DNA of 64,000 nucleotides, taken from contig JAQTTY010000007.1 of the NCBI GenBank assembly GCA_028710525.1, positions 62,001-126,000 of the forward strand. The letters are read 5' to 3'. Of this stretch, positions 1-64,000 are shown in pieces. The stretch comes from Gallionella sp. (GTDB lineage Bacteria; Pseudomonadota; Gammaproteobacteria; Burkholderiales; Gallionellaceae). Made by a program: the position numbers and the translations under genes. Every line of letters begins with the position of its first letter. Within the stretch, counting starts at the first letter, position 1. A model generated the notes under the pieces. That model did no database searches. It saw only the letters and a list, made by a program, of their open reading frames with translations, and was not told the origin of the DNA.

Positions 1-1341
1 ATTGGTATAGGTAATCTGATAACGCAGCGTGGCATTCGGCGGAATGTTACCGCCTGTGTAGGCAGGACAATTGGCAGCACTCTGCCCCACTGTCAACGCG
101 GCATTTTGCGCAAACGTGCAAACGTTGGTAATTGTCTTTTGAATAAATAAGTTCGAGTTGTTGTTGGCAGAACTGGCCACCCAATACACCCAAGGGTTAT
201 CACGTGAAGTAGAACCATCACTGTCGCCGCCTGACACTTCGGCACTATTTAATAAACCAGTCACCGGTGGATTGGCCAATAGCTTAACGCTGATCTTGAC
301 GTAGCGCGGCTGGCCCACTATCAACTGCCCCGCCGCCCAGCGCACCGCATTTACGTTACTAGGTAATGGATTGGCGAGCGAAACATTGACCCCTTGCGAA
401 GTCGGTGTGGTGCGGGTAACAGGAACGGCTGTCCCTAATGTTGTGGCGCAGCCTGCGGCGCAACCTATCGTCGAACCCGGCGCATAAATGCGTTGCCAGG
501 GGCCTAGAAAAGTCGTGTTATCTAACTTAAAACCGCTATCAGGCCCTGCAACAGGTGAGCCCGCATTTAACGGCGTTGTACCACCTGCGGTTTGACTGGG
601 TAAAACGTTGGATTTAGGGGCAGTCACTGGAGCCGCTGCACTACCAAAGGCATTGGTTTGATCTGCATCCCATAAATTATGCGTTGCCATGGTAATAATT
701 GCGGGATCTATCAGCGTGGCCAAACACGCGCCCCGCAAGGGCGCAACGTAATAACCAGGCTGACCCTGTTTAGCAATATTGCCCGTGCCCACGGTGGTAG
801 GGTCAAGTGCGGTGCGCGGGTCCGAAGAATAAAAAATCCCGGTGTCAGCATATAAATCCGGCAAGGCGCCTGCGGTGTAACCCACAAAGGGTGCTGTAAA
901 GACGTTCACAGCGCCCTCGACCATCGGGCCTGGAGCATTTGGTGTGCTTAACGTGGTGCCATCGGCCTGCACAAAACTCGCCCCAACCACTTGCGTATTC
1001 GCGGGAATGTAATCAGTGATATAGCCATTCACCCCAGTGCTAGCGTACGCACCACCCACACAATTATTAATCCAAGCGGGATTGGGTACGGGCTGAAAAC
1101 TAATGATGTAAGAAATCACATCACCCGCAACAAAGCCCACGGCCCCGCCCGCACTGGATGCCGCACGACTGGCAAGCAAGGCGGTCGTTTCAGGTGCGAA
1201 ATAGATGGTGGTCTGCACCTGTCCGACGTTGTGTGCAAAGCTGCTTGCCGGTAACAAAGACGCGATGGCAAAGACGCATGCAGCCATGCCGCGACTTAGT
1301 TTGAGGGTGAAATTTTCAATCGATTTATTCATACTCATCAT
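1..1341 (-). CDS. Exported DUF11-type repeat protein, 3' end outside the window
   Basis: This reading frame is open from ATG codons at 1341/1338 down to base 1, so the C-terminus is missing. The N-terminus has a basic start and a hydrophobic stretch ending in ASSFAHN, which is a plausible signal peptide. The last visible part, with NLFIQKTITN followed by IPPNATLRYQITYTN, is typical of the DUF11 (conserved repeat) beta-sandwich found in secreted bacterial surface proteins. It starts 10 bases after the stop of the 1849-residue protein upstream, so the two are almost certainly co-transcribed. Its role is unknown; a surface or matrix function is inferred from the family only. Confidence 0.7.
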   Translation of the reverse strand, partial: MMSMNKSIENFTLKLSRGMAACVFAIASLLPASSFAHNVGQVQTTIYFAPETTALLASRAASSAGGAVGFVAGDVISYIISFQPVPNPAWINNCVGGAYASTGVNGYITDYIPANTQVVGASFVQADGTTLSTPNAPGPMVEGAVNVFTAPFVGYTAGALPDLYADTGIFYSSDPRTALDPTTVGTGNIAKQGQPGYYVAPLRGACLATLIDPAIITMATHNLWDADQTNAFGSAAAPVTAPKSNVLPSQTAGGTTPLNAGSPVAGPDSGFKLDNTTFLGPWQRIYAPGSTIGCAAGCATTLGTAVPVTRTTPTSQGVNVSLANPLPSNVNAVRWAAGQLIVGQPRYVKISVKLLANPPVTGLLNSAEVSGGDSDGSTSRDNPWVYWVASSANNNSNLFIQKTITNVCTFAQNAALTVGQSAANCPAYTGGNIPPNATLRYQITYTN

Positions 1342-1351
1342 CTATCCATCG

Positions 1352-4300
1352 TTACTCTGCCGCCAAGGGGCGAGTCCGCTCTCCGTGATCGTTCAATCCC
1401 AAGGTGTCCTGGTCGACCTTCATACGCAAGGTGACGAATGGACCGCGATTCTTGTAGCCAGCTCCGGCGAAGTCACGGTCAGCCATACCGCGCAAGTTAT
1501 AGCCGAACGCCAACCATGTATTGGTCATCATCTGGTAACCCAGCGATGCACCCATGCCATAACTACGTACACCCGCAGCCACGGAACGCATCATCGTACC
1601 GAAACCACCGATGTCCCAATCCTCGCTCAGGTCGTAGCGCGCTTCGGCCCCGAACAGATCGGTATAGCCCTTGTAATCGATACCCTGGATGTTATCCAGC
1701 ACGTATTTCGCGCCGTACTGGAAGGACAGCTGGGTGTGGCGGTTCGCCATCCAGTTGGCATTGACGTTGTTGACTAACTTCTTGGTCTTCAGCACCGAGC
1801 CAGCGTTCTGACTGAACTGCGTGATGTAATCGGCCCTATCCAGCCATACCCACTCGCTATCGTTAGGACGGTGCGCGTATGAGGCGCGTACATCTGTGTT
1901 GTTGCTGGTCGTCACGCCTGTAGCGTTCATCAGCGTGATACCCGCCGCCATAGAGCGACCTTCATCTAACTTACGCTGCGCACCAAACTTCATATTGCGC
2001 TGCTGAGCCAGCGTGGAGTTACGCAATTCCAAGCGACCATTGCTGCTCCAAACCGTGTCGTGATAAGCGCCACCCACCGAAGTCGCGGTGTAGTCCGACA
2101 TCGCGCCATTCGGCAAAGGCATGGTGCCGGAAGGCAACGGCGCATTCGTGACTTGCAAAGGGCTGACAGTATTACGCAAGGTGATGCTGCGATCGATGCT
2201 GAAGTCAGTCTGCCAGTGTTCGTCTATCTGCCAACGCTGCACCATACCCAGATTGCCATACATACGCTCCGCGTCGTTGTTGAAACTGTCGCCCATGGAT
2301 GCCGACATCTCCGCCCCCATCCAAGGCTGAGTACGGATACCGGCACGCGTGGCCTGAGATGTCATCTTGTCGCCATGCGCGAATTCTTGCTCCACGAACA
2401 CTTTGCTTTGCTGGCTGACCTTGTAGTCCGCCCCCAACAGCAAGCGATTAGGCATGGTGATGCTGCCTGCGGTCGAGCTCACGCTACCGCTGCCGACTTC
2501 ACCACCGGCACGCAGAGACAGCTTGTTGTCCAACATGCTGTAAGCCGTGCCGGCCAAAAACTGGTTACTCTGCTTATTGCCGAACATCGCACTTTGATCA
2601 ACGGATTTACGTGCGCCGTAGTAAGCCGACAAAGCCGAGCTGATCTGGTTATCGACGCGCGCTTCCACCAAGGTATTCTTATAGTTGGTGGTTTGGTTGT
2701 CTTGTTGATAGGCCTGGGCCTTGATGCTGGTTGTGTCATCGAACTTATAGCGCCCGTCCGCGCCCATCTTGCGTGTCGCCATCTCGACGATAGACTGCTG
2801 GCCCATACCAAAGCTGCCGCCCTGCGCACGCATATAGGCTTTGCCGTCCCACTGTTCTTCGTGGTGCGTCACCTCGGTGAGCCAAGCAGAACCATTCAAT
2901 TGTTGCCCAGCACGCAGATTGTTGCTCGCGGCTATTTCGCCGCGCACTTTGGTCTGCTCGTCCAATTTGTAAGTAGCGTCCGCGCCCTGCAAAGTGCCGC
3001 TCGCCCCTACTGTGCCCTCGTGTACCGTGGTTGCGCCCAACTCCAATGCCTTGATAGGTTTGTAACTACCGCGGCCGCCCAGTGTGGTACGCGTGTCGGT
3101 CGTATCCTGAGATTCGTACTCGGCAATGATGTAGGTCGGGTTGAATGCCGCATCGCGTGTCTGCACTGGTTGACGGAACACCAAAGTACCTAGTGTGTAA
3201 TCGATGTCGTAGTCCAGATAACGCGTCATAGTCTGAGTGGTGACGATGACTTGCGATTGGAAGCGGTCGCGTGTCTCGATGCGGATCTTGTCTGAGTTCG
3301 CCAACAGATTGGTACGCGACAATTTATAGATACCGGAGGTGCCGTTACCGGGTAGCTCATCCTTCACATAAGCTTGCGCGGTGGTGCTGGCAAAGGCGTT
3401 GTAACCCAAGGTGTCACCCTTATATTCGCTCTTCACACCATTCAAGGTACGGCTGTAGCGGGACAGTTCAGTGACCGTCATGCCGGTGTCGTAATCGCCA
3501 AACATGGCATAGAACTGCTTTTTCTCCAGCTTCACATAGAGACGACTAGAGGTGGCTGCATCAAAGTTGGCCTGAGTCGCATCCGCATACAAGGTGTAAT
3601 ACTGGGTAGGGTCTACCGCCTGTTTGAGCAATTTATTGCCAGTCTGTTTGGCTGTGTCATAAGCCGCGGTCAACAGATATTCGCCCTTGATACTGCCCTT
3701 GGCATAGAAGGCCATCTTATTGTTGTCGTACAACTTAGTATCGGTGGCATTGGCTTGCAAGGCTTCCATATTGCCGGACATGCTCTTCTGGCCTACCGAA
3801 CCTTCGGCAAAACCGACCAACACCCAATCGCGCTGCTGAGCTTGCAACCAAGCACGTACTTCTTGTTTGCGACGATCCGCAAATTGGAAGTTCAGCACCG
3901 CTTCACCCGACTGGGTAGTCGGCTCCAACTCAATCAGCGCAATACCATCTTCACGTATCTCATAACGTGCCTTGCCGCCGACACGACTGGTCAAAGGTTG
4001 ACGGTCGGTCGCTTCGCGTCTGTCGTATGAGCGATAAGGTTCATTGAGATCGAATTCGCCGTTGATACCACGACGCACTGTGCCGCCATCCTTGTCTAGG
4101 AAGCGCACCGCAATCACCGGACGGGTCTTACCATCGGCGATCAAACGCGACAGTTCCGGCACATATTCGACTTGGTCCATTAACTCGCCGTAGTGGATGG
4201 TGCGGGTGCTATGGCTGACTTCTTTGCCGTTCTCGTCGAGTACCGTCATCTCCAGCACATTGTCACCGGCATTGATGGGCACACCACGCCAGCTGCTCAG

Positions 4301-6901
4301 CGCCACCGTTCGTGCTGCGTTATAACGGGTACCGTAGAACTTGAGCCCACTGACCGCCTCACCATTTACCGACAACTGTACGGTCTGTTTGATTTCGTGT
4401 TTCACCGCCACCGAGACCACCGGCAGATTAGGGTGGAAGCTGGTTTGCGGATGCAACCACTCGACGCCCGGCTGGGCTTTGCTCAACCACACATCGTCGT
4501 AAGGTAGCTTCTCGACCAGATCATTAAGGTTGTCTTCGTCACGTGTCTTGGCAGGTTTTAAATCCCCTGCCTCGTTCAATACTTCGGCATATGTTCCTGC
4601 GGTAGCGGGAGCATGGTTACGCAGATTCACTACCGCGACCGGCATGTTCTGCGCCGCGCGACCGGGTGGCGTGAAACGCACCAGCGACTTGAAGGTAGCC
4701 TTAGGGCCAACATCAGCGACGGCAAACATATATTGATCTTGCCAATGTGCAGGGCGCGCCAGACTACGGAAGGTCAAAGCCTGAGCTGATATATCGGGGT
4801 CGGCGACAGCTTCGCCATTTAAGGTAGCGCTACCTGGGATTAGATGGGCACCCGCAGGGAGAATCACGGTGGCCGAATAACCTGTCACTTCGGTACTGCT
4901 CAACAAAGCCAGTGAAACTAGGGTTGATTCGTCCTGTGATTTCACGCCCAGCGACTGCGTCAAACGCAAAGCAACTGGTGCTTTTTTCTGCACATGGAAG
5001 TCTGCACGCCACATCGTGCCACCCTGCAAATTGACGAATTGCGAATAAGTACGTCCCGCAAAGCGCGTGTTCTTCTCGCACTCCATCACCTCGTAATTCT
5101 TAGGCAAGGAGTCCAGATCGAGTTGCACCACATGGGTACCCGCACGCAGATTATCCATATGCCAGCGACCTTCTTTGTCGCTCAACACTTGAGTGCCGTC
5201 TTCCAAGACCACACGCGCACCCGCCAAACCCTTGGCATCGTTATCCACTTTATCGTCACAAGAGCCATCTATGACGCGACCGATGAGGATGGACTTGTTG
5301 CGGTATAGATCTTCGCGCACCACCAAGCTGGCGCGTGCGGTATTGGAGGTAAAACCACCCGTCGCGGTAGCGGTGTTCTCGGCTGCACCAGTCGGTGCAG
5401 CCGGTGTAACCAGCAGCACATAACGTATCACTGCAGTACCCGCAGCAGGGATATTGGGGATGGTGAATATCAGCGTGCGACCATCGGTGGAGATGGTCGG
5501 ATCGGCAATCGCTACACCGTTCAAAGTGGCGGAACCCTTTTGGTAACGGAAACCGATAGGCATACGGTCGGCGATTTGCGCACCGACCAAGGGGAACAAG
5601 GGGTCGTTATTAGCCACGCTCAAAGTGTAGGGCACGAAGTCGCCATTACCAGCCACCGCCTTGGCGACGGTCTTGGTAATGGTCATCGCGGTCGAACCGG
5701 GGTCAAGTGGTATATCGATATGTACCGCAGGACCGGGATTGATGACGAAGTTCTCACCGCGCGAACCTAGCGCGATGGCGAACGGCGCACCCGCCAAGAG
5801 TTGCAATGCGGCCGTTGGCACAGTCGATGGGCCGCGATATTTCGCCGGAGCAACAACCTGGAAGCGGTAGGTGCCAGGAGCCACCAGCGGGAAACGGAAC
5901 ATGCCGGGCGGCATCGCATAGACCACACCCGCCGCATCAGTCACCGTGCTACCCGACAACATCGTCGAAGGATAAGTAGACACACCATCGTTACCAAACA
6001 CCTTAGCGGGCAAACCGGTAGCAACGTCGATGATGGTGATCGAAGCACCATTCAAAGGTAAACCAGTGGATGAATCGAACACCAGACCGTAAGGATCTGC
6101 CAAAGCCTGCGCCACGCTAGTGCTAGTCACACCGTTACAGGTGTCGACGCTGGTCGCGGTGATCGCTTCGTTTGGCTGCAACGATAAAGCGTTGTTATTT
6201 GCAACAGCCAAGGTGCCAGCGGCCAATCCTGAAGACTGGACATAGCCAACAAACACACCGGTGCTAGGCCCTGTCTCAGTAAGACTCAAAGTCTCGCTGT
6301 CACCACTCGCCGTGACCACGGTAGCGACCACGGTGTCCGCAAGGAAACCATTCAAGTTCTGATCAAAACTGGTGACACGGATAAAGATAGGCTCGTTATG
6401 TGTAAACAGATTCGACGCTGCCAAATTGTATGTACCTGGGCTGGGCAACGGCACGGTTTGACCCAGCGGTATAGGACCAGGAGAAGGCAGGAACGGACCT
6501 GCAGCAGAGCCACTGGCAGAGTATTGCGTCAAGCCTACGGTGACCGGTGTCGCACCCGGTACTGCTGCACCCGGTACATATTGTAAGAACTCGATTTTGG
6601 ACGGCACGCACATCGCTGTATTAACCAGCGCGTTGGCGTTCAGCGTGATGTTCTTACCGGCGACTGCATAGCTGGCCGTGGCGATATTATTGATGGGTGT
6701 ATTGGGTAACGTCACTGCTTGCGCCGCGCTGAGTGACACGGAAAGTGCCAGCACAATATGGAGCGTTACGTCTTTTATTGCACGCAAACTACGCGCAATA
6801 AAAGACGGGCTGGCCTTGCGGCCAACCTGTCCAAGGACATCTCTACCCGCACGGTCACCCGCGAGGATAGAGATAAGGCGAATTGTCAGATGATTAAACA
6901 A
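1352..6901 (-). CDS. Very large DUF11/SdrD-B protein with C-terminal outer-membrane beta-barrel
   Basis: 1849 residues. A hydrophobic export segment lies at about residues 44-62. It is followed by a motif (TPINNIATASYAVAG) also found at the N-termini of two neighbouring proteins. Further on come beta-sandwich segments, a DUF11 domain at about 405-530 (starting MTITKTVAKAVAGNGD) and a Cna-B/SdrD-like domain at about 540-640. From about 1120 to the end there are alternating strands rich in Tyr/Trp/Gly (YGNLGMVQRWQID, FAFGYNLRG), which I read as an outer-membrane barrel. The frame begins with TTG at 6901 behind GGGACGAG, and there is no ATG before the export segment, so the true start is uncertain. 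It probably anchors or exports the smaller DUF11 proteins of the cluster (inference). Confidence 0.75.
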   Translation of the reverse strand: MFNHLTIRLISILAGDRAGRDVLGQVGRKASPSFIARSLRAIKDVTLHIVLALSVSLSAAQAVTLPNTPINNIATASYAVAGKNITLNANALVNTAMCVPSKIEFLQYVPGAAVPGATPVTVGLTQYSASGSAAGPFLPSPGPIPLGQTVPLPSPGTYNLAASNLFTHNEPIFIRVTSFDQNLNGFLADTVVATVVTASGDSETLSLTETGPSTGVFVGYVQSSGLAAGTLAVANNNALSLQPNEAITATSVDTCNGVTSTSVAQALADPYGLVFDSSTGLPLNGASITIIDVATGLPAKVFGNDGVSTYPSTMLSGSTVTDAAGVVYAMPPGMFRFPLVAPGTYRFQVVAPAKYRGPSTVPTAALQLLAGAPFAIALGSRGENFVINPGPAVHIDIPLDPGSTAMTITKTVAKAVAGNGDFVPYTLSVANNDPLFPLVGAQIADRMPIGFRYQKGSATLNGVAIADPTISTDGRTLIFTIPNIPAAGTAVIRYVLLVTPAAPTGAAENTATATGGFTSNTARASLVVREDLYRNKSILIGRVIDGSCDDKVDNDAKGLAGARVVLEDGTQVLSDKEGRWHMDNLRAGTHVVQLDLDSLPKNYEVMECEKNTRFAGRTYSQFVNLQGGTMWRADFHVQKKAPVALRLTQSLGVKSQDESTLVSLALLSSTEVTGYSATVILPAGAHLIPGSATLNGEAVADPDISAQALTFRSLARPAHWQDQYMFAVADVGPKATFKSLVRFTPPGRAAQNMPVAVVNLRNHAPATAGTYAEVLNEAGDLKPAKTRDEDNLNDLVEKLPYDDVWLSKAQPGVEWLHPQTSFHPNLPVVSVAVKHEIKQTVQLSVNGEAVSGLKFYGTRYNAARTVALSSWRGVPINAGDNVLEMTVLDENGKEVSHSTRTIHYGELMDQVEYVPELSRLIADGKTRPVIAVRFLDKDGGTVRRGINGEFDLNEPYRSYDRREATDRQPLTSRVGGKARYEIREDGIALIELEPTTQSGEAVLNFQFADRRKQEVRAWLQAQQRDWVLVGFAEGSVGQKSMSGNMEALQANATDTKLYDNNKMAFYAKGSIKGEYLLTAAYDTAKQTGNKLLKQAVDPTQYYTLYADATQANFDAATSSRLYVKLEKKQFYAMFGDYDTGMTVTELSRYSRTLNGVKSEYKGDTLGYNAFASTTAQAYVKDELPGNGTSGIYKLSRTNLLANSDKIRIETRDRFQSQVIVTTQTMTRYLDYDIDYTLGTLVFRQPVQTRDAAFNPTYIIAEYESQDTTDTRTTLGGRGSYKPIKALELGATTVHEGTVGASGTLQGADATYKLDEQTKVRGEIAASNNLRAGQQLNGSAWLTEVTHHEEQWDGKAYMRAQGGSFGMGQQSIVEMATRKMGADGRYKFDDTTSIKAQAYQQDNQTTNYKNTLVEARVDNQISSALSAYYGARKSVDQSAMFGNKQSNQFLAGTAYSMLDNKLSLRAGGEVGSGSVSSTAGSITMPNRLLLGADYKVSQQSKVFVEQEFAHGDKMTSQATRAGIRTQPWMGAEMSASMGDSFNNDAERMYGNLGMVQRWQIDEHWQTDFSIDRSITLRNTVSPLQVTNAPLPSGTMPLPNGAMSDYTATSVGGAYHDTVWSSNGRLELRNSTLAQQRNMKFGAQRKLDEGRSMAAGITLMNATGVTTSNNTDVRASYAHRPNDSEWVWLDRADYITQFSQNAGSVLKTKKLVNNVNANWMANRHTQLSFQYGAKYVLDNIQGIDYKGYTDLFGAEARYDLSEDWDIGGFGTMMRSVAAGVRSYGMGASLGYQMMTNTWLAFGYNLRGMADRDFAGAGYKNRGPFVTLRMKVDQDTLGLNDHGERTRPLAAE
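6770..6806. repeat. 12-bp perfect inverted repeat near the start of the 1849-residue gene
   Basis: GTCTTTTATTGC (6770-6781) is the reverse complement of 6795-6806, with a 13-base loop. It falls about 95-130 bases after the TTG start at 6901. It could be a hairpin in the mRNA between the two cistrons if translation really begins later, or simply a folded part of the coding sequence. No T-run follows, so it is not a standard terminator. Confidence 0.55.
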
Positions 6902-6923
6902 TCACTCGTCCCGTATGCGTCAT

Positions 6924-8285
6924 TTAGTTGACGAACACGTTGAAGTACACAGTGATGAACTCACCTGGGTTCAGATCACCCGCAGTCACACGTGCACCAC
7001 CAGCTGGCAACAAGGTTGCGAAGTCCACCGTTACCGTACCACCGGCAGCTGGAGCAGCCGTAACAGCTGCGCCATTCAACAACAATGCGCCGGCTGGAGC
7101 TGCTGTCGCAGGTGCCGCACCTGGGGCTGGAGCAGCTGTACCCAAGGTAAAGCCCAGACCATTGATTGCGTTGAAAGCAGTCGTACCCAAACAGAACGGA
7201 GCAACTGCAGCACCTGTCACCTTGTTAGGATCGAAAGTGGTGTTGACATCCAAGATATCGCTGATCGCAGTTGGCAATGCCAAGTTTGCTGGCGCACCTG
7301 CACCGGCCGCATTGGAAATGGTGATTGCCCATTGGATTGCTGCACCTGGGATGTTATTAGGCGCAACGTTACCTGTTACAGGATCACACACTACGCTAGA
7401 CAACTTAGTCACTGTCAACATCGCAGTTTGGATGTTGTAAGTATCGTTAGCTGCTGCAATACCGTTGTTAGCTGGATTAGCCAAACCTAGACCTGCATTG
7501 GCAACTTCAGCAAACACGATATCAACTGTACTGACGTTCGCACCACCGGTCGCGTTGGAGCCAGCTGCTGCTGCAGTCGCCGCCAAGGCCACGCCATTAG
7601 TGCTACCCGCAACAGTCGAACCACCCACCAAAGTACCAGTGGTATCGGCTGCTTGAGCTGTCAATGTCACCAATGCCTGATTACCGTTGACCAAAGGAGC
7701 TGGAACAATGCTGTTGGCAGGGATAGTAGACAAGATGAACACTTTGACAGAAGCACCAGGTGCCAAAGTCGCGATCGAAGTCCCTGTATCAGCAGCGTCA
7801 TAAACGCCGTTGTTGTTGGTATCAACGAAAGTTTGGAACAAAGTTGGATCAAACACATCGGTTGGATCTACAGGTGACGCATTGCCAGCCGTCAAGATAA
7901 AGCCCTGTGGATCGTTACCGATATTGCTGATTGTGTAAGTCAGAACAGTGTTGCTGTTCGCTGCGATAGGAGTCGTACCGACCACGCCAGCCTGGTTAGG
8001 CTGTACGTTGACGATAGCGCCACCCGTCACAGTGAAGTCGACCTTTTTATCAACCAAGAATGATGTTGGTGCACCTGCTGTACCAGCGATGCTGTTACCA
8101 CCTGGCGCAGAAGCGATAGGTGTCTGAGTCGAACCGCCGACGCTATACGTCAAAGATGCCGTATTGTTGATAGCCGTACCTGATGCCGTCAACGCCGCCG
8201 CGCTTTGTGATGCCAAGCCCAGCACCGCAGCACTGACCATCAGTGTCGCGAGCTTGCTTGGACTTTTACTTTTGAGCCATTTCAT
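6924..8285 (-). CDS. Exported DUF11-type protein (453 aa)
   Basis: Starts at ATG behind AGGAGAGCAACC. A clear signal peptide (MKWLKSKSPSK, then a hydrophobic core ending SQSAAALT) is followed by GTAINNTASLTYSVGG, the N-terminal motif shared with two other proteins of the cluster. The body is low in charge and rich in Ala, Asn, Thr and Val. DUF11-like statements such as NTVLTYTISNIGNDPQGF occur at about residues 110-130, and the protein ends PGEFITVYFNVFVN. No membrane anchor is seen after the signal, so it is likely released to, or assembled on, the cell surface. It lies 22 bases before the 1849-residue gene. Confidence 0.75.
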   Translation of the reverse strand: MKWLKSKSPSKLATLMVSAAVLGLASQSAAALTASGTAINNTASLTYSVGGSTQTPIASAPGGNSIAGTAGAPTSFLVDKKVDFTVTGGAIVNVQPNQAGVVGTTPIAANSNTVLTYTISNIGNDPQGFILTAGNASPVDPTDVFDPTLFQTFVDTNNNGVYDAADTGTSIATLAPGASVKVFILSTIPANSIVPAPLVNGNQALVTLTAQAADTTGTLVGGSTVAGSTNGVALAATAAAAGSNATGGANVSTVDIVFAEVANAGLGLANPANNGIAAANDTYNIQTAMLTVTKLSSVVCDPVTGNVAPNNIPGAAIQWAITISNAAGAGAPANLALPTAISDILDVNTTFDPNKVTGAAVAPFCLGTTAFNAINGLGFTLGTAAPAPGAAPATAAPAGALLLNGAAVTAAPAAGGTVTVDFATLLPAGGARVTAGDLNPGEFITVYFNVFVN

Positions 8286-8326
8286 GGTTGCTCTCCTCTA
8301 AAAAATTAAACTCGAAAAAATTACAT

Positions 8327-8455
8327 TACTGATTACTGCTGATTACTTTTCACTACTTGATTACTGCAATTACTATTTGCTGCTTGATTACTGCGATTAC
8401 TGTTTGCTGCTTGATTACTGCGATTACTGTTTGCTGCTTGATACTCATTACTGCT
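8327..8455. repeat. Short tandem repeat array (27-bp unit containing GATTACTGC)
   Basis: The stretch between the 453- and 171-residue genes is built from GATTACTGC-like blocks. The clearest units are 27 bp: 8374-8400, 8401-8427 and a degenerate third from 8428. Shorter partial copies lie to the left. It is non-coding in the sense of the operon. Such slippage-prone DNA between cistrons could vary in copy number between strains. Confidence 0.75.
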
Positions 8456-8477
8456 TAAATTGATACAAAATTCGGTG

Positions 8478-8975
8478 CTACTTGATGACGGCACGAAAGC
8501 CCACCTCCCCCGTTGCGCCGGGTGCGAGTTGTTTCTGGTACGACCAACGAATATGGGTATAGGCGCTAGGCTTAGCCATCTGCTCGCCTTGCGCAGTTTT
8601 GACCTTGAGATTTTCGGGTGCCGCAAAGGTCTTACCACCATCTATAGAGAAAGTGATCTCACTATCCGCACCATAAGCACTGCCAGCTTGATACTCGGTA
8701 TTGGCAGGAATGGGATTGTTGATGGCGATATTGCCCGCCGCTTTGCTACCGATATTCTCGAAGGTATTAGTGAACAACACGGCAGTACCCGGCACTGCTT
8801 TATCAGCAGGAACAAGTGCTATGTGTTTTTTGCCATCCGCACCTACCACCTCTTTTTCGATCTGAGCGATGCTCGCGACCTTGATGCTGCCATTGGTCGC
8901 TGCAAAGCTAGGCAAAGACATACCGGCCAACAAGGCCACCAATCCTACAGATACGAACATGCGAGACATTTGCAT
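8478..8975 (-). CDS. Small exported DUF11-like protein
   Basis: 165 residues from the ATG at 8975, chosen because AAGGGG lies directly before it; a TTG 18 bases upstream also opens the frame. The signal peptide (MSRMFVSVGLVALLAGMSLPSFA) is followed by one DUF11-like beta-sandwich with the usual phrases VLFTNTFENIGSKAAGNIAINNPIPANTEY and SFDGGKTF-like wording (SIDGGKTFAAPENL), ending in GEVGFRAVIK. It sits 14 bases after the stop of the 356-residue gene, so it is probably expressed with it. It may be a single-domain building block of the same surface structure; function unknown. Confidence 0.75.
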   Translation of the reverse strand: MQMSRMFVSVGLVALLAGMSLPSFAATNGSIKVASIAQIEKEVVGADGKKHIALVPADKAVPGTAVLFTNTFENIGSKAAGNIAINNPIPANTEYQAGSAYGADSEITFSIDGGKTFAAPENLKVKTAQGEQMAKPSAYTHIRWSYQKQLAPGATGEVGFRAVIK

Positions 8976-8989
8976 GGCATTCCCCTTCT

Positions 8990-10060
8990 TCAATTGATCG
9001 TTGCGCGAAACGTGATAACAACACTCGCTGGGGCGGCAACATTCCCCAGCGAGACAGAAACAGTATTGGTAGCAAATTGGGCGACGTCGGCATCGATGGC
9101 ATCGGTCATAGCGGCTCCGCCTACCGAGATGCTGCCTGGGACATAAGTGAGATTGGCGGGAATAGGATCAGACACGACCAAGCCGCTTGCAATCCCTACA
9201 CCATTCAAGTTAACGGTAATTTGGTAAGTCATGACGGCGCCGGGCATAAGCAGGGCCCCGCCTAGAGGATCGGCCACGCTCAACACACTCTTGTTCATCA
9301 CAAAACCCAGACCGGTGGCAACGTAGCTGCAAGTCGCCGCGGCCTCAGCTCGCGGTGTCACCACGATGGCATTGCCAGCGCCATTCCCCAGATTGTCACC
9401 CACGCCCAAAAGTCGAGTGGCGACTGCCGCACCGGCTGCACCCGTAGTACGCGACGTGACGATCAACAACACATCGCCTTGCGCATTGGCCGGCACATTA
9501 GATGTGTCGCTCAACACGTACACGACCAAGCCCTTGCCCGCCGCAATCACCGGATCATTCATACCCGGCACATAGGCTAGATCCGCACCAGGCTGAAATC
9601 CGGCGACATTATTGGTCTCAAGAAAGATCGCGCCGGTGGGCGTATTCAGCGGGTCATACGCGACGCTATTGATGGGGGTGTAGTTGCCTGCGGGGAGCGG
9701 TAATGGGCCATTGCTGCGAGCGATGCTGAAAGACTCCGAACCATTGCCACCGTTGCTCAGCAAGAAGGTCAGCACATCATTGATACTGGGGCTATTGACC
9801 GCGACGCTGGGTAAACTTTGACAAGTTAGTACCGGCTGAATGATCTCATCCACCAGCACAACAGCGGCCAAGCTGGACATAGGGGATTGAGGTGTACCTC
9901 CTATCGCATAGTTCACGATAGCGGTATTGGTGATCAAAGTACCTGCCGGCGTTGCTGCTAGTGCGCTCACCGGAATCGCAAAGCAACTAAACAACCATGC
10001 GCAGAGCGCATAGGAAAAATAGCTAAATTTTCGCTTGGTATTACTCATAGTGTGTCGCAT
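8990..10060 (-). CDS. Exported DUF11-type protein (356 aa), first gene of the cluster
   Basis: Two ATG codons (10060 and 10048) are possible, and neither has a strong ribosome binding site. A signal peptide (KRKFSYFSYALCAWLFSCFAIPVSALA) leads to GTLITNTAIVNYAIGG, the motif repeated at the N-terminus of the 453- and 1849-residue proteins. The C-terminal third is a good DUF11 domain (VMTYQITVNLNGVGIASGLVVSDPIPANLTYVPGS...), ending in VITFRATIN. It is the promoter-proximal gene of five minus-strand genes that all encode exported proteins of this type. The family is broadly distributed and poorly characterised. Confidence 0.75.
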   Translation of the reverse strand: MRHTMSNTKRKFSYFSYALCAWLFSCFAIPVSALAATPAGTLITNTAIVNYAIGGTPQSPMSSLAAVVLVDEIIQPVLTCQSLPSVAVNSPSINDVLTFLLSNGGNGSESFSIARSNGPLPLPAGNYTPINSVAYDPLNTPTGAIFLETNNVAGFQPGADLAYVPGMNDPVIAAGKGLVVYVLSDTSNVPANAQGDVLLIVTSRTTGAAGAAVATRLLGVGDNLGNGAGNAIVVTPRAEAAATCSYVATGLGFVMNKSVLSVADPLGGALLMPGAVMTYQITVNLNGVGIASGLVVSDPIPANLTYVPGSISVGGAAMTDAIDADVAQFATNTVSVSLGNVAAPASVVITFRATIN

Positions 10061-10192
10061 TGAAGTTATTGTTGTGCGGCTTAATACTATTTGACTGCCC
10101 TGCTGTCATCGGCAGTTAAGCTAATGCATAGCGTCATCACGATCCAATCCGGTACTCTTGTAAGCCATATTCCTACACATAAAGGTAAAAAA
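10061..10192 (-). other. Probable 5' leader of the DUF11 gene cluster
   Basis: No gene is seen between 10061 and 10424. Next to the first DUF11 gene the putative transcript leader contains a 6-bp hairpin (ACTGCC 10094-10099 with GGCAGT 10111-10116). I compared it with the cyclic-di-GMP riboswitch core and found no convincing match, so I name only the hairpin. Confidence 0.3.
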
Positions 10193-10200
10193 GTGTCGCG

Positions 10201-10228
10201 ATTATATTCGAATAAGATGATTTAGCAA
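10201..10228 (-). promoter_or_regulatory. Candidate sigma-70 promoter for the DUF11 cluster
   Basis: On the minus strand TTGCTA (10223-10228) and a perfect TATAAT (10201-10206) are separated by 16 bases, about 140 bases before the first DUF11 gene. The -35 box matches four of six consensus positions. No experiment or comparison supports it yet. Confidence 0.4.
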
Positions 10229-10424
10229 GTTTTGTCGGTCAAAAATCCGACAAGCGGTGCGTCTGAAATCAGCTTATTTTTCAAAGCACCTAAGCAATTT
10301 CATTACACCTAGCCTTAAGAGTTGCCTAGATATATTTATGACAGGACGTGTAAGTCCTATTCTTACTGTAATGCGCAGCACTCTAAGCTGCCGCGATCCA
10401 GCATTTGTTCTGAGCTGAAATGCA

Positions 10425-10450
10425 AAAAGGGCATCCGAAGATGCCCTTTT
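10425..10450 (-). terminator. Rho-independent terminator after the parvulin gene
   Basis: A perfect 10-bp stem (AAAAGGGCAT / ATGCCCTTTT) with loop CCGAAG and a T-run on the minus strand, 44 bases after the parvulin stop. It is nearly symmetric and could act in both directions. Confidence 0.8.
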
Positions 10451-10493
10451 ATTCAATGCACTAGCTGGTAATCCAGCTATATACTGCCTGCAA

Positions 10494-11279
10494 TCACTCT
10501 ACTTTGGCTTTCGCTTCCAATTCGGCGATGGCCTTCTGTACCGACTGCTGCTGTAAACGCTGCTGCAACTGTGGCTTTACCTCTTCGAAGGTCGGTACCT
10601 TCAAAGCTCGCTCGTCGTCCAACAGGATGACATGCCAGCCAAACTGCGACTGTACTGGCACTTTGGTGTACTCACCCTTTTTCAGGGTTTTCAATGCGTA
10701 GGCGAAAGGCGGTACGAAGTTGCTCGGCACCGCCCAACCCAATGATCCACCCTGCGCAGCAGAACCCGTATCCATCGACTTTGCAACCAGTTTTTCGAAC
10801 TTAACCTTCTTGTTCAGCTGGGCGATGATCGCTTTCGCTTCATCTTCAGACTCAACCAAAATATGGCGAGCGCTGTATTCCTTGTCACCCAGCTTGACTT
10901 TACGGGCTTCATATTCCTGCCTCAACAAATCATCGCTGACCGGATGACTCTTCACATAATTCATCAGGAAGGCATTGATCAATACAGATTGCTTAGCCAT
11001 CTCGATCTCATTCATCACGTCGGATGTCTTATCCAGACCAAGCTTCTTGGCTTCCTGAGACATCAGTTCGCGCTTAATCAGATTCTCACGCACGCTCTTG
11101 CGCAACTCAGGGCTATCTTCACGACCTTGTGCAACTTCGCCTTTAACCGCCATATCCACAGAGGACTGGGAGATAGAGACGCCATTGACCAGTGCAGCAG
11201 ATTTCTCTTCGGCAAAGGCCGGATTGAAGGCCAGCGCACCCAAAATCGTCAAAACTGCAAATTTCTTCGTATTCAACAT
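10494..11279 (-). CDS. Periplasmic parvulin-type peptidyl-prolyl cis-trans isomerase
   Basis: A signal peptide (KKFAVLTILGALAFNPAFAEE) is followed by a helical chaperone-like segment. The PpiC/parvulin domain then runs from about residue 130 to 230, with the family landmarks YSARHILVESEDEAKAI, AAQGGSLGW and FGWHVILLDD. Proteins of this build catalyse proline isomerisation and assist folding of exported proteins. The ATG at 11279 was chosen over the GTG just upstream because AAGGA stands seven bases before it. It is the last gene of a minus-strand group and is followed by a terminator. It resembles betaproteobacterial PpiC rather than full-length SurA, which has two parvulin domains. Confidence 0.85.
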   Translation of the reverse strand: MLNTKKFAVLTILGALAFNPAFAEEKSAALVNGVSISQSSVDMAVKGEVAQGREDSPELRKSVRENLIKRELMSQEAKKLGLDKTSDVMNEIEMAKQSVLINAFLMNYVKSHPVSDDLLRQEYEARKVKLGDKEYSARHILVESEDEAKAIIAQLNKKVKFEKLVAKSMDTGSAAQGGSLGWAVPSNFVPPFAYALKTLKKGEYTKVPVQSQFGWHVILLDDERALKVPTFEEVKPQLQQRLQQQSVQKAIAELEAKAKVE

Positions 11280-11300
11280 CACTGATCCTTTTCGATTAGA

Positions 11301-11570
11301 TTATTCAATTTCGCTGGGCGTTTTAGCGTCTATGGTGAGCGCGTGTATGTCGCGTTCCATCATTTCAGCGAGCGCGGAATATATCATACGGTGGCGTGTC
11401 ATCTTGCTTTTACCAGTAAAATCAGGGGAGGTGATTTGTAACAAATAATGACCACCGCCAGCCTTCGCACCCGCATGTCCGGCATGTCGGTGACTCTCGT
11501 CAACAATCTCCAAGCGTAGCGGGTGCAGCACCGCAAGTCGCTGTTTCATCAGACTTATGCGTTCACTCAC
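11301..11570 (-). CDS. bolA: BolA family protein
   Basis: About 89 residues from a GTG start at 11570, which gives [12 protein letters not shown], the usual BolA N-terminus. The GTGA overlaps the stop of the preceding YciI gene by four bases, so translation is probably coupled. The BolA signature is clear: [29 protein letters not shown], with the conserved histidine, then an RHRMIYSAL helix. BolA proteins bind monothiol glutaredoxins and Fe-S clusters and take part in iron-sulphur trafficking and stress responses. A longer upstream in-frame extension is out of register with the family and was not used. Confidence 0.85.
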
Positions 11571-11872
11571 GCTGGAAATACTTTCCTGAAAGGCTTGACC
11601 TGCACCTCGGCATAGACACCCGCAGCCACATAGGGGTCGGCATCGGCCCACTCTTGAGCCGCCTGCAGGGTAGTAAATTCGGCAACGATGAGACTCCCTG
11701 TATACCCTGCCGCGCCTGGGTCTGCCGCATCGATAGCAGGGAAAGGCCCTGCCAACAGCAACCGTCCCTGTTCCTGCAAAGCGTGCAGGCGTGCTAAATG
11801 ATTAGGCCGCACCGACATGCGGCGCATCAGACTATCTTCTACATCTTTACCGACGATGGAATACAGCATCAC
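11567..11872 (-). CDS. yciI: YciI family protein
   Basis: 101 residues matching the YciI fold in length and in motifs: a start [17 protein letters not shown], the conserved [22 protein letters not shown] helix and His, then GSLIVAEF and [17 protein letters not shown]. YciI proteins are small ferredoxin-like-fold dimers with a proposed enzymatic His-Asp pair; no substrate is settled. It overlaps bolA by four bases and follows yceH by eight. Confidence 0.85.
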
Positions 11873-11880
11873 TTCCTCCT

Positions 11881-12564
11881 TTATTGATCGTTGCCTTGTT
11901 CTAATGACACACCTAACTCACCGCATAACCACGCCAACTGCTGACGCAAATCTTGCACCTCGTCTTCCAATTTGGCCACATTGGCTTTGAGTGCAGCGAT
12001 TTCTCCCACGGTTACATCCGCTCCCGTGACAGGGCTCCGCGACACGGACACCTCGATAACCGGCTCGCCCGACAAGAGATGCATCCAGCGATTCTCACGC
12101 GCGCCCGGTTGGCGCGGCAGCTCGACGACCAAAGCCCCAGCAGTACGCTCAGACAACTCGGTCAGAAAACTCTCCACCGAAGAAATGTCGGCGAACTTGT
12201 GCAGCCTGTCGCAGCTGATGCGCAACTCACCAGCAGTCTGCGGACCACGCAACATCAGCATGGTCAACAGAGCCAGTGACTGACTTGGGATATGCAACAC
12301 CTTCTCGATGTTGTGCGCATAACGCGATGCCCTGCCACCGCTACTCTCCATGGTCAGCGACAAACTGCGCAGATTATCCAGCGCGGCTTGTACCTCAGCC
12401 TCGCTGGCCTCCATCACGGGATCACGGCTGCTCTTCTGATTACAACCCGACACCAAGGAATTCAAGGTCAATGGATAACTGTCCGGCACGGTGCGCTGCT
12501 TTTCGGCGAGCACGCCCAAAACGCGGGTCTCAAGCAAAGAAAGTATAGGTAAAGGGTTGGTCAT
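11881..12564 (-). CDS. yceH: YceH family (DUF480) protein
   Basis: 227 residues. The N-terminal [40 protein letters not shown] stretch is diagnostic for YceH/DUF480. The two winged-helix-like halves and the C-terminal coiled-coil (about residues 185-215, [18 protein letters not shown]) are complete. The biochemical role is not known. It begins with ATG and is the first of three tightly packed genes (yceH, yciI, bolA). Confidence 0.88.
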
Positions 12565-12614
12565 AACTTAGGATGTTTCGCTCCGTTTATTGCATGGATT
12601 CGATGTTAATTTGT

Positions 12615-13388
12615 TCAGATATTGCGGTGACGCTTGATCAAATCGTGGGCGAGTTGTATCTCTTTGGCCTGTTCGGTCGCCATCGCTACCATATCCGCAG
12701 GTAGCCCCTGACCTATCAATTTATCTGGATGATGCTGACTCATCAGCTTACGGTAAGCACGCTTGATCTCCGCATCGCTGCTCTCCTTAGTGACCCCCAA
12801 TGCCTTGTAAGCGTCTTCCAAGTTATCCGCAGTATCAACAGGTACGCCACCAAAATGCGACTGGTTCAGCACCATGTCTTTGAGATGCAGGAAGGCGGCC
12901 CGGTCATAGCCCAAGCGTGCAGCGATATCGAGCAGCAAAGCTTCTTCAGCCGGATGAAAATGTCCATCCGCCAAGGCCATCACGATCAGATAAATCAGCA
13001 GCACCTGCTTGAGATCTTTGGTATTACCGCAGATCGACAAGAAACGATCATAAGTGGCCTTGATATCGAATGCCGGATCTGTTCCCTTCTTAAAAAGCGC
13101 GATAGCCTGTTGCCTGTGCTGCTCCGTCATGCCCAGTTTCTGCATGAATTGCTCAACATGGTCTATCTCATCTTGTGACACATGACCATCGGCCTTGGCC
13201 AGCTTGCCCATAGAGATAAAAACCGTTTCTAAAAACACCGCCTGACGCAAAGCGTTCTGCAGAGGATTGGCCGCACCTGCGCCATAGATACGCACGCGAT
13301 CGAAGAAAGAGCCGGCAAAAAAACCTAACAACGCGCCCCAAAAACCGAACAAGTAATAGCCTAAGAAAACACCGATGAGTTTGAACAA
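12615..13388 (-). CDS. djlA: DjlA-like membrane co-chaperone (TerB + J domain)
   Basis: An N-terminal membrane segment (about residues 3-25, rich in Gly and Phe) anchors the protein. It is followed by a TerB/DjlA central domain (about 45-170) and a C-terminal J domain with the HPD motif in MSQHHPDKLIGQGLP. This is the domain order of DjlA, which stimulates DnaK ATPase at the membrane. Translation appears to use TTG at 13388, preceded by GGAGC at good spacing. The symbol is given by architecture. Confidence 0.8.
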   Translation of the reverse strand: MFKLIGVFLGYYLFGFWGALLGFFAGSFFDRVRIYGAGAANPLQNALRQAVFLETVFISMGKLAKADGHVSQDEIDHVEQFMQKLGMTEQHRQQAIALFKKGTDPAFDIKATYDRFLSICGNTKDLKQVLLIYLIVMALADGHFHPAEEALLLDIAARLGYDRAAFLHLKDMVLNQSHFGGVPVDTADNLEDAYKALGVTKESSDAEIKRAYRKLMSQHHPDKLIGQGLPADMVAMATEQAKEIQLAHDLIKRHRNI

Positions 13389-13673
13389 GACAGCTCCAAA
13401 AAATTGACACTCTAGAATGGAGCGCCATTATACCTATGGGCACGCTACAACCTTAAGTATCTCCGACTCGCTAGAGATAGTGCTTGTACGAATTATTGTG
13501 AATTGACAACGACAACTTTACTCAAATAAAGTGCGGCCTCTTGCAGATACACCATAACGATATTAAGGCGCACGTACGCTTGATGCATATGGTGTAAACC
13601 GGAACGGGAGGTCTGGAGCAAGGTGGCATGTGCTCCAATGCACATTGGTAAAACCACCTATACGGAGATGCTC

Positions 13674-15215
13674 ATGAGTTCCACTGAAAACAAAATTTCG
13701 GCCGGAAATAAGCAAGAAGTAAAACATCATGTAGTCAGCCCAATTCAAACTTCTAGCCTAAAAGCAGAGGAAATTCACCCTTTAGCAGTCCAACCCAAGC
13801 GGAAAGTTGCGATACTTGTGACGCACGGTATGGGGCAACAAGTCCCCTTTGAATCTATAGATACGGTAACTAATGGTTTGATTGCGGCAGCCAAACGGCA
13901 CGGGGCCAAAGTTAGCGAAGTCAATGCCCGATTGATTCAAGACAAAAATAAAAAGAAATCTCAACGTGCTGAATTCACCATGCGTGACACGCATGGGCAA
14001 GACATCGACGTCCATGTCTATGAGGGTTACTGGGCACCCATCACAGAAGGTAACGTCATCTTAAGGGACGTATTGAGCTTTCTATATGACGCTGCTTGTA
14101 ATGGTATTAAAAACAGCTCTCTTGGTTTCACGCGATGGATTTTCGATAGAACCGTGCATTTTGGTATTCAAGGAAAAGCAGGTTTGCAGTTAGCTATCAC
14201 ATTGACAACACTGCTCAGTCTCATCGCAATCAATACGGTCACCACGATGCTCAGTGGTTACAAATTGCTCGCTTCGAATATGACAATGCAGGTTTCAGAA
14301 GATCTGTTCAGAACCTATACAAATATCGCTGGCACCTATCTAGTCATCACACTTGTATTTGGACTGCCCATAGTAGGGCTGATCTGGTTACGGAAATATA
14401 TCGCACGACCCAGTCAAAATTCCATTTGGAAAATAACCACATATGTGTGGCAAAAATTCATGTGGCTATGGCTGCTGACAACGATAGCCATAGGCTTATC
14501 AATGGTATGGGCCTATTTCGACTCTAAACTACCCGACAAGCTGCCATTACTTCACTTGGATGAATTTTGGATACCCATTTGGATAATCCTCGCCGTTATC
14601 TCGTGGAAGATTCGCGGTGTGTTAGTGCAATACATGGGAGATGTGGCTGTGTATGTCGATGCTCATAAAGTGGATCGATTTAGCGAATTACGTAAACAGA
14701 TTAAGGACAGGGTATTTGAGCAAGCCAAAATCATCTACGGCAACCAAGACTACAAACATGTCGCGTTGATAGGACATTCTTTAGGCTCTGTGGTCACTTA
14801 TGACACACTCAATGCTCTCTTGAATTTTGACGATCTCAATCCGCACGAGCAGATGAATGTGGCGAACCGAACCAAACTGTTGCTGACTTTTGGCTCCCCG
14901 TTAGACAAGACAGCATTCATCTTTGCTTCGCATGTGAGCTCAAAGCGCGACACACGCGAGACACTCGCCGCAACCGTACAACCTCTCATACAAAACTACA
15001 AAAAATTTAGAAACTTCAGATGGATCAACATCTACGCAAAACGCGATATCGTCAGCGGCCGTTTGGATTTTTATGATGATAAAGAAAATGATGACTGCAC
15101 ACCCGCTCGAGCGGTAGATAACCTCATTGATGAGGATGCTCTGATTCCATTGGCCTCACACAATGAATACTGGCAGAATCCCCTGCTTTTCGACAAGCTC
15201 TACACCCACCTATAA
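13674..15215 (+). CDS. Membrane-anchored alpha/beta hydrolase-like protein
   Basis: ATG at 13674 was chosen because GGAG lies seven bases upstream; the frame is open further. The protein has HGMGQ at about residue 50, a lipase-like oxyanion motif. Several hydrophobic segments follow between about 170 and 320 (LAITLTTLLSLIAINTVTTML, LVITLVFGLPIVGLIWL, WIPIWIILAVIS). The nucleophile elbow GHSLGS is at about 367, with LLTFGSPLDKTAF after it. The catalytic Ser is therefore present. Membrane segments interrupting the hydrolase fold are unusual. The substrate is unknown. The next gene begins two bases after its stop. Confidence 0.7.
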   Translation: MSSTENKISAGNKQEVKHHVVSPIQTSSLKAEEIHPLAVQPKRKVAILVTHGMGQQVPFESIDTVTNGLIAAAKRHGAKVSEVNARLIQDKNKKKSQRAEFTMRDTHGQDIDVHVYEGYWAPITEGNVILRDVLSFLYDAACNGIKNSSLGFTRWIFDRTVHFGIQGKAGLQLAITLTTLLSLIAINTVTTMLSGYKLLASNMTMQVSEDLFRTYTNIAGTYLVITLVFGLPIVGLIWLRKYIARPSQNSIWKITTYVWQKFMWLWLLTTIAIGLSMVWAYFDSKLPDKLPLLHLDEFWIPIWIILAVISWKIRGVLVQYMGDVAVYVDAHKVDRFSELRKQIKDRVFEQAKIIYGNQDYKHVALIGHSLGSVVTYDTLNALLNFDDLNPHEQMNVANRTKLLLTFGSPLDKTAFIFASHVSSKRDTRETLAATVQPLIQNYKKFRNFRWINIYAKRDIVSGRLDFYDDKENDDCTPARAVDNLIDEDALIPLASHNEYWQNPLLFDKLYTHL

Positions 15216-15217
15216 AT

Positions 15218-16267
15218 ATGACGTCAATACCATACGCTGAAGAGGAAGGCAGTAGCTCGCCAAACGTATTCAATATACTTTCCACCCCCGTCACGCAGCA
15301 GACCCACCGCTTCGAATTCACCGGCAGTGGCAGCGAGTATTTCAAGATATGGATCGTTAATCTGTTGCTCACGGTGCTGACGCTAGGCATCTACAGCGCA
15401 TGGGCCAAGGTCAGGCGCATGCATTACTTCTACCGCAACACTCGCTTGGATGGCGCGAACTTTGAGTACCACGGCTTGCCTATGGCGATCCTCAAAGGCC
15501 GCCTCATTGCAGCAGTATTATTTGTTGGCTATTCGGTAGTGGGCAATGTGAACCCGCTGTTGGGTATTGCCTTTTTCATTCTGCTCGCCATCGTGATGCC
15601 TTGGCTGATCGTGCGCTCTTTGCGTTTCCAACTGTACAACAGCAGTTATCGCGGCCTACGTTTCGCCTTCGACGGCGATGACCGCGGTGCCTATCGCGTG
15701 TTCCTGCTCTATCCCTTCCTCGCCGCGATGACACTGTATCTACTGGCGCCCTACGCCCATCAGCAGATCAAGCAGTATCAACATCGCAGCAGTCGCTTTG
15801 GTGCTACCTACTTTAGTTTCACCGCAGGTGCGGGCAGCTTCTACGCTATCTATCTCAAAGTGCTAGGCATGTTATTGGGCTTGTTCATCGTGATAGGCAT
15901 AGCCATCTACGGGCAATCCCCCCTCATGTTCGGTCTGCCAATATTGTTCCTAATCATCATGGCCTATCCTGCCGTAAAACTACCCAACCTGATTTGGAAC
16001 TCGACTGGCATTGGACGCCATCGCTTCTACAGCACGCAAGAGGTGCTGCCTTATCTGTGGATCACCATCACCAATCTGTTGGGCATCGTCCTCACCCTAG
16101 GCTTGTTCGTACCTTTTGCGACCATACGTATGATGCGTTACAAGCTTGAACATATGGGACTAAATGCACAAGGCGAATTGTCTGAATTCGTAGCGGGCCA
16201 AGCGCAGGATGCCAGCGCGTTAGGAGAAGAGATGTCCACGATGTTCGACGTTGATATTGCACTCTGA
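15218..16267 (+). CDS. YjgN family (DUF898) inner-membrane protein
   Basis: 349 residues with about eight to ten hydrophobic segments. The N-terminal FEFTGSGSEYFKIWIVNLLLTVLTLGIYSAWAKVRR block is the DUF898/YjgN signature, and a related block recurs near residue 275 (LGIVLTLGLFVPFATIRMMRY). The function of DUF898 is unknown. It lies between a lipase-like protein and an M48 protease with almost no spacing, and the DUF898-M48 pair is a recurring gene neighbourhood. This suggests a joint role in envelope processing (inference). Confidence 0.85.
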   Translation: MTSIPYAEEEGSSSPNVFNILSTPVTQQTHRFEFTGSGSEYFKIWIVNLLLTVLTLGIYSAWAKVRRMHYFYRNTRLDGANFEYHGLPMAILKGRLIAAVLFVGYSVVGNVNPLLGIAFFILLAIVMPWLIVRSLRFQLYNSSYRGLRFAFDGDDRGAYRVFLLYPFLAAMTLYLLAPYAHQQIKQYQHRSSRFGATYFSFTAGAGSFYAIYLKVLGMLLGLFIVIGIAIYGQSPLMFGLPILFLIIMAYPAVKLPNLIWNSTGIGRHRFYSTQEVLPYLWITITNLLGIVLTLGLFVPFATIRMMRYKLEHMGLNAQGELSEFVAGQAQDASALGEEMSTMFDVDIAL

Positions 16268-16268
16268 C

Positions 16269-17300
16269 ATGTTGAGCGCACGTTACTACGACGGTAAGAC
16301 CGCTACCGCACACGAAGTCGATATCTTGCTCGATGGCGCTCATCTGTTTTTGCGTGGCAGCGATTTCAACGTGCGCTGGCCACTGGCCGATATCGATATC
16401 TCTGAGCGTCTCGGCAACACTCCGCGCAGATTGAGCTATGCGAACCAGGGGCATTGCGAGATCACCGATCATGCCGCGCTAGATGAACTGCTGCACAACT
16501 CTGGCATACGTCATAGCTGGTTGGATCATATGCATCACAGCTTGATGTGGGCGGGACTAGCCGCCGTGCTCATTGTCATCACCCTGCTCGCGTCTTATCG
16601 CTATCTGTTGCCCTGGGGTGCCGAAGTCATCGCCATGCGCACGCCCGCGACAGTTTTGGCAAAGATGGGAAGTTCCACGTTAGAGGCTATGGATAGCGTC
16701 ATGTTGCAGCCCAGTGAATTGGCTGCGGCGCGCCAACAGCAACTGATCGCGGCGTATGCCAAACTCAAATCACCCGATGCCGCACCACCCGACTATCGCA
16801 TCATCTTCCGCAGCTCGCCGCGCATGGGCGCGAACGCCTTCGCCTTGCCCGATGGAAGTATCGTCTTACTGGATGAATTAGTCGCCGCGACAGAAGACGA
16901 CAATGAGATCATGGCTGTATTGGCGCACGAGCGCGGCCATATCGAACGCCGCCATGCCCTACGTATGGTGCTGCAAAGTTCCGCCGTCGGCTTGGTAGTT
17001 GCTTGGTATGCGGGTGATGTCAGCACCCTGCTGAGCAGCGTGCCCGCGGCTTTGCTGGAGGCACAATACTCGCGTGGTATGGAAACAGAAGCTGACCAAT
17101 ATGCGGTGAGCACACTGCATCTGAACGGACTGTCGCCTTGTCTATTAGCCAGTATGCTGAATAAATTGGAAGCGGCCCATCTTCCTCCACAGCTAGAAAA
17201 ATCAGCTGCTAAAGATACGGATACAAATAGCGCGCTGGACTATCTTTCTAGCCATCCCGCCACGACAGAGCGTGCTAATTTGATCTGCCCGCAGCACTAA
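16269..17300 (+). CDS. M48 family metalloprotease
   Basis: The zinc-binding HExxH motif is visible as HERGH at about residue 220 (VLAHERGHIERRHALRM), with a downstream glutamate in SRGMETEADQYAV supplying the third ligand, as in M48 peptidases. A membrane segment lies near residues 95-115 (LMWAGLAAVLIVITLLASYRYLL). The N-terminal 80 residues form a separate soluble domain. The ATG at 16269 directly follows the TGA of the DUF898 gene. A role in degrading or trimming membrane or periplasmic proteins is likely from the family. Confidence 0.88.
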   Translation: MLSARYYDGKTATAHEVDILLDGAHLFLRGSDFNVRWPLADIDISERLGNTPRRLSYANQGHCEITDHAALDELLHNSGIRHSWLDHMHHSLMWAGLAAVLIVITLLASYRYLLPWGAEVIAMRTPATVLAKMGSSTLEAMDSVMLQPSELAAARQQQLIAAYAKLKSPDAAPPDYRIIFRSSPRMGANAFALPDGSIVLLDELVAATEDDNEIMAVLAHERGHIERRHALRMVLQSSAVGLVVAWYAGDVSTLLSSVPAALLEAQYSRGMETEADQYAVSTLHLNGLSPCLLASMLNKLEAAHLPPQLEKSAAKDTDTNSALDYLSSHPATTERANLICPQH

Positions 17301-17304
17301 AAGA

Positions 17305-17330
17305 AAAAGGCGACCACATGGTCGCCTTTT
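17305..17330. terminator. Bidirectional terminator between convergent genes
   Basis: AAAAGGCGACC pairs with GGTCGCCTTTT around a four-base loop, between the convergent M48 and OB-fold genes. A-runs and T-runs on both sides suit termination from either strand. Confidence 0.8.
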
Positions 17331-17351
17331 CAATCAGCCTATCGTTTGCAA

Positions 17352-18035
17352 TCACTGCACCGTCGCATCCTCAATCAGCACCTTGTAGGAATAGCCCGCC
17401 CCGAAATCTTGGTTGGTATGCACCACACCTTTGACGGTGATGATGTCGCCCAGCTTGGTGGGGTTGGCGCTGGTGACTAGGATGTCGTTGCTGTTATCGG
17501 TCTCAGCACCGGAGCCGTCGCGCAGATGTATCCAGTTCTTGCCCATGATGCCGGGGTTGTACTTCACCACTTTGCCCTGTAGCAACACTGTCTTGTCTTT
17601 CAATGTGGCGGCCTTGCCGACGATTTCGGCGACGGTATAGGCGTTCGCGCCTTTGGCCTTACTGACATGGACATCGCTCAGATCGACACTGGCTGGTGCA
17701 CCGCTATGCGCCGCATCGTAGTGACCCGCGCCATTATTCAAAGTACCAAATAGGATGACGGGGAAGGTCTTCTTCAAAGACTTACTCTCGAAGTCATGCA
17801 TGGTCATCACGTTTTCTATCGTAACCATCGCGCCCTTCTTCAACGGCGTGGCGTTCACCGCCGCCCAGACCTGTCCTTCACTGGTCTTGAGCATCAGATA
17901 GGTATAACCCTCTACATCGATGACTTCCAACACCTTGCCTTTGACAACCGTACTGGCAGCAGGCTGCGCAGGGGCATCCGCGGCAAAGGTCAGGCTGGCG
18001 AACATCAGCAGGCAAACGGTCAATAGGGCTTTCAT
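17352..18035 (-). CDS. Exported OB-fold (nucleic-acid-binding-like) protein
   Basis: Start at ATG 18035, preceded by GGAGTAAGGAAGTG; a 10-codon upstream extension lacks support. The signal peptide is MKALLTVCLLMFASLTFAADA. Two OB-fold-like modules follow, at about 30-95 (VVKGKVLEVIDVEGYTYLMLKT) and 130-225 (KTVLLQGKVVKYNPGIMGKNWIHLRDG, with ILVTSANPTKLGDIITVKG). Such proteins occur in the periplasm of many proteobacteria and are often annotated as DNA-binding or NrfJ-like, although their ligand is not established. Confidence 0.7.
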   Translation of the reverse strand: MKALLTVCLLMFASLTFAADAPAQPAASTVVKGKVLEVIDVEGYTYLMLKTSEGQVWAAVNATPLKKGAMVTIENVMTMHDFESKSLKKTFPVILFGTLNNGAGHYDAAHSGAPASVDLSDVHVSKAKGANAYTVAEIVGKAATLKDKTVLLQGKVVKYNPGIMGKNWIHLRDGSGAETDNSNDILVTSANPTKLGDIITVKGVVHTNQDFGAGYSYKVLIEDATVQ

Positions 18036-18098
18036 CACTTCCTTACTCCTCAAAAAATACTGCATTCAAAAATAATGTTTCTTTCCCCTAGGGGGAAA

Positions 18099-18656
18099 TC
18101 ACTGCGGTGGTGCGGCCACAGGAGACGGCCATTGTAATTCCACCGAACCGCAATTCATCACACTATTGCGCATCACCAGCTCGGGACGAGCAGCTTGCAA
18201 GGCGGTCGCAGCGACTATTGGGTTTTCATGCGAGACCGCCAACACCACGCCATCAGGATGACGCGCAGCGATCTCATCTAGGAAACTGCGCAAGCGCGCC
18301 ATCTGCTCTAAAAATGACTCACCGTATTCGGGCTTGTAATGCAGATAGTCCTTGTTAGCTTCATCATTAAAGATATGCACCGGCAGACCATCCATACCGG
18401 AGCGACGTTCATTGAGGCGCGCATCGATATGCAGCGGCAAGTCATGGTGACGTAATAGGATGGCGGCGGTCTGCTGGGCACGCGGGAACTCAGACACATA
18501 GGCATGGGTGAAGCGTATCTCACGCAACCTTTCGGCAGCAGCCTCTGCCTGCGCCCTACCCTGAGCCGTTAGATTCACGATGCGCAGGGGGTTGTCGTTG
18601 ATCTCATGTTTGACGTTGCCTTCGCTTTCGCCGTGTCTTACCAGTACGATCTTCAA
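18099..18656 (-). CDS. Histidine phosphatase superfamily protein
   Basis: Begins with TTG at 18656 and directly shows LVRHGESEGN, the RHG motif carrying the phospho-accepting histidine. The second conserved histidine is in VLAVSHENPIVAAT at about residue 145. RAQQTA and LNERRSG match the branch that includes phosphoglycerate-mutase-like and broad-specificity phosphatases. The length (185 aa) is normal for a stand-alone domain. Substrate not predictable. Confidence 0.8.
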   Translation of the reverse strand: MKIVLVRHGESEGNVKHEINDNPLRIVNLTAQGRAQAEAAAERLREIRFTHAYVSEFPRAQQTAAILLRHHDLPLHIDARLNERRSGMDGLPVHIFNDEANKDYLHYKPEYGESFLEQMARLRSFLDEIAARHPDGVVLAVSHENPIVAATALQAARPELVMRNSVMNCGSVELQWPSPVAAPPQ

Positions 18657-18700
18657 TCCGCCTACTCTCCTTCAATATTCGACAAACATTTTTCAAGAGT

Positions 18701-18796
18701 CCGTTCGCACTGAGCTTGTCGAAGGGTGTCCCGCTAAAAATCGAGGTACTGATTAAGTTCTCTGTCCATGGTTCGACAGGCTCACCACGAACGGGG
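18701..18796. repeat. Interspersed palindromic repeat pair (TCGAAGG / CCACGAACGG type)
   Basis: Between the phosphatase and the methyltransferase, CTGAGCTTGTCGAAGGG (about 18710-18726) and its inverted partner GGTTCGACAGGCTCACCACG (from 18770) form a long imperfect palindrome with a 43-base spacer. The same family interrupts purL at 23421-23477. It belongs to the abundant repeats of this kind scattered in many proteobacterial genomes. Confidence 0.75.
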
Positions 18797-18829
18797 GCTG
18801 CACTTAGTCAGACTCAGAACGAAAGGCAC

Positions 18830-19486
18830 TCAACGCAAAGTCAGCAAAAAGATATTCTCTTGCATGCGGCTCACGCCGCGCTGTTGGAAGCGCGCGTTCT
18901 GCGCCAGCACATCCTCTTGTGCCAATAAACGTATCTCAGCATAAGGGCGGTACAAACGCTCCACCTCACTCACCGACACGGCAAAAGGCGGGCCTTGCAT
19001 CTCGTGTTGTGGATAATCGAACGTCACCAACAAAATCTGCGTGCCACGCGGCAAGATGCTGGCGAGATGTTGCGCATAGCGTTCGCGCATCTCGGGCGGC
19101 AGTGCTACCAAGGAAGCGCGGTCATAAACTGCACTCACCTGGGCCATATCCTCACGACGCAAGGAGAAGAAATCTCCGCATGAAAGACAGATGCCATCGC
19201 CAATGAAATTCTCAAAATTCGTGCTGCTTACACGCTTGGGTAGCTGGCCCTGCTCATGAAAGAAATCGCGTACCGCGATGGGGCTTAGCTCCACCCCCAG
19301 CACATGGAAACCCTGCTGGCGCAGCCACAACATGTCGCGGCTCTTGCCACACAGCGGCACAAATACCTCGCCGCCATACGCCACTTTCAACGATGCCCAG
19401 AATCGACGCAGATAAGGATTTATCTCATCCTGATGGAAACCAATCTCCGCCCGCTGCCAACGCTCTAGCCAAAAGTCTTTATTCAT
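18830..19486 (-). CDS. tpm: Thiopurine S-methyltransferase
   Basis: 218 residues, the usual length. FWLERWQRAEIGFHQDEINPYL at the N-terminus and VFVPLCGKSRDMLWLRQQGFHVLGVELSPIAV (SAM-binding loop) are diagnostic for bacterial TPMT. VYDRASLVALPPEMRERYAQHL follows. The enzyme transfers a methyl group from S-adenosylmethionine; in bacteria it acts on thiopurines and on tellurium or selenium compounds. ATG at 19486 is preceded by AGGGGG. Confidence 0.92.
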   Translation of the reverse strand: MNKDFWLERWQRAEIGFHQDEINPYLRRFWASLKVAYGGEVFVPLCGKSRDMLWLRQQGFHVLGVELSPIAVRDFFHEQGQLPKRVSSTNFENFIGDGICLSCGDFFSLRREDMAQVSAVYDRASLVALPPEMRERYAQHLASILPRGTQILLVTFDYPQHEMQGPPFAVSVSEVERLYRPYAEIRLLAQEDVLAQNARFQQRGVSRMQENIFLLTLR

Positions 19487-19647
19487 CGACGCCCCCTGAG
19501 TTTTGTTATGCCGACCTGACTGGCGCGGAGTTTATCAGCACTATGATGATACAAACCAGACGGGGTAGGAATTTCCTTAGATAAGGAATAAATATGGCTG
19601 CAGTACCCTTATAATGCGCCATCAGGTATGACGGGATTTATACATAT

Positions 19648-20550
19648 ATGAACAAAACTTCCCCTTCTAACGCGCCACAAGACAAAGCCGTACTCTTTGC
19701 CGATGTGAGCGGTAGTACGCACTTATACGAAGTGCTAGGGGATGCGCTTGCATTTTCCACCATCAATACTTGTCTCGGCACACTGAGCGAACTCACCGTT
19801 AAACACGGTGGTCGTGTGGTTAAAACCATAGGCGACGAGATCATGACCGTCTTTCCCGACGCTGTCTCTGCAGTAAACGCTTCCAGTGAAATGCAAGTCG
19901 TCATCAATGAGCAGGCCCCCATAGAAGGTGTTCCCCTTGCCATTCGTATCGGCTTTCATTTCGGCCCAGTCCTTGAAAATGATGGCGATGTATTTGGCGC
20001 CACCGTCAATGTGGCTTCACGCATGGCAGAAATTGCCAATGGCCAACAAATCATCACCTCTAGGGCAACCGTGGAACAGTTGCCACCCCTCATGCAAAAA
20101 AGCACCCGCTCCTTTAACGCCCTCTCCATCAGGGGTACAGCAGACGATATAGAGGTGCTGGAAGTCATCTGGCAGGAATGCGATGACATGACCATGATGA
20201 CCATCAATAAATCTGTAACCGAGTTGGCTGAACCCACCTTAGAGCTGCACTATCAAGGGATGAAATATCTCATCAACTCGAAATTCCCTACCCTCGTTAT
20301 TGGGCGCATTAAACAAGCAGACATCTTCGTTGATGACAAACGAGCATCACGCATCCATGCCAAGATCGAGCTGCGCCGTGACAAATTTGTCTTTGTCGAT
20401 ATGAGCTCAAACGGCAGCTATATCAATGTCAAAGGTGAAACCGAGATTCAATTGCGCCGCGAAGAATTTGTATTGCGCGAATCCGGCAGCATCAGCCTAG
20501 GCCACACCTTCCTCAAAGACCCCATCCAAGTCATCGAGTTCTTCTGCTGA
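19648..20550 (+). CDS. Adenylate/guanylate cyclase catalytic domain fused to an FHA domain
   Basis: Residues 12-170 form a class III cyclase domain. Both metal-binding aspartates (LFADVSGST and KTIGDEIM) and the Asn/Arg pair of transition-state residues (GATVNVASRM) are present, so it looks active. Residues about 195-300 form an FHA domain (VIGRIKQADIFVDDKRASRIHAKIELR, SSNGSYINV), which binds phosphothreonine peptides. There is no membrane segment. A link between Ser/Thr phosphorylation and cyclic nucleotide synthesis is plausible; whether it makes cAMP or cGMP cannot be seen. It stands alone between convergent genes. Confidence 0.85.
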   Translation: MNKTSPSNAPQDKAVLFADVSGSTHLYEVLGDALAFSTINTCLGTLSELTVKHGGRVVKTIGDEIMTVFPDAVSAVNASSEMQVVINEQAPIEGVPLAIRIGFHFGPVLENDGDVFGATVNVASRMAEIANGQQIITSRATVEQLPPLMQKSTRSFNALSIRGTADDIEVLEVIWQECDDMTMMTINKSVTELAEPTLELHYQGMKYLINSKFPTLVIGRIKQADIFVDDKRASRIHAKIELRRDKFVFVDMSSNGSYINVKGETEIQLRREEFVLRESGSISLGHTFLKDPIQVIEFFC

Positions 20551-20689
20551 TCAAGCACGAATTGCTTGAGAAAGATGCTACGCACTATTTTTAGAGCCGC
20601 TTGGATTCTTATGAACTATAAGGACTAAGCAGATGCAGTCCTAACGGGCCTAAGGATTTCCTGATTGACGTGTGCCATCCCGCGAACTA

Positions 20690-20930
20690 GAGTTGAAGTA
20701 GATGCGCCATTCTCTTGCCAGTCGCTTGGATACCATGAGTTCTGCACAGCACGGAACACGCGCTCGGGATGCGGCATCATGATGCTGAAACGGCCATCGG
20801 GTGTGGTGAGTCCGGTGATACCTTGCGGTGAGCCGTTAGGGTTGAGCGGATAGGTCTCGGTGGGGTTACCGCGATTGTCCACGTAGCGTAGCGACACCAG
20901 CAGTTGAGCTTCGCGGCGTTGCCAAAAATC
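20690..20930 (-). pseudogene. purL: Displaced remnant of the purL 3' end
   Basis: This stretch encodes [21 protein letters not shown] and onward to [11 protein letters not shown], almost the same protein as the PurL C-terminus encoded at about 22682-22890. The two DNA copies align at a constant offset of 1980 bases but differ at many, mostly synonymous positions, and one short stretch is deleted here. There is no start codon suited to the fragment, and both ends are replaced by unrelated sequence. It marks the far boundary of the hipBA insert. Confidence 0.85.
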
Positions 20931-22164
20931 ACTCAAACGCAAAGGGGTTCATAAACTGCCGTTCCCAGAACATCGTGCGCTCAAGTTTGGATAGCATTGC
21001 TTCGTCGCACACTGCATTCCAATTTCCCTGTATCGCTGCGATTTGCTGGTCTATGATTTCCTGCGCTTGCTTGGCGGTCAGTTTGTAGCTGGCAGCAGAG
21101 GCGAGAATCACTTTCAGTTTAGATAAATTGTTCTCGCCGTGTATCTTCATGGCTTGCGAAGCTTCATTCCCCGCGCGGCTTTGCGGGCAGATGTCGTAGG
21201 CGGGTGTTAGGGTGAGATGCTTGCCATCCCAAAACGCGGCATGGTTACGAGCGTGGTCGTCTGTGTTGCCGCAGAGGATGTTGAATACGATGCGCCCAAA
21301 TAATTCGCGCAATGCATCGTCTGGCTGGGTGAATCGCTGACGAATGAGTTCTGCCAAGTCTTCATAACTGGCATACCTCGCCATCATTTCATCCAGCTCC
21401 AATATCGTCAGTGCCGACACCATCAACTTACGCTGCCAACCGTTGTCTCCTTTTATACGATCGAAGCGTTCAATCAACAGCACGTCTCGCTTAAGTGCCG
21501 TTTTTAATTCAACGTGCGCAACACTCAGCCCGACGATTTTCGCAAGACGCATGGCGATGTATTCTGCTTTAACGACGTTATATAGATCGGTGCTCAAAGA
21601 AAATTTAGCGACGTATTGTCTATCGTTTGTTTCGATGATGGCTTTGGGGCGCGCCCCTCCTATCGCTGTGCCGTGTTGCAGCACTATTGCCAGCTCTGGG
21701 CTTAATGGCAAACCTTGCGAAACTTTTTCGGTAGATTCTTGCAACTGCTCCAGCGTAACTCCTTCGCTCAACCTTGGTGAGTATTCTGTCGCCGATTGCT
21801 GAAAATCCAACGCGCCGATACGGTTCGAACCTGACTCAAGCATGCAGGTCAGTTCATCTAGATCACTCGCATTTTTGTCGAGCGCGTATTTATGCATCAA
21901 CACTCGCCTACCCCAGGCATCGGGCGACGCATCGCGCAGGCAACTGGGGATTTGCAGGCCCGTTAACAAAGGCAGCACACCTGATTGCAGCGGCAACTCG
22001 GGCGTGTAGATCGCCAGCTTGTTGCTGCGTGCCAAGTAGCTTCTGCCGTAGTTGAATACCAAGTTTTTTCCATCTCTCGCCAAGCGGCCTGCAACCACAG
22101 GCTCAACTTCCCCCGGCAACCAAACCCATACATAGGCTTCTTGGTAGCGTTTTTTAGAAGTCAT
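20929..22164 (-). CDS. hipA: HipA family serine/threonine kinase toxin
   Basis: 411 residues and apparently intact. HipA landmarks are all visible: the N-terminal couple-HipA region ([16 protein letters not shown]...), [14 protein letters not shown], the glycine-rich [13 protein letters not shown], the catalytic loop [13 protein letters not shown] and the metal-binding LTPAYDICP. HipA kinases phosphorylate translation-related targets such as glutamyl-tRNA synthetase and induce dormancy. The start overlaps the end of hipB by 11 bases, as expected for co-translated antitoxin and toxin. Its 3' end abuts the displaced purL fragment, so it arrived as part of the same rearrangement. Confidence 0.9.
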
Positions 22165-22492
22165 CTTTCACCGCCTGTTGGGATTTGCGTGCTGCCTTGG
22201 GCAGTAGCGCAAGTTTTTCTTTGAAGTGCGCGATCTTCATAGCCAGCATTTTAGGGTCTGCGACGATGAGCGGCACACCGAGTATGGCCGCCACTTCAAA
22301 TGCCGCACCGATTGAGCATCCTGGATCACCCTCTTCGATTCGTTGCAGCAATGATCTGGACACATCAGCACGTATCGCTAATTCGCTAACGCTCATTTTC
22401 TGCTCTATGCGTGCGACACGTACCATCATCCCAAACAAAGCGAGGGCTTCTGTCGCATAGCGAGACTGGGCGCGATTAGATGGTTTAGACAT
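22154..22492 (-). CDS. hipB: HipB-type HTH antitoxin
   Basis: 112 residues with an Xre-type helix-turn-helix (VRVARIEQKMSVSELAIRADVSRSLLQRIEEGDPG, about residues 25-60). The following segment (IGAAFEVAAILGVPLI) is typical of HipB-like regulators. It comes first in the pair, as is usual for type II modules, so it both neutralises HipA and represses the operon. A palindromic operator lies immediately upstream. Confidence 0.88.
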   Translation of the reverse strand: MSKPSNRAQSRYATEALALFGMMVRVARIEQKMSVSELAIRADVSRSLLQRIEEGDPGCSIGAAFEVAAILGVPLIVADPKMLAMKIAHFKEKLALLPKAARKSQQAVKDDF

Positions 22493-22502
22493 TTCTTTAA
22501 AT

Positions 22503-22550
22503 GACTCATTAATGAGTCTTAATATTAGTTAATGAATCATATATAGTCAA
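22503..22550 (-). promoter_or_regulatory. hipBA promoter with overlapping operator palindrome
   Basis: TTGACT (22545-22550) and TAATAT (22522-22527) are 17 bases apart on the minus strand. A perfect 16-bp palindrome, GACTCATTAATGAGTC (22503-22518), lies between the -10 box and the hipB start at 22492, where a bound HipB dimer would block transcription. A related half-site, ATGAATCAT, lies in the spacer. Confidence 0.65.
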
Positions 22551-22592
22551 TTATTTATTTTCTTCAATATAAAATAATCCAACAGCTGACGC

Positions 22593-22625
22593 AAAAAAAG
22601 ACGACCCTTAGGTCGCCTTTTTATT
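22593..22625 (-). terminator. Terminator after purL
   Basis: A GGCGACC / GGTCGTC stem with an adjoining run of seven T on the minus strand, 16 bases beyond the purL stop. It separates purL from the hipBA promoter. Confidence 0.7.
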
Positions 22626-22640
22626 TCACTTCAAACCAAC

Positions 22641-25600
22641 TTAGCCTACCCACTTCCTAGCGTTCTGGAACATCTTTAGCCATGCACCGTTCTCTTGCCA
22701 GTCGCTTGGATACCAAGAGTTCTGCACGGCACGGAACACTCGCTCGGGATGCGGCATCATGATCGAAAAGCGACCATCCGGTGTGGTGAGTCCGGTGATA
22801 CCTTGCGGTGAGCCGTTAGGGTTGAGCGGATAGGTCTCGGTGGGGTTGCCGCGATTGTCCACGTAGCGCAGCGACACCAGCGGTTGTGCCGCCTTGAGTT
22901 TCGCAGCGTTGCCAAAGTCAGCATAGCCTTCGCCGTGTGCGACGACGATAGGCATACGGCTACCGGCCATACCTTCAAACAATATCGATGGTGATTCCTG
23001 CACCTCCACCATGACGAAGCGCGCTTCGAACTGTTCAGATTGGTTGCGACCGAAGTGCGCCCAATGTTCCGCGCCGGGGATGATCTCGTGCAGGTTGCTC
23101 ATCATCTGGCAGCCGTTACACACGCCCAAAGCGAAGGTGTCGTTACGATTGAAGAAGGCTTCGAATTCGTCACGCGCGCGGTTGTTGAGCAGGATGGACT
23201 TGGCCCAGCCCTCGCCTGCACCCAGCACGTCGCCGTAGGAGAATCCGCCGCATGCAGCCACACCCTTGAAGTCGGCCAGTTTGACGCGACCGCTGATGAT
23301 GTCGCTCATGTGTACGTCCACAGTAGCAAAACCTGCACGGTCGAATGCTGCGGCCATCTCGATCTGACCGTTCACGCCCTGCTCACGCAGGATGGCGATC
23401 TTGGGGCGGACTCGTATAAAGCCCGCTCGTCCTGAGCTTGTCGAAGGAGACGGTTCGACAAGCTCACCGCGAACGGCTGGAGGTGCTTCATTCGGATCGT
23501 AAGTGAGTTTGACGTGCAGACCGGGGTCACCCGCATCTAGCAGGCTATCGAACTCCTGTTGCGCACACGCTGGATTGTCGCGCAGCTTCTGCATCTGGTA
23601 AGTGGTCTCAGACCACATGCGTTGCAGCTGCACACCGTTCTCGGCATAGAGCGTTTCGCCCGCACGCTGCACATTGATCATGCCGCTCTCGTTGAGCTTG
23701 GCGATCTTGAGCACGCTCTTGATGCCCGCATCGGTCGCCAGTTGCAGCACATGTTGCACATCGCGGTTACGCACTTGCACCACCGCGCCCAACTCTTCGT
23801 TGAACAAAGTGCGCAACGAGTCGCTATGTTGCTCGTCTAGACAGATATCCAGACCCACGTGTGAGGCAAAGGCCATCTCGCACAGAGTGACGAAAGCACC
23901 ACCGTCGGAACGGTCGTGATAGGACAACAGTGTTCCTGCAGCATTGAGTTTTTGAATCAGCTCGAAGAATGCTTTGAGCGTTGCAGCATCGTCTACATCA
24001 GGTGCCACGTCACCTACTTGTTTGTATACCTGAGCGAGTGCCGAGCCGCCCATGCGGTTCTTGCCATGACCAAGATCGATCAGCAGCAAGGCTGTGTCGA
24101 GATCAGCAGCCAGTTGTGGCGTGAGCGTGTCACGCGCATCAGGACAAGGTGCAAACGCGGTGATGATGAGTGACAACGGTGCGGTGACGGATTTGTCTTC
24201 TGCGCCATCTTTCCACACGGTCTTCATCGACATGGAATCCTTACCAACTGGAATGCCAATGCCCAACTGAGGACACAACTCCATACCGACCGCACGTACG
24301 GTGTCGAACAGCGCGGCATCTTCGCCGTGATGTCCGGCTGCGGCCATCCAGTTCGCCGACAGTTTGATGTCGCCTATCTTTTCGATACGCGCTGCGGCGA
24401 TGTTGGTCAGCGCCTCGCCGACGGCCATACGACCAGAAGCGGGTGCATTGACCAAAGCCAACGGTGTGCGTTCGCCCAGCGCAAAGGCTTCAGCCTTATG
24501 CGTATTGAAGCCCATCAGGGTGACGGCCACGTCAGCCACCGGCACTTGCCAAGGACCGACCATCTGGTCACGTGCGGTCATGCCGCCCACGGTACGATCA
24601 CCGATGCTGATCAGGAAAGTCTTGTTCGCCACCGAAGGCAGATGCAGCACACGCTCGACTGCGTCTTTCAATGTGATCTTGCTCATATCGCAAGAACTCA
24701 GGCGCGGTATCTCGCGCACCACATTGCGGGTCATCTTGGGGGGCTTGCCCAGTAATACAGACAGCGGCATGTTCACCGAGTCGTTGTCAAACTCGCTGTC
24801 ATGCACGATGAGTTGGTCGTCTTCTATCGCCACGCCGACTACTGAGAACGGGCAACGCTCGCGTTCGCAGAAGGCGCGGAACTGTTCCAAACGCTCAGGC
24901 GCGATGGCCAACACATAACGTTCTTGTGACTCGTTACACCAGATTTGTTTCGGTGACATGCCGGTTTCGTCCAGCGGGATCTTGCGCAGCTCAAAGTTGG
25001 CACCGCGACCACCGCCGTGTACCAACTCAGGCAAGGCGTTGGACATACCACCCGCGCCCACGTCATGAATAGACAGGATGGGGTTCTCTGCGCCCAGCTG
25101 CCAACAACGATCGATGACTTCTTGCGCGCGACGCTGCATCTCGGGGTTGCCGCGTTGTACCGAGTCGAAGTCCAGATTCTCGGCGTTGCTGCCGGTGTCC
25201 ATACTCGATGCCGCACCACCACCCAGACCGATCAACATGCCAGGACCGCCCAGATGCACCACCAATGCACCTACTGGCAGGTCGTGCTTATGCGTGTGGA
25301 TAGCAGAGATATTGCCCACGCCACCGGCCAACATGATGGGCTTGTGATAGCCGCGCATCTCACCGCTGACTTGCTCTTCGAAAGTACGGAAATAGCCGGT
25401 CAGATTGGGACGACCGAATTCGTTGTTGAAAGCTGCACCACCCAGGGGGCCGTCCAGCATGACTTGCAGCGCGGTGACGATGCGCGAAGGTTTGCCGTAT
25501 GGCGTTTCCCAAGGTTGCTCGAAACCGGGAATATTCAGATTGGATACCGAAAAACCAGTCAGACCCGCTTTGGGACGTGAGCCGGTTCCGGTCGCGCCTT

Positions 25601-26573
25601 CGTCACGGATTTCACCGCCGCTACCCGTTGCCGCGCCGGCGAACGGCGCGATAGCCGTTGGGTGATTATGCGTCTCGACCTTCATCAGCGTGTGCATCAG
25701 TTCTTCACTGAAACCATAGCTGCCATCTTCACGCGGATAGAAACGCTCGACGCGCGCGCCTTCGATGACAGAGGAGTTATCGGAATAGGCGACCACGGTA
25801 CCGGTGGGGCTGACTTTGTGCGTGTTACGTATCATGCCGAACAGTGACATGTCTTGCACTACACCGTCGATGACCCAATCGGCGTTGAATATCTTATGAC
25901 GGCAATGCTCGGAATTAGCCTGAGCGAACATCATCAGTTCCACGTCGGTTGGATTGCGTTTGAGTTTCTTGAAGTTCTCGACCAGATATTCGATTTCGTC
26001 TATGGACAGCGCCAGACCCATCTCGCGGTTAGCCTGTTCCAAAGCGGCATTACCGCCCTTGAGTACATCCACGCTGGCGAGGGGTTGCGGCTTGCCGTGC
26101 TGGAATATCTTTTCCGCTGCGCTTTCGACATCGGTCAATACGGATTCGGTCATGCGATCGTGCAGCAGTGGCAAAACGGCCGCGCTTTCTGCTTTGCTCA
26201 AACCGTTGCCGCTACTGCTAGCCAAGTAAAACACCACGCCGCGTTCGATGCGCTCTACGCCGCTCACACCGCAATGCTGGGCAATGTCGGTAGCTTTGGT
26301 AGACCAAGGTGAGATCGTACCCAGACGTGGCACCACCAACACACGAGTCGCTTCTGACGAGTTTCTAGGTTCGCCTGCGCGCTTGTCTAAGCCCAACACT
26401 TTGTCCAGCAGACTCACTTGGGCAGCAGACAACGGCTTGGTATTCAGTGCACTGAAGTAACAATGACGGGTGTCTTGCAACACCACAGTCGGTGCCACGG
26501 CTTGCATGGCGGCACGAAGTTTTTCCAGACGAAACGCAGACAGGGCGGCAGTGCCGACAGAGACTCTAAACAT
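22641..26573 (-). CDS. purL: Phosphoribosylformylglycinamidine synthase (FGAM synthase)
   Basis: 1310 residues, the large single-chain PurL of proteobacteria, which converts FGAR, glutamine and ATP to FGAM in purine synthesis. Visible parts: N-terminal domain; synthetase core with [33 protein letters not shown]; second half with the GKDSMSMKT motif; and a C-terminal class I glutaminase with nucleophile Cys in [13 protein letters not shown] and the His in HGEGYADFG. At about residues 1034-1053 the linker before the glutaminase contains an in-frame insertion from a palindromic repeat ([18 protein letters not shown]). The 3' end is duplicated on the other side of hipBA. Confidence 0.95.
23421..23477. 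repeat. Palindromic repeat inserted in frame within purL
   Basis: CCTGAGCTTGTCGAAGG and its inverted partner GGTTCGACAAGCTCACCGCG are separated by only a few bases. The same arms occur at 18701-18796 outside any gene. Inside purL they add a stretch reading [18 protein letters not shown] without disturbing the frame, at the boundary between the synthetase and glutaminase domains. Confidence 0.85.
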
Positions 26574-26700
26574 AGCGGAGACGGGTGATATAAAATTCGG
26601 AGCGCGATTATACTAGGGAAGCCCTGATTTAGTCCCACATGACCGCGCTGTGTAAAACGCACTGTCGCATACTCCCCTTACCTAGACTGGGACTGACACC

Positions 26701-27600
26701 ATGAAAGCCAGCACCCTGAACCTCAAACAACTGAGCAAACGCATCCCGTGCCGTCCGCGCGACAGCCATAAAGGCATGTTCGGCACGGTGGTCGTGATCG
26801 GCGGGCAGTCTGGCATGGTAGGTGCGGCGTTGCTGGCTGCACGTGCCGCGCTACAGCTGGGAGCCGGTCGTGTGCATGCCGTGCTGCTAGCTGAGGATGC
26901 GCCCAGCGTAGACCTGCTGCAGCCCGAGCTGATGTTGCACAAAGCGGCTGAGCTACTTCGCTTTCACCCCCACCCTAACCTTCCCCCTTCTGGGGAAGGG
27001 ACTAATGTAAGCAACATGTTTAATCCTGATGTGCTGGCGCTGGGTTGCGGCATGGGCACAGGGCTTAACGCGCAAAAACTGCTGCATAACGCGATACAAA
27101 GTCAGGCCGCCTTGGTACTAGATGCGGACGCGCTGAATATCCTCGCTATGCGCCCCGATCTGCGCACTCTTCTGGGCGCACGTTCCGCCCCCACCTTACT
27201 CACACCACATCCCGGCGAGGCCGCACGTCTGCTGGGCTGCGACATCGGAGATATCCAACAGAACCGACTTGAGAAGGCAGATGAATTGCGTAGCCGCTAC
27301 CACAGCAGCGTGGTGCTCAAGGGTGCGGGCAGCGTGTGTGCGACGAGCGACGGCAAGCTCTATATCAACAGCACCGGCAATCCTGGTATGAGCTCGGCGG
27401 GCATGGGTGATGTACTGACCGGTATACTCGCCGCCCTCGTCGCACAAGGGCTGGCAGCAGACGATGCCTTGCTGCTGGCCGTGCATCTGCATGGAGCAGC
27501 GGGCGACGAGTTAGCTCAGCAGAACGCCATGCTGGGCATGAGTGCCACCGAAGTCACCGCATGGGCGCGCTGGCTGTTCAACCGTATCGCAAAGGAATAA
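26701..27600 (+). CDS. nnrD: ADP-dependent (S)-NAD(P)H-hydrate dehydratase
   Basis: 299 residues of the ribokinase-like NnrD (YjeF C-terminal) family, which repairs damaged NAD(P)H hydrates. Landmarks: HKGMFGTVVVIGGQSGMVGAA, LVLDADALNILA, LLTPHPGEAARLLG, VVLKGAGSVCA and the catalytic GNPGMSSAGMGDVLTG near the C-terminus. There is no YjeF N-terminal epimerase domain. At about residues 88-100 an in-frame repeat insertion (HPHPNLPPSGEG) sits in a surface loop. It is divergent from purL. Confidence 0.9.
   Translation: MKASTLNLKQLSKRIPCRPRDSHKGMFGTVVVIGGQSGMVGAALLAARAALQLGAGRVHAVLLAEDAPSVDLLQPELMLHKAAELLRFHPHPNLPPSGEGTNVSNMFNPDVLALGCGMGTGLNAQKLLHNAIQSQAALVLDADALNILAMRPDLRTLLGARSAPTLLTPHPGEAARLLGCDIGDIQQNRLEKADELRSRYHSSVVLKGAGSVCATSDGKLYINSTGNPGMSSAGMGDVLTGILAALVAQGLAADDALLLAVHLHGAAGDELAQQNAMLGMSATEVTAWARWLFNRIAKE
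26961..27002. repeat. Repeat of the CACCCTAACC...GGGGAAGGG type inserted in frame within nnrD
   Basis: The stretch encodes FHPHPNLPPSGEG, an insertion known from many unrelated bacterial proteins. At DNA level it has CCCTAACCTTCCCC and a short inverted arm TTCTGGGGAAGGG. A related but longer palindrome lies at 52467-52570. Confidence 0.75.
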
Positions 27601-27604
27601 GACT

Positions 27605-28132
27605 ATGAGTGTCATCTACCGCTATCTAATGATCATCGTGGCGTGCGTCTCATTGTTGATCGGCCTGCAAGTACCGAGTTTTGTAGACCAATACCAGAAG
27701 CGCGTCGATGCGCATCTGCGCGAAGTCATCGTCAATCTGCAACCTTTCGTGGAGATCGCGACCAAGTATTTCGACGGTGACATGGAGAAGCTGCTGGCGC
27801 TGCATCGCAACAGTGAAGCCCAGCCCTTCAAGGAAGAAGGCAAAGCCATCGAGCAGATGCTGCAACGCAAAACACACTTCGAAGCGGAGCTGAGTGCCTT
27901 GAACACCGACCTAGCGCATCGCGCATTGCACGTGTTGCTGCACAGCGACCAACAACTGCGTGAAGAGGCGCTGGCGCAATATAGTTACACCGTGCCGCTG
28001 GATATCCCTGCGTTATCATTCGGCGCCGGTGCGGCCATCGCAGTACTACTTATCGTGGAACTGTTAATGGCGCTATTACGCGCAGGCATCGCGGTAGTGA
28101 TGCGTCTGGTACGCGCGCCCGCCGCAAATTAA
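27605..28132 (+). CDS. DUF2937 family membrane protein
   Basis: About 175 residues from ATG 27605, preceded by AAGGAATAAG. It has one N-terminal hydrophobic segment (about 5-27), a soluble helical middle (FVDQYQKRVDAHLREVIVNLQPFVEIA...) and a C-terminal one (about 140-165). The overall pattern and the N-terminal FVDQYxxR phrase fit DUF2937. Function unknown. It begins five bases after nnrD and is probably co-transcribed. Confidence 0.7.
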   Translation: MSVIYRYLMIIVACVSLLIGLQVPSFVDQYQKRVDAHLREVIVNLQPFVEIATKYFDGDMEKLLALHRNSEAQPFKEEGKAIEQMLQRKTHFEAELSALNTDLAHRALHVLLHSDQQLREEALAQYSYTVPLDIPALSFGAGAAIAVLLIVELLMALLRAGIAVVMRLVRAPAAN

Positions 28133-28173
28133 TCCCTAAAAACCCTTAGAACAAGAACGACCTTCTCCCGAAC

Positions 28174-28929
28174 ATGAGCACACCTATCGATATCTCAGAG
28201 CAAGCCGGCGTCCGCTATCTGCATTTTGGTTCCACTTGGGTGCAGGGCGCGATGCGCATCGCCCGCCCTTGGAATCTGGAGCTGGAATACACCCGCGAAA
28301 TGATGACCTCTTTGCTGTTACACGAAGGCCCACGCTGGCCACGCAAGATATTGTTGATCGGACTAGGTGCGGCCTCACTGACCAAATTCCTGTACCGCCA
28401 TAGGCCCGATGCGCACCTCACCATCGTTGAGATCGAGCCCGGCGTGGTCGCGGCAGCACGGCATTTCTTCAAACTGCCCGACGACGATAAACGCATCCAT
28501 ATGGTGATAGGCGACGGCGTCGAATTCATGATGAACACGGACAAGAAATTCGATCTAATCTTGGTGGACGGCTTTAACGAGCACGCTCATCCAGGCGGCT
28601 TGAACACCCTGCCCTTTTATCAAGCTTGCCGTAGCCACTTGAGCGATAAGGGCGTGCTGGGTGTGAATCTGCTGGGCTTGTGCCGTGGTGTGCTGGGCGG
28701 CTTCGAATATATCCTCAAGGCCTTCGACGACCGTGGCCTGATGTTGCCGGTATGCCCCAGCGGTAACACCATCGTGTTCGGTGCCGAGGGCGACGAGATA
28801 CGCATCTCGATGGCGGAATTCACGGAACGGGTAGCGAATCTGAAAGAAGAAACAGGTTTAGATCTGAGCCCCACGCTGGCCAGATTAGTAGCAGCCAAGA
28901 CCTGTTTAAATGACACCATCCTGATGTGA
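28174..28929 (+). CDS. Spermidine-synthase-like methyltransferase-fold protein
   Basis: 251 residues with a Rossmann-like core: ILLIGLGAASLTKFLYRHRPDAHLTIVEIEPGVVAAARHFF holds the nucleotide-binding loop and acidic end of strand 2, and FDLILVDGFNEH supplies the next acidic motif. This matches the polyamine aminopropyltransferase superfamily (SpeE-like). The N-terminal domain is short and the family's DD active-site region is not fully recognisable, so true spermidine synthase activity is uncertain. Confidence 0.7.
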   Translation: MSTPIDISEQAGVRYLHFGSTWVQGAMRIARPWNLELEYTREMMTSLLLHEGPRWPRKILLIGLGAASLTKFLYRHRPDAHLTIVEIEPGVVAAARHFFKLPDDDKRIHMVIGDGVEFMMNTDKKFDLILVDGFNEHAHPGGLNTLPFYQACRSHLSDKGVLGVNLLGLCRGVLGGFEYILKAFDDRGLMLPVCPSGNTIVFGAEGDEIRISMAEFTERVANLKEETGLDLSPTLARLVAAKTCLNDTILM

Positions 28930-28938
28930 GCGCGAGGT

Positions 28939-29520
28939 CTAGTTCACGACCCGCCGCAATACCAAGGACACGCCGCGCCACAACTTAGGCAACAACCACA
29001 GCAACATCAAAATAAATAGCGCCATGCATAACAGGAACATGGCCGGGTGCACCAGCATCAGCCATAGTCCCAGCGCCAAGATTCCCTCCTCACTGAACGA
29101 TGCGGCCCAATTGCTAAACGGCTCTGGTGTAGTGTTGATGAGGGCACGACTGCCGGCCTTGGCGAAATGCGTGCCACCTGCAAGCGAGCCGCCCAGCATG
29201 GCGAACAGCGCCATCACCAGTGGGTCGCTACTGTCTATCGCTCCCATCGCCAACAACGCCCCCGCAGGGATGCGGATAAAGGTATGCAAGCTGTCCCATG
29301 CACTATCCACCAACGGAAATTTGTCGGCCAAAAACTCTACGCACAACATCACCCCAGCACAGCCTATCACCCAAGAGTGGGTCAATATCGCTAGCGCATC
29401 AGGCAGCTGCACATAGCCATAACGACCTAACAGCCCGACAACGCAGACCTTGGCATATAAGCGTAAACCGCTCGCCCAACTCAGGCCCGAAGCCAACGCC
29501 AGACTAGAAATCGCATCCAT
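28939..29520 (-). CDS. DUF4126 family membrane protein
   Basis: Start ATG 29520, with GGGAGGAAAATA directly upstream. The roughly 193-residue protein has four or five hydrophobic segments. LALASGLSWASGLRLYAKVCVVGLLGRYG and HTFIRIPAGALLAMGA are typical of DUF4126. Role unknown. It is convergent with the spermidine-synthase-like gene and divergent from the SIMPL gene. Confidence 0.75.
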   Translation of the reverse strand: MDAISSLALASGLSWASGLRLYAKVCVVGLLGRYGYVQLPDALAILTHSWVIGCAGVMLCVEFLADKFPLVDSAWDSLHTFIRIPAGALLAMGAIDSSDPLVMALFAMLGGSLAGGTHFAKAGSRALINTTPEPFSNWAASFSEEGILALGLWLMLVHPAMFLLCMALFILMLLWLLPKLWRGVSLVLRRVVN

Positions 29521-29599
29521 TATTTTCCTCCCGATTCGCAGTTTCCACATGCTAGCATTTTTGCATTACGATGCCGTCTCACCCACTCAGGAGATACAC

Positions 29600-30283
29600 A
29601 TGTCAGCTCGTTATCTGTTAAGTCTGATGTTGATCTTAGGCCTAGCCGCACAGGCTCAAGCCGAAGCTCTTAACCGTATCGATTTCCAAGTCGAAGCCAG
29701 CCGTGATGTGAGCAACGATCTGCTCACCACCAGTCTCAGCGTCGAAACTCAGGACGCACTACCCGCCAAGGTCGCGCAGCATCTCAACACTGTGCTCAAC
29801 GGCGCGCTCAAGCGCGCTGCGGGATACAAAACCGTGAGAGTCAGTAGTGGCAGCCAAAACAGCTATCCGGTATACGGCGAGAACAACCATATCGACGCAT
29901 GGCGTGGTCATGCCGAACTGCGTATCGAAAGCAGCGACTTCAAAGCAGCTAGTGAACTCATCATGCAACTGCAGAAGGATATGCAGCTGAGCGATGTGCA
30001 ATTCACCCTCGCCACCGATACTCGCAGTGCCACTACCGCCATGCTCACTGTGGAAGCGATCAAGGCTTTTCAGGCGCGTGCCGAAGTGATACGGCGCGCG
30101 ATGGGAGCCAAGAGCTACAAGACCGTGCGTCTTGCTATACATGAAGCGGGCAACCAGCCACGTTACCCTGTTGCGATGCTGCGCAGCAGTGCCGTGGCAG
30201 AGAGCGATATCCCTGCACCGGACTTTGCTAGTGGCGACACAAAATTGACGGTACAAATAGACGCAAGCATAGAATTACACTGA
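29600..30283 (+). CDS. SIMPL (DUF541) domain periplasmic protein
   Basis: Start ATG 29600 behind AGGAGATACAC. The signal peptide (MSARYLLSLMLILGLAAQAQAE) is followed by a SIMPL domain: FQVEASRDVSNDLLTTSLSVETQ, a middle SSDFKAASELIMQLQKDMQLSDVQFTL, then AFQARAEVIRRAMGAKSYKTVRL. SIMPL proteins are exported and associated with envelope stress; no reaction is known. It is 19 bases before lemA. Confidence 0.82.
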   Translation: MSARYLLSLMLILGLAAQAQAEALNRIDFQVEASRDVSNDLLTTSLSVETQDALPAKVAQHLNTVLNGALKRAAGYKTVRVSSGSQNSYPVYGENNHIDAWRGHAELRIESSDFKAASELIMQLQKDMQLSDVQFTLATDTRSATTAMLTVEAIKAFQARAEVIRRAMGAKSYKTVRLAIHEAGNQPRYPVAMLRSSAVAESDIPAPDFASGDTKLTVQIDASIELH

Positions 30284-30302
30284 AAAACAAAGGGAGAATG
30301 AT

Positions 30303-30869
30303 ATGAGCAGTTTGATATTCCTCGGCGTCATCGCCGTAGCGGCTTTTTACTTGATCGGCCTGTACAACCATCTGATCAGCGTTAAGCACGCAGTGGCTAA
30401 AGCATGGGCCAACATCGATGTGTTACTCAAGCAACGCCACGACGAGTTGCCCAAGCTGGTCGAGGTGTGCAAGCAATACAAACAGTTTGAACAAGAGACC
30501 CTACAGAGGGTGATAGAGGCCCGCTCACAAGTGCAGTCCGCTCGTCAGAATCAGGATATAAGTGCGCTAGGTCATGCCGAAGGCATGTTGCGCGCAGGAC
30601 TAGGCAACATCTTCGCGGTGGCTGAGGCATATCCAGAACTGAAGGCCAACGAGAACTTCATGCAGTTGCAAAGCCGTATTACATCACTTGAAAACAGCAT
30701 CGCGGATCGTCGTGAGCTTTACAACGATTCGGTGAACATCAACAACGTGCAGATAGAGCTGTTCCCTGCCAGCATCATCGCCAATATGTTCAACTTCGAA
30801 GCCAAGCCACTGCTGGAATTCTCCACCGAGGAGAAGAGTGACGTGGACATGAAACAACTGTTCAATTGA
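30303..30869 (+). CDS. lemA: LemA family protein
   Basis: 188 residues, with an N-terminal membrane helix (about 3-22) and the LemA signature (YNHLISVKHAVAKAWANIDVLLKQRHDELPKLVEVCKQY). Long helices follow, then the NDSVNINNVQIELFPASIIANMF motif. LemA forms a membrane-bound helical bundle. It is often next to TPM or GIDE domain proteins, as here, where a GIDE protein gene follows after seven bases. SD GGGAG is seven bases from the start. Confidence 0.88.
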   Translation: MSSLIFLGVIAVAAFYLIGLYNHLISVKHAVAKAWANIDVLLKQRHDELPKLVEVCKQYKQFEQETLQRVIEARSQVQSARQNQDISALGHAEGMLRAGLGNIFAVAEAYPELKANENFMQLQSRITSLENSIADRRELYNDSVNINNVQIELFPASIIANMFNFEAKPLLEFSTEEKSDVDMKQLFN

Positions 30870-30876
30870 TGCAAGT

Positions 30877-31791
30877 ATGGAGTTCTCTCCGCGTCGTGAA
30901 TATGCCCAGCTGATCACCTCCGGCGGCCAGCTTGTCTTGGTCGTTATCGGATTCCAGATCGGCACACGCGAAGGGTGGATGTTCTGCCTGCCCGCCATTG
31001 CGCTATTCAGTCTGTTCGCCTGGCGCTCCTCGCTCAAACGTCTGCGCGCGATACGCGATACTCCCACCTCCCGAATAGCATCCGCCGCTCAAGGCTATGT
31101 CGAGGTCATAGGGCGCGGTCAAGACCTCACCAACCCACCGATGATCAGTCATCTGCGCATGCTGCCCTGTCTGTGGTATCGCTACAGGGTGGAAGAACGC
31201 TACCGCACTAAGAACGGCGATGGCTGGCGCACCGTAGACAGTGGCGAGAGTCACGACTCTTTCATCATCATCGATGATACCGGCACCTGTGTGGTCGATC
31301 CGCAGCAAGCTGAGATCAGCACCATCTATCGCGACCAATGGCAAAATCTGGATATGCGCTATACCGAATGGAAGTTGCTTAAGAACGATCTTATCTATGT
31401 ATTGGGGGAGTTCCGCACCCAAAACGGAAGTGCGGACATCGATGCTCGCGCCGAACTCAATGGACTATTGGCCGAATGGAAACGCGATATGCCCGCCTTG
31501 CATAAACGCTTCGATCTGAACAACGACGGCGTGTTGGATATGGCGGAATGGATGCTGGCGCGCAAGGCTGCAAAGCGCGAAGTCGATAAGAAGATCCGCG
31601 AACTGCAAGCGCAACCTGATATCAACATCATCAGCCAACCGCGTGACGGGAAGCTGTTTCTTATAAGTAATCTCACACCGGAAGATCTGTCGCGCCGTTA
31701 TCTGTATTGGAGCTGGGGAAACCTGTTCATTTTCTTCGCCACTCTAGCCGGCACGGGATGGCTGTTACAGACAAATTCATTGATTCAATGA
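30877..31791 (+). CDS. GIDE-domain membrane protein with EF-hand-like motif
   Basis: 304 residues. Two N-terminal hydrophobic segments (about 10-50) and one near the C-terminus (YLYWSWGNLFIFFATLAGTGWLL) flank a GIDE-like region, in which LRMLPCLWYRYRVEERY and IDDTGTCVVDPQQAEI are recognisable. At about residue 210 FDLNNDGVLDMAEW matches the calcium-binding EF-hand loop (D-x-N-x-D-G-x-x-D-x-x-E). The function of bacterial GIDE proteins is not known. It is co-transcribed with lemA. Confidence 0.75.
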   Translation: MEFSPRREYAQLITSGGQLVLVVIGFQIGTREGWMFCLPAIALFSLFAWRSSLKRLRAIRDTPTSRIASAAQGYVEVIGRGQDLTNPPMISHLRMLPCLWYRYRVEERYRTKNGDGWRTVDSGESHDSFIIIDDTGTCVVDPQQAEISTIYRDQWQNLDMRYTEWKLLKNDLIYVLGEFRTQNGSADIDARAELNGLLAEWKRDMPALHKRFDLNNDGVLDMAEWMLARKAAKREVDKKIRELQAQPDINIISQPRDGKLFLISNLTPEDLSRRYLYWSWGNLFIFFATLAGTGWLLQTNSLIQ

Positions 31792-32170
31792 GCAAAATTC
31801 CTCGCTCAAAAAATCAAGTCTTTTTTATTCAAAAATAGACCTTAATGCATATTGACAAGTAGCAATAATCCACAAAACCTGAGTTTCATTGACTTAAGCG
31901 ACTAGGCCCACCTCCATTTATTGCACACTTACGCTAACATAATGATTTTATTAACAAAATCATTCTTTCAAAAAATAGGCAATCTAAGAAAAGTCCTTAC
32001 GAGACACCCACTTATTGGTACTTACATGTGTTCTTTCCACATAGTTATCCACAGCTTTTGTGGGTAAAAGAAAATATCGTTTAGTCGCTACTATTTAGCA
32101 TGATTCAGGACAGTTCGCTTCACCAAAAATTAACACTACCTAGTTATCCAAATTTTGGAATTACGGACGT
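31792..32170. other. AT-rich non-coding stretch with DnaA-box-like motifs
   Basis: No gene is visible. The stretch is markedly AT-rich. It holds one perfect DnaA box TTATCCACA (32045-32053) and two 8/9 matches: TAATCCACA at 31866-31874 and TTATCCAAA at 32144-32152. It also has an inverted repeat, AATGATTTT (31941-31949) with AAAATCATT (31956-31964). It could hold promoters or a DnaA-binding reservoir; dnaA and dnaN are not nearby. Confidence 0.4.
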
Positions 32171-32200
32171 AAAAAAAGCGGGGTCTCCCCCGCTCTTTTT
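32171..32200 (-). terminator. Terminator after the cytochrome b561 gene
   Basis: AGCGGGG / CCCCGCT stem with loop TCT and, on the minus strand, a run of seven T. It sits 13 bases after the stop. Confidence 0.85.
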
Positions 32201-32213
32201 ACATTCAAAATCT

Positions 32214-32735
32214 TTAGTCCTGCTTACGCAAAGCCATGCGACTCATCAAACCGTCTTTGAGCACGAACTGATGTTTGATCGCGCCCAAAATGTGTACCAC
32301 TACAATCAAGATCAACACACTCACGAGTACTTCATGCACCTCATGTGCTACCACGCCGCTGAACTTCTTAGGCAACAGACTCGCATCCCATGCCAGCAAT
32401 GCCTTGCCTACGGGGCTGGTGAAGATGGTGATCGCACCACTGATGGGCAATAGGATCAGTACGGTATAGAGCAGATGATGGATGCCGGTCGCAACCTTAT
32501 CCATAGTGCCGGTACCGACTGGTGCGGGCGTACCATCCTTGCGACGGAAATAGAAGCGCAACAGGGTTACTAACAACACGAGGTCGCCAATCATGGCGTG
32601 GATGATGTAGCCAACCAAAGTAGCATCACCTGTATGTCTAGCCTCATCCAAAGCATCTCCCAAGAACCAAGCCGCCACCAGTAAGGCGAGAGTCAGCCAA
32701 TGTGCTACCACCATGCGTTTGCTGTATTGCTTCAT
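32214..32735 (-). CDS. Cytochrome b561 family protein
   Basis: 173 residues with four transmembrane segments. Conserved histidines for two b haems appear in VVAHWLTLALL, GYIIHAMIGD, TGIHHLLYTVLI and HEVHEVLVSVLILIVVVHILGAIKHQF. The family moves electrons from quinol or to quinone in the inner membrane. The start is preceded by AAGGAAG. It stands alone and may link the quinone pool to a periplasmic carrier; the partner cannot be told. Confidence 0.88.
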   Translation of the reverse strand: MKQYSKRMVVAHWLTLALLVAAWFLGDALDEARHTGDATLVGYIIHAMIGDLVLLVTLLRFYFRRKDGTPAPVGTGTMDKVATGIHHLLYTVLILLPISGAITIFTSPVGKALLAWDASLLPKKFSGVVAHEVHEVLVSVLILIVVVHILGAIKHQFVLKDGLMSRMALRKQD

Positions 32736-32772
32736 ATATCTTCCTTTAGTTTGGTTATCTCTATAGCACGAC

Positions 32773-34683
32773 TCAACCGGCCGCCTTTTTATCCAGCACT
32801 TCCCAGCGCGACATCAGTTCCAGCACTAGCCCATCTATCACTTCACTGCGCGCCTGCAATTGTTGCGCGCGTTTGACGTCGTTACGGAAAATAGTTCCAT
32901 CAGCAAGATGCGCCACGATATCTATTTGCTCCTGCTCTAACGCTTCAATCTGTTTAGGCAGTTCTTCCAGTTCGCGGTTTTCCTTGTAACTGAGCTTGTT
33001 AGACTTGGGCTTCTCCACGACTTGCGCCACAGCCTTAGGGGGCGTGGATGTAGCAGGCTTGGCCGCTGCCTGTTGGGCTTGGAACTTCTGTACCCGCACC
33101 CAATCCTCATAGCCGCCTACATATTCCTGCAACTTACCATCGCCCTCGAAGGCGATGACTTGTGTGACGACGTTATCTAGGAAAGCTCGGTCATGGCTGA
33201 CTAAGAACAAGGTGCCTTCATAGTTGGCCAACAGTTCTTCCAACAGCTCCAGCGTCTCGATATCCAGATCATTGGTCGGCTCGTCCAGCACCAGCACGTT
33301 GGCTGGCTGGGTGAACAAGCGTGCCAGCAACAGACGGTTACGTTCGCCGCCTGAGCAACTTTTCACTGGGGAGCGCGCACGTTCGGGAGCGAACAAGAAG
33401 TCTCCCAAATAGCTGATGACATGCTTTTTCTGACCGCCGATGTCGACAAAGTCAGCACCCTGACTGATGGTATCTGCAAGGGTCGCTTCGTCGTCTAATT
33501 GCTCGCGCAACTGATCGAAATACGCGACGGCAATCTTGGTACCCAACTTGACGTCACCACTATCCGGCTCCAACTGCCCCAAGATCATCTTGAGCAATGT
33601 GCTCTTGCCTGCACCGTTAGGCCCAAGCAAACCGATCTTGTCGCCACGCTGAATGCGGCAGGAGAAATCTTTGACCAGGGTGCGATCTCCGTAGGATTTG
33701 CACACGTCGGTCAGTTCCGCTACCAGTTTTCCTGAACGCTCGCCGGTCTCAACAGCCATCTCAACCTTACCAACCTTTTCGCGACGTGCCGCACGGTCGC
33801 GGCGTAATTGCTCTAGGCGCAACACACGGCCTTCGTTACGCGTGCGGCGCGCTTTTACGCCCTGACGTATCCACACTTCTTCTTGAGCAAGTACCTTATC
33901 GAACTTGGCATTCACCACGGCCTCATCGGACAGCATGCGCTCCTTGATGGCCTGATAAGCCGAGAAGTTACCGGGAAAACTCGACAACACGCCACGGTCT
34001 AGTTCGACGATGCGGGTGGTGACGTTATCCAAGAAGCGTCGATCGTGGGTGACAAACAATACGCTGCCAACAAAACTATTGAGCAAGCCTTCCAACCATT
34101 CTATAGAGGCAAAATCCAGATGGTTGGTCGGCTCGTCGAGGATAAGCACATCCGGTGCCGCAACCAAAGCTTGCGCGAGTGCAACACGTTTACGCTGCCC
34201 CCCGGACAGATCCCCAACTCGCTTATCTGGATCCAGATCGAGCTTAGCGATCGCAGTCTCGATACGAGATTCGACCTGCCAGCCGTCTTGCGCTTCAAGT
34301 TGAGTTTGCAGATGCTGCATCTCTTCCAGCAACTTGTCGTAATCAGCATCGGGCTCGGCCAATTGGTGGGAAACGTGATGATAGTCGTGCAACAGCTTCT
34401 GCAACTTGCCCAAGCCCTTTGCGACCGCATCGAACACAGAGTCATCGGCATCCAGCACGGGCTCTTGGCTGACATAACAGATACGTGCGCCAGGTGAGCG
34501 CCACACGATACCGTCATCCAGATTGGCGATGCCAGCCAACACGCGCATCAGGCTGGACTTGCCTCCGCCGTTGCGGCCGATCAGGCCGACCCGTTCGTTC
34601 TCGTCAAGTTGAAAGGCAGTGTGATCAAGGAGTGCGACGTGACCGAATGCCAAGCTGGCATTGTCTAAAGTGATAAATGGCAT
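32773..34683 (-). CDS. uup: ABC-F family ATPase Uup
   Basis: 636 residues with two ATP-binding cassettes. First: GLIGRNGGGKSSLMRVL (Walker A), LSGGQRKRVALAQAL (signature) and LILDEPTNHLD. Second: GLLGPNGAGKSTLLKMIL, CSGGERNRLLLARL and LVLDEPTNDLD. A C-terminal coiled-coil (about 560-630, with YKENRELEELPKQIEALEQEQ) is the Uup-specific DNA/ribosome-binding tail. It has no membrane segments. Uup acts on ribosomes and branched DNA. Confidence 0.92.
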   Translation of the reverse strand: MPFITLDNASLAFGHVALLDHTAFQLDENERVGLIGRNGGGKSSLMRVLAGIANLDDGIVWRSPGARICYVSQEPVLDADDSVFDAVAKGLGKLQKLLHDYHHVSHQLAEPDADYDKLLEEMQHLQTQLEAQDGWQVESRIETAIAKLDLDPDKRVGDLSGGQRKRVALAQALVAAPDVLILDEPTNHLDFASIEWLEGLLNSFVGSVLFVTHDRRFLDNVTTRIVELDRGVLSSFPGNFSAYQAIKERMLSDEAVVNAKFDKVLAQEEVWIRQGVKARRTRNEGRVLRLEQLRRDRAARREKVGKVEMAVETGERSGKLVAELTDVCKSYGDRTLVKDFSCRIQRGDKIGLLGPNGAGKSTLLKMILGQLEPDSGDVKLGTKIAVAYFDQLREQLDDEATLADTISQGADFVDIGGQKKHVISYLGDFLFAPERARSPVKSCSGGERNRLLLARLFTQPANVLVLDEPTNDLDIETLELLEELLANYEGTLFLVSHDRAFLDNVVTQVIAFEGDGKLQEYVGGYEDWVRVQKFQAQQAAAKPATSTPPKAVAQVVEKPKSNKLSYKENRELEELPKQIEALEQEQIDIVAHLADGTIFRNDVKRAQQLQARSEVIDGLVLELMSRWEVLDKKAAG

Positions 34684-34689
34684 GTAGGG

Positions 34690-35142
34690 TTACTGTTTAG
34701 ATTGCGCCGCTGTAGGCATAGCGGATTGATAGATGAAAGATAGACCGAAACCCAACATACCTAGTGCAGGGTACAACATGCCCACCACGATCTTGGCAAG
34801 GAACACGCTCAAAACTTGGTTCTCGATACCGTGAATGAAGAACGGCAGGACATAGACTCCGATGGCGAAGAAACTGCTGCCAAGAACGAGAGCATGGCCC
34901 AGCTTGTAGCCCTTGCCGCCTGGCTTGCCAGCGCCCGGTGGCAGTTCGCCAAAGACGACGCGCACCACCAGCAAAACTGTGATTAAGAATAAAGCGCCGA
35001 CTGTCCATCCCAGTCGCTCAGCCAACAACTCTGGCATACCAAGAATATTGAGCACGGCAGTGCCGAGTTCAGCCAGTACGTTATTCAGGAATATCTGCAA
35101 TACCAGATACCAGGCTACAAAAAGATTGATGCGTGCTGCCAT
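34690..35142 (-). CDS. Conserved membrane protein of unknown function
   Basis: 150 residues with four hydrophobic segments (about 8-35, 45-65, 80-105 and 112-140) linked by short loops, one of them Gly/Pro/Lys-rich (LPPGAGKPGGKGYKLG). I do not recognise the family. It lies between uup and the peroxiredoxin gene with two to six bases of spacing, so it is likely co-transcribed with them. Confidence 0.6.
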   Translation of the reverse strand: MAARINLFVAWYLVLQIFLNNVLAELGTAVLNILGMPELLAERLGWTVGALFLITVLLVVRVVFGELPPGAGKPGGKGYKLGHALVLGSSFFAIGVYVLPFFIHGIENQVLSVFLAKIVVGMLYPALGMLGFGLSFIYQSAMPTAAQSKQ

Positions 35143-35144
35143 GT

Positions 35145-35687
35145 TTACTTGCCTCCGGCGGTCAGACTCTTGAGGTCTGTAATGATGTCTTTAGAATGAC
35201 GTGAAGTCTCAACACTGAGATAGACCTTAGCGATATTGCCTTGTGGGTCAATCATGAAGGTGAAGCGACGGGCCAATTTCATGATGCCCAGATTGATCAA
35301 GGCACCGTAACTGGCTGCTACATGACCATCCTTATCCGCTAACAAAGGAAACGGCAGGTGATACTTCTTGGCGAACTCTGCATGGCTTTCTGTATCGTCC
35401 ACACTGATACCGACCACTGCAGCACCCAACTCGGTTAGTTGCTCTAAGTCGTCACGAAAGGCACACGCTTCTTGTGTGCATCCCGGTGTATCGTCTTTGG
35501 GATAGAAGTACAGGACTAACCATTTTCCCTTGTAATCCTTCAAGGCATGCGGCTTACCTGCCTGATCCTGCAACTGGAAATCGGGCGCCGGTTTGCCAAC
35601 TTCGGGCAACTCTCCCGCACGCGCGGCACGCGCCACCAACAATGATGCGAATATGACCAAGACGACAATGACTGCAAATACCTTCAT
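35145..35687 (-). CDS. Exported peroxiredoxin (Bcp/PrxQ type)
   Basis: Start at the ATG 35687, with GGAG about ten bases upstream. An N-terminal signal or membrane anchor (MKVFAVIVVLVIFASLLVARAARAGE) is followed by the complete PrxQ domain. The peroxidatic Cys and the resolving Cys five residues on are in YPKDDTPGCTQEACAFRD. VVGISVDDTESHAEFAKKYHLPFPLLAD matches Bcp. It reduces peroxides, here probably in the periplasm or at the membrane, unlike cytoplasmic Bcp. Confidence 0.88.
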   Translation of the reverse strand: MKVFAVIVVLVIFASLLVARAARAGELPEVGKPAPDFQLQDQAGKPHALKDYKGKWLVLYFYPKDDTPGCTQEACAFRDDLEQLTELGAAVVGISVDDTESHAEFAKKYHLPFPLLADKDGHVAASYGALINLGIMKLARRFTFMIDPQGNIAKVYLSVETSRHSKDIITDLKSLTAGGK

Positions 35688-35782
35688 GCTGTGCTCGCTC
35701 CACAAGTTCGTCGAAAAAAGAGCGCGCATCATACCAGCCATGACGCATGACCGACCCGCTTTTGCGCTAGAATGCGCGCCGC

Positions 35783-35821
35783 GTCTCCGTAGTTAAATGG
35801 ATATAACCGGCCCCTCCTAAG
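35783..35821 (+). pseudogene. 5' half of a tRNA-Arg(CCT) gene, cut by element insertion
   Basis: GTCTCCG (acceptor), GTTA/TAAC (D arm) and the first anticodon-stem strand GGCCC plus loop CTCCTAA are present. The sequence then departs from a tRNA fold. Joining it to 45274-45309 rebuilds a complete tRNA with paired acceptor (GTCTCCG/CGGGGAC), anticodon (GGCCC/GGGTC) and T stems and a CCA end. The gene is therefore split by the intervening 9.45 kb. Confidence 0.9.
35811..35821 (+). repeat. attL core (11-bp direct repeat)
   Basis: CCCCTCCTAAG, identical to 45263-45273. It spans the anticodon loop of the interrupted tRNA gene, the expected crossover for this class of tyrosine integrases. Confidence 0.85.
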
Positions 35822-35896
35822 CGATGAAATGGGGGGGGTATAGCAAAGTGGTAGTGTTGTAAGTGATTGATTATCAATAGTTTGATTTTTTCCCGA

Positions 35897-35927
35897 TTTG
35901 AATCAATACCGTCAGTTTTGATTCAAA
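35897..35927. repeat. Inverted repeat near attL
   Basis: TTTGAATCAA (35897-35906) and TTGATTCAAA (35918-35927) form a perfect 10-bp inverted repeat with an 11-base spacer, between attL and the element's tRNA. It may be a binding site for the integrase or excisionase, or part of the tRNA promoter region. Confidence 0.45.
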
Positions 35928-35965
35928 CCAGATATAAACTAGATATGAAAAGGCTTCAAAAGTTG

Positions 35966-36040
35966 CTCCTTGTAGTTCAATGGATAGAACAGTTGCCTCC
36001 TAAGCGACAAATGTGGGTTCGATTCCCGCCGAGGAGACCA
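35966..36040 (+). tRNA. tRNA-Arg (anticodon CCT), carried by the element
   Basis: A full cloverleaf can be drawn: acceptor CTCCTTG/CGAGGAG; D arm GTTC/GAAC; anticodon arm GTTGC-CTCCTAA-GCGAC; a 4-base variable loop; T arm GTGGG-TTCGATT-CCCGC; encoded CCA. Its sequence differs clearly from the interrupted host tRNA-Arg. It reads AGG codons and probably replaces the tRNA gene destroyed by insertion. The 5' nucleotide could be the G at 35965. Confidence 0.9.
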
Positions 36041-36058
36041 AAATAATATATACCGTTT

Positions 36059-36475
36059 ATGGATAAAGAAAACATATTGCGGGATTTGAAAGAGCGCACG
36101 GCGGGTAAGACTTTGCTTACTGCCGAAGATTTAGCGCCAATTATTCATCGTTCCCCTCAAGCCCAAGCAAACTTGCGCAACACCGGCACTTTCCCTTTAC
36201 CTATACGCAAAGTAGGGCGGGTGCCGATGGTAAGCGTTTACGACCTCGCTGATTGGCTGGCTGGAGAATGTGTCCAAGGATTAAAACCCAAAACCACAGC
36301 AACAGAAAAAGAAATATTCGCCGTCCGGCCGAATCGTAAGTCCCTAGGGTCTGCGTTGGGATTTATGACCGCACAAACGCTATTTATCGCTGAAACTGTG
36401 GCTTGTGTTGAAAAGCTAATGGTAAGTGATGCTTTGGATGGGAGTGGGCTAAAAAGCCCCTTAAAACGCATTTAA
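36059..36475 (+). CDS. AlpA-like winged-helix regulator/excisionase (probable)
   Basis: 138 residues. Residues about 19-68 (LLTAEDLAPIIHRSPQAQANLRNTGTFPLPIRKVGRVPMVSVYDLADWLAG) show the compact winged-helix with a C-terminal sheet and Trp typical of AlpA/MerR-like excisionase proteins of integrative elements. The C-terminal half has no recognisable motif. It lies beside the left attachment site, the right place for a recombination directionality factor, but it is not next to the integrase. Regulation of excision or of the mobilization genes is inferred. Confidence 0.55.
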   Translation: MDKENILRDLKERTAGKTLLTAEDLAPIIHRSPQAQANLRNTGTFPLPIRKVGRVPMVSVYDLADWLAGECVQGLKPKTTATEKEIFAVRPNRKSLGSALGFMTAQTLFIAETVACVEKLMVSDALDGSGLKSPLKRI

Positions 36476-37050
36476 ACGGCTTTTTCGACGCTCTCCGTTT
36501 TTCTTCTTATTGCTTATATGTTTTCTAGTATTTTTTGCTAATTGCTTTACTAATTTACTAATTAAAAACAAGCACTAATTAATACTAATTGTTTTTCAGG
36601 TTTTAGGTTTTTGCTTCTGGGTTTTCCCCCTGGCTCTCTCAAAAACCTACCCAAACCCGCAAAGCCAAAATTAATGACTATTGCTGGTTGCGGTTTTTGA
36701 AGAGCCTTGGCCCCTCGCTGGACTAGCATATATCGCTCTCAGCTTGTCGTTTTCGCAGACCTACTTTCTTTCGATTTCAGTTTATATTTGCGGTTAGCAC
36801 AGTTCGACACTTCACCTTTTGTTCCTGCTTTGCTAACGTCCCCATTCTTGCAGGTTTTCTGAACTTTTTCGAACCGAGTCTTTTAAGTAAGTCAAGTAGC
36901 GTTATAGTCTGTCTCGATATTGTGTGCCTACTTATAGGTTTTGGACGCATAAAAAAAGCCGAGTTTCTTGTGCCACGAGCACAATGAACAAATCTAAGGT
37001 ATATAATATTTTGGATTTGTCAATAGGCATTTGAAATATTTTCTACCAAA
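36476..37050. other. Non-coding region with ACTAATT direct repeats
   Basis: No gene is visible in about 575 bases. Four ACTAATT copies (36549, 36557, 36574, 36584) lie in an AT-rich patch and resemble iterons or regulator sites. Farther right, TTGTGC/GCACAA makes a small hairpin at about 36970. A replication origin, a second transfer site or a regulator-binding array are possible; none is demonstrated. Confidence 0.4.
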
Positions 37051-37085
37051 CAAAAACCATGCCACTGAAAGGTGGCTTTTGTTTT
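37051..37085 (-). terminator. Terminator after the relaxase gene
   Basis: GCCAC (37061-37065) pairs with GTGGC (37072-37076), flanked by an A-run and T-rich DNA, adjoining the relaxase stop at 37086. The stem is short. Confidence 0.5.
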
Positions 37086-38414
37086 TCACGAGCCAGATTT
37101 TCGTCCTCGCCGTGGTTTCTGGGGGGCATTGGACGTGTTGGTGGGTTTGGGTGTTTGATTGCGTTTCAGGATACGCTCTTGAAGCGATGAGCCGATGGGA
37201 ACAATCATCGTGGTGTCGGACATATCCGATTCCACACTCCCTCTGCCTCTTCGGATTTCAGCCAAAAGCACCTCTTGGGCTTCGTCCTTCGGCACAATCT
37301 CCATCCCCTCGTTGACGGCTCGCTCAAAAGCACAACGCAAAAAATCCTCGTTGCCTGTGAATGACACGCAATGCCAGTGTTTGGCTTTTGCCATTTCAAT
37401 CATCCGATATGCCGACAGTTCTGCATTTCCCCCTTGGGCTACGATGCGATTGCCGTGGTCGGTCAGGGTGGAACGGTCTTTGAAGTGGAGGACGGCATAT
37501 TCGCCTTTCAACTCGACCCGTGCAATATATTTAGAAAATCCGAAACTGTGGTTGTATTTATCTTTCAGCAACTGGCGAAGGGCTTGCTCCGCTGGGTCGT
37601 CCTCGGTCTGGATAGCCCACTCCGCATCCTCGTCGAACTTGGGTGGTGCAAGTTTTTTTGCTGATAGGGCAGGCACTTCTGGTATTGCGAGAGTTGCCCC
37701 TCTTTTTTTCTTGATGGATTCGTTGATTTGCTTGATTTGCTCGTTCATAGTTTTCACCTCAGAGTTGAAATAAGTCGCTCTTCCCGTGTGCAGGCTCGGC
37801 AGAGTTGCCAAGCCCCGTTCAGCGTGTGAGCGACTATCGACACGCTGATTGATACCGTTGTTTTCCAGCACCAGATTGGTTTGTTGCTCCCATATTTGCC
37901 GACACTGCTTGATGAACTCCTGCCCGTCCCAGTCTCGCCGTTTTGTGTTGCTGAATGTGAATGGAGCAATCAGTTCCCGTTCGCTCATACAGATATGAGC
38001 GTGGGGGTTGCCAGCTTTGGCGTGGATTGAAAAATCGAAGAAGGAGCGTTCGGCTCCGAAAGTCTGTCGCACCTCTGCAATAAAACTCAGGATGAGTTCC
38101 TGCTGTTGAGATAGGGACAACTCGATTGGCAAGGAAACCTCGATTTCCCTGCCGACAGTGGCTCTGCAATGCGTCTCGTTTTGCTCGATGGATTGATAGA
38201 GCCGAACGAGATTATCGAGGTGGGTGTAGTCGGTTTCGTCGCCATCGGCATTCACGAAACCCGACAGCACAACTTCATCTTTCCCCCGAAAGTTGTAGTG
38301 CTTGCCGGTGCGGGAGCAACTGGCTTTGACAGCACGACGGTAAGCCATCCCGCCGATGGCAGTTCGTCCACGGCTTCGCCGATAACTGTCGATATGGAGG
38401 TGGTAGATTGCCAT
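37086..38414 (-). CDS. mobA: MobA/MobL family relaxase (MOBQ type)
   Basis: About 442 residues from ATG 38414, preceded by GGAG at good spacing; the upstream extension runs through the oriT region and is unlikely. The relaxase N-terminus MAIYHLHIDSYRRSRGRTAIGGMAYRR carries the nicking region, and the histidine motif HAKAGNPHAHICMS binds the metal ion. A C-terminal part (about 350-410, LTDHGNRIVAQGGNAEL...VSFTGNEDFLRCAFERAVNEGM) resembles the LPD7 domain often fused to relaxases. It nicks oriT and leads the strand into a recipient, using a helper's secretion channel. Confidence 0.88.
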   Translation of the reverse strand: MAIYHLHIDSYRRSRGRTAIGGMAYRRAVKASCSRTGKHYNFRGKDEVVLSGFVNADGDETDYTHLDNLVRLYQSIEQNETHCRATVGREIEVSLPIELSLSQQQELILSFIAEVRQTFGAERSFFDFSIHAKAGNPHAHICMSERELIAPFTFSNTKRRDWDGQEFIKQCRQIWEQQTNLVLENNGINQRVDSRSHAERGLATLPSLHTGRATYFNSEVKTMNEQIKQINESIKKKRGATLAIPEVPALSAKKLAPPKFDEDAEWAIQTEDDPAEQALRQLLKDKYNHSFGFSKYIARVELKGEYAVLHFKDRSTLTDHGNRIVAQGGNAELSAYRMIEMAKAKHWHCVSFTGNEDFLRCAFERAVNEGMEIVPKDEAQEVLLAEIRRGRGSVESDMSDTTMIVPIGSSLQERILKRNQTPKPTNTSNAPQKPRRGRKSGS

Positions 38415-38466
38415 TCTGGCTCCTCTCTTCTTTTTTTTGGGGTTTGGGGGCATCCCCCAACGCAAC

Positions 38467-38501
38467 GCATTTCCTCGGAAATGCATAAGTGCGTCTATCC
38501 C
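38467..38501. other. IncQ-like origin of transfer (oriT)
   Basis: A perfect inverted repeat, GCATTTCC-TC-GGAAATGC (38467-38484), is directly followed by ATAAGTGCGTC. This is the layout of the RSF1010/R1162 oriT, where the inverted repeat precedes TAAGTGCG and nicking follows that G. By analogy the nick would be between 38493 and 38494. The site lies between the divergent relaxase and TraD-like genes, as in IncQ plasmids. Confidence 0.75.
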
Positions 38502-38548
38502 TTTTGTTTCACTATTATCCATACCGGATACCGCTCATCAGTCAAGGC

Positions 38549-38576
38549 TTGACGATTGATTTAATTGATTTATATA
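38549..38576 (+). promoter_or_regulatory. Candidate promoter of the TraD-like gene
   Basis: TTGACG (38549-38554) and TATATA (38571-38576) with a 16-base spacer, followed after about 30 bases by the gene with its GAGGAG ribosome binding site. Confidence 0.5.
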
Positions 38577-38608
38577 GACAGAAGGTCGAATTTTTATGAG
38601 GAGAGAAA

Positions 38609-38992
38609 ATGGGATATTCGTATGCGAAACGGCTCGAAGTAATCGAGCAAAAACGGCAGAAGTTGGAACGGCAGTTAGCTGAACTAAATCAACAGGGAAA
38701 AGAGATTTCTGCGAGGGAACGGGAGATACAGCGGAAGGAACTCAACCGCAAAAAATACCGATGGGGCGGACTAATCGAGTTGGCAGAGAAAATGCAAAAC
38801 GGCACCCTGTCGGATGAGATATTGCTCGGTGCCCTGCTTCAAGTGATGGGGATTAAAGACTCAGCCACGCTGGAACGATGGGGAAAGATGGGAGGCAGAT
38901 TACTCCGGTCGCAGAGACAGACGGTCAAGGAAAGCGCCTCGGCACAAGGCTACACCCAGATTGAGGTTCGGGGTACAACTGACAGCCCTTAG
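38609..38992 (+). CDS. TraD-like mobilization accessory protein
   Basis: 127 residues. A charged coiled-coil occupies about residues 5-48 (EVIEQKRQKLERQLAELNQQGKEI...). A basic, compact region follows (RWGGLIELAEKMQNGTLSDEILLGALLQVMG). This build matches the small TraD/MobC-type proteins encoded divergently from MobA/TraA relaxases, which help form the relaxosome. It is preceded by GAGGAG and separated from the relaxase by the oriT. It is not the large TraD coupling ATPase. Confidence 0.7.
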   Translation: MGYSYAKRLEVIEQKRQKLERQLAELNQQGKEISAREREIQRKELNRKKYRWGGLIELAEKMQNGTLSDEILLGALLQVMGIKDSATLERWGKMGGRLLRSQRQTVKESASAQGYTQIEVRGTTDSP

Positions 38993-39045
38993 TTTAAGCG
39001 GGATATTTTTCAAACGTACGGGTGCATTGACTCCCCCCAACATGC

Positions 39046-39630
39046 TCATTGCGGTGTTTTAAGAACTAAAAACTGAATGAGTGCGATTAATCCATAAACA
39101 GTTGCACCGATGCCTACGAACAAAAGTAATCGAGCTATATGAATCTTCCACGGTGCAACATAGTGATTCCACATTAAAGGCGCATTTTGTGCGGTGCATT
39201 CAGCACTCCGAACGACCAGAAGTTGAGGCAAGTCGCAATTGATGCTCATTATCTCCAAGCCTATTTCTTCCTTTGGGGATAGGTTGTCAAAGATTAAAGT
39301 GTGCCTTCCGTCTTGGTCTGTCTTCTGCTCGTAATGGCGAACAGGCCAAAGGTTTATATAGTGTGGTTTCCAGTTGAAAGTCAGTTCAACCTTGCTGGCG
39401 GTATCTCGTCCAATGTTTATGACCTTGATTGAGGCGGTAGAAACCTTTTGCGTGGTCTGAAGAATCGCACCATTTCCATCTTTGAGCGGCTCTTGAACCA
39501 AAAAGGTGAATGCGTGTGGACTTGTCCAAATCAGCTTCGCTCTTGCCTTGATTCCCACATTGAGAAACCAAGTAATAAAAGGCACGACCAATGCGACTAT
39601 CTCTTTACCATAGGTGCTTATGAAGTCCAT
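39046..39630 (-). CDS. Unknown membrane protein linked to the type III R-M genes
   Basis: About 194 residues from ATG 39630, with GGGGA nearby; an ATG four codons earlier is possible. It has a hydrophobic segment at each end (EIVALVVPFITWFLNVGI near the start, LLLFVGIGATVYGLIALIQFLVL at the end). Between them lies a beta-rich soluble domain with SIKVINIGRDTASKVELTFNW. I do not recognise it. It begins 17 bases after the restriction gene stop in the same direction, so it is probably part of that operon. Confidence 0.65.
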   Translation of the reverse strand: MDFISTYGKEIVALVVPFITWFLNVGIKARAKLIWTSPHAFTFLVQEPLKDGNGAILQTTQKVSTASIKVINIGRDTASKVELTFNWKPHYINLWPVRHYEQKTDQDGRHTLIFDNLSPKEEIGLEIMSINCDLPQLLVVRSAECTAQNAPLMWNHYVAPWKIHIARLLLFVGIGATVYGLIALIQFLVLKTPQ

Positions 39631-39647
39631 AGAAGTCCCCATTTTGT

Positions 39648-42272
39648 TTAGCTCACTTTACTTTCCAACTGCTGATAGACCCCTCGACCGTGGCTATCAG
39701 TTTTTTCAGCCATCAGGAATAATCCCTTGCCATTGCTCTTGGACTGCCACAGTTCGCCGATTTGCCTCTTCTCCTTAGCGTCGTCCGCCGTCATCAGGTG
39801 CTTGCCCTTGTATTCAATGACAGCCAACCTCCCATCTTCCAGCAGTGCCAAAAAGTCGGGGTAGAAGTTGTCGCTGGCGGTCGGCAACCAGAATGAAAAT
39901 CGGGTGTTGCCCGCAAGGTTTCTAACCCAAAACTTCACTTGGGGCAATCGGTCGATTGCCATTGCACACTCAAACTCTTCACCCTTGCTGTCCATCTCGC
40001 CGACTGCGGGATAAAAGTGTTTGGTGAAGCGATAAGCTCCCTTATAGAACCAGTGGGCAGGATAAACAGCGGGGTCATAACTAAACCCATACTGAAAACT
40101 GGTTTCCACCCGTGCCGATGCTCCAAACAAGGTTTCCTGATAACCCCGCTGGTAGGCTTGCTGGCGATAGGTGCGGATTTTTTCCAGTAATACCTTCACC
40201 AGAATGAACTTGGCACGAGCAAGCGTGGCAAGGTCAAACCGTTTACTTTCGGTCAGACTGGCGACTATCCGTCGCAGGAACTCCATTAGCACTTCTTGGC
40301 GGATGTCGGGCTGGCGAACTTCCCTATCCAGCCATCTTACAAAGTCGCTTTCCATCCATTGCGTCGAGATATGGGTCAAGTCCATTTGCTGGCTGTCCCG
40401 CACTATCTCATACCGCAACTGGTCGCCATCCAAGTCAATCAGGAACGAGTGAGCGGTTTCGTCAAAGCGAAACTCCGGCAACTCGGCAGGAAAATCTAGG
40501 GGATTCCAGCCGTTCACATCAAGAAAAAGTTCTTTCTCTGCGAGTTCCAGTTCGTCTTGCAACCAAAGGCATAAGCGGGGAACTGTGAAAGTGTCGCCTC
40601 GCTGGGAGGGGGATTTTGCTTGCTCCTGATATTCCCTGTGGGCTACCAACTGTTGCTTTGCTTCCAGCCGATAAGGCTCGGCAACACCTTGGACGATTTT
40701 ATTTTGCAGGGTTTCACTCACTTGCCCAGACACTACAACCTCGACACGGTTGGGGGCAACTTCCTGAACGGAGATAGTCTGCCGTTCCTGTTCATTCAGG
40801 TGCGACAAGTCCGGTGCCTGCTCCATCAACAGTTTCAACGGTTGAGCGGTGGGAAATAGAGGCAAGCCATCCATCCCCACCCAATCCTTTTGCTGTTGCT
40901 CGATATACTGGCTGGCTTCCTCTTGCTCGAAACCCATTGATACAAGGTTATCCATCAGGCTATTGGCAACATCCGCAAACGACGGGCTGGCAAGGTGAGC
41001 GTAGGCACGATTAAGTTCTGCCTGCTTCCGCTTTTTGGCAAAGGGCATACGCAACACCCGCCCCAGCAACTGTTCAACATCCTTGCTCGAATGGATATTG
41101 GCGACAGAGCAGAAAACATAGGCAAACGAGCAATCCCACCCTTCTTTTAATGCCTCCACGGTCAGGATGACTTCAATCTTGCAGTCAGGGGCAAAAAGAT
41201 TGATACCGTCCAGTTCCCGTTGGGTGCCCGTGGCAATGGCGATGCTCTCGGCGGGGATTTTCTCGTTGTCGATGAGGTGCTGTTTCAGCACTCCGATGTT
41301 GGCGGGTTTGTCTTTGTTTTCCGCCTGTATAAGCACCAGCGGGCGGATGCGGTCTAGGTCGTTGGTCGCCAGTTCAGCGAGTTTCTTTCGGGTCAGGATT
41401 GCACCGTTCACCGCCTCCTGCCAAGTTTTATGCTCGGTCAGGACGATGGGCAACTTCACCATTTCCTCGGCTTTGAGTTCTGAGGCGGAAGCCCGATACA
41501 GCACATTGCTACCTGTTTGCCGTGTGGTGTCAGGGGTGGCGGTGAACTCTACGATACAAGCGGGTGAAACCCGCTTCAACACCTCAAAGGTCAGTTTGGT
41601 TCGTGCATTGTGGGCTTCATCCATAATCACCAGCGGGCGATGCAGGCAAAGCAGGTTGGCGAATGAATACTTGATTTTGCCCGCATCTGCCCCGTCCTCA
41701 ATCCGCTCTAATCCTTGTGCCGTGTTAGGCACTCGTGAAAAGTGCGGTTCAAAGTTTTCATTGTGAGAGTAAATCTTGCGTCCGTCGGTATCGTTTACCC
41801 GCAGGGTTGCCAGCGTTCCGACAACGACACACACGCTGTCCTGAATATCCTTGGGGCGAATGTTCGCCACATCCCCAATGTCGAACACACGCACTCGCCC
41901 GTTGTAGGCATCATCAATGGCCTGGCGGTAAGGGTGGGATGGATTGCTCAATGCCTCCAAAGTCTGCATCCGAATGGTATTGGTCGGCACCAGCCACAAC
42001 ACCAGAGGGAAATCCTGTTCTAACCACGCATTGCCCGCAATCCGAATGGCGTGCGAGGACAACAGCGTTTTACCGCCCCCCGTAGGCAGTCGCAAACAGA
42101 GATAGGGCACTTCCTCGAAACCTTCGACGGAATGATATTGCGGGATACGCCCATCAAGGCTTTTTGCGTGTTTGGCATACGCCCCAGCGATGCCGATAAA
42201 TCGTGCATCTTCGAGACAGGCTTTCAGGGTATCCAGTGATTTCTGCTGGAACGATTTGAGTATAAGTGCCAT
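39648..42272 (-). CDS. res: Type III restriction enzyme, Res subunit
   Basis: 874 residues. Superfamily 2 helicase motifs: Walker A LPTGGGKT at about 62-69, Ia WLVPTNTIRMQ, DEAH box in VIMDEAHNA, FTATPD (III), LTVEALKEGWDCSFAYVFCSV and QLLGRVLRMP (VI). The C-terminal nuclease has the PD-(D/E)xK pattern, YPDFLALLEDGRLAVIEYKG. Res uses ATP to communicate between two unmethylated sites before cutting. The ATG overlaps the TAA of mod (TAATG), so the two are translated together. Confidence 0.93.
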   Translation of the reverse strand: MALILKSFQQKSLDTLKACLEDARFIGIAGAYAKHAKSLDGRIPQYHSVEGFEEVPYLCLRLPTGGGKTLLSSHAIRIAGNAWLEQDFPLVLWLVPTNTIRMQTLEALSNPSHPYRQAIDDAYNGRVRVFDIGDVANIRPKDIQDSVCVVVGTLATLRVNDTDGRKIYSHNENFEPHFSRVPNTAQGLERIEDGADAGKIKYSFANLLCLHRPLVIMDEAHNARTKLTFEVLKRVSPACIVEFTATPDTTRQTGSNVLYRASASELKAEEMVKLPIVLTEHKTWQEAVNGAILTRKKLAELATNDLDRIRPLVLIQAENKDKPANIGVLKQHLIDNEKIPAESIAIATGTQRELDGINLFAPDCKIEVILTVEALKEGWDCSFAYVFCSVANIHSSKDVEQLLGRVLRMPFAKKRKQAELNRAYAHLASPSFADVANSLMDNLVSMGFEQEEASQYIEQQQKDWVGMDGLPLFPTAQPLKLLMEQAPDLSHLNEQERQTISVQEVAPNRVEVVVSGQVSETLQNKIVQGVAEPYRLEAKQQLVAHREYQEQAKSPSQRGDTFTVPRLCLWLQDELELAEKELFLDVNGWNPLDFPAELPEFRFDETAHSFLIDLDGDQLRYEIVRDSQQMDLTHISTQWMESDFVRWLDREVRQPDIRQEVLMEFLRRIVASLTESKRFDLATLARAKFILVKVLLEKIRTYRQQAYQRGYQETLFGASARVETSFQYGFSYDPAVYPAHWFYKGAYRFTKHFYPAVGEMDSKGEEFECAMAIDRLPQVKFWVRNLAGNTRFSFWLPTASDNFYPDFLALLEDGRLAVIEYKGKHLMTADDAKEKRQIGELWQSKSNGKGLFLMAEKTDSHGRGVYQQLESKVS

Positions 42273-43894
42273 TACCGAGCCTTGATGTCGTAAGGGGTTT
42301 GTTTGAAGGTGATGCCTTCGGCTTTCAGCCGTTCAGTGCCAAGGCGGGAACTCTCGCCATAAATCACTTTGGGTCCGTCAAACGGGGGCAGATGTCGCAA
42401 CACAGGATTGGTCAGCACATTACCGCCATCGGGTCGCTTATCGCCGAGAATGCCGTTATAGAGCAGGTAATAGGCAACGCCGTTGAATATACCCAGCAAG
42501 GGACTTTTGGCGGGTTTGTCCAATGCCGTTCTGGTTTCGGAAAACCAGATATGGCTGGCGAGGTGGGCGAAGCGGATGGCTGGATTGATTTTGCCGTTCT
42601 CGTCGAATACGGGGGCTCCCAGCCGATAGAAACGGAAACCGCCTCCGCCCTGCCAGTTCACCGCCTTGGAAATCCCGCCCTGTTCACCCTCAACGACTTT
42701 CTGCAAGCGGGGCACGCAATGGGTGGTGCAATGCTCCCCCATTTCGATGCCGATATAACGCCTACCCATTTTGTGGGCGACGGCAGAGGTCGTGCCAGAG
42801 CCGAGGAAACTGTCAAGGACAAGGTCTCCAACACTCGAAAAGTGATAGAGCAGTTTCGAGATATATACTTCTGGCTTTTTCCCACTTCTAAAATCAACTC
42901 CACCTTCAGCTCTGCAATTTCCAAAGTTTCCAGACAAGTCATAAAAATTAGGAATAGGGAGAGTTTTGCTTGCTCCGCCATTACTCATCTCATTACGTCG
43001 CTGTAAGGGTACGCCAGAGTAAAACTTCCCTTTGGTTGCGGTTGCCTTTTTGGGACCTGTAAAGTATCTAAATCCAAGCCCATCTTCGCCAATCCCAGAC
43101 ACCTTATAAAGGCACCCCAATCCATCAATGCCCTTTCGGGGAGCAAGATACTTATCCAAAAACTCACCAGAACTACCTTTTTGGTTAATAAGTGAGCCAG
43201 TTGCCCATGTTTCTTTTAATCCCTCTATGGATGCTGGGATTTTTTTAATAGCGTAGGAACTGGGTTTATATATTTCCACCTTTTTCCCCGCTAACTCGAT
43301 GGTTTCTGATGGAGAGCTAGTAGTGATTTCCCATTCAAACTTGTCGAGCTTATATTCCTCAACAACCTTGTTTGGTTTTGACTTGGATATATTTTTTGCA
43401 TAGATAAAGCATTGCTCGATTACCTTTTGGTAGTCGTTATCTTCTGCCAAAGTTTTGTTTCCATACCTTACTTGAATATAAAAAGTGGTAATGAAGTTGC
43501 TTCGCCCAAACACTTCATCCAATATCACTTTTAGGTAAGGGGCCTCAGAATCGTCAATCTGACAGCAGAAAAATCCATCTTCAGTCAGAAAGTCCCTTAA
43601 CAACTCCAAACGGGGAAACATCATTGCCAGCCACTGACTATGCTCTAACTTATCATCGTAATGTGCGAAGTTGGCACTTTGTGTATTGTAGGGTGGGTCG
43701 ATATAGACGCATTTGACCTTACCCGCATAGAACGGCAATAAAGCTTTCAGGGCTTCCAGATTGTCGCCCTGTATCAGCATATTTTCCGAGGGTTCACCCG
43801 CTGATAACTCCGACACGGGTTCTAATAAACGATATGGAACAGATAGCGAAGTTTGCAGGTCGCTTTCACGGGTGAGCCAGCTCAGTATGGGCAT
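42272..43894 (-). CDS. mod: Type III DNA adenine methyltransferase, Mod subunit
   Basis: 540 residues. Motif IV is DPPY at about residues 66-69 (VYIDPPYNTQ) and the SAM-binding motif I is LDSFLGSGTTSAVAHKMGRRYIGIEMG in the C-terminal half. This order (catalytic motif first) is the beta class of N6-adenine methyltransferases used by type III systems. The central part (about 140-340), which differs most between Mod proteins, should be the target recognition domain. It modifies one strand of the site and is essential for Res specificity. It is transcribed before res. Confidence 0.92.
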   Translation of the reverse strand: MPILSWLTRESDLQTSLSVPYRLLEPVSELSAGEPSENMLIQGDNLEALKALLPFYAGKVKCVYIDPPYNTQSANFAHYDDKLEHSQWLAMMFPRLELLRDFLTEDGFFCCQIDDSEAPYLKVILDEVFGRSNFITTFYIQVRYGNKTLAEDNDYQKVIEQCFIYAKNISKSKPNKVVEEYKLDKFEWEITTSSPSETIELAGKKVEIYKPSSYAIKKIPASIEGLKETWATGSLINQKGSSGEFLDKYLAPRKGIDGLGCLYKVSGIGEDGLGFRYFTGPKKATATKGKFYSGVPLQRRNEMSNGGASKTLPIPNFYDLSGNFGNCRAEGGVDFRSGKKPEVYISKLLYHFSSVGDLVLDSFLGSGTTSAVAHKMGRRYIGIEMGEHCTTHCVPRLQKVVEGEQGGISKAVNWQGGGGFRFYRLGAPVFDENGKINPAIRFAHLASHIWFSETRTALDKPAKSPLLGIFNGVAYYLLYNGILGDKRPDGGNVLTNPVLRHLPPFDGPKVIYGESSRLGTERLKAEGITFKQTPYDIKAR

Positions 43895-44032
43895 TCGATT
43901 TCTTCTTATTTTTGGATTGCCGGATTGTCCGTCAATCGGCGGATTTTATCTACCCGACCGCCAAAAGGAGGGGCTTATCCACTTACGATTTCATCGTATC
44001 CGACTGCTCTAAAATGAACGCTCCAATGTGGG

Positions 44033-45154
44033 TTAGTCCATTTTGTCAACGAGCTTACTTGGGCGTAAGTGCGTATAACCTGCGAGTGTTTCGAATGATG
44101 TGTGTCCGCTGATTTTCATTATCTCCATATCCGACAATCTATTTTTTTCGAAAAAACGACTAATGGCTTCGTGCCGCAAGTCGTGGATTTTCAGGTTCTT
44201 GATTTTCAAGTCGTAGCATAAGCGGTAAAACTTGGAGCTCACTTGCTCTGTGTTCGTAAAACAATCGAAAATCCGTTCATCTTTGGTTTTTCCCTTAACC
44301 CGCCGTTCCACTATTTCCGTTGCTTTTTTAGATAAAGGCACAATCCGACTGGTTTTGGTTTTAACGATTTCCGCCCGTAAATGTATCGTGCGATGTTGAG
44401 CGTTATAGTCCCGCACTTCGCAAAATACCATTTCCTGACTTCGCATCGCTGTTTCGCAAGCGAACTGGATGAGGTCTTGAAAGTCGGGTGTAGCCTTGGC
44501 TAACAAGGTTTTTTCTTCGTCTGCTTCAAGTCGCCGTTCTCTTTTTCCATCCCAGCCCGCTGGGACTTCCTGTTGTAAAAACAAGTTTGGGTTGAGTTCG
44601 TAATTATGGCGGAGGCTGTGCCACTGCAAAACTTTTTTGAGTTCGTAATAGAACTTACGCACAGAACCGGGGGTGTAAGTCTTGGCAATGTCGCCATTGT
44701 ATTTTTTGTGTATTTTTTTTCGATTTGCCCGTGGCGGAATGGTGGTTTGTAGCAAAGTTGCAATATAATTTTTGATTCTGTCATGTGTGAGTTCCGCAAT
44801 GCTGTATTGCCCTAGGTCGTATTCCAGCACATTGATACGGCTTAAACGGCCACCGCTGGTCAAGTTCGATACTTCTTTAACAATCGGCTTCCCTGTCTTC
44901 CTGCTGACTTTTTCAATCGTCGTTGTACCGTGATAATCCATCAGTTCTTTCACAACATTGGAAAACAAGATTTTTTCAAGGTCAAGATAAGTCTTCTTGC
45001 CTTCCCGATGCCGATTTTCGATTGTGTTTGCGAAGTGCTGGGCTTCGTCTTTGGTGTCAAAGGTTTTTGACACGGTAGGGCGTCCCGCTAACTGAATGCG
45101 GACATCAAAAACAGTTTCCCCGTTTGTTTTGGTGCGTTTGCGTATAGTAGCCAT
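44033..45154 (-). CDS. int: Tyrosine recombinase (phage-type integrase)
   Basis: 373 residues. The N-terminal part is an arm/core-binding region. The catalytic residues are present: Arg in CETAMRSQEMVF, the Lys region KTKTSRIVPLSKKA, HDLRHEAISRFF, His in SGHTSFETL and the nucleophile Tyr in AGYTHLRPSKLV. It faces inward from the right end of the element, 108 bases from the attachment core, and would catalyse recombination at the tRNA anticodon loop. Its start ATG has no strong Shine-Dalgarno sequence. Confidence 0.92.
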   Translation of the reverse strand: MATIRKRTKTNGETVFDVRIQLAGRPTVSKTFDTKDEAQHFANTIENRHREGKKTYLDLEKILFSNVVKELMDYHGTTTIEKVSRKTGKPIVKEVSNLTSGGRLSRINVLEYDLGQYSIAELTHDRIKNYIATLLQTTIPPRANRKKIHKKYNGDIAKTYTPGSVRKFYYELKKVLQWHSLRHNYELNPNLFLQQEVPAGWDGKRERRLEADEEKTLLAKATPDFQDLIQFACETAMRSQEMVFCEVRDYNAQHRTIHLRAEIVKTKTSRIVPLSKKATEIVERRVKGKTKDERIFDCFTNTEQVSSKFYRLCYDLKIKNLKIHDLRHEAISRFFEKNRLSDMEIMKISGHTSFETLAGYTHLRPSKLVDKMD

Positions 45155-45262
45155 CTAGTTCTTTGCCTTGATTTTTGTTCGAACTAGATACAATATAGAT
45201 ATAAATTGCAGTTTTGTAAATTAAATCATTTTATTAACAATAGATTGAGATTCTATAATGAC

Positions 45263-45273
45263 CCCCTCCTAAG
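45263..45273 (+). repeat. attR core (11-bp direct repeat)
   Basis: CCCCTCCTAAG, identical to 35811-35821; it begins the surviving 3' half of the host tRNA gene. Confidence 0.85.
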
Positions 45274-45309
45274 GGTCAATTACAGGTTCGATTCCTGTCG
45301 GGGACACCA
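45263..45309 (+). pseudogene. 3' half of the interrupted tRNA-Arg(CCT) gene
   Basis: Contains the anticodon loop, GGGTC, a T arm (ACAGG-TTCGATT-CCTGT), the 3' acceptor strand CGGGGAC, discriminator A and CCA. It pairs perfectly in a cloverleaf with 35783-35821 but is now without its 5' half. No gene is seen between 45310 and 45525. Confidence 0.9.
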
Positions 45310-45525
45310 AATTCCCACTTCCACCTTTATTACCCCGCCTCATCTTTTCAGGATTTATCCTGCCAGAACAAACAGCTATAGCGCACTGCAATGCACTTTA
45401 TTTGTGCCCGTTGAAAATAACTTGAACTTTTTACTCAGACCTTCGTCTTATCGTCGCCTTTGCTTGCAATGACGTTTTAGATGCAGGTTCAATGGTGAGT
45501 CGTCCAATTACTTTAGAGGTGCAAA

Positions 45526-45648
45526 ATGAAGAGAGCTTATTCGGCAGCAAAAGAATCCGTTGCAAGATTTGTACGTTGGGTCGTAGCAGGCGTGATTTCT
45601 TTCATCGTATCCATACCTACCCTAGCTTCCTTTAGCACATCGATGTAG
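45526..45648 (+). CDS. Small membrane protein, 40 residues
   Basis: ATG at 45526 preceded by GAGGTG at good spacing; 40 codons to TAG at 45646-45648. A basic, amphipathic N-terminus (MKRAYSAAKESVARFVRW) is followed by a hydrophobic helix (VVAGVISFIVSIPTLASF). A strong terminator begins 13 bases after the stop, completing a short transcription unit. It resembles small single-helix membrane peptides, including some toxins or regulators, but I recognise no family. Confidence 0.6.
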   Translation: MKRAYSAAKESVARFVRWVVAGVISFIVSIPTLASFSTSM

Positions 45649-45660
45649 CAACCCAGTTTA

Positions 45661-45702
45661 AAAGCCCGGCCTGCCACTCCCGATGGCAGGCCGGGCTTTT
45701 TT
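45661..45702. terminator. Strong terminator, bidirectional
   Basis: A 16-bp stem (AAAGCCCGGCCTGCCA with its complement) with a short loop and T-run. It lies between the small protein gene and the convergent PilZ gene and can serve both. Confidence 0.92.
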
Positions 45703-45731
45703 CATGGTGCCCGATTTATGCGATCGCCAGA

Positions 45732-46415
45732 TTACTCGCCCTGTTTGGCGATGAGGATGGAGTAGACATAAGTCTGTAAGGCGATACGGATGCGGTTGGT
45801 GGTACTGACAAATTCCACACCATAGGTTACCGAGTTATCCTCATTCGCCGCCCCCACATTACGGATGATGGCAGAGACCGCATAAGCTTGCTCTTCGCCT
45901 TCGACCGGCATATTCACATTGATCTGTATCGCCTCACCACGCTCACCGAGTTTTACATTGCTGATAATGCTAGCACCTGAAGTGCTCAGATCGTTGATCG
46001 CAGCGGGCATCTTCAAACCGCTCACTGCCGCGACGATAAAGCAGGGTAATTTGGTCTTGATACGGATCGCGCCGCGCATCTGCAAGGTACTCACCTTATC
46101 CGGAAACGACAGATGCATATGCGGATAAGGCTGACTAGCTACGGCCAACACGGTAGCAGTGTATTCATAGGTCTTTGCGCCGGCAAAACCGCGCACAAAG
46201 AACTGATCTCCGTTCGCCACTTCCACCAATCTATCTCCCACACTGGGTTGAGTCACCGTAATGGAGCGTTTATTTAGATAACCGATCAGCTTGGACAGAT
46301 AACGCTGTCCATTTGCACCTTGGACTTGTAGCTGTAAGGCATCGCCAATATTGGCTGCCATGGACAGGAAGTCTTCTGAAGTATCGAATTTGCTAGTCTG
46401 CTGCTTGTCGCTCAT
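45732..46415 (-). CDS. PilZ domain protein (YcgR-like flagellar brake)
   Basis: 227 residues in two beta-barrel domains. The N-terminal YcgR-like part is at about 20-110. The PilZ domain follows, with the c-di-GMP-binding RxxxR-type segment near residue 115 (MRGAIRIKTKLPC) and the NDLSTSGASI motif at about 142. YcgR-type proteins bind c-di-GMP and slow the flagellar motor or act on other surface machines. It begins behind AGGGAGAAATAT and lies just upstream of alr's 3' end spacing (19 bases). Confidence 0.82.
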   Translation of the reverse strand: MSDKQQTSKFDTSEDFLSMAANIGDALQLQVQGANGQRYLSKLIGYLNKRSITVTQPSVGDRLVEVANGDQFFVRGFAGAKTYEYTATVLAVASQPYPHMHLSFPDKVSTLQMRGAIRIKTKLPCFIVAAVSGLKMPAAINDLSTSGASIISNVKLGERGEAIQINVNMPVEGEEQAYAVSAIIRNVGAANEDNSVTYGVEFVSTTNRIRIALQTYVYSILIAKQGE

Positions 46416-46433
46416 ATATTTCTCCCTACTGTA

Positions 46434-47495
46434 CTAATACTGTACAGGTACACGTTTGGTTAAACCGCATAACAATTCATAACTGATCGTGCCTGCTGAA
46501 TGTGCAACCTCATCCACCGACAAGCCCTCGCCCCACAGAACCACCGGACTGCCTACTCTCGCTTGCATGACATCGCTCAGATCGACACATAACATATCCA
46601 TGGAAACACGCCCGACGGTACGTGTGCGCTGCCCTTCGACCAGTATAGGTGTACCGTTGGGAGCATGGCGTGGATAGCCATCTGCATAGCCACAAGCTAC
46701 TACACCAATACGCATATTGCGGTCCGCTTTGAACAACGAGCCATAACCAACTTCATCACCCGCTTCGAGCTCCTGAATCGCGATGAGACGACTACGCAAT
46801 GTCATCGCTGGGCGTAATCCCAGCTCATGTGCACTGGTGTCGGCAAAGGGCGACGCACCATACAACATGATGCCAGGGCGCACCCAGTCGGCACGGGTCT
46901 GAGGATAGCGTAGCAAAGCCGCGGAGTTGGCTAGGGATCGAGCAACGCGATAATCACCCGCCAAATCATTGAACACATCTAACTGTTCTTCTATACCGCG
47001 TTTTTCATCGGCATTTGCAAAATGCGTCATCAAAGTCACTTCGCGCACTGCAGCATGGGTACGCAACCGCTCCATTGCAGCGCCGACTTGGTCGGGTTTG
47101 AAACCCAAGCGGTTCATGCCGGTGTTGACCTTGAGCCATACATCCAGACTGGAGCGCTTGGGATAAGCCTCAAGCAGGTCCAACTGCCAAGGACTATGTA
47201 CCACGACCGTTAGGTCATAGGCAGCGACTTGTTCTAGATCATGTGCATCGAAAGGACCTTCGAGCAATAGGATGATCTGGGTATAACCGGCAGAACGTAG
47301 TGTGATGGCATCTTTTATATCAAGCAGGGCAAAGCCTTCCGCGTCAGCCAACGCTTCAGCGACACGCAGCAGCCCATGACCATAGGCATCCGCCTTGATA
47401 ACGGCCATGACTTTGGTGCAGGCTTTGCGTCGCGCGACATGCAGATTGTTGGCGATAGCGTTCAGGTCTAGCTGGGCGAAGATAGGACGTGGCAT
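46434..47495 (-). CDS. alr: Alanine racemase
   Basis: 353 residues. The PLP-binding Lys is in AVIKADAYGHGLLRVAEAL at about residue 34, and the barrel is followed by the C-terminal beta domain with VGRVSMDMLCVDLSDV and the C-terminal region with SYELLCGLTKRVPV. It interconverts L- and D-alanine, giving D-alanine for peptidoglycan. The size and motifs are those of a normal single-domain Alr. It is divergent from lplT. Confidence 0.93.
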   Translation of the reverse strand: MPRPIFAQLDLNAIANNLHVARRKACTKVMAVIKADAYGHGLLRVAEALADAEGFALLDIKDAITLRSAGYTQIILLLEGPFDAHDLEQVAAYDLTVVVHSPWQLDLLEAYPKRSSLDVWLKVNTGMNRLGFKPDQVGAAMERLRTHAAVREVTLMTHFANADEKRGIEEQLDVFNDLAGDYRVARSLANSAALLRYPQTRADWVRPGIMLYGASPFADTSAHELGLRPAMTLRSRLIAIQELEAGDEVGYGSLFKADRNMRIGVVACGYADGYPRHAPNGTPILVEGQRTRTVGRVSMDMLCVDLSDVMQARVGSPVVLWGEGLSVDEVAHSAGTISYELLCGLTKRVPVQY

Positions 47496-47584
47496 GAGTG
47501 ATAAGGGATGTAACGTGATGCAATGATAGCAGGGGCAATACTTTCGTGTTATAAAACGGCTTCACAAAAAACCGCTACCACCGC

Positions 47585-48823
47585 ATGAAAGTCGGCTTCT
47601 ACATCATACTGGCAGCGCAATTTCTCTCCGCGCTCGCAGACAATGCTTTGCTGTTCGCCGCTATCGCGCTGTTAAAAGACCTGAATTCACCCGCTTGGCA
47701 TACGCCGGTATTACAACAAGCCTTCATCTTTTCCTACATCATCCTCGCCCCTTTCGTGGGTGCTTTTGCCGACTCCTTACCTAAGGGCAAAGTGATGTTC
47801 GTCAGCAATAACATCAAGATACTGGGCTGTCTCGCCATGCTATTCGGCGTCAATCCTTTGGCGGCCTATGGTTTGGTCGGTTTGGGAGCGGCAGCCTACT
47901 CCCCCGCAAAATACGGCATCCTCACCGAGTACCTGCCACCTAACAAACTAGTATTGGCAAATAGCTGGATGGAAGGACTTACGGTATTAGCCATCGTACT
48001 CGGTGCCATCGTCGGCGGCGTGCTGCTCAGCCCCGCAATCGCAACGCCTATCTTGTCCTCATGGGATGTGCCTTTCATAGACACGCACATCGATACTGCA
48101 CCTGAGCTGGGCATCAGCATCATCGTACTGATCTACTTTATCGCCGCTATATTTAATCTTTACATCCCGCGCGTGGCGATAGACCACAAAGTACTCAGCC
48201 GCAATCCAGCATTCCTACTTAGATCTTTCTGGCATGACTTTAAATTGTTGTGGAAAGATCCACTGGGCCAAGTGTCCTTAGCTGTGACCACTTTGTTCTG
48301 GGGAACGGGCGCCACCCTGCGTCTGATCGTACTAGGCTGGGCTGCTGTCGCACTGAACTATGACTTCAGCTCTGCCGCCAAGCTCACCGCATGGGTCGCG
48401 ATCGGCATCGCCATCGGCTCGATATTAGCGGCCAAGTTCGTCAAGTTGGAACACTCGGTTAAGGTATTGCCCATCGGTATCGCCATGGGGGTAGTTGTGC
48501 TGATGATGATACCCATCACCAACAGCACCTTGGCCATCATTCTGCTAATTGTCATCGGGGCGATGGGTGGATATTTCGTCGTGCCTATGAATGCCTTGCT
48601 ACAACATCGCGGACACTTATTGATGGGTGCGGGTAGTTCCATCGCGGTGCAGAACTTCAACGAGAACCTGAGTATCTTCGCCATGCTGGCACTCTATGCG
48701 CTGATGGAGAAGGTGCACATGAACATCTATCTCATCATCACCGTGTTCGGCTTGATGTTGTCTGGCATCATGACCGCGCTATATAGACGCCACGGCCACG
48801 ATCAAGACACCGGCAAGATCTGA
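47585..48823 (+). CDS. lplT: Lysophospholipid transporter LplT
   Basis: 412 residues, about twelve membrane segments, major facilitator fold. The start MKVGFYIILAAQFLSALADNALLFAAIALL and the phrases AYSPAKYGILTEYLPPNKLVLANSWMEGLTVLAIVLG and VVPMNALLQHRGH are typical of LplT. It flips lysophospholipids into the cell for re-acylation. The acyltransferase partner (Aas) often encoded next to it is not here. Confidence 0.9.
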   Translation: MKVGFYIILAAQFLSALADNALLFAAIALLKDLNSPAWHTPVLQQAFIFSYIILAPFVGAFADSLPKGKVMFVSNNIKILGCLAMLFGVNPLAAYGLVGLGAAAYSPAKYGILTEYLPPNKLVLANSWMEGLTVLAIVLGAIVGGVLLSPAIATPILSSWDVPFIDTHIDTAPELGISIIVLIYFIAAIFNLYIPRVAIDHKVLSRNPAFLLRSFWHDFKLLWKDPLGQVSLAVTTLFWGTGATLRLIVLGWAAVALNYDFSSAAKLTAWVAIGIAIGSILAAKFVKLEHSVKVLPIGIAMGVVVLMMIPITNSTLAIILLIVIGAMGGYFVVPMNALLQHRGHLLMGAGSSIAVQNFNENLSIFAMLALYALMEKVHMNIYLIITVFGLMLSGIMTALYRRHGHDQDTGKI

Positions 48824-48846
48824 GTTTTAAACTTGCTGCCGTACGC

Positions 48847-49671
48847 TCAAGCCTGTTGCATCACATCCACTGCGAAACACAGATCCTGCCAAGCTTGAGC
48901 CTTGGCAGTCGGTCTGCGCAACAGATAGGCTGGGTGATAGCTGACCACCACGGGGATACCATGATAGTCATGCAGTACACCGCGTAATTCATCCAAAGCC
49001 CCCTCCTCACCTAGCAGATTCAGCGCCGCGACCTTACCCAAAGCCACAATCACTTTAGGCTGTATCAGTTCGATCTGACGTGCCAGATAAGGCAGACATT
49101 GTTGCGCCTGCTCTGTACTAGGATTGTGTTTCTCGGGTGGACGGCACTTCACCACATTAGCGATATAGACCTGCTTACCGCGCTGCAACTTGATGGCGGC
49201 GAGCATGTTATCTAGTAGCTTGCCTGCTTCACCAACAAAGGGCTCACCGCGTTCATCTTCTTCCGCTCCAGGTGCTTCACCGATGAACATCCAATCGGCC
49301 TGCTCATCACCCACGCCCAACACCGTCTGCTTGCAACCGGCACGCAAGTCACAACGCTGGCAATCCCGCACCTGCTGCTTAAGCTCGGGCCAAGTCTTGG
49401 CGACTTGGAATGATGCCGGCTCATCAACATAAGGCAATCGTTCCTCATCACGCGCGGCTTCCATCGCGACATAGGCTGCATACGCATGATCGACTTCATC
49501 CGCAGGATGCTCTTGGACACTCACTTGCTCTTCACTTTGCGCCACTGCCGCTGCGGGTTTTTCCGCTGGCATAACTGCTACCACATCCCCCACCGGCTGT
49601 TCAGGTGTGGCGCGCAATGTCCATTGCGGATATAGATTCAACTCACGCAATATGGCTTCGTCTCTATCCAT
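48847..49671 (-). CDS. Uracil-DNA glycosylase, family 4
   Basis: 274 residues. Four cysteines for the [4Fe-4S] cluster are present (CQRCDLRAGCKQ uses one of two close Cys; later KCRPPEKHNPSTEQAQQC). The catalytic motif is GEAPGAEEDERGEPFVG and the C-terminal HPAYLLRRPTAK holds the conserved His. It removes uracil from DNA. The 100-residue N-terminal extension, rich in Ala/Glu/Val, is an acidic linker without motif. Its start overlaps the rimI stop by eight bases. Confidence 0.9.
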   Translation of the reverse strand: MDRDEAILRELNLYPQWTLRATPEQPVGDVVAVMPAEKPAAAVAQSEEQVSVQEHPADEVDHAYAAYVAMEAARDEERLPYVDEPASFQVAKTWPELKQQVRDCQRCDLRAGCKQTVLGVGDEQADWMFIGEAPGAEEDERGEPFVGEAGKLLDNMLAAIKLQRGKQVYIANVVKCRPPEKHNPSTEQAQQCLPYLARQIELIQPKVIVALGKVAALNLLGEEGALDELRGVLHDYHGIPVVVSYHPAYLLRRPTAKAQAWQDLCFAVDVMQQA

Positions 49672-50125
49672 GTAGCTTCACCTGTGCTTCCTTGTTTAAC
49701 TCACATGCCATTGCCATCGCATCCTCACGTCCTGCCGCATTCTGATAATAGCCTCGACGCATGCCGATTTCGATAAAGCCTACAGCACGATACAGCGCGA
49801 TGGCAGGCAGATTGGAGACACGCACTTCCAAAAAAATACGCTGCATATTTTGCGTGCGTGCCCATTGCATCTGTGCATCCAACATCGCCTTGCCTAACCC
49901 TTTGCGTTGCTGCGCTGCGGCCACGCCGATATTGAGCAGCTCGGCCTCATCTAATACCGGCATCAATACCGCATAGCTCACGATCTGCCCAACGACCTCA
50001 TCAACTACACAGCGATAGCCGCTACCCAAAGCATCGGTGAAGTTCCCGCGTGACCAAGGATAAGGTTGCACGAGCTGCTCGATAGCGCACACCGCATCGA
50101 TATCAGCCAGCGTCATGTCACGCAT
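49664..50125 (-). CDS. rimI: Ribosomal-protein-alanine N-acetyltransferase
   Basis: 153 residues from ATG 50125, overlapping the tsaB stop by eight bases. GNAT fold: MTLADIDAVCAIEQLVQPYPWSRGNF (RimI N-terminus), NIGVAAAQQRKGLGKAML (acetyl-CoA loop) and FLEVRVSNLPAIALYRAVGF. RimI acetylates the N-terminal alanine of ribosomal protein S18. The tsaB-rimI order is common in proteobacteria. The longer upstream frame lies within tsaB and is spurious. Confidence 0.9.
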   Translation of the reverse strand: MRDMTLADIDAVCAIEQLVQPYPWSRGNFTDALGSGYRCVVDEVVGQIVSYAVLMPVLDEAELLNIGVAAAQQRKGLGKAMLDAQMQWARTQNMQRIFLEVRVSNLPAIALYRAVGFIEIGMRRGYYQNAAGREDAMAMACELNKEAQVKLHG

Positions 50126-50816
50126 TCTTTTCTCGTGCCAGTTGCTCACGCTCAGCGGTCTTGAGTGCGACTTTGTTGCGTAAGTAGAGTGGCTGCGCGA
50201 GTGCGGCATCCTGACCTTTACCTGCGGCAAAAGCGCTGGCAGCAAGTGCAACCACGGCTGCGGCATGAGGCACTGCCTTACCATCAACGCCCTGCAAATT
50301 TTTGTTATAGCGGGTCTGCAAAGCATCGCTGTATGTGGCAAAACCGCTACCCGCTCCGAACCAACCTTCACCTTCGACTTGCGGTGCTTCTTCCGCTTTG
50401 CACAGACTAGGCTCACTCAGCACTATCCACTCGCCCTGCTGTAATTCATAAACAGCGTGATATATCTCGCCCATGCGCGCATCTAGTGCCGCGATCACGC
50501 GGCTATGTCCCGATGCCTGCGCCAAGGCTTGCAAGGTACACACGCCGTACACCCGCAGATTCGCCCCCAATGCCAAACCTTGCGTCGTACCGCAGGCGAT
50601 GCGGACGCCTGTGAACGAGCCAGGACCGGAGCCATAGGCGATGCCATCCAACTCGACAAGACTCAGCTGCGCGTCATGCAACACGGCAGCGATCATATCT
50701 ATCAGGAGTTCTGAATGTTTCTGTCCAACCAATTCGAAACGCTCGCTAATCACGCCGTCCTGATACAGCGCGACGGAACAATATTCTGTGGAGGTTTCCA
50801 GCGCGAGTAACTTCAT
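50118..50816 (-). CDS. tsaB: tRNA threonylcarbamoyladenosine biosynthesis protein TsaB
   Basis: 232 residues. LALETSTEYCSVALYQDG and VELDGIAYGSGPGSFTGVRIACGTTQGLA are diagnostic for the TsaB (YeaZ) ASKHA-fold family. It forms a complex with TsaD and TsaE that puts the t6A base on tRNAs reading ANN codons. It is the first of three overlapping genes (tsaB, rimI, udg). Confidence 0.92.
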   Translation of the reverse strand: MKLLALETSTEYCSVALYQDGVISERFELVGQKHSELLIDMIAAVLHDAQLSLVELDGIAYGSGPGSFTGVRIACGTTQGLALGANLRVYGVCTLQALAQASGHSRVIAALDARMGEIYHAVYELQQGEWIVLSEPSLCKAEEAPQVEGEGWFGAGSGFATYSDALQTRYNKNLQGVDGKAVPHAAAVVALAASAFAAGKGQDAALAQPLYLRNKVALKTAEREQLAREKNA

Positions 50817-50822
50817 CTGAAC

Positions 50823-51296
50823 CTAGTTCGCCAACAACAAGGTGACGGCTTGAGCAGCGATGCCCTCGCCACGACCGGTATAGCCTAAGTGCTCAGTGGT
50901 CGTCGCCTTCACATTCACCGCACTGCGCTCCAGCCCTAGATCCGCTGCGATATGCGCCACCATCTGACCGATATGCGGCGCCATCTTGGGGGCTTGCGCG
51001 ATGATGGTGGCATCCACATTGGCAACACGGTAACCCGCTCCGCGCACCAAGTGGGACACCTCACGCAACAAGATACGACTGTCTATGTTCTTGAACTTCG
51101 CATCAGTGTCAGCAAAGTGTTTGCCGATATCGCCCAGCGAGGCAGCACCCAACAATGCATCGCAAATTGCATGCAACAACACATCGGCATCAGAATGTCC
51201 GAGCAGTCCTTTTTCATACGGAATGTCCACGCCGCCGATGATGAGCTTGCGCCCCTCGACTAATTGGTGAACATCAAAACCTTGTCCGATACGCAT
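50823..51296 (-). CDS. ispF: 2-C-methyl-D-erythritol 2,4-cyclodiphosphate synthase
   Basis: 157 residues. [12 protein letters not shown] and [29 protein letters not shown] supply the zinc ligands (Asp/His pair and later His), and [22 protein letters not shown] ends the fold. It catalyses the cyclisation step of the MEP isoprenoid pathway. SD AGGAG precedes the start. It is separated from ispD by a GNAT gene, where most relatives have ispD-ispF adjacent. Confidence 0.94.
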
Positions 51297-51319
51297 ACTG
51301 TTCTCCTATATTGCTGCGC

Positions 51320-51760
51320 TTATTTATCTAGCATCTTCTGATAATGCAGACCGATGGCCTCATAGCCTTCCTTCTCCCAGAAGCTACGCCCCAGCGCGTT
51401 GCTGATATAACAATTCAATTCGGTCGCCACACATCCTTGTGACTTACCGTATTCATAAACCCATGCCAATAGCTGTTGGGCTAGTCCGTGCGAACGATAG
51501 TCTGGCGACAAATAGACATTGTCAGGCTCGATATGCTTACCCACATAACATTTGGTCATGATCCAGATACCACAGATGCCAACCAACTTTTCCTGCACAA
51601 ACACCCCAGCACACTGATAGCCCTGAGTGATCATCTCCTCCAAACGCGAGCGTATGGTGTCCTCTGCCAGCTTGGGATTCAGTTCACATAGCAGCGGCAC
51701 GATGCTATAGATGTCCTGCCGCGCGATGAGGCGCACTTCACTTTGCGACGCTGCTTGCAT
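51320..51760 (-). CDS. GNAT family N-acetyltransferase
   Basis: 146 residues with the GNAT core: GVFVQEKLVGICGIW, then LSPDYRSHGLAQQLLAWVYEYGKSQGC (acetyl-CoA loop) and SNALGRSFWEKEGYEAIG. The substrate is unknown. Its ATG lies 23 bases inside the 3' end of ispD and it ends 23 bases before ispF, so it is an integral member of that operon. Confidence 0.85.
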   Translation of the reverse strand: MQAASQSEVRLIARQDIYSIVPLLCELNPKLAEDTIRSRLEEMITQGYQCAGVFVQEKLVGICGIWIMTKCYVGKHIEPDNVYLSPDYRSHGLAQQLLAWVYEYGKSQGCVATELNCYISNALGRSFWEKEGYEAIGLHYQKMLDK

Positions 51761-52430
51761 GACTTAATAACAACTCCGCCAGTACTCGATCTTGCGGATA
51801 AGTGACTTTGAAATTTGTCGGCTCACAGGCGACCAGTTTGGGCTTGAAACCCAGCGCCTCGATTGCAGAAGCATCATCGGTAACGTTTTTACATTGCTGT
51901 AGGGCATGCGCCAACAATCCGGCGCGAAACATCTGCGGGGTCTGTGCCTGCCAGAGTTGCTCACGGCTTTCCGTACGTTGTACGCGTCCCGCAGCGTCTG
52001 CCCGTTTAAGGGTGTCGGCAACCGGCACCGCCAGCAAGCCACCAACCGCATCGTCGCGCAATTCATTGATGAGCCTGTCCAGATGCGCCAAGGTCAGACA
52101 GGGACGCGCCGCATCATGCACCATCACCCAATCATCGGGCTCCAACTCGGCAGCTAACAGACCATTAGCGACTGATTCGGCGCGTGTCTCCCCGCCGCAA
52201 TACAAGGGCTGTAACTTATCGCCAAAGCGTGAGAGATCGTATTTCTGGAACTGAGTGTCTTCAGGAGAAAGTACCACAAACACGGTGCTAATCTCAGTGC
52301 AAGCACAGAGCGTGGTCAGCGCATGAAAGATCATGGGCTGACCCGCCAAGGGAAGATACTGTTTAGGGATCTCGTGTCCCATACGCGCCCCAAAACCGGC
52401 GGCAGGAACCAAGGCGTGAAATTCGGACAC
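51738..52430 (-). CDS. ispD: 2-C-methyl-D-erythritol 4-phosphate cytidylyltransferase
   Basis: Start GTG at 52430 (VSEFHALVPAAGFGARMG), chosen because GAGAGGATAG precedes it and this is the family N-terminus; the frame is open 12 codons further back. Landmarks: LVPAAGFGARMGHEIPKQYLPL (CTP-binding loop), VMVHDAARPCLT and a DDASAIEALGF motif. It makes CDP-methylerythritol in the MEP pathway. About 230 residues, normal length. Confidence 0.93.
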   Translation of the reverse strand: MSEFHALVPAAGFGARMGHEIPKQYLPLAGQPMIFHALTTLCACTEISTVFVVLSPEDTQFQKYDLSRFGDKLQPLYCGGETRAESVANGLLAAELEPDDWVMVHDAARPCLTLAHLDRLINELRDDAVGGLLAVPVADTLKRADAAGRVQRTESREQLWQAQTPQMFRAGLLAHALQQCKNVTDDASAIEALGFKPKLVACEPTNFKVTYPQDRVLAELLLSHASSVAK

Positions 52431-52466
52431 GTTCGCTATCCTCTCGATTGAATCAAAATAATTCAA

Positions 52467-52570
52467 GTTCCTTCCCTCTCTACAGAGGGAAGGCTAGGAT
52501 GGGGGTAAAGCGGTGGAGCTATTTAGTTTCCACCCCACCCTACCCCTCCCACTGCATGGGGGAGGAGATA
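52467..52570. repeat. Palindromic intergenic repeat cluster (CTTCCCTCTC...GAGGGAAGG type)
   Basis: CCTTCCCTCT / AGAGGGAAGG (about 52470-52493) forms a hairpin. After CTAGGATGGGGGTAAAG a second arm CCACCCCACCCTACCCCTCCC and GGGGGAGGAG follow. These are the common C/G-rich interspersed repeats also seen, shorter, in nnrD. Together they fill the space between ispD and guaA. Confidence 0.7.
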
Positions 52571-52609
52571 CTTATGCCTTTGCGAGCAAACTCATTCCTA
52601 CAAAGGCGC

Positions 52610-54181
52610 TTATTCCCACTCTATCGTTGCGGGCGGCTTACCTGAAATGTCATACACCACACGATTGATACCGCGCACTTCGTTGATGATGCGGTTGGAC
52701 ACCTTGCCCAGCAGCTCATAAGGCAGGTGCGCCCAGTGTGCGGTCATGAAATCGCTAGTCACCACTGCACGGAGCGAAACCACCCACTCATAGGTACGAC
52801 CATCGCCCATCACCCCCACGCTCTTGACCGGCAAAAACACGGTGAAAGCTTGCGAAGTCTTTTCATACCAAGTCTTACCGTCGGCATCTTTAGTGGCACG
52901 CAACTCTTCCATAAAGATGGCATCGGCGCGACGTAGCAAATCGGCATACTCACGCTTCACTTCACCGAGAATACGCACGCCCAGACCGGGGCCGGGGAAA
53001 GGATGGCGATACACCATGCCGTGATCCAAACCCATCGCCACGCCCAATTCACGTACTTCATCTTTGAACAATTCGCGCAATGGTTCGAGCAGTTTCAGAT
53101 GCAGACTCTCAGGCAAGCCGCCTACATTGTGATGCGACTTGATAGTGTGGGCTTTCTTGTTCTTTCCACCTGCCGATTCGATCACGTCTGGATAGATGGT
53201 GCCCTGCGCCAACCACTTAGCCTGTGGCAACTTTTTAGCTTCGCGCTGGAACACTTCTACGAACTCGCGGCCGATGATCTTGCGCTTTTGCTCTGGATCG
53301 GTGACACCCGCCAAGAAGCCTAAGAACTCGGCGCTGGCATCAACGTGGATGACCTTCACGCCTAGATGATCGGCGAAAGTCTTCATCACTTCCGTTGCTT
53401 CATTAAGACGCAACAAGCCATTATCGACAAACACGCAGGTCAGTTGCTTGCCGATGGCGCGATGCAACAACACTGCTGCGACAGACGAATCGACACCGCC
53501 GGACAGACCTAGGATGACTTCCTCATCACCAACCTGTGCCCGTATCTTGGCCACAGCTTCATCTATGTAGTTAGGCATATTCCAATCTTCACCACAACCG
53601 CAAATGTCGTGCACGAAGCGCCCCAACATCGCCTTGCCTTGATGTGTGTGAGTGACTTCGGGATGGAACTGCAGCGCGTAGAAACGGCGCGCTTCATCTG
53701 CCATACCGGCAATCGGTGTGGTTGCATTGCTAGCGATGACTGTGAAACCTGCTGGCAACTTGGTTACTTTGTCGCCGTGACTCATCCATACATCCAGTAT
53801 GCCGCCTGCTTTGTCTTGCACGCCGCGCAGCAACGCAGAGTCACCCGAAGACTTGATCTCGGCATAACCAAACTCACGCACCAGACCGTTCTCCACTGCT
53901 CCGCCCAATTGCGCCGCCATGGTCTGCATGCCGTAGCAGATACCCAGAACGGGTACGCCCAGTTCGAACACGATCTGCGGGGCACGGGGTGTATCACCCT
54001 CTGTCACTGAATTAGGGCCGCCGGACAAAATGATGCCGGTAGGCGCAAATTCACGAATGAAATCTGCATCAACATCACATGGATGCAACTCGCAATAGAC
54101 ATGGGTCTCGCGTACGCGACGGGCGATCAGTTGCGTGTACTGCGAACCGAAATCGAGGATGAGTATCTTTTTATGGGACAT
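52610..54181 (-). CDS. guaA: GMP synthase (glutamine-hydrolysing)
   Basis: About 523 residues from ATG 54181. The glutaminase half has Cys in [12 protein letters not shown] and the His/Glu pair in [10 protein letters not shown]. The synthetase half has the P-loop [13 protein letters not shown] and the C-terminal dimerisation domain ending [17 protein letters not shown]. It converts XMP to GMP. The start was chosen as the family start ([22 protein letters not shown]); an ATG 13 codons upstream is unlikely. It follows guaB, its pathway partner. Confidence 0.95.
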
Positions 54182-54283
54182 AGTTAAAGCCTGAGAAGGT
54201 GATGATAGGAAGGATTGCACCTGCGGTGCTAAAGGGAAAAGATATCAGGTATAACCTTATCTCGTCCCCTTATCCTTGCCCAG

Positions 54284-55744
54284 TTAATCTACGTGATAGT
54301 TAGGCGCTTCTTTGGTGATTTGTACATCATGCACGTGAGACTCGCGTATACCCGAAGAAGTGATCTCAACGAACTCGGCATTGGCGTGCACTGTCGGTAT
54401 ATCCGCACAACCTAGATACCCCATGCTGGCGCGCAAGCCGCCCATCAATTGATGGATGACCGCCAATACGCTGCCCTTGTAGGCAACACGACCTTCCACT
54501 CCTTCCGGTACCAGCTTGTCCTGATTGGCTTCGCCTTCTTGGAAGTAACGATCGCTGGAGCCCTGCGCCATCGCGCCCAGACTACCCATGCCACGATAAG
54601 ACTTGTAAGAACGACCTTGGAACAGTTCGATCTCACCGGGCGCCTCTTCAGTACCTGCAAACAGACCGCCCAGCATCACCGTATTCGCGCCAGCAGCAAT
54701 CGCTTTAGCGATGTCACCGGAGAAGCGGATACCACCATCGGCGATCAAAGGTACGCCTGAACCTTTCAATGCATCGGAGACGTTCTGAATCGCCGCAATC
54801 TGCGGCACACCAACGCCAGCGACGATACGAGTGGTACAGATAGAACCAGGACCGATACCGACCTTGACGCCGTCAGCACCGTGTTTGACCAAGGCCAACG
54901 CAGCAGCGCCGGTCGCAATATTGCCGCCTATGACTTCGATATGAGGGAAGTTTTTCTTCACCCATTGAACGCGATCCAACACGCCTTGTGAATGGCCGTG
55001 CGCAGTATCTACGACGATCACATCCACACCAGCCTCAGACAACAAAGCTACGCGCTCTTCAGTACCTTCTCCCACGCCGACAGCAGCACCTGCGCGCAAT
55101 CGACCCAGCTTATCTTTGGATGCCAACGGATGTTCATTGGATTTGAGGATGTCTTTGACGGTCATCAAACCGCGCAATTCAAATGCATCGTTCACCACCA
55201 GCACGCGTTCGATGCGATGCTTGTGCATCAGATTGCGCGCATCTTCTAAGCTAGTGTTCTCTTTGACGGTAATGAGACGTTCACGTGGCGTCATGATGTT
55301 CTGGATAGGTTGATCCAGATTACTCTCAAAACGCAGATCACGATTGGTGACGATGCCGACCAACAGCTTGCCTTGTACCACAGGCAAACCGGATATTTTA
55401 TGCTGGCGAGTCAAACTGAGCACGTTGCGCACTGTCATATCGGCAGTGATAGTGATGGGATCTTTGACCACACCGCTCTCGAAGCGTTTGACCTTAGCGA
55501 CTTTGGCCGCTTGTGCATGCGCAGACATATTCTTGTGGATGATGCCGATGCCGCCCTCTTGTGCCAAAGCGATTGCCAGACGCGATTCCGTCACGGTATC
55601 CATGGCGGCCGAGAGGATGGGGATATTAAGGCTGATATTTCGTGTCAACTGAGTGCGCAAAGAAACATCGCGCGGCAACACATTGGAGTAAGCGGGAACG
55701 AGCAGAACGTCGTCGAAGGTCAATGCTTTTTGTATGATGCGCAT
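54284..55744 (-). CDS. guaB: IMP dehydrogenase
   Basis: About 486 residues from ATG 55744 ([20 protein letters not shown]). Two CBS domains sit at about 95-200 inside the barrel. The catalytic Cys lies in [17 protein letters not shown], followed by [15 protein letters not shown] and the flap [10 protein letters not shown]. It makes XMP from IMP with NAD+ in GTP synthesis. It precedes guaA in the same direction. Confidence 0.95.
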
Positions 55745-55800
55745 AATTATCCGTCTCGGCAAAGCGCGGATTATACGCATCCTTATGGGCTAGGTAAATC

Positions 55801-55817
55801 GGCCCGTGAAACGGGCC
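55801..55817 (-). terminator. Possible terminator hairpin after glnB
   Basis: GGCCCGT-GAA-ACGGGCC is a perfect 7-bp stem 12 bases after the glnB stop. No strong T-run follows on the minus strand, so termination strength is doubtful. Confidence 0.35.
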
Positions 55818-55828
55818 TATCCATAGGC

Positions 55829-56203
<375 letters not shown>

Positions 56204-56256
56204 TTAAGAACGCTGCAGGATTGTAACAAGTTCAGCGTGATTATGAAGCGCATGTA

Positions 56257-56811
56257 TCAATCTAATTCCACATATGCGATTTGTATGATCTCAAGTTCTG
56301 TGATGCCTGTGGGAGTGCGCAGATTGGCCACATCTCCCTCGCGCAACTTAAGTAAAGCCATCGCCAATGGTGAGACCCAGCTGATACGTCCCCGTCCTAC
56401 ATCGGCTTCGTCTACACCGACAATGCTATAGGTATTTTCTATTCCAGACTCTTCACACACCGTGACAGTGGCACCGAAGAATACTTGATCACATTGTTTA
56501 CGCATGGCCGGATCAACCACTTCAGACAGGTCTAAGCGCCTGCGCAAGAATCTAATGCGTCTATCTATCTCGCGCAAACGCTTTTTGCCATAGATGTAAT
56601 CACCATTTTCGGAACGATCACCATTTGAGGCGGCCCAAGTGATGGTCTTTACCAGCACAGGACGCTCCACCTTCCAAAGGTTTTCCAACTCATCATGTAA
56701 ACGTCGCTGCCCTTGCGGTGTGATGTAGTTCTTGACGCCCGATGGCAACTTTAGCGCCGTCTCCAGCTCGTCATCATCGCCATCGGATTCTTTGGTAAAT
56801 GCTTTATTCAT
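56257..56811 (-). CDS. greB: Transcript cleavage factor GreB
   Basis: About 184 residues from ATG 56811. The N-terminal coiled-coil carries the acidic tip residues (YITPQGQRRLHDELENLWKVERPVLVKTITWAASNGDRSENGDYIYGKKRLREIDRRIRFL), which enter the RNA polymerase channel. The FKBP-like C-terminal domain has ISWVSPLAMALLKLREGD. The basic loop and length place it with GreB rather than GreA. It rescues backtracked RNA polymerase. The further upstream frame is not supported. Confidence 0.88.
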   Translation of the reverse strand: MNKAFTKESDGDDDELETALKLPSGVKNYITPQGQRRLHDELENLWKVERPVLVKTITWAASNGDRSENGDYIYGKKRLREIDRRIRFLRRRLDLSEVVDPAMRKQCDQVFFGATVTVCEESGIENTYSIVGVDEADVGRGRISWVSPLAMALLKLREGDVANLRTPTGITELEIIQIAYVELD

Positions 56812-56961
56812 AGCTAGAGATGATACAACACTCACCTCAGGAGAGAAGCGAGTGTCTCGTATCGATGTGAACGGCAGAAGCCTACGAGTGTTGCAGTAAC
56901 CTAAATGACGTAGTGATTTCAAAAATACTACTTTTTCGACAGAAACTTATGAATTGGATAA

Positions 56962-59900
56962 TTAGAAGTCCCAACGGAAGCCAACCGAAAAATATTGCCT
57001 ATTAGTTTTTGAAGACTGCAGCGTACTGGGCGTCGAATTGGTCAACTCTATCCCGCCTTCTGTATCCAGCGTAAGGCTTTTACCCATGCGATATCCAAAT
57101 TTCACCACAGGTGCAAGGACTGACTGCTTACCGCCAAATTGATCCTTCTGCAGATACAGCCTCAACGTACTATCGAGGGTCAATTGATCGTGCAAATTGG
57201 AATGGTTGGTCAATAACAGCATCTGACCAGTCATCTGATGACTCTTGGTGTAACTCAAACTGGCAATAGAGATGTCATGATCAGTGATGAAGTCATTTCC
57301 TATCAATCTTCCAGAAAATGTCCAAGCTGCTCCAGTCGAAGGGGTAGCTGGAATAAATCCTTCCAACCCCGGCGTACCACCGACCAGCGTACTGCCGACT
57401 TGAACACCATTGATGATGGTGCCACTCTGAGGTAGACCGGATATGCTGGATACCGAAATATCGCCACCCGCTTGCCATTTCTCAGCGATACGTTTGTTGA
57501 CACCTAGCATCGCCAAAGTCGAACTTGCCGTACGTTGCTTTGCCAAATTCAACAAGTCGCTCTGCGTGAATCCGTTCTGCAGCAAGACATCGACACCATT
57601 CGTGGTACCCATGACAGAGTTGCGGATATCCAGCACGGGACTTCTGCGGCGATCTAACAAGAAGTTGTAATCCATCTCCTGTGCATCATCATGCAAAGTA
57701 CCTTGCAGGGTCGCCCAGTTCACTGCTCTAAATTTCGTGTCATAGTCCAACATCGCCATAGCAGTAGTGCCATGATCAAAGTAACGCATATTACCACCCA
57801 GCGCCTGACGTGAAGTCAACCCCTTCACAGTTTGCTTGATGACATATACCGAGCCACCCACGGCATCCTTGACACCCAAATCGACGCCCGTGCCAAAGAA
57901 CACTGGTTTTGGGCCTATCACTGCATCTGAGAGTCGACCAGCGACCACATTGACACGATAGTCTGGTGTCACGCCATACCCTGCAGTGGCACCATCAAAG
58001 CGACCGGTTACACCACCACCATAAGGAGACTGTCGCCCGACCCGAACTGAGTAGTCCTCTATCCGGTTGCGCACATCCATATAGAAAGCATTTAACTGCT
58101 GCGAACTTGGCTGTTGTGGCAAAAAGTTCGTTGCCCGAAACCCTTGAAAGACTAGACGATTATCGAATTCATTGTTATAGAAGCGATCCGTCATCATGAC
58201 GTTAGTTAACATCGTAGATTGGTCGGTGCGAGTTAAATTTGTTGGGATCGGTACTCCTGCAACATTGGTCACAGTGTTAACACTGCTGCGACCACGGTAG
58301 TAATAAGTCGATACGCTACCGTATTCCATATTTTTGAAATCCGTGCGTTGCGTTCTGACTGCCACAGTTTCCTGTTTAGGTAACGGTGGAAGGACAGCAC
58401 TCAACTTGGCATACCGGTCTTTCACCCACATTGCCGCAGTACCTTTAGGATAGAGCTTCAAATAGGTTTCATATTCAGACTGGGCTTTATAGGGCTGACC
58501 AGCTTTCTCACGTGCGATAGCTACCCATACTTGTGCATCTTCGGTGTAACGATTGGTCGCAAGTTTAAGTACATTATTGAATGAGTCTATTGCGGCGAAC
58601 ATATCACCAGACAAGATGGCATCACGGCCTTTCACCATCAGTCCCGCCGCTTTCATATCGGTATATTTTATTTGTTCAGCTAGTGTCAGCCCAGCAGGCA
58701 GTGGTGTATTTTCTACAACAGCCGTGTCATCAACATCAGGGAATTGCGGCAGCCCATCCTTACCACCCAGCTGCGCTTTGCCTTTAGTGCGAGCCGCCGA
58801 TTGTTTGATCACGGGTTTAACTACAGCCGAGGGTGGTAACTCTGGCGCTGGCTCAGATTTCGCAACTGGGGGCGGAGTTGTAACTACAGGTTCCGGTATT
58901 TTGGCCGCAGGTTCTGGCTCAGGCTGGGGTGTAGCTTCAGCAACCTTCGCGGGTGTTGGCTCAGCGACTGCAGTTTTTTTTGCAGGGGTCGGTATGGATA
59001 TCGGAAGCGAAGGTGCAGTGGCCACAATAGGTGCAGCAATAACCAAGGCGGGGACAATCGCAGCAGTTACGCCAGTAGTTTCAGCGGGTTTAACTGGTAC
59101 GGCTTTGAAGTGCAGAATTAGGCTGCGACCATCTTTACCTGCGACCAAAGCATATTCTGTAGCATGTTCAAACTGGATATCTATCTTGGGTTTCGATTCC
59201 AGATCTTTAGCAGTTGCGGTAAAGCCGGGTATGAGGTCTGAGCTTGGAGAGCGATAGACTGCAAAGTCCTTCCAAGGTGTATCACGTACTCTTTCCGGAA
59301 TATCGAAATAGACACTTAAACTGGACGCTGGGAGAGTCTGCTTAGCGACACGCAAACGCTGCACTGGCGCTGAAAATCTAAGAATTGCATCTGTGCCCTT
59401 ACTATTGTCAGTAGTGATACTGATGCCTTCGATCAGATCCGCATATGCTGGCTGTGCAGCGGGTTGTGGAGATACTGCAGCTGTAACCACAACCGGCGCA
59501 ATCACCTGCTGCTCACTTCCCTTGGACGGAATAACATCTGGCTTGATATGCAGTACCAAACTTCTACCGTCACGCCCCGCCTTTAAGGTGTAATCAGCCG
59601 CACGCGAAAACTGGACTTCCAATCGAGGGCTCATCGTCAGATCACGCATCGTGACGGTAAAGTCAGGTGCAACTTCCAATGGCGGCGAACGGTGTGTCTC
59701 GAAATCTTGCCATTGATCGTTCTGACCGCTCTCAAGAACATTGAAATATACGACCAGAAAGGTGGATGATTTATTCTGCTGGGAATAACGCAAATGTTGT
59801 ATGGGCACAGTGAACTTGATGACTGCATCAAGCTCACCATTAGCATCTGTCTTAACCGCGATATCTCCGATCAAATCCGCCTGCGCATACCCTGGCAACA

Positions 59901-59970
59901 AGATTAACAGCGCGAGTGCACAACAGAGCTGTACTACCCCCCTTACTCCCCTAACCAGCGTTCTATGCAT
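56962..59970 (-). CDS. Outer-membrane barrel with duplicated N-terminal domains (porin of the multihaem cluster)
   Basis: 1002 residues. A signal peptide (ending GYAQA) is followed by two copies of a roughly 110-residue beta domain (about 33-143 and 177-290), each with the pattern FxxPxQxLRxxxQ and FDIPE/FNVLE phrases. Next come a Pro/Ala-rich linker (about 300-395) and TPR-like helices (about 430-525). The barrel runs from about 555 to the end, and its last strand finishes YFSVGFRWDF with a C-terminal Phe, the classic outer-membrane assembly signal. SD AAAGAGG precedes the start. As the third gene of the multihaem unit it should be the porin that sheathes or positions a cytochrome (inference). 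Confidence 0.82.
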   Translation of the reverse strand: MHRTLVRGVRGVVQLCCALALLILLPGYAQADLIGDIAVKTDANGELDAVIKFTVPIQHLRYSQQNKSSTFLVVYFNVLESGQNDQWQDFETHRSPPLEVAPDFTVTMRDLTMSPRLEVQFSRAADYTLKAGRDGRSLVLHIKPDVIPSKGSEQQVIAPVVVTAAVSPQPAAQPAYADLIEGISITTDNSKGTDAILRFSAPVQRLRVAKQTLPASSLSVYFDIPERVRDTPWKDFAVYRSPSSDLIPGFTATAKDLESKPKIDIQFEHATEYALVAGKDGRSLILHFKAVPVKPAETTGVTAAIVPALVIAAPIVATAPSLPISIPTPAKKTAVAEPTPAKVAEATPQPEPEPAAKIPEPVVTTPPPVAKSEPAPELPPSAVVKPVIKQSAARTKGKAQLGGKDGLPQFPDVDDTAVVENTPLPAGLTLAEQIKYTDMKAAGLMVKGRDAILSGDMFAAIDSFNNVLKLATNRYTEDAQVWVAIAREKAGQPYKAQSEYETYLKLYPKGTAAMWVKDRYAKLSAVLPPLPKQETVAVRTQRTDFKNMEYGSVSTYYYRGRSSVNTVTNVAGVPIPTNLTRTDQSTMLTNVMMTDRFYNNEFDNRLVFQGFRATNFLPQQPSSQQLNAFYMDVRNRIEDYSVRVGRQSPYGGGVTGRFDGATAGYGVTPDYRVNVVAGRLSDAVIGPKPVFFGTGVDLGVKDAVGGSVYVIKQTVKGLTSRQALGGNMRYFDHGTTAMAMLDYDTKFRAVNWATLQGTLHDDAQEMDYNFLLDRRRSPVLDIRNSVMGTTNGVDVLLQNGFTQSDLLNLAKQRTASSTLAMLGVNKRIAEKWQAGGDISVSSISGLPQSGTIINGVQVGSTLVGGTPGLEGFIPATPSTGAAWTFSGRLIGNDFITDHDISIASLSYTKSHQMTGQMLLLTNHSNLHDQLTLDSTLRLYLQKDQFGGKQSVLAPVVKFGYRMGKSLTLDTEGGIELTNSTPSTLQSSKTNRQYFSVGFRWDF

Positions 59971-60014
59971 ATGCCTCTTTCAAGTTTCACCCATAAAGTG
60001 AACTGAGTTTATTC

Positions 60015-61955
60015 TTAGTTCCAGCGAGAATACGCCGTACCTTTCTTGCCTAAAGGTTTGTGACAACTTGAGCTGGAACAATCTTTTGCCGCACTCGCGC
60101 CTTCGTGACTCTTTTTCTGCATCGCCCCCATATAGGTGACGCCACTCAGGTGACAAGTCACACAATAATTTGGCGCCCCACCTTGAGCATTATTGTGATT
60201 CATCTGGTTTTTCGTCGTAGCCCAACCAGAGGGGCCAGCAATGGCCATGAAACCGTTCTTATGACAAGTATTACAATCCAAAGTACCAGTAATAGTTGTT
60301 GGAATATGGTTGCTGACCTTGCCTACCGCACCACCCAGATTTACCCCCTGAGTCGCATAAGCACCGCTGTGGCAAACATCGCAACGCGTTGCTGCCATCA
60401 CGGCATGCTGTGCAGCGTCCATATGTCCAGGTGCGAAAGTCACCGCGGCATCGACAGCATGACAGCCGCCAGTATCGCAAGACATTGAACCTACAGGAAT
60501 ATGTCCGGGATTGCGTCCCTTGGCAGTAATGCCATCATGACAAACTTGGCATCTACCGGCTGCGGGAGGAACCAGTGCCGCATGATTCACTCCACTTGCG
60601 CCCAACCATGACAACGTATTGATAGAGTTGGTGTGGCATGAATCACAAGCCATCGAAGTTACCAGATGCGTTTGAGGCATGCCCTTAGCCTTGATGCCGT
60701 TATGGCAGTTCGCACAGGGCGCTGGATATCCAACCATAGCATTATGATTGATAGCAGCTCCCAACCAACTCAAAGTATTCAATGAGGTGGTGTGACATGA
60801 GTCACACGTTGTCGTAGCCCTATTAATCACCGCATGAGTTGCACCATAGGTCTTGGCAGTAGAGCCGTTGTGACAAGTACCACAGGCATTCGCACCTGTA
60901 GGTGATCCACTGGGGCTCACTACGCCCGCAGGGTGGTTAAATGTTGCGCCCATGAATGTACTGTAGTTACCCGTATTCGCTGCCGTATGGCAAGTATCAC
61001 ATTGAGGCGTAGGTGGAGGCACAATTGAGTTATGGCTAGGCAAGAAAGAGGTCCCTAACACTCCTGGATACGCACCGTTATGACAAGTCGAACAGACACC
61101 CACAGGAGATGGTGCGGCGGGCCCTGAATTCCTGTGATAGATAGCACCTAGGAATGAGGTATAGCCAGCAGTATTGGCAGAGGTATGGCAGGCATCACAT
61201 GCAATCCCTGCAGTAAACGTCGGGATATGCAGAGCTGGCTTGGCTTTAACACCAGATTGCACGCCATGACAACTTCCACAAACTCCTGCGACGGTTCCAC
61301 TATGGCTGAAAGTCGCTCCCAAGAAAGTCGTGGTGTTGTGACAGGCGCCACAGTCCAAACCATTAGTCGCAATATGCGCCGCCGGCTGGCTCACTACCTT
61401 AGGAGATTGACCACCATGACAATTTGCACATCCACTGGTGATGCCAGTGTGATCCATACGTGCGCTAAGGAAAGTACTGGTGTTGATATGGCAATTCTCG
61501 CAAGGCATAAAGGTCGTTATATGCGTTGCGCGATTGATCTTCACCACACCTAAAGATTGGTTAGCTGTGTCGCTATGGCAGCTTGCGCAGCCGTTGACGA
61601 TACCAAAGTGTTGAAAGCTCTTGACTAGAAAACTGGTGGGACTGACGTGACAGGTATCACAGGAAAAAGTGGTTTGCACATGATTGATCGGCTTAGGCGT
61701 AGCTCCTACCCGACTACCTAGAGTGTGACAACCTGCACACTCTTTGGGCGTCCCCTTGAAGATACCGCCCACGTGGCATTGCTCGCACTTTAAAGTCGTA
61801 TGTACATCTCTCAATACGAATCCGGTCTGAGTATGATTGAATGGCTCGCTTCCAATAGGCGTTTCAGTGGCGGCCTGGACAATTGATGAAGTACTCATCA
61901 CGCCGAGCAGGATAGACAACACTAGGGTTGCAGCCTTATTGACGAACTGGCACAT
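60015..61955 (-). CDS. Multihaem cytochrome c, about 21 haem sites
   Basis: 646 residues with a signal peptide (MCQFVNKAATLVLSILLGVMSTSSIVQA) and 19 CXXCH motifs plus two CX4CH motifs (CDTGGCH and CSSSSCH). If both are loaded, 21 haems are covalently attached. The spacing is fairly even, with repeated phrases such as NHxxxVxxPxxCANCHNGxxAKG and TSLNTLSWLGA between haems. Rich in Gly, Ala, Ser, Thr and poor in charge, it is unlike its Lys-rich neighbour, which suggests a different location, perhaps at or outside the outer membrane (inference). SD AAGGAGATTGAA precedes the ATG. It is 44 bases before the porin gene. Confidence 0.88.
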   Translation of the reverse strand: MCQFVNKAATLVLSILLGVMSTSSIVQAATETPIGSEPFNHTQTGFVLRDVHTTLKCEQCHVGGIFKGTPKECAGCHTLGSRVGATPKPINHVQTTFSCDTCHVSPTSFLVKSFQHFGIVNGCASCHSDTANQSLGVVKINRATHITTFMPCENCHINTSTFLSARMDHTGITSGCANCHGGQSPKVVSQPAAHIATNGLDCGACHNTTTFLGATFSHSGTVAGVCGSCHGVQSGVKAKPALHIPTFTAGIACDACHTSANTAGYTSFLGAIYHRNSGPAAPSPVGVCSTCHNGAYPGVLGTSFLPSHNSIVPPPTPQCDTCHTAANTGNYSTFMGATFNHPAGVVSPSGSPTGANACGTCHNGSTAKTYGATHAVINRATTTCDSCHTTSLNTLSWLGAAINHNAMVGYPAPCANCHNGIKAKGMPQTHLVTSMACDSCHTNSINTLSWLGASGVNHAALVPPAAGRCQVCHDGITAKGRNPGHIPVGSMSCDTGGCHAVDAAVTFAPGHMDAAQHAVMAATRCDVCHSGAYATQGVNLGGAVGKVSNHIPTTITGTLDCNTCHKNGFMAIAGPSGWATTKNQMNHNNAQGGAPNYCVTCHLSGVTYMGAMQKKSHEGASAAKDCSSSSCHKPLGKKGTAYSRWN

Positions 61956-62144
61956 TTCAATCTCCTTTAAATCAAATGCCCCAAGCCAAAACCAACTTAC
62001 ACGTAGAGCGAATGCTCAGCAGTGTAAGCAGAAAACTGTTCCTTTAGTAGTGCCGACTATCGGTAATCGCCATTCAATACTGAGTGGTAATAATTGCCGA
62101 CGAACGTTCAGAATCACCGACCAGCGGTAAAACTAAAACGCTCA

Positions 62145-63908
62145 TTACTTTTTCCAGCTCTGACTCCCAACTTTGATTCTTTTCCAAGATGTACCAATAT
62201 GGCAGCGCTCGCATTGAATGCCAAATGCACCATCATGCTTATCGTCTTTACTGTGGCAACGCATACAACTGCTGGCGAGCATGACTTTACCTAGCACTGG
62301 CGTGTTGTGGCAATCGATACAGCGCAGTTCCTTATGTTTACCGTCTAACTTGAACTTAGTCTTGTCATGATCAAAATCCCAATCCTTCCAATTTCTAGTG
62401 TTATGACAACTACCACATTCAATTCCCAAAGTGCGTTTGTGCACATCTTGCTTTTGGTGGCACAAACCACATTCAGACTTAGCATCCTTATAGGTAGGCG
62501 CTAGATGGCACTTCTTACACTCGGTTACGGTATGCCGTCCCGTAAGTTGGAAGCTTGACATGCGATGATCGAAATCGGTCTTATTCCATGACTGCTCATG
62601 ATGACAAGACTCACACTTCTTACCTTCCTGCCCTTTGTGCTTATCATCCTTCTCATGACAAGAGTAACAATCCGACTTCAACTTATCCTTATACAAGTCA
62701 CCCTTATGGCAACTGACACACTTCACCTCATGATGCTTACCTAATAACGGGTATTTTGTCTTCTTATCATGATCGAACACGATCTCTTTCCAACTACGAT
62801 CGACGTGACATGTCTCGCATTTGGGACCAAAACTCCCCTTATGCTTATCATCTTTTTGGTGGCATGACAGGCAATCCATCTTGAGCTTATCTGTATAGAG
62901 ATCCCCTTTATGACAGGCGACGCACTTCACGTCATGGTGTTTACCAGTCAGCGGGAATTTGGTCTTCTTGTCGTGATCAAAAGGTATCTCCTTCCAGCCT
63001 CGTTCAACGTGGCAACTCTCACACTTGACGCCAAATTTCCCCTTATGTTTATCATCCTTTTTGTGGCATGAAAAACAATCCATCTTAAGTTTTTCTTTGT
63101 ACAAATCGCCCTTATGACAACTGACGCATTTCACTTCATGATGTTTACCCAACAATGGATATTTAGTCTTTTTATCATGTTCAAAAAGAATCTCTTTCCA
63201 ACCTCTATCGGTGTGGCAAGTCTCGCACTTAGGCCCAAAACTGCCTTTATGCTTATCTTCTTTCTTGTGACAAGAGTTACAGTCTTTAGGCGTTTCCTTA
63301 TAGTTGTTATTGATATGGCACTTGGTACATTTGACATCTACATGCTTACCCAATAACGGAAAGTGGGTCTTGCTGTGATCAAAATGCGTGGTCTTCCAGT
63401 CCTTTTCCTCATGGCAATTCTCACAATCTTTACCTAAGCTACCCTTGTGCTTGTCGGCGCGTTCATGACAGCCTATGCACTTGATTGGAGCTTCACGATA
63501 TTTTTTTTGCGGGAAATGACAGTCCTTGCAAAGGACCTTTTCTTTGAGATGGCCGCCCTTAAGTAGGAAGCCTGTAGTCGCATGATCGAAACCGGAAGTT
63601 TGTATCTTGGCGATCTTAGCTTCACGACCTTTGTGTTCAGAGTGGCACTCCTTGCACTCTTTATCCTGCTTCATCAAACCGTGGTAGCCGCGCTTAAGAC
63701 TGATGTCCTTATTGACGTCCTTGTGACAATCTTTGCAAAGCCCCGATTGGGCTAATTTATCAAACTGCTTGTGGCAGTTAGCACAGTCACTTTCATACTT
63801 GGCATGCCCCTCTATTACCTTGCCTGGCATCAATAGGTCATTGATAGAATCAGCGCGAGCCTGCGTAGTGCAGACCATAATCGCCAGACACATCAATACT
63901 CTTATCAT
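62145..63908 (-). CDS. Multihaem cytochrome c, 24 haem sites, triple-haem repeats
   Basis: Start at ATG 63908 (MIRVLMCLAIMVCTTQARA, a signal peptide); an ATG 20 codons upstream is possible. 24 CXXCH motifs are arranged in triads. A 68-residue unit (CETCHxDRxWKEI, FDHDKKTKYPLLGKHHEVKCVSCHKGDLY, then DCxSCHxKDDKHKG) recurs about six times with few changes. It is very Lys- and His-rich, and each unit supplies extra His for bis-His ligation. This is the cytochrome c3/c7-like organisation of a molecular wire. In relatives, similar long Lys-rich cytochromes are thought to span the periplasm. It opens the visible cluster; the upstream neighbour lies outside the window. Confidence 0.9.
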   Translation of the reverse strand: MIRVLMCLAIMVCTTQARADSINDLLMPGKVIEGHAKYESDCANCHKQFDKLAQSGLCKDCHKDVNKDISLKRGYHGLMKQDKECKECHSEHKGREAKIAKIQTSGFDHATTGFLLKGGHLKEKVLCKDCHFPQKKYREAPIKCIGCHERADKHKGSLGKDCENCHEEKDWKTTHFDHSKTHFPLLGKHVDVKCTKCHINNNYKETPKDCNSCHKKEDKHKGSFGPKCETCHTDRGWKEILFEHDKKTKYPLLGKHHEVKCVSCHKGDLYKEKLKMDCFSCHKKDDKHKGKFGVKCESCHVERGWKEIPFDHDKKTKFPLTGKHHDVKCVACHKGDLYTDKLKMDCLSCHQKDDKHKGSFGPKCETCHVDRSWKEIVFDHDKKTKYPLLGKHHEVKCVSCHKGDLYKDKLKSDCYSCHEKDDKHKGQEGKKCESCHHEQSWNKTDFDHRMSSFQLTGRHTVTECKKCHLAPTYKDAKSECGLCHQKQDVHKRTLGIECGSCHNTRNWKDWDFDHDKTKFKLDGKHKELRCIDCHNTPVLGKVMLASSCMRCHSKDDKHDGAFGIQCERCHIGTSWKRIKVGSQSWKK

Positions 63909-64000
63909 TGCAGTTAGATATGAAATAATCGTGCCCCCTAATACATGTGCACCGCAACTACATGCCATACACCACTGAACACGAGCATGTAAACGAATGG

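Follow-up and report, generated by a model that had tools for sequence, protein, structure and literature searches.

The window analysed here, a stretch of 64,000 nucleotides from a Gallionella sp. contig, contains near its end a co-directional trio of minus-strand genes for a porin, an extracellular-type multihaem cytochrome (MHC), and a periplasmic-type MHC, with intergenic gaps of 44 and 189 nt, and the locus raises the question of what stands at its inner end and which way its electrons run. PCC3 porin-cytochrome clusters, of which neither role nor direction has been settled since 2017, are usually listed as candidate iron oxidases without proof. The preliminary description likened the trio to PCC3, which is borne out by the fourth PCC3-defining gene, coding for an inner-membrane protein (IMP) that bears the motifs published for PCC3 and found by reading the sequence past the window end. 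The features, in window positions unless a contig is named, are as follows.

56962..59970, minus strand: PCC3 porin, 1002 aa (AlphaFold2, Foldseek, domain duplication, family alignment)
60015..61955, minus strand: extracellular-type MHC, 646 aa, 19 CXXCH and 2 CX4CH (motifs, relatives, composition)
62145..63908 (587 aa) or 62145..63968 (607 aa), minus strand: periplasmic-type MHC, 24 CXXCH
63938..64000, minus strand: 3' end of the IMP gene, which continues beyond the window
G000 contig C11:125938-126867 (= L002:9938-10867), minus strand: whole IMP gene, 309 aa
C11:126997-128301 (= L002:10997-12301), plus strand, outside the window beyond the IMP: FDR, 434 aa

A complete PCC3 cluster

With a porin, two MHCs, and an IMP bearing the published motifs, the gene set is therefore a complete PCC3 cluster, a kind known since 2017, and it has an outer-membrane barrel porin, a T/S/A/G-rich MHC, a 24-haem MHC, and a motif-bearing IMP of ~300 aa. 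The PCC3 clusters of ES-1 (Slit_0867-0870 and Slit_1446-1449; He et al. 2017) have the same four components in the same order, the IMP motifs (WX3HX13H twice, and SGXXG) are common to published PCC3 (He et al. 2017) and the present cluster, and the haem numbers of the present MHCs fall within the published range, which for the periplasmic type is about 21-27. A comparison of gene order upstream of position 64000, as had been proposed, places the IMP gene next, and this order is the same in most sufficiently sequenced relatives, from the Gallionellaceae and other groups, with a rearranged or split cluster in L163 and G216. PCC3 is also present in Thiobacillus, Methylococcaceae, Nitrospira, and further records.

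Multihaem cytochromes

The ~45 haems originally counted in two consecutive genes correspond to 24 CXXCH motifs in one product and to 19 CXXCH and two CX4CH in the other, the 646-aa MHC reaching 21 haems only if both atypical CX4CH motifs (residues 493 and 626) are counted. In 2,000 shuffles the mean CXXCH number was 0.38 (maximum 5) for the 24-haem MHC and 0.19 (maximum 2) for the 646-aa MHC. An internal ATG of the 24-haem MHC gene, at 63908, the end taken in the preliminary description, is the start of a signal peptide; read from 63968, the ORF would run into the end of the IMP gene. The 24-haem MHC has 101 Lys (607-aa reading) and a repeat spacing of 198-204 nt, and the 646-aa MHC is 42% T/S/A/G with 23 Lys. 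The contrast first drawn between a Lys-rich and a neutral protein holds for charge density, with K+R+D+E making up 33.6% of the 24-haem MHC versus 8.5% of the 21-haem MHC, but not for pI, which is similar (8.9 and 8.4). The separate compartments suggested for the two agree with the extracellular assignment of the T/S/A/G-rich MHC in the PCC3 text of He et al. 2017 (PMC5566968) and with family-wide Lys content, a measure of composition and not of localisation (median 16.6% in 66 periplasmic-type ORFs versus 4.2% in 54 extracellular-type ORFs). The haem number is 24, 21, or 27 in 61/66 periplasmic-type ORFs. Sequence searches of the cytochromes against solved structures gave weak matches only (E 0.018 or worse).

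The porin

The porin is organized as a signal peptide, beta domains at residues 34-142 and 180-288, a linker (293-396), helices (430-526), and a barrel (546-1001). An outer-membrane barrel had been predicted for this protein, with a barrel-free C-terminal half named as the outcome that would speak against it; the AlphaFold2 model instead shows a ~22-stranded barrel at 546-1001, with 22 strands of at least 7 residues each; of 47 blocks of ten residues counted from residue 541 onwards, 36 have a pLDDT of at least 90. The Foldseek matches listed from the PDB are all outer-membrane barrels, with the FimD usher at the top (E 6e-10); because the TM-scores, at 0.13-0.23 when normalised by query and no more than 0.50 by target, are low, the modelled structure is read as showing a large barrel and not a homologue. 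Five TPR-like helices at 430-526 fit the TPR helices described earlier, and BamD and TPR matches to them are weak and under cut-off.

The N-terminal beta domains, which we take to be AMIN-like, are 42.6% identical to each other and are without a match in a Pfam search; they are modelled less confidently, the first with stretches of pLDDT <50, and confidence is low in the linker. This duplication sets the window porin apart from published PCC3 and is found in it alone among 52 porin ORFs; the porin alignment includes the window and 42/44 listed relatives, leaving out L137 and L171. The beta domains and TPR-like helices would be periplasmic, probably serving as a docking site for the wire or for peptidoglycan.

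The inner-membrane protein and a linked putative reductase

The IMP carries the motifs W92-H96-H110, S141-G145 (SGXXG), and W284-H288-H302; of the five transmembrane helices typical of a PCC3 IMP, hydropathy alone calls four and the model of a relative has a helix for each, which makes the helix count less certain than the motifs. No Pfam family, PF01794 included, matches the IMP, its best sequence-profile match is no better than E 0.22, and the AlphaFold2 model of L100 (65% identical, mean pLDDT 79) has no Foldseek match in the PDB at E <=0.001. A NOX-like or bc1-like fold is unsupported because of this lack of a PDB match and was dropped, the profile search giving it no support either. The IMP alignment contains 71 complete ORFs (286-344 aa, from 80 loci) and is headed by L100 instead of the window IMP.

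The gene beyond the IMP, which diverges from the PCC3 gene set, codes for FDR, a conserved fifth protein whose linkage to PCC3 is new here; the published PCC3 text speaks of four genes, and FDR is unmentioned in the text passages covered here (as distinct from figures and supplements). FDR combines an FAD/NAD(P) reductase domain with a membrane anchor and two three-Cys Fe-S motifs of an unusual kind. Its six Cys, the His of the second motif, and the GxGPxG (G175, G177, P178, G180) and GGGDxA (G326-D329, A331) motifs are each kept in 65/65 sequences. The latter two are Rossmann nucleotide-binding motifs as in Pyr_redox proteins, PF13738 is above cut-off, and the reductase domain is closest to Bdr/YpdA and FNR structures (7a76, E 1.9e-27; 7a7b, E 7.2e-27). 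FDR shares its FAD and NAD(P) domain with Bdr/YpdA and TrxR-like ferredoxin-NADP reductases and differs from them by having a membrane helix as well as two three-Cys ferredoxin motifs. The reductase domain of the present FDR has no CxxC redox pair, its sole Cys being 336 and 410, and the 25 NCBIfam families listed of 181 are all under their curated cut-offs.

FDR and the IMP together may be likened to NOX/FRE proteins in their working: these also hold two b-haems by HX13H pairs that lie in two transmembrane helices, and their FAD and NAD(P)H are cytoplasmic, as proposed here. The flavin part of the present system is, however, a separate Bdr/FNR-like protein with Fe-S motifs, unlike NOX, in which the flavin domain is fused and of a different type. 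The motif comparison of NOX with the IMP was made in the text of He et al. 2017 (PMC5566968).

Co-occurrence of FDR and the IMP

FDR and the IMP are linked genome by genome in three overlapping samples, with raw counts that ignore kinship and a capped number of candidates scored per genome (for FDR, up to 5 in the order, 4 in the phylum, and 12 in the family sample). In the order sample (n=300), a strong IMP match (E <=3e-29) and an FDR match (E <=1e-40) occur in one and the same set of 16 genomes and, at these cut-offs, in none of the other 284 (0/284); FDR is divergent and <=0.5 kb from the IMP in 15/16. Identical sets of six genomes have the IMP and FDR in the phylum sample (n=398), and one further genome, G306, has a weak partial FDR match that covers no more than residues 119-426, at 34% identity (E 3.4e-42), and was left out of the counts. 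The family sample (n=140) has 58 genomes with both, 4 with FDR alone, 1 with the IMP alone, and 77 with neither; the IMP is without FDR in 1/59 genomes (G754, 92% complete), and FDR is without the IMP in 4/62, of which three are incomplete (69-82%) and G695 is 99% complete. Also left out were weak IMP matches in ten order-sample genomes (E 1.3e-9 to 6.4e-4) and 28 phylum-sample genomes (E 4.9e-19 to 6.7e-7), and a short porin match in G010 (E 2.9e-4; a stretch without PCC3). G170 (85% complete) has a porin match, on a 4.9-kb contig, without an IMP or FDR match.

FDR lies beside the IMP in 65/80 named IMP loci, and the 15 FDR-free loci represent 12 genomes, 11 of which have FDR elsewhere, several beside a second PCC3 IMP. 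L106 and L148 were classed as 'other' in the locus sorting because ORF starts overlap; FDR is on the opposite strand and adjoins the IMP in both. In the closed genome G730, FDR is 0.8 Mb away from PCC3, and G723, likewise closed, carries two PCC3 clusters together with a pair of FDR genes, of which one is unlinked; IMP genes outnumber FDR genes in several genomes (for example, 3 versus 1 in G742). Blind clustering of neighbours at 81 loci recovered the IMP at 80, MHC at 74, FDR at 66, and porin at 49, with the next family at 15, and of six pairs compared, the IMP and FDR have the most closely correlated distances (rho 0.90, 40 loci).

The inner end and the direction of electron flow

The linkage of FDR with the IMP suggests that PCC3 is coupled to NAD(P)H, either in place of quinone or alongside it, and that it could export electrons. 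We put at about 50% the probability of the whole proposal, that the present PCC3 cluster is a trans-envelope electron conduit in a Gallionellaceae genome with FDR at its inner end. The proposed path, listed from inside to outside with no direction implied, would link NAD(P)H, the FAD and the two unusual Fe-S clusters of cytoplasmic FDR, the IMP with two b-haems that lie between its transmembrane helices 3 and 5, the periplasmic, Lys-rich 24-haem MHC, the 21-haem MHC in or on the ~22-strand barrel, and a redox partner outside the cell. Gene content, motifs, the modelled barrel fold, and the genome-by-genome FDR-IMP linkage are observed, and from them we infer haem binding, localisation, each of these transfers, and direct feeding or draining of the IMP by FDR. 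The divergent transcription of FDR, its unlinked cases, the discordant genomes, and the surplus of IMP genes in several genomes count against the proposal. The narrower claim, that of a five-component PCC3 in which FDR drives electrons outward by way of the IMP b-haems and ~45 c-haems, is possible but doubtful.

PCC3 resembles MtrCAB, MtoAB, and PioAB in passing a porin and multihaem cytochromes through the outer membrane. It differs from MtrAB, MtoAB, and PioAB in that the window porin has no MtrB/PioB-family (TIGR03509) match and the MHCs match the DmsE-family decahaem model TIGR03508 only partially (55 and 16 bits, cut-off 192). A separate MtoA- and MtoB-type pair, above the family cut-offs, is present in the same genome, and this weighs against PCC3 as a quinone-linked Fe(II) oxidation path, in which electrons from Fe(II) or mineral would pass through the 21-haem and 24-haem MHCs and the IMP to quinone, FDR being accessory and off the main path. 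We consider that path unlikely, although it is the model in the text of He et al. 2017 (PMC5566968), PCC3 is described in many Gallionellaceae iron oxidisers (PMC10734462), and the IMP of PCC3 copy 2 in Sideroxydans CL21 is reported to rise when iron oxidation is possible (PMC12442390), which fits electron uptake and counts against export. It leaves unexplained why FDR is retained with the IMP in nearly all sampled PCC3 genomes, unlinked cases included, and both ES-1 PCC3 clusters are described as down with Fe(II) (PMC8788666).

FDR might alternatively serve to mature, repair, or poise the conduit, for example by keeping b-haems or cytochromes reduced for assembly, and not act as a respiratory partner. 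Its divergent transcription and the single FDR beside two or three IMP genes in G742, G748, and G751 are compatible with such a role, which is nonetheless improbable: the absence of a CxxC pair from the reductase domain argues against it, and two Fe-S motifs and an anchor would better suit a protein that passes electrons to a partner in the membrane. The same linkage data would also fit an inward flow from outside by way of the IMP to FDR, yielding NADPH for CO2 fixation; autotrophs need NADPH and multihaem conduits can work in both directions, but transfer from Fe(II) potentials inward to NADP+ would have to run uphill in energy and also oppose the membrane potential. Reversibility is stated for Mto/Mtr (PMC10734462), whereas three-Cys His-type clusters are described as tending to high potentials (PMC6237146), and we regard this flow as quite improbable. 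We lean towards an NAD(P)H-poised conduit able to export over a dedicated Fe(II) oxidase feeding only quinones.

If electrons are exported from NAD(P)H, PCC3 would be akin to a split, envelope-spanning NADPH oxidase or an extracellular reductase, and would serve as a valve for electron export in bacteria known for electron intake. With NAD(P)H at the inner end, PCC3 alone would be no marker of Fe(II) oxidation, and its presence in Thiobacillus, Methylococcaceae, and Nitrospira would be easier to explain. A conserved fifth gene with a predictable activity makes the role of PCC3 directly testable.

Regulatory sites and neighbouring genes

A scan for FNR-, Fur-, Rex-, and ArcA-like regulatory sites covered 60 IMP-FDR intergenic regions, each extended by 60 nt into both genes. 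Fur-, Rex-, and ArcA-like sites were close to shuffles in these regions, and FNR-like sites (<=1 mismatch) were present in 4/60 versus 0.8 expected from shuffles; three of the four are at the same offset, so there is no general motif. Shared FNR, Fur, Rex, or ArcA regulation was rejected for lack of a general motif or excess. Type II secretion was not adopted as a part of PCC3, its genes being unrecognised among the 25 largest neighbour families, which were not individually annotated. Type II secretion genes adjoin the cluster in this genome.

The PCC3 locus

The last 7 kb of the window belongs to a third-type porin-cytochrome cluster (PCC3), as the preliminary description proposed. Its two multihaem cytochrome (MHC) genes and porin gene lie where that description placed them, with the same motif counts:

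62145-63908, minus strand, 24-haem MHC, first of the three in transcription order
60015-61955, minus strand, 21-haem MHC, second in transcription order
56962-59970, minus strand, porin, third in transcription order

The first MHC has 24 CXXCH motifs and the second has 19 plus two CX4CH motifs, giving the 21 haems claimed (shuffled proteins average 0.38 and 0.19 CXXCH, respectively). The 24-haem gene contains direct repeats with a spacing of 198 to 204 nt, and its product (607-aa reading) has 101 lysines versus 23 in the 21-haem MHC, of which 42% of residues are T, S, A, or G.

The window covers C11:62001-126000 of a 2.83-Mb Gallionellaceae genome. A fourth gene, upstream of the MHC genes, has its 3' end within the window's final 63 bases and runs past the window end. 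It codes for a 309-aa inner-membrane protein (IMP) in which WX3HX13H occurs twice, together with SGXXG; these motifs were published as the mark of the PCC3 IMP (PMC5566968). With this gene the PCC3 set of four is complete. Gene order (IMP, periplasmic-type MHC, extracellular-type MHC, porin) is kept in most relatives with enough sequence, with the exceptions of L163, a locus from a metagenome-assembled genome (MAG) named Nitrospira sp., and the split locus of genome G216. The cluster is of a kind already in print, and a linked flavoprotein gene, described below, is what this analysis adds.

Some extracellular-type PCC3 cytochromes have more haem motifs, with 54 (plus 5 variants) at L042:1716-8864 and 62 (plus 1 variant) at L039:8673-13736, each with a periplasmic-type partner still at 24. 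In loci L135 and L136 the PCC3-type IMP gene (47% identical) lacks a recognised cytochrome, porin, or FDR (the flavoprotein described below) neighbour within ∼10 kb on each side; each assembly has another PCC3 IMP locus.

Porin architecture

An AlphaFold2 model of the porin (43 sequences in the alignment; mean pLDDT 77, pTM 0.52) predicts the C-terminal barrel that had been claimed, with 22 strands of at least seven residues between residues 546 and 1001, mostly at pLDDT ≥90, and the Foldseek matches listed are outer-membrane barrels. N-terminal to the barrel, the model has two beta domains (lower confidence), a low-confidence linker (293-396), and five helices (430-526). The two beta domains share 42.6% identity, and a profile seeded from them finds one copy in 46 of 52 porin ORFs, two in the window porin alone, and none in five; three of these five (L137, L152, and L171) have a separate short ORF (153 to 179 aa, counted among the 46) before the barrel ORF.

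A flavoprotein gene linked to PCC3

Beyond the window, divergent from the IMP gene, is a fifth gene, for a predicted Fe-S flavoprotein here named FDR:

C11:126997-128301, window contig, FDR, 434 aa

FDR starts with a hydrophobic helix, and the Arg/His-rich residues after it lead us to infer a cytoplasmic body; two motifs of ferredoxin type and a Pyr_redox domain follow. Among 65 aligned sequences the six cluster cysteines are invariant. Where a second Cys would normally stand, motif one has Ser in 46 sequences, Ala in 17, and Cys in 2, and motif two always has His (65 of 65). Also invariant are R351 and K359, following the second Rossmann motif, which suggest NADPH as the nucleotide by analogy with NADPH-binding reductases. 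Mycobacterial ferredoxins with CXX?XXC(X)nCP motifs are described as containing either a [3Fe-4S] or a [4Fe-4S] cluster; potentials from −340 to +230 mV are reported for those shown to be [3Fe-4S], the His and Asn types having the more positive ones (PMC6237146).

Presence of FDR and IMP was judged from a limited number of candidate matches per genome in three overlapping samples (sharing G000, G024, and others), with counts that ignore shared descent: in the order sample (300 genomes) IMP (E ≤ 3e-29) is in 16 and FDR (E ≤ 1e-40) in the identical 16; in the phylum sample (398) strong IMP matches are in 6 and FDR in those 6, plus a partial match in G306; and in the family sample (140) 58 have both, 4 FDR only, 1 IMP only, and 77 neither. 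Strong porin matches extend the 16 order-sample carriers by G170 alone; in 15 of the 16, FDR is divergent and ≤0.5 kb from IMP, and in G264 it is on the porin side. FDR is on a contig other than that of IMP in G340, where it is beside a porin-like ORF, and in G638, and is 4.6 kb from IMP in G442.

FDR is present at 65 of 80 named IMP loci. In 59 of these it adjoins IMP in the divergent orientation, in 2 it is divergent but 1.3 kb away, in 2 it is a direct neighbour whose ORF start overlaps, and in 2 (L161 and L163, the latter on the porin side) it lies at another place in the stretch. The 15 loci lacking it, two with <1.5 kb of upstream sequence, represent 12 genomes (by contig prefix), of which all but that of L092 (11/12) have FDR elsewhere; in at least four, it adjoins another IMP locus from that assembly. 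Paired loci of one assembly are:

L093 with L124
L094 with L133
L095 with L115
L125 with L132

Closed genomes G730 and G723 each have an FDR not adjoining PCC3. Blind clustering of neighbour ORFs places FDR at 66 of 81 loci, below IMP and the MHCs and above the porin, in part because many contigs stop before the porin. The distance rank correlation for IMP-FDR (0.90) is the highest of six pairs (others 0.52 to 0.80), computed without species-tree control.

The rearranged PCC3 of L163, with FDR on the porin side, may reflect transfer between phyla. L162, a MAG contig filed under Klebsiella pneumoniae, has a PCC3-type IMP, FDR, and a porin-like fragment, and is probably a mislabelled bin.

In the text searched for related words in PMC5566968 and PMC10734462, and in passages of other PCC3 papers, no flavoprotein or ferredoxin is named as a PCC3 neighbour, though a figure may show one unremarked. 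The word 'ferredoxin' has 0 occurrences in PMC5566968, which describes other MHC-IMP clusters, and PCC4, as often accompanied by another redox protein. One table row of PMC10734462 gives 41 iron oxidisers with a 4Fe-4S ferredoxin cluster and does not connect it with PCC3.

A possible electron path and its direction

In the IMP, positive charges place the N-terminus and the segment joining helices 2 and 3 inside. Alternation over five helices then also places inside the 130 residues that separate helices 4 and 5, although these are near neutral themselves (19 K+R, 18 D+E) and hydropathy missed the third helix. With this topology, H96/H288 would hold an inner b-haem and H110/H302 an outer one, FDR would meet the inner haem, and the Lys-rich MHC the outer. 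The published PCC3 model has quinone at its inner end (PMC5566968). FDR would supply NAD(P)H as the inner end. Electron flow from NAD(P)H to the outside is downhill, and flow inward to NADP+ is uphill. The linked FDR turns the unproven PCC3 electron path into a directly testable question.

Reported PCC3 expression is divided: in Sideroxydans ES-1 both clusters are lower with Fe(II) (PMC8788666), and apparent percentiles tabulated for its PCC3 proteins are 0 to 63 versus 99 for Cyc2_1 (PMC12016527), but in strain CL21 the IMP of one PCC3 copy is higher with iron-oxidising ability (PMC12442390). A 2019 paper suggested that methylotrophs might reach external electron acceptors through putative PCCs (PMC6344600).

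The Mto locus and genes beyond FDR

The host genome also has a separate porin-cytochrome (Mto) locus, with MtoA-type (291 bits) and MtoB-type (480 bits) genes both above the family cut-off:

L222:5326-11275, G000 contig C1, MtoA- and MtoB-type genes, with a one-haem-motif protein and a 681-aa protein encoded ahead of them

In the 681-aa protein, 8 CXXCH motifs (plus 1 variant) are fused with a cytochrome b part that resembles formate dehydrogenase gamma, below the cut-off.

L002:12341-13066, which separates FDR from the gsp genes, codes for a 241-aa protein with a signal-peptide-like start, for which a family search returned only very weak OB-fold similarity and gave no family assignment. Just past PCC3 and FDR (L002:13235-18716 and beyond) is a run of type II secretion genes, with GspG and GspL recognised by Pfam and the remainder by eye, through which the surface cytochrome might leave the cell.
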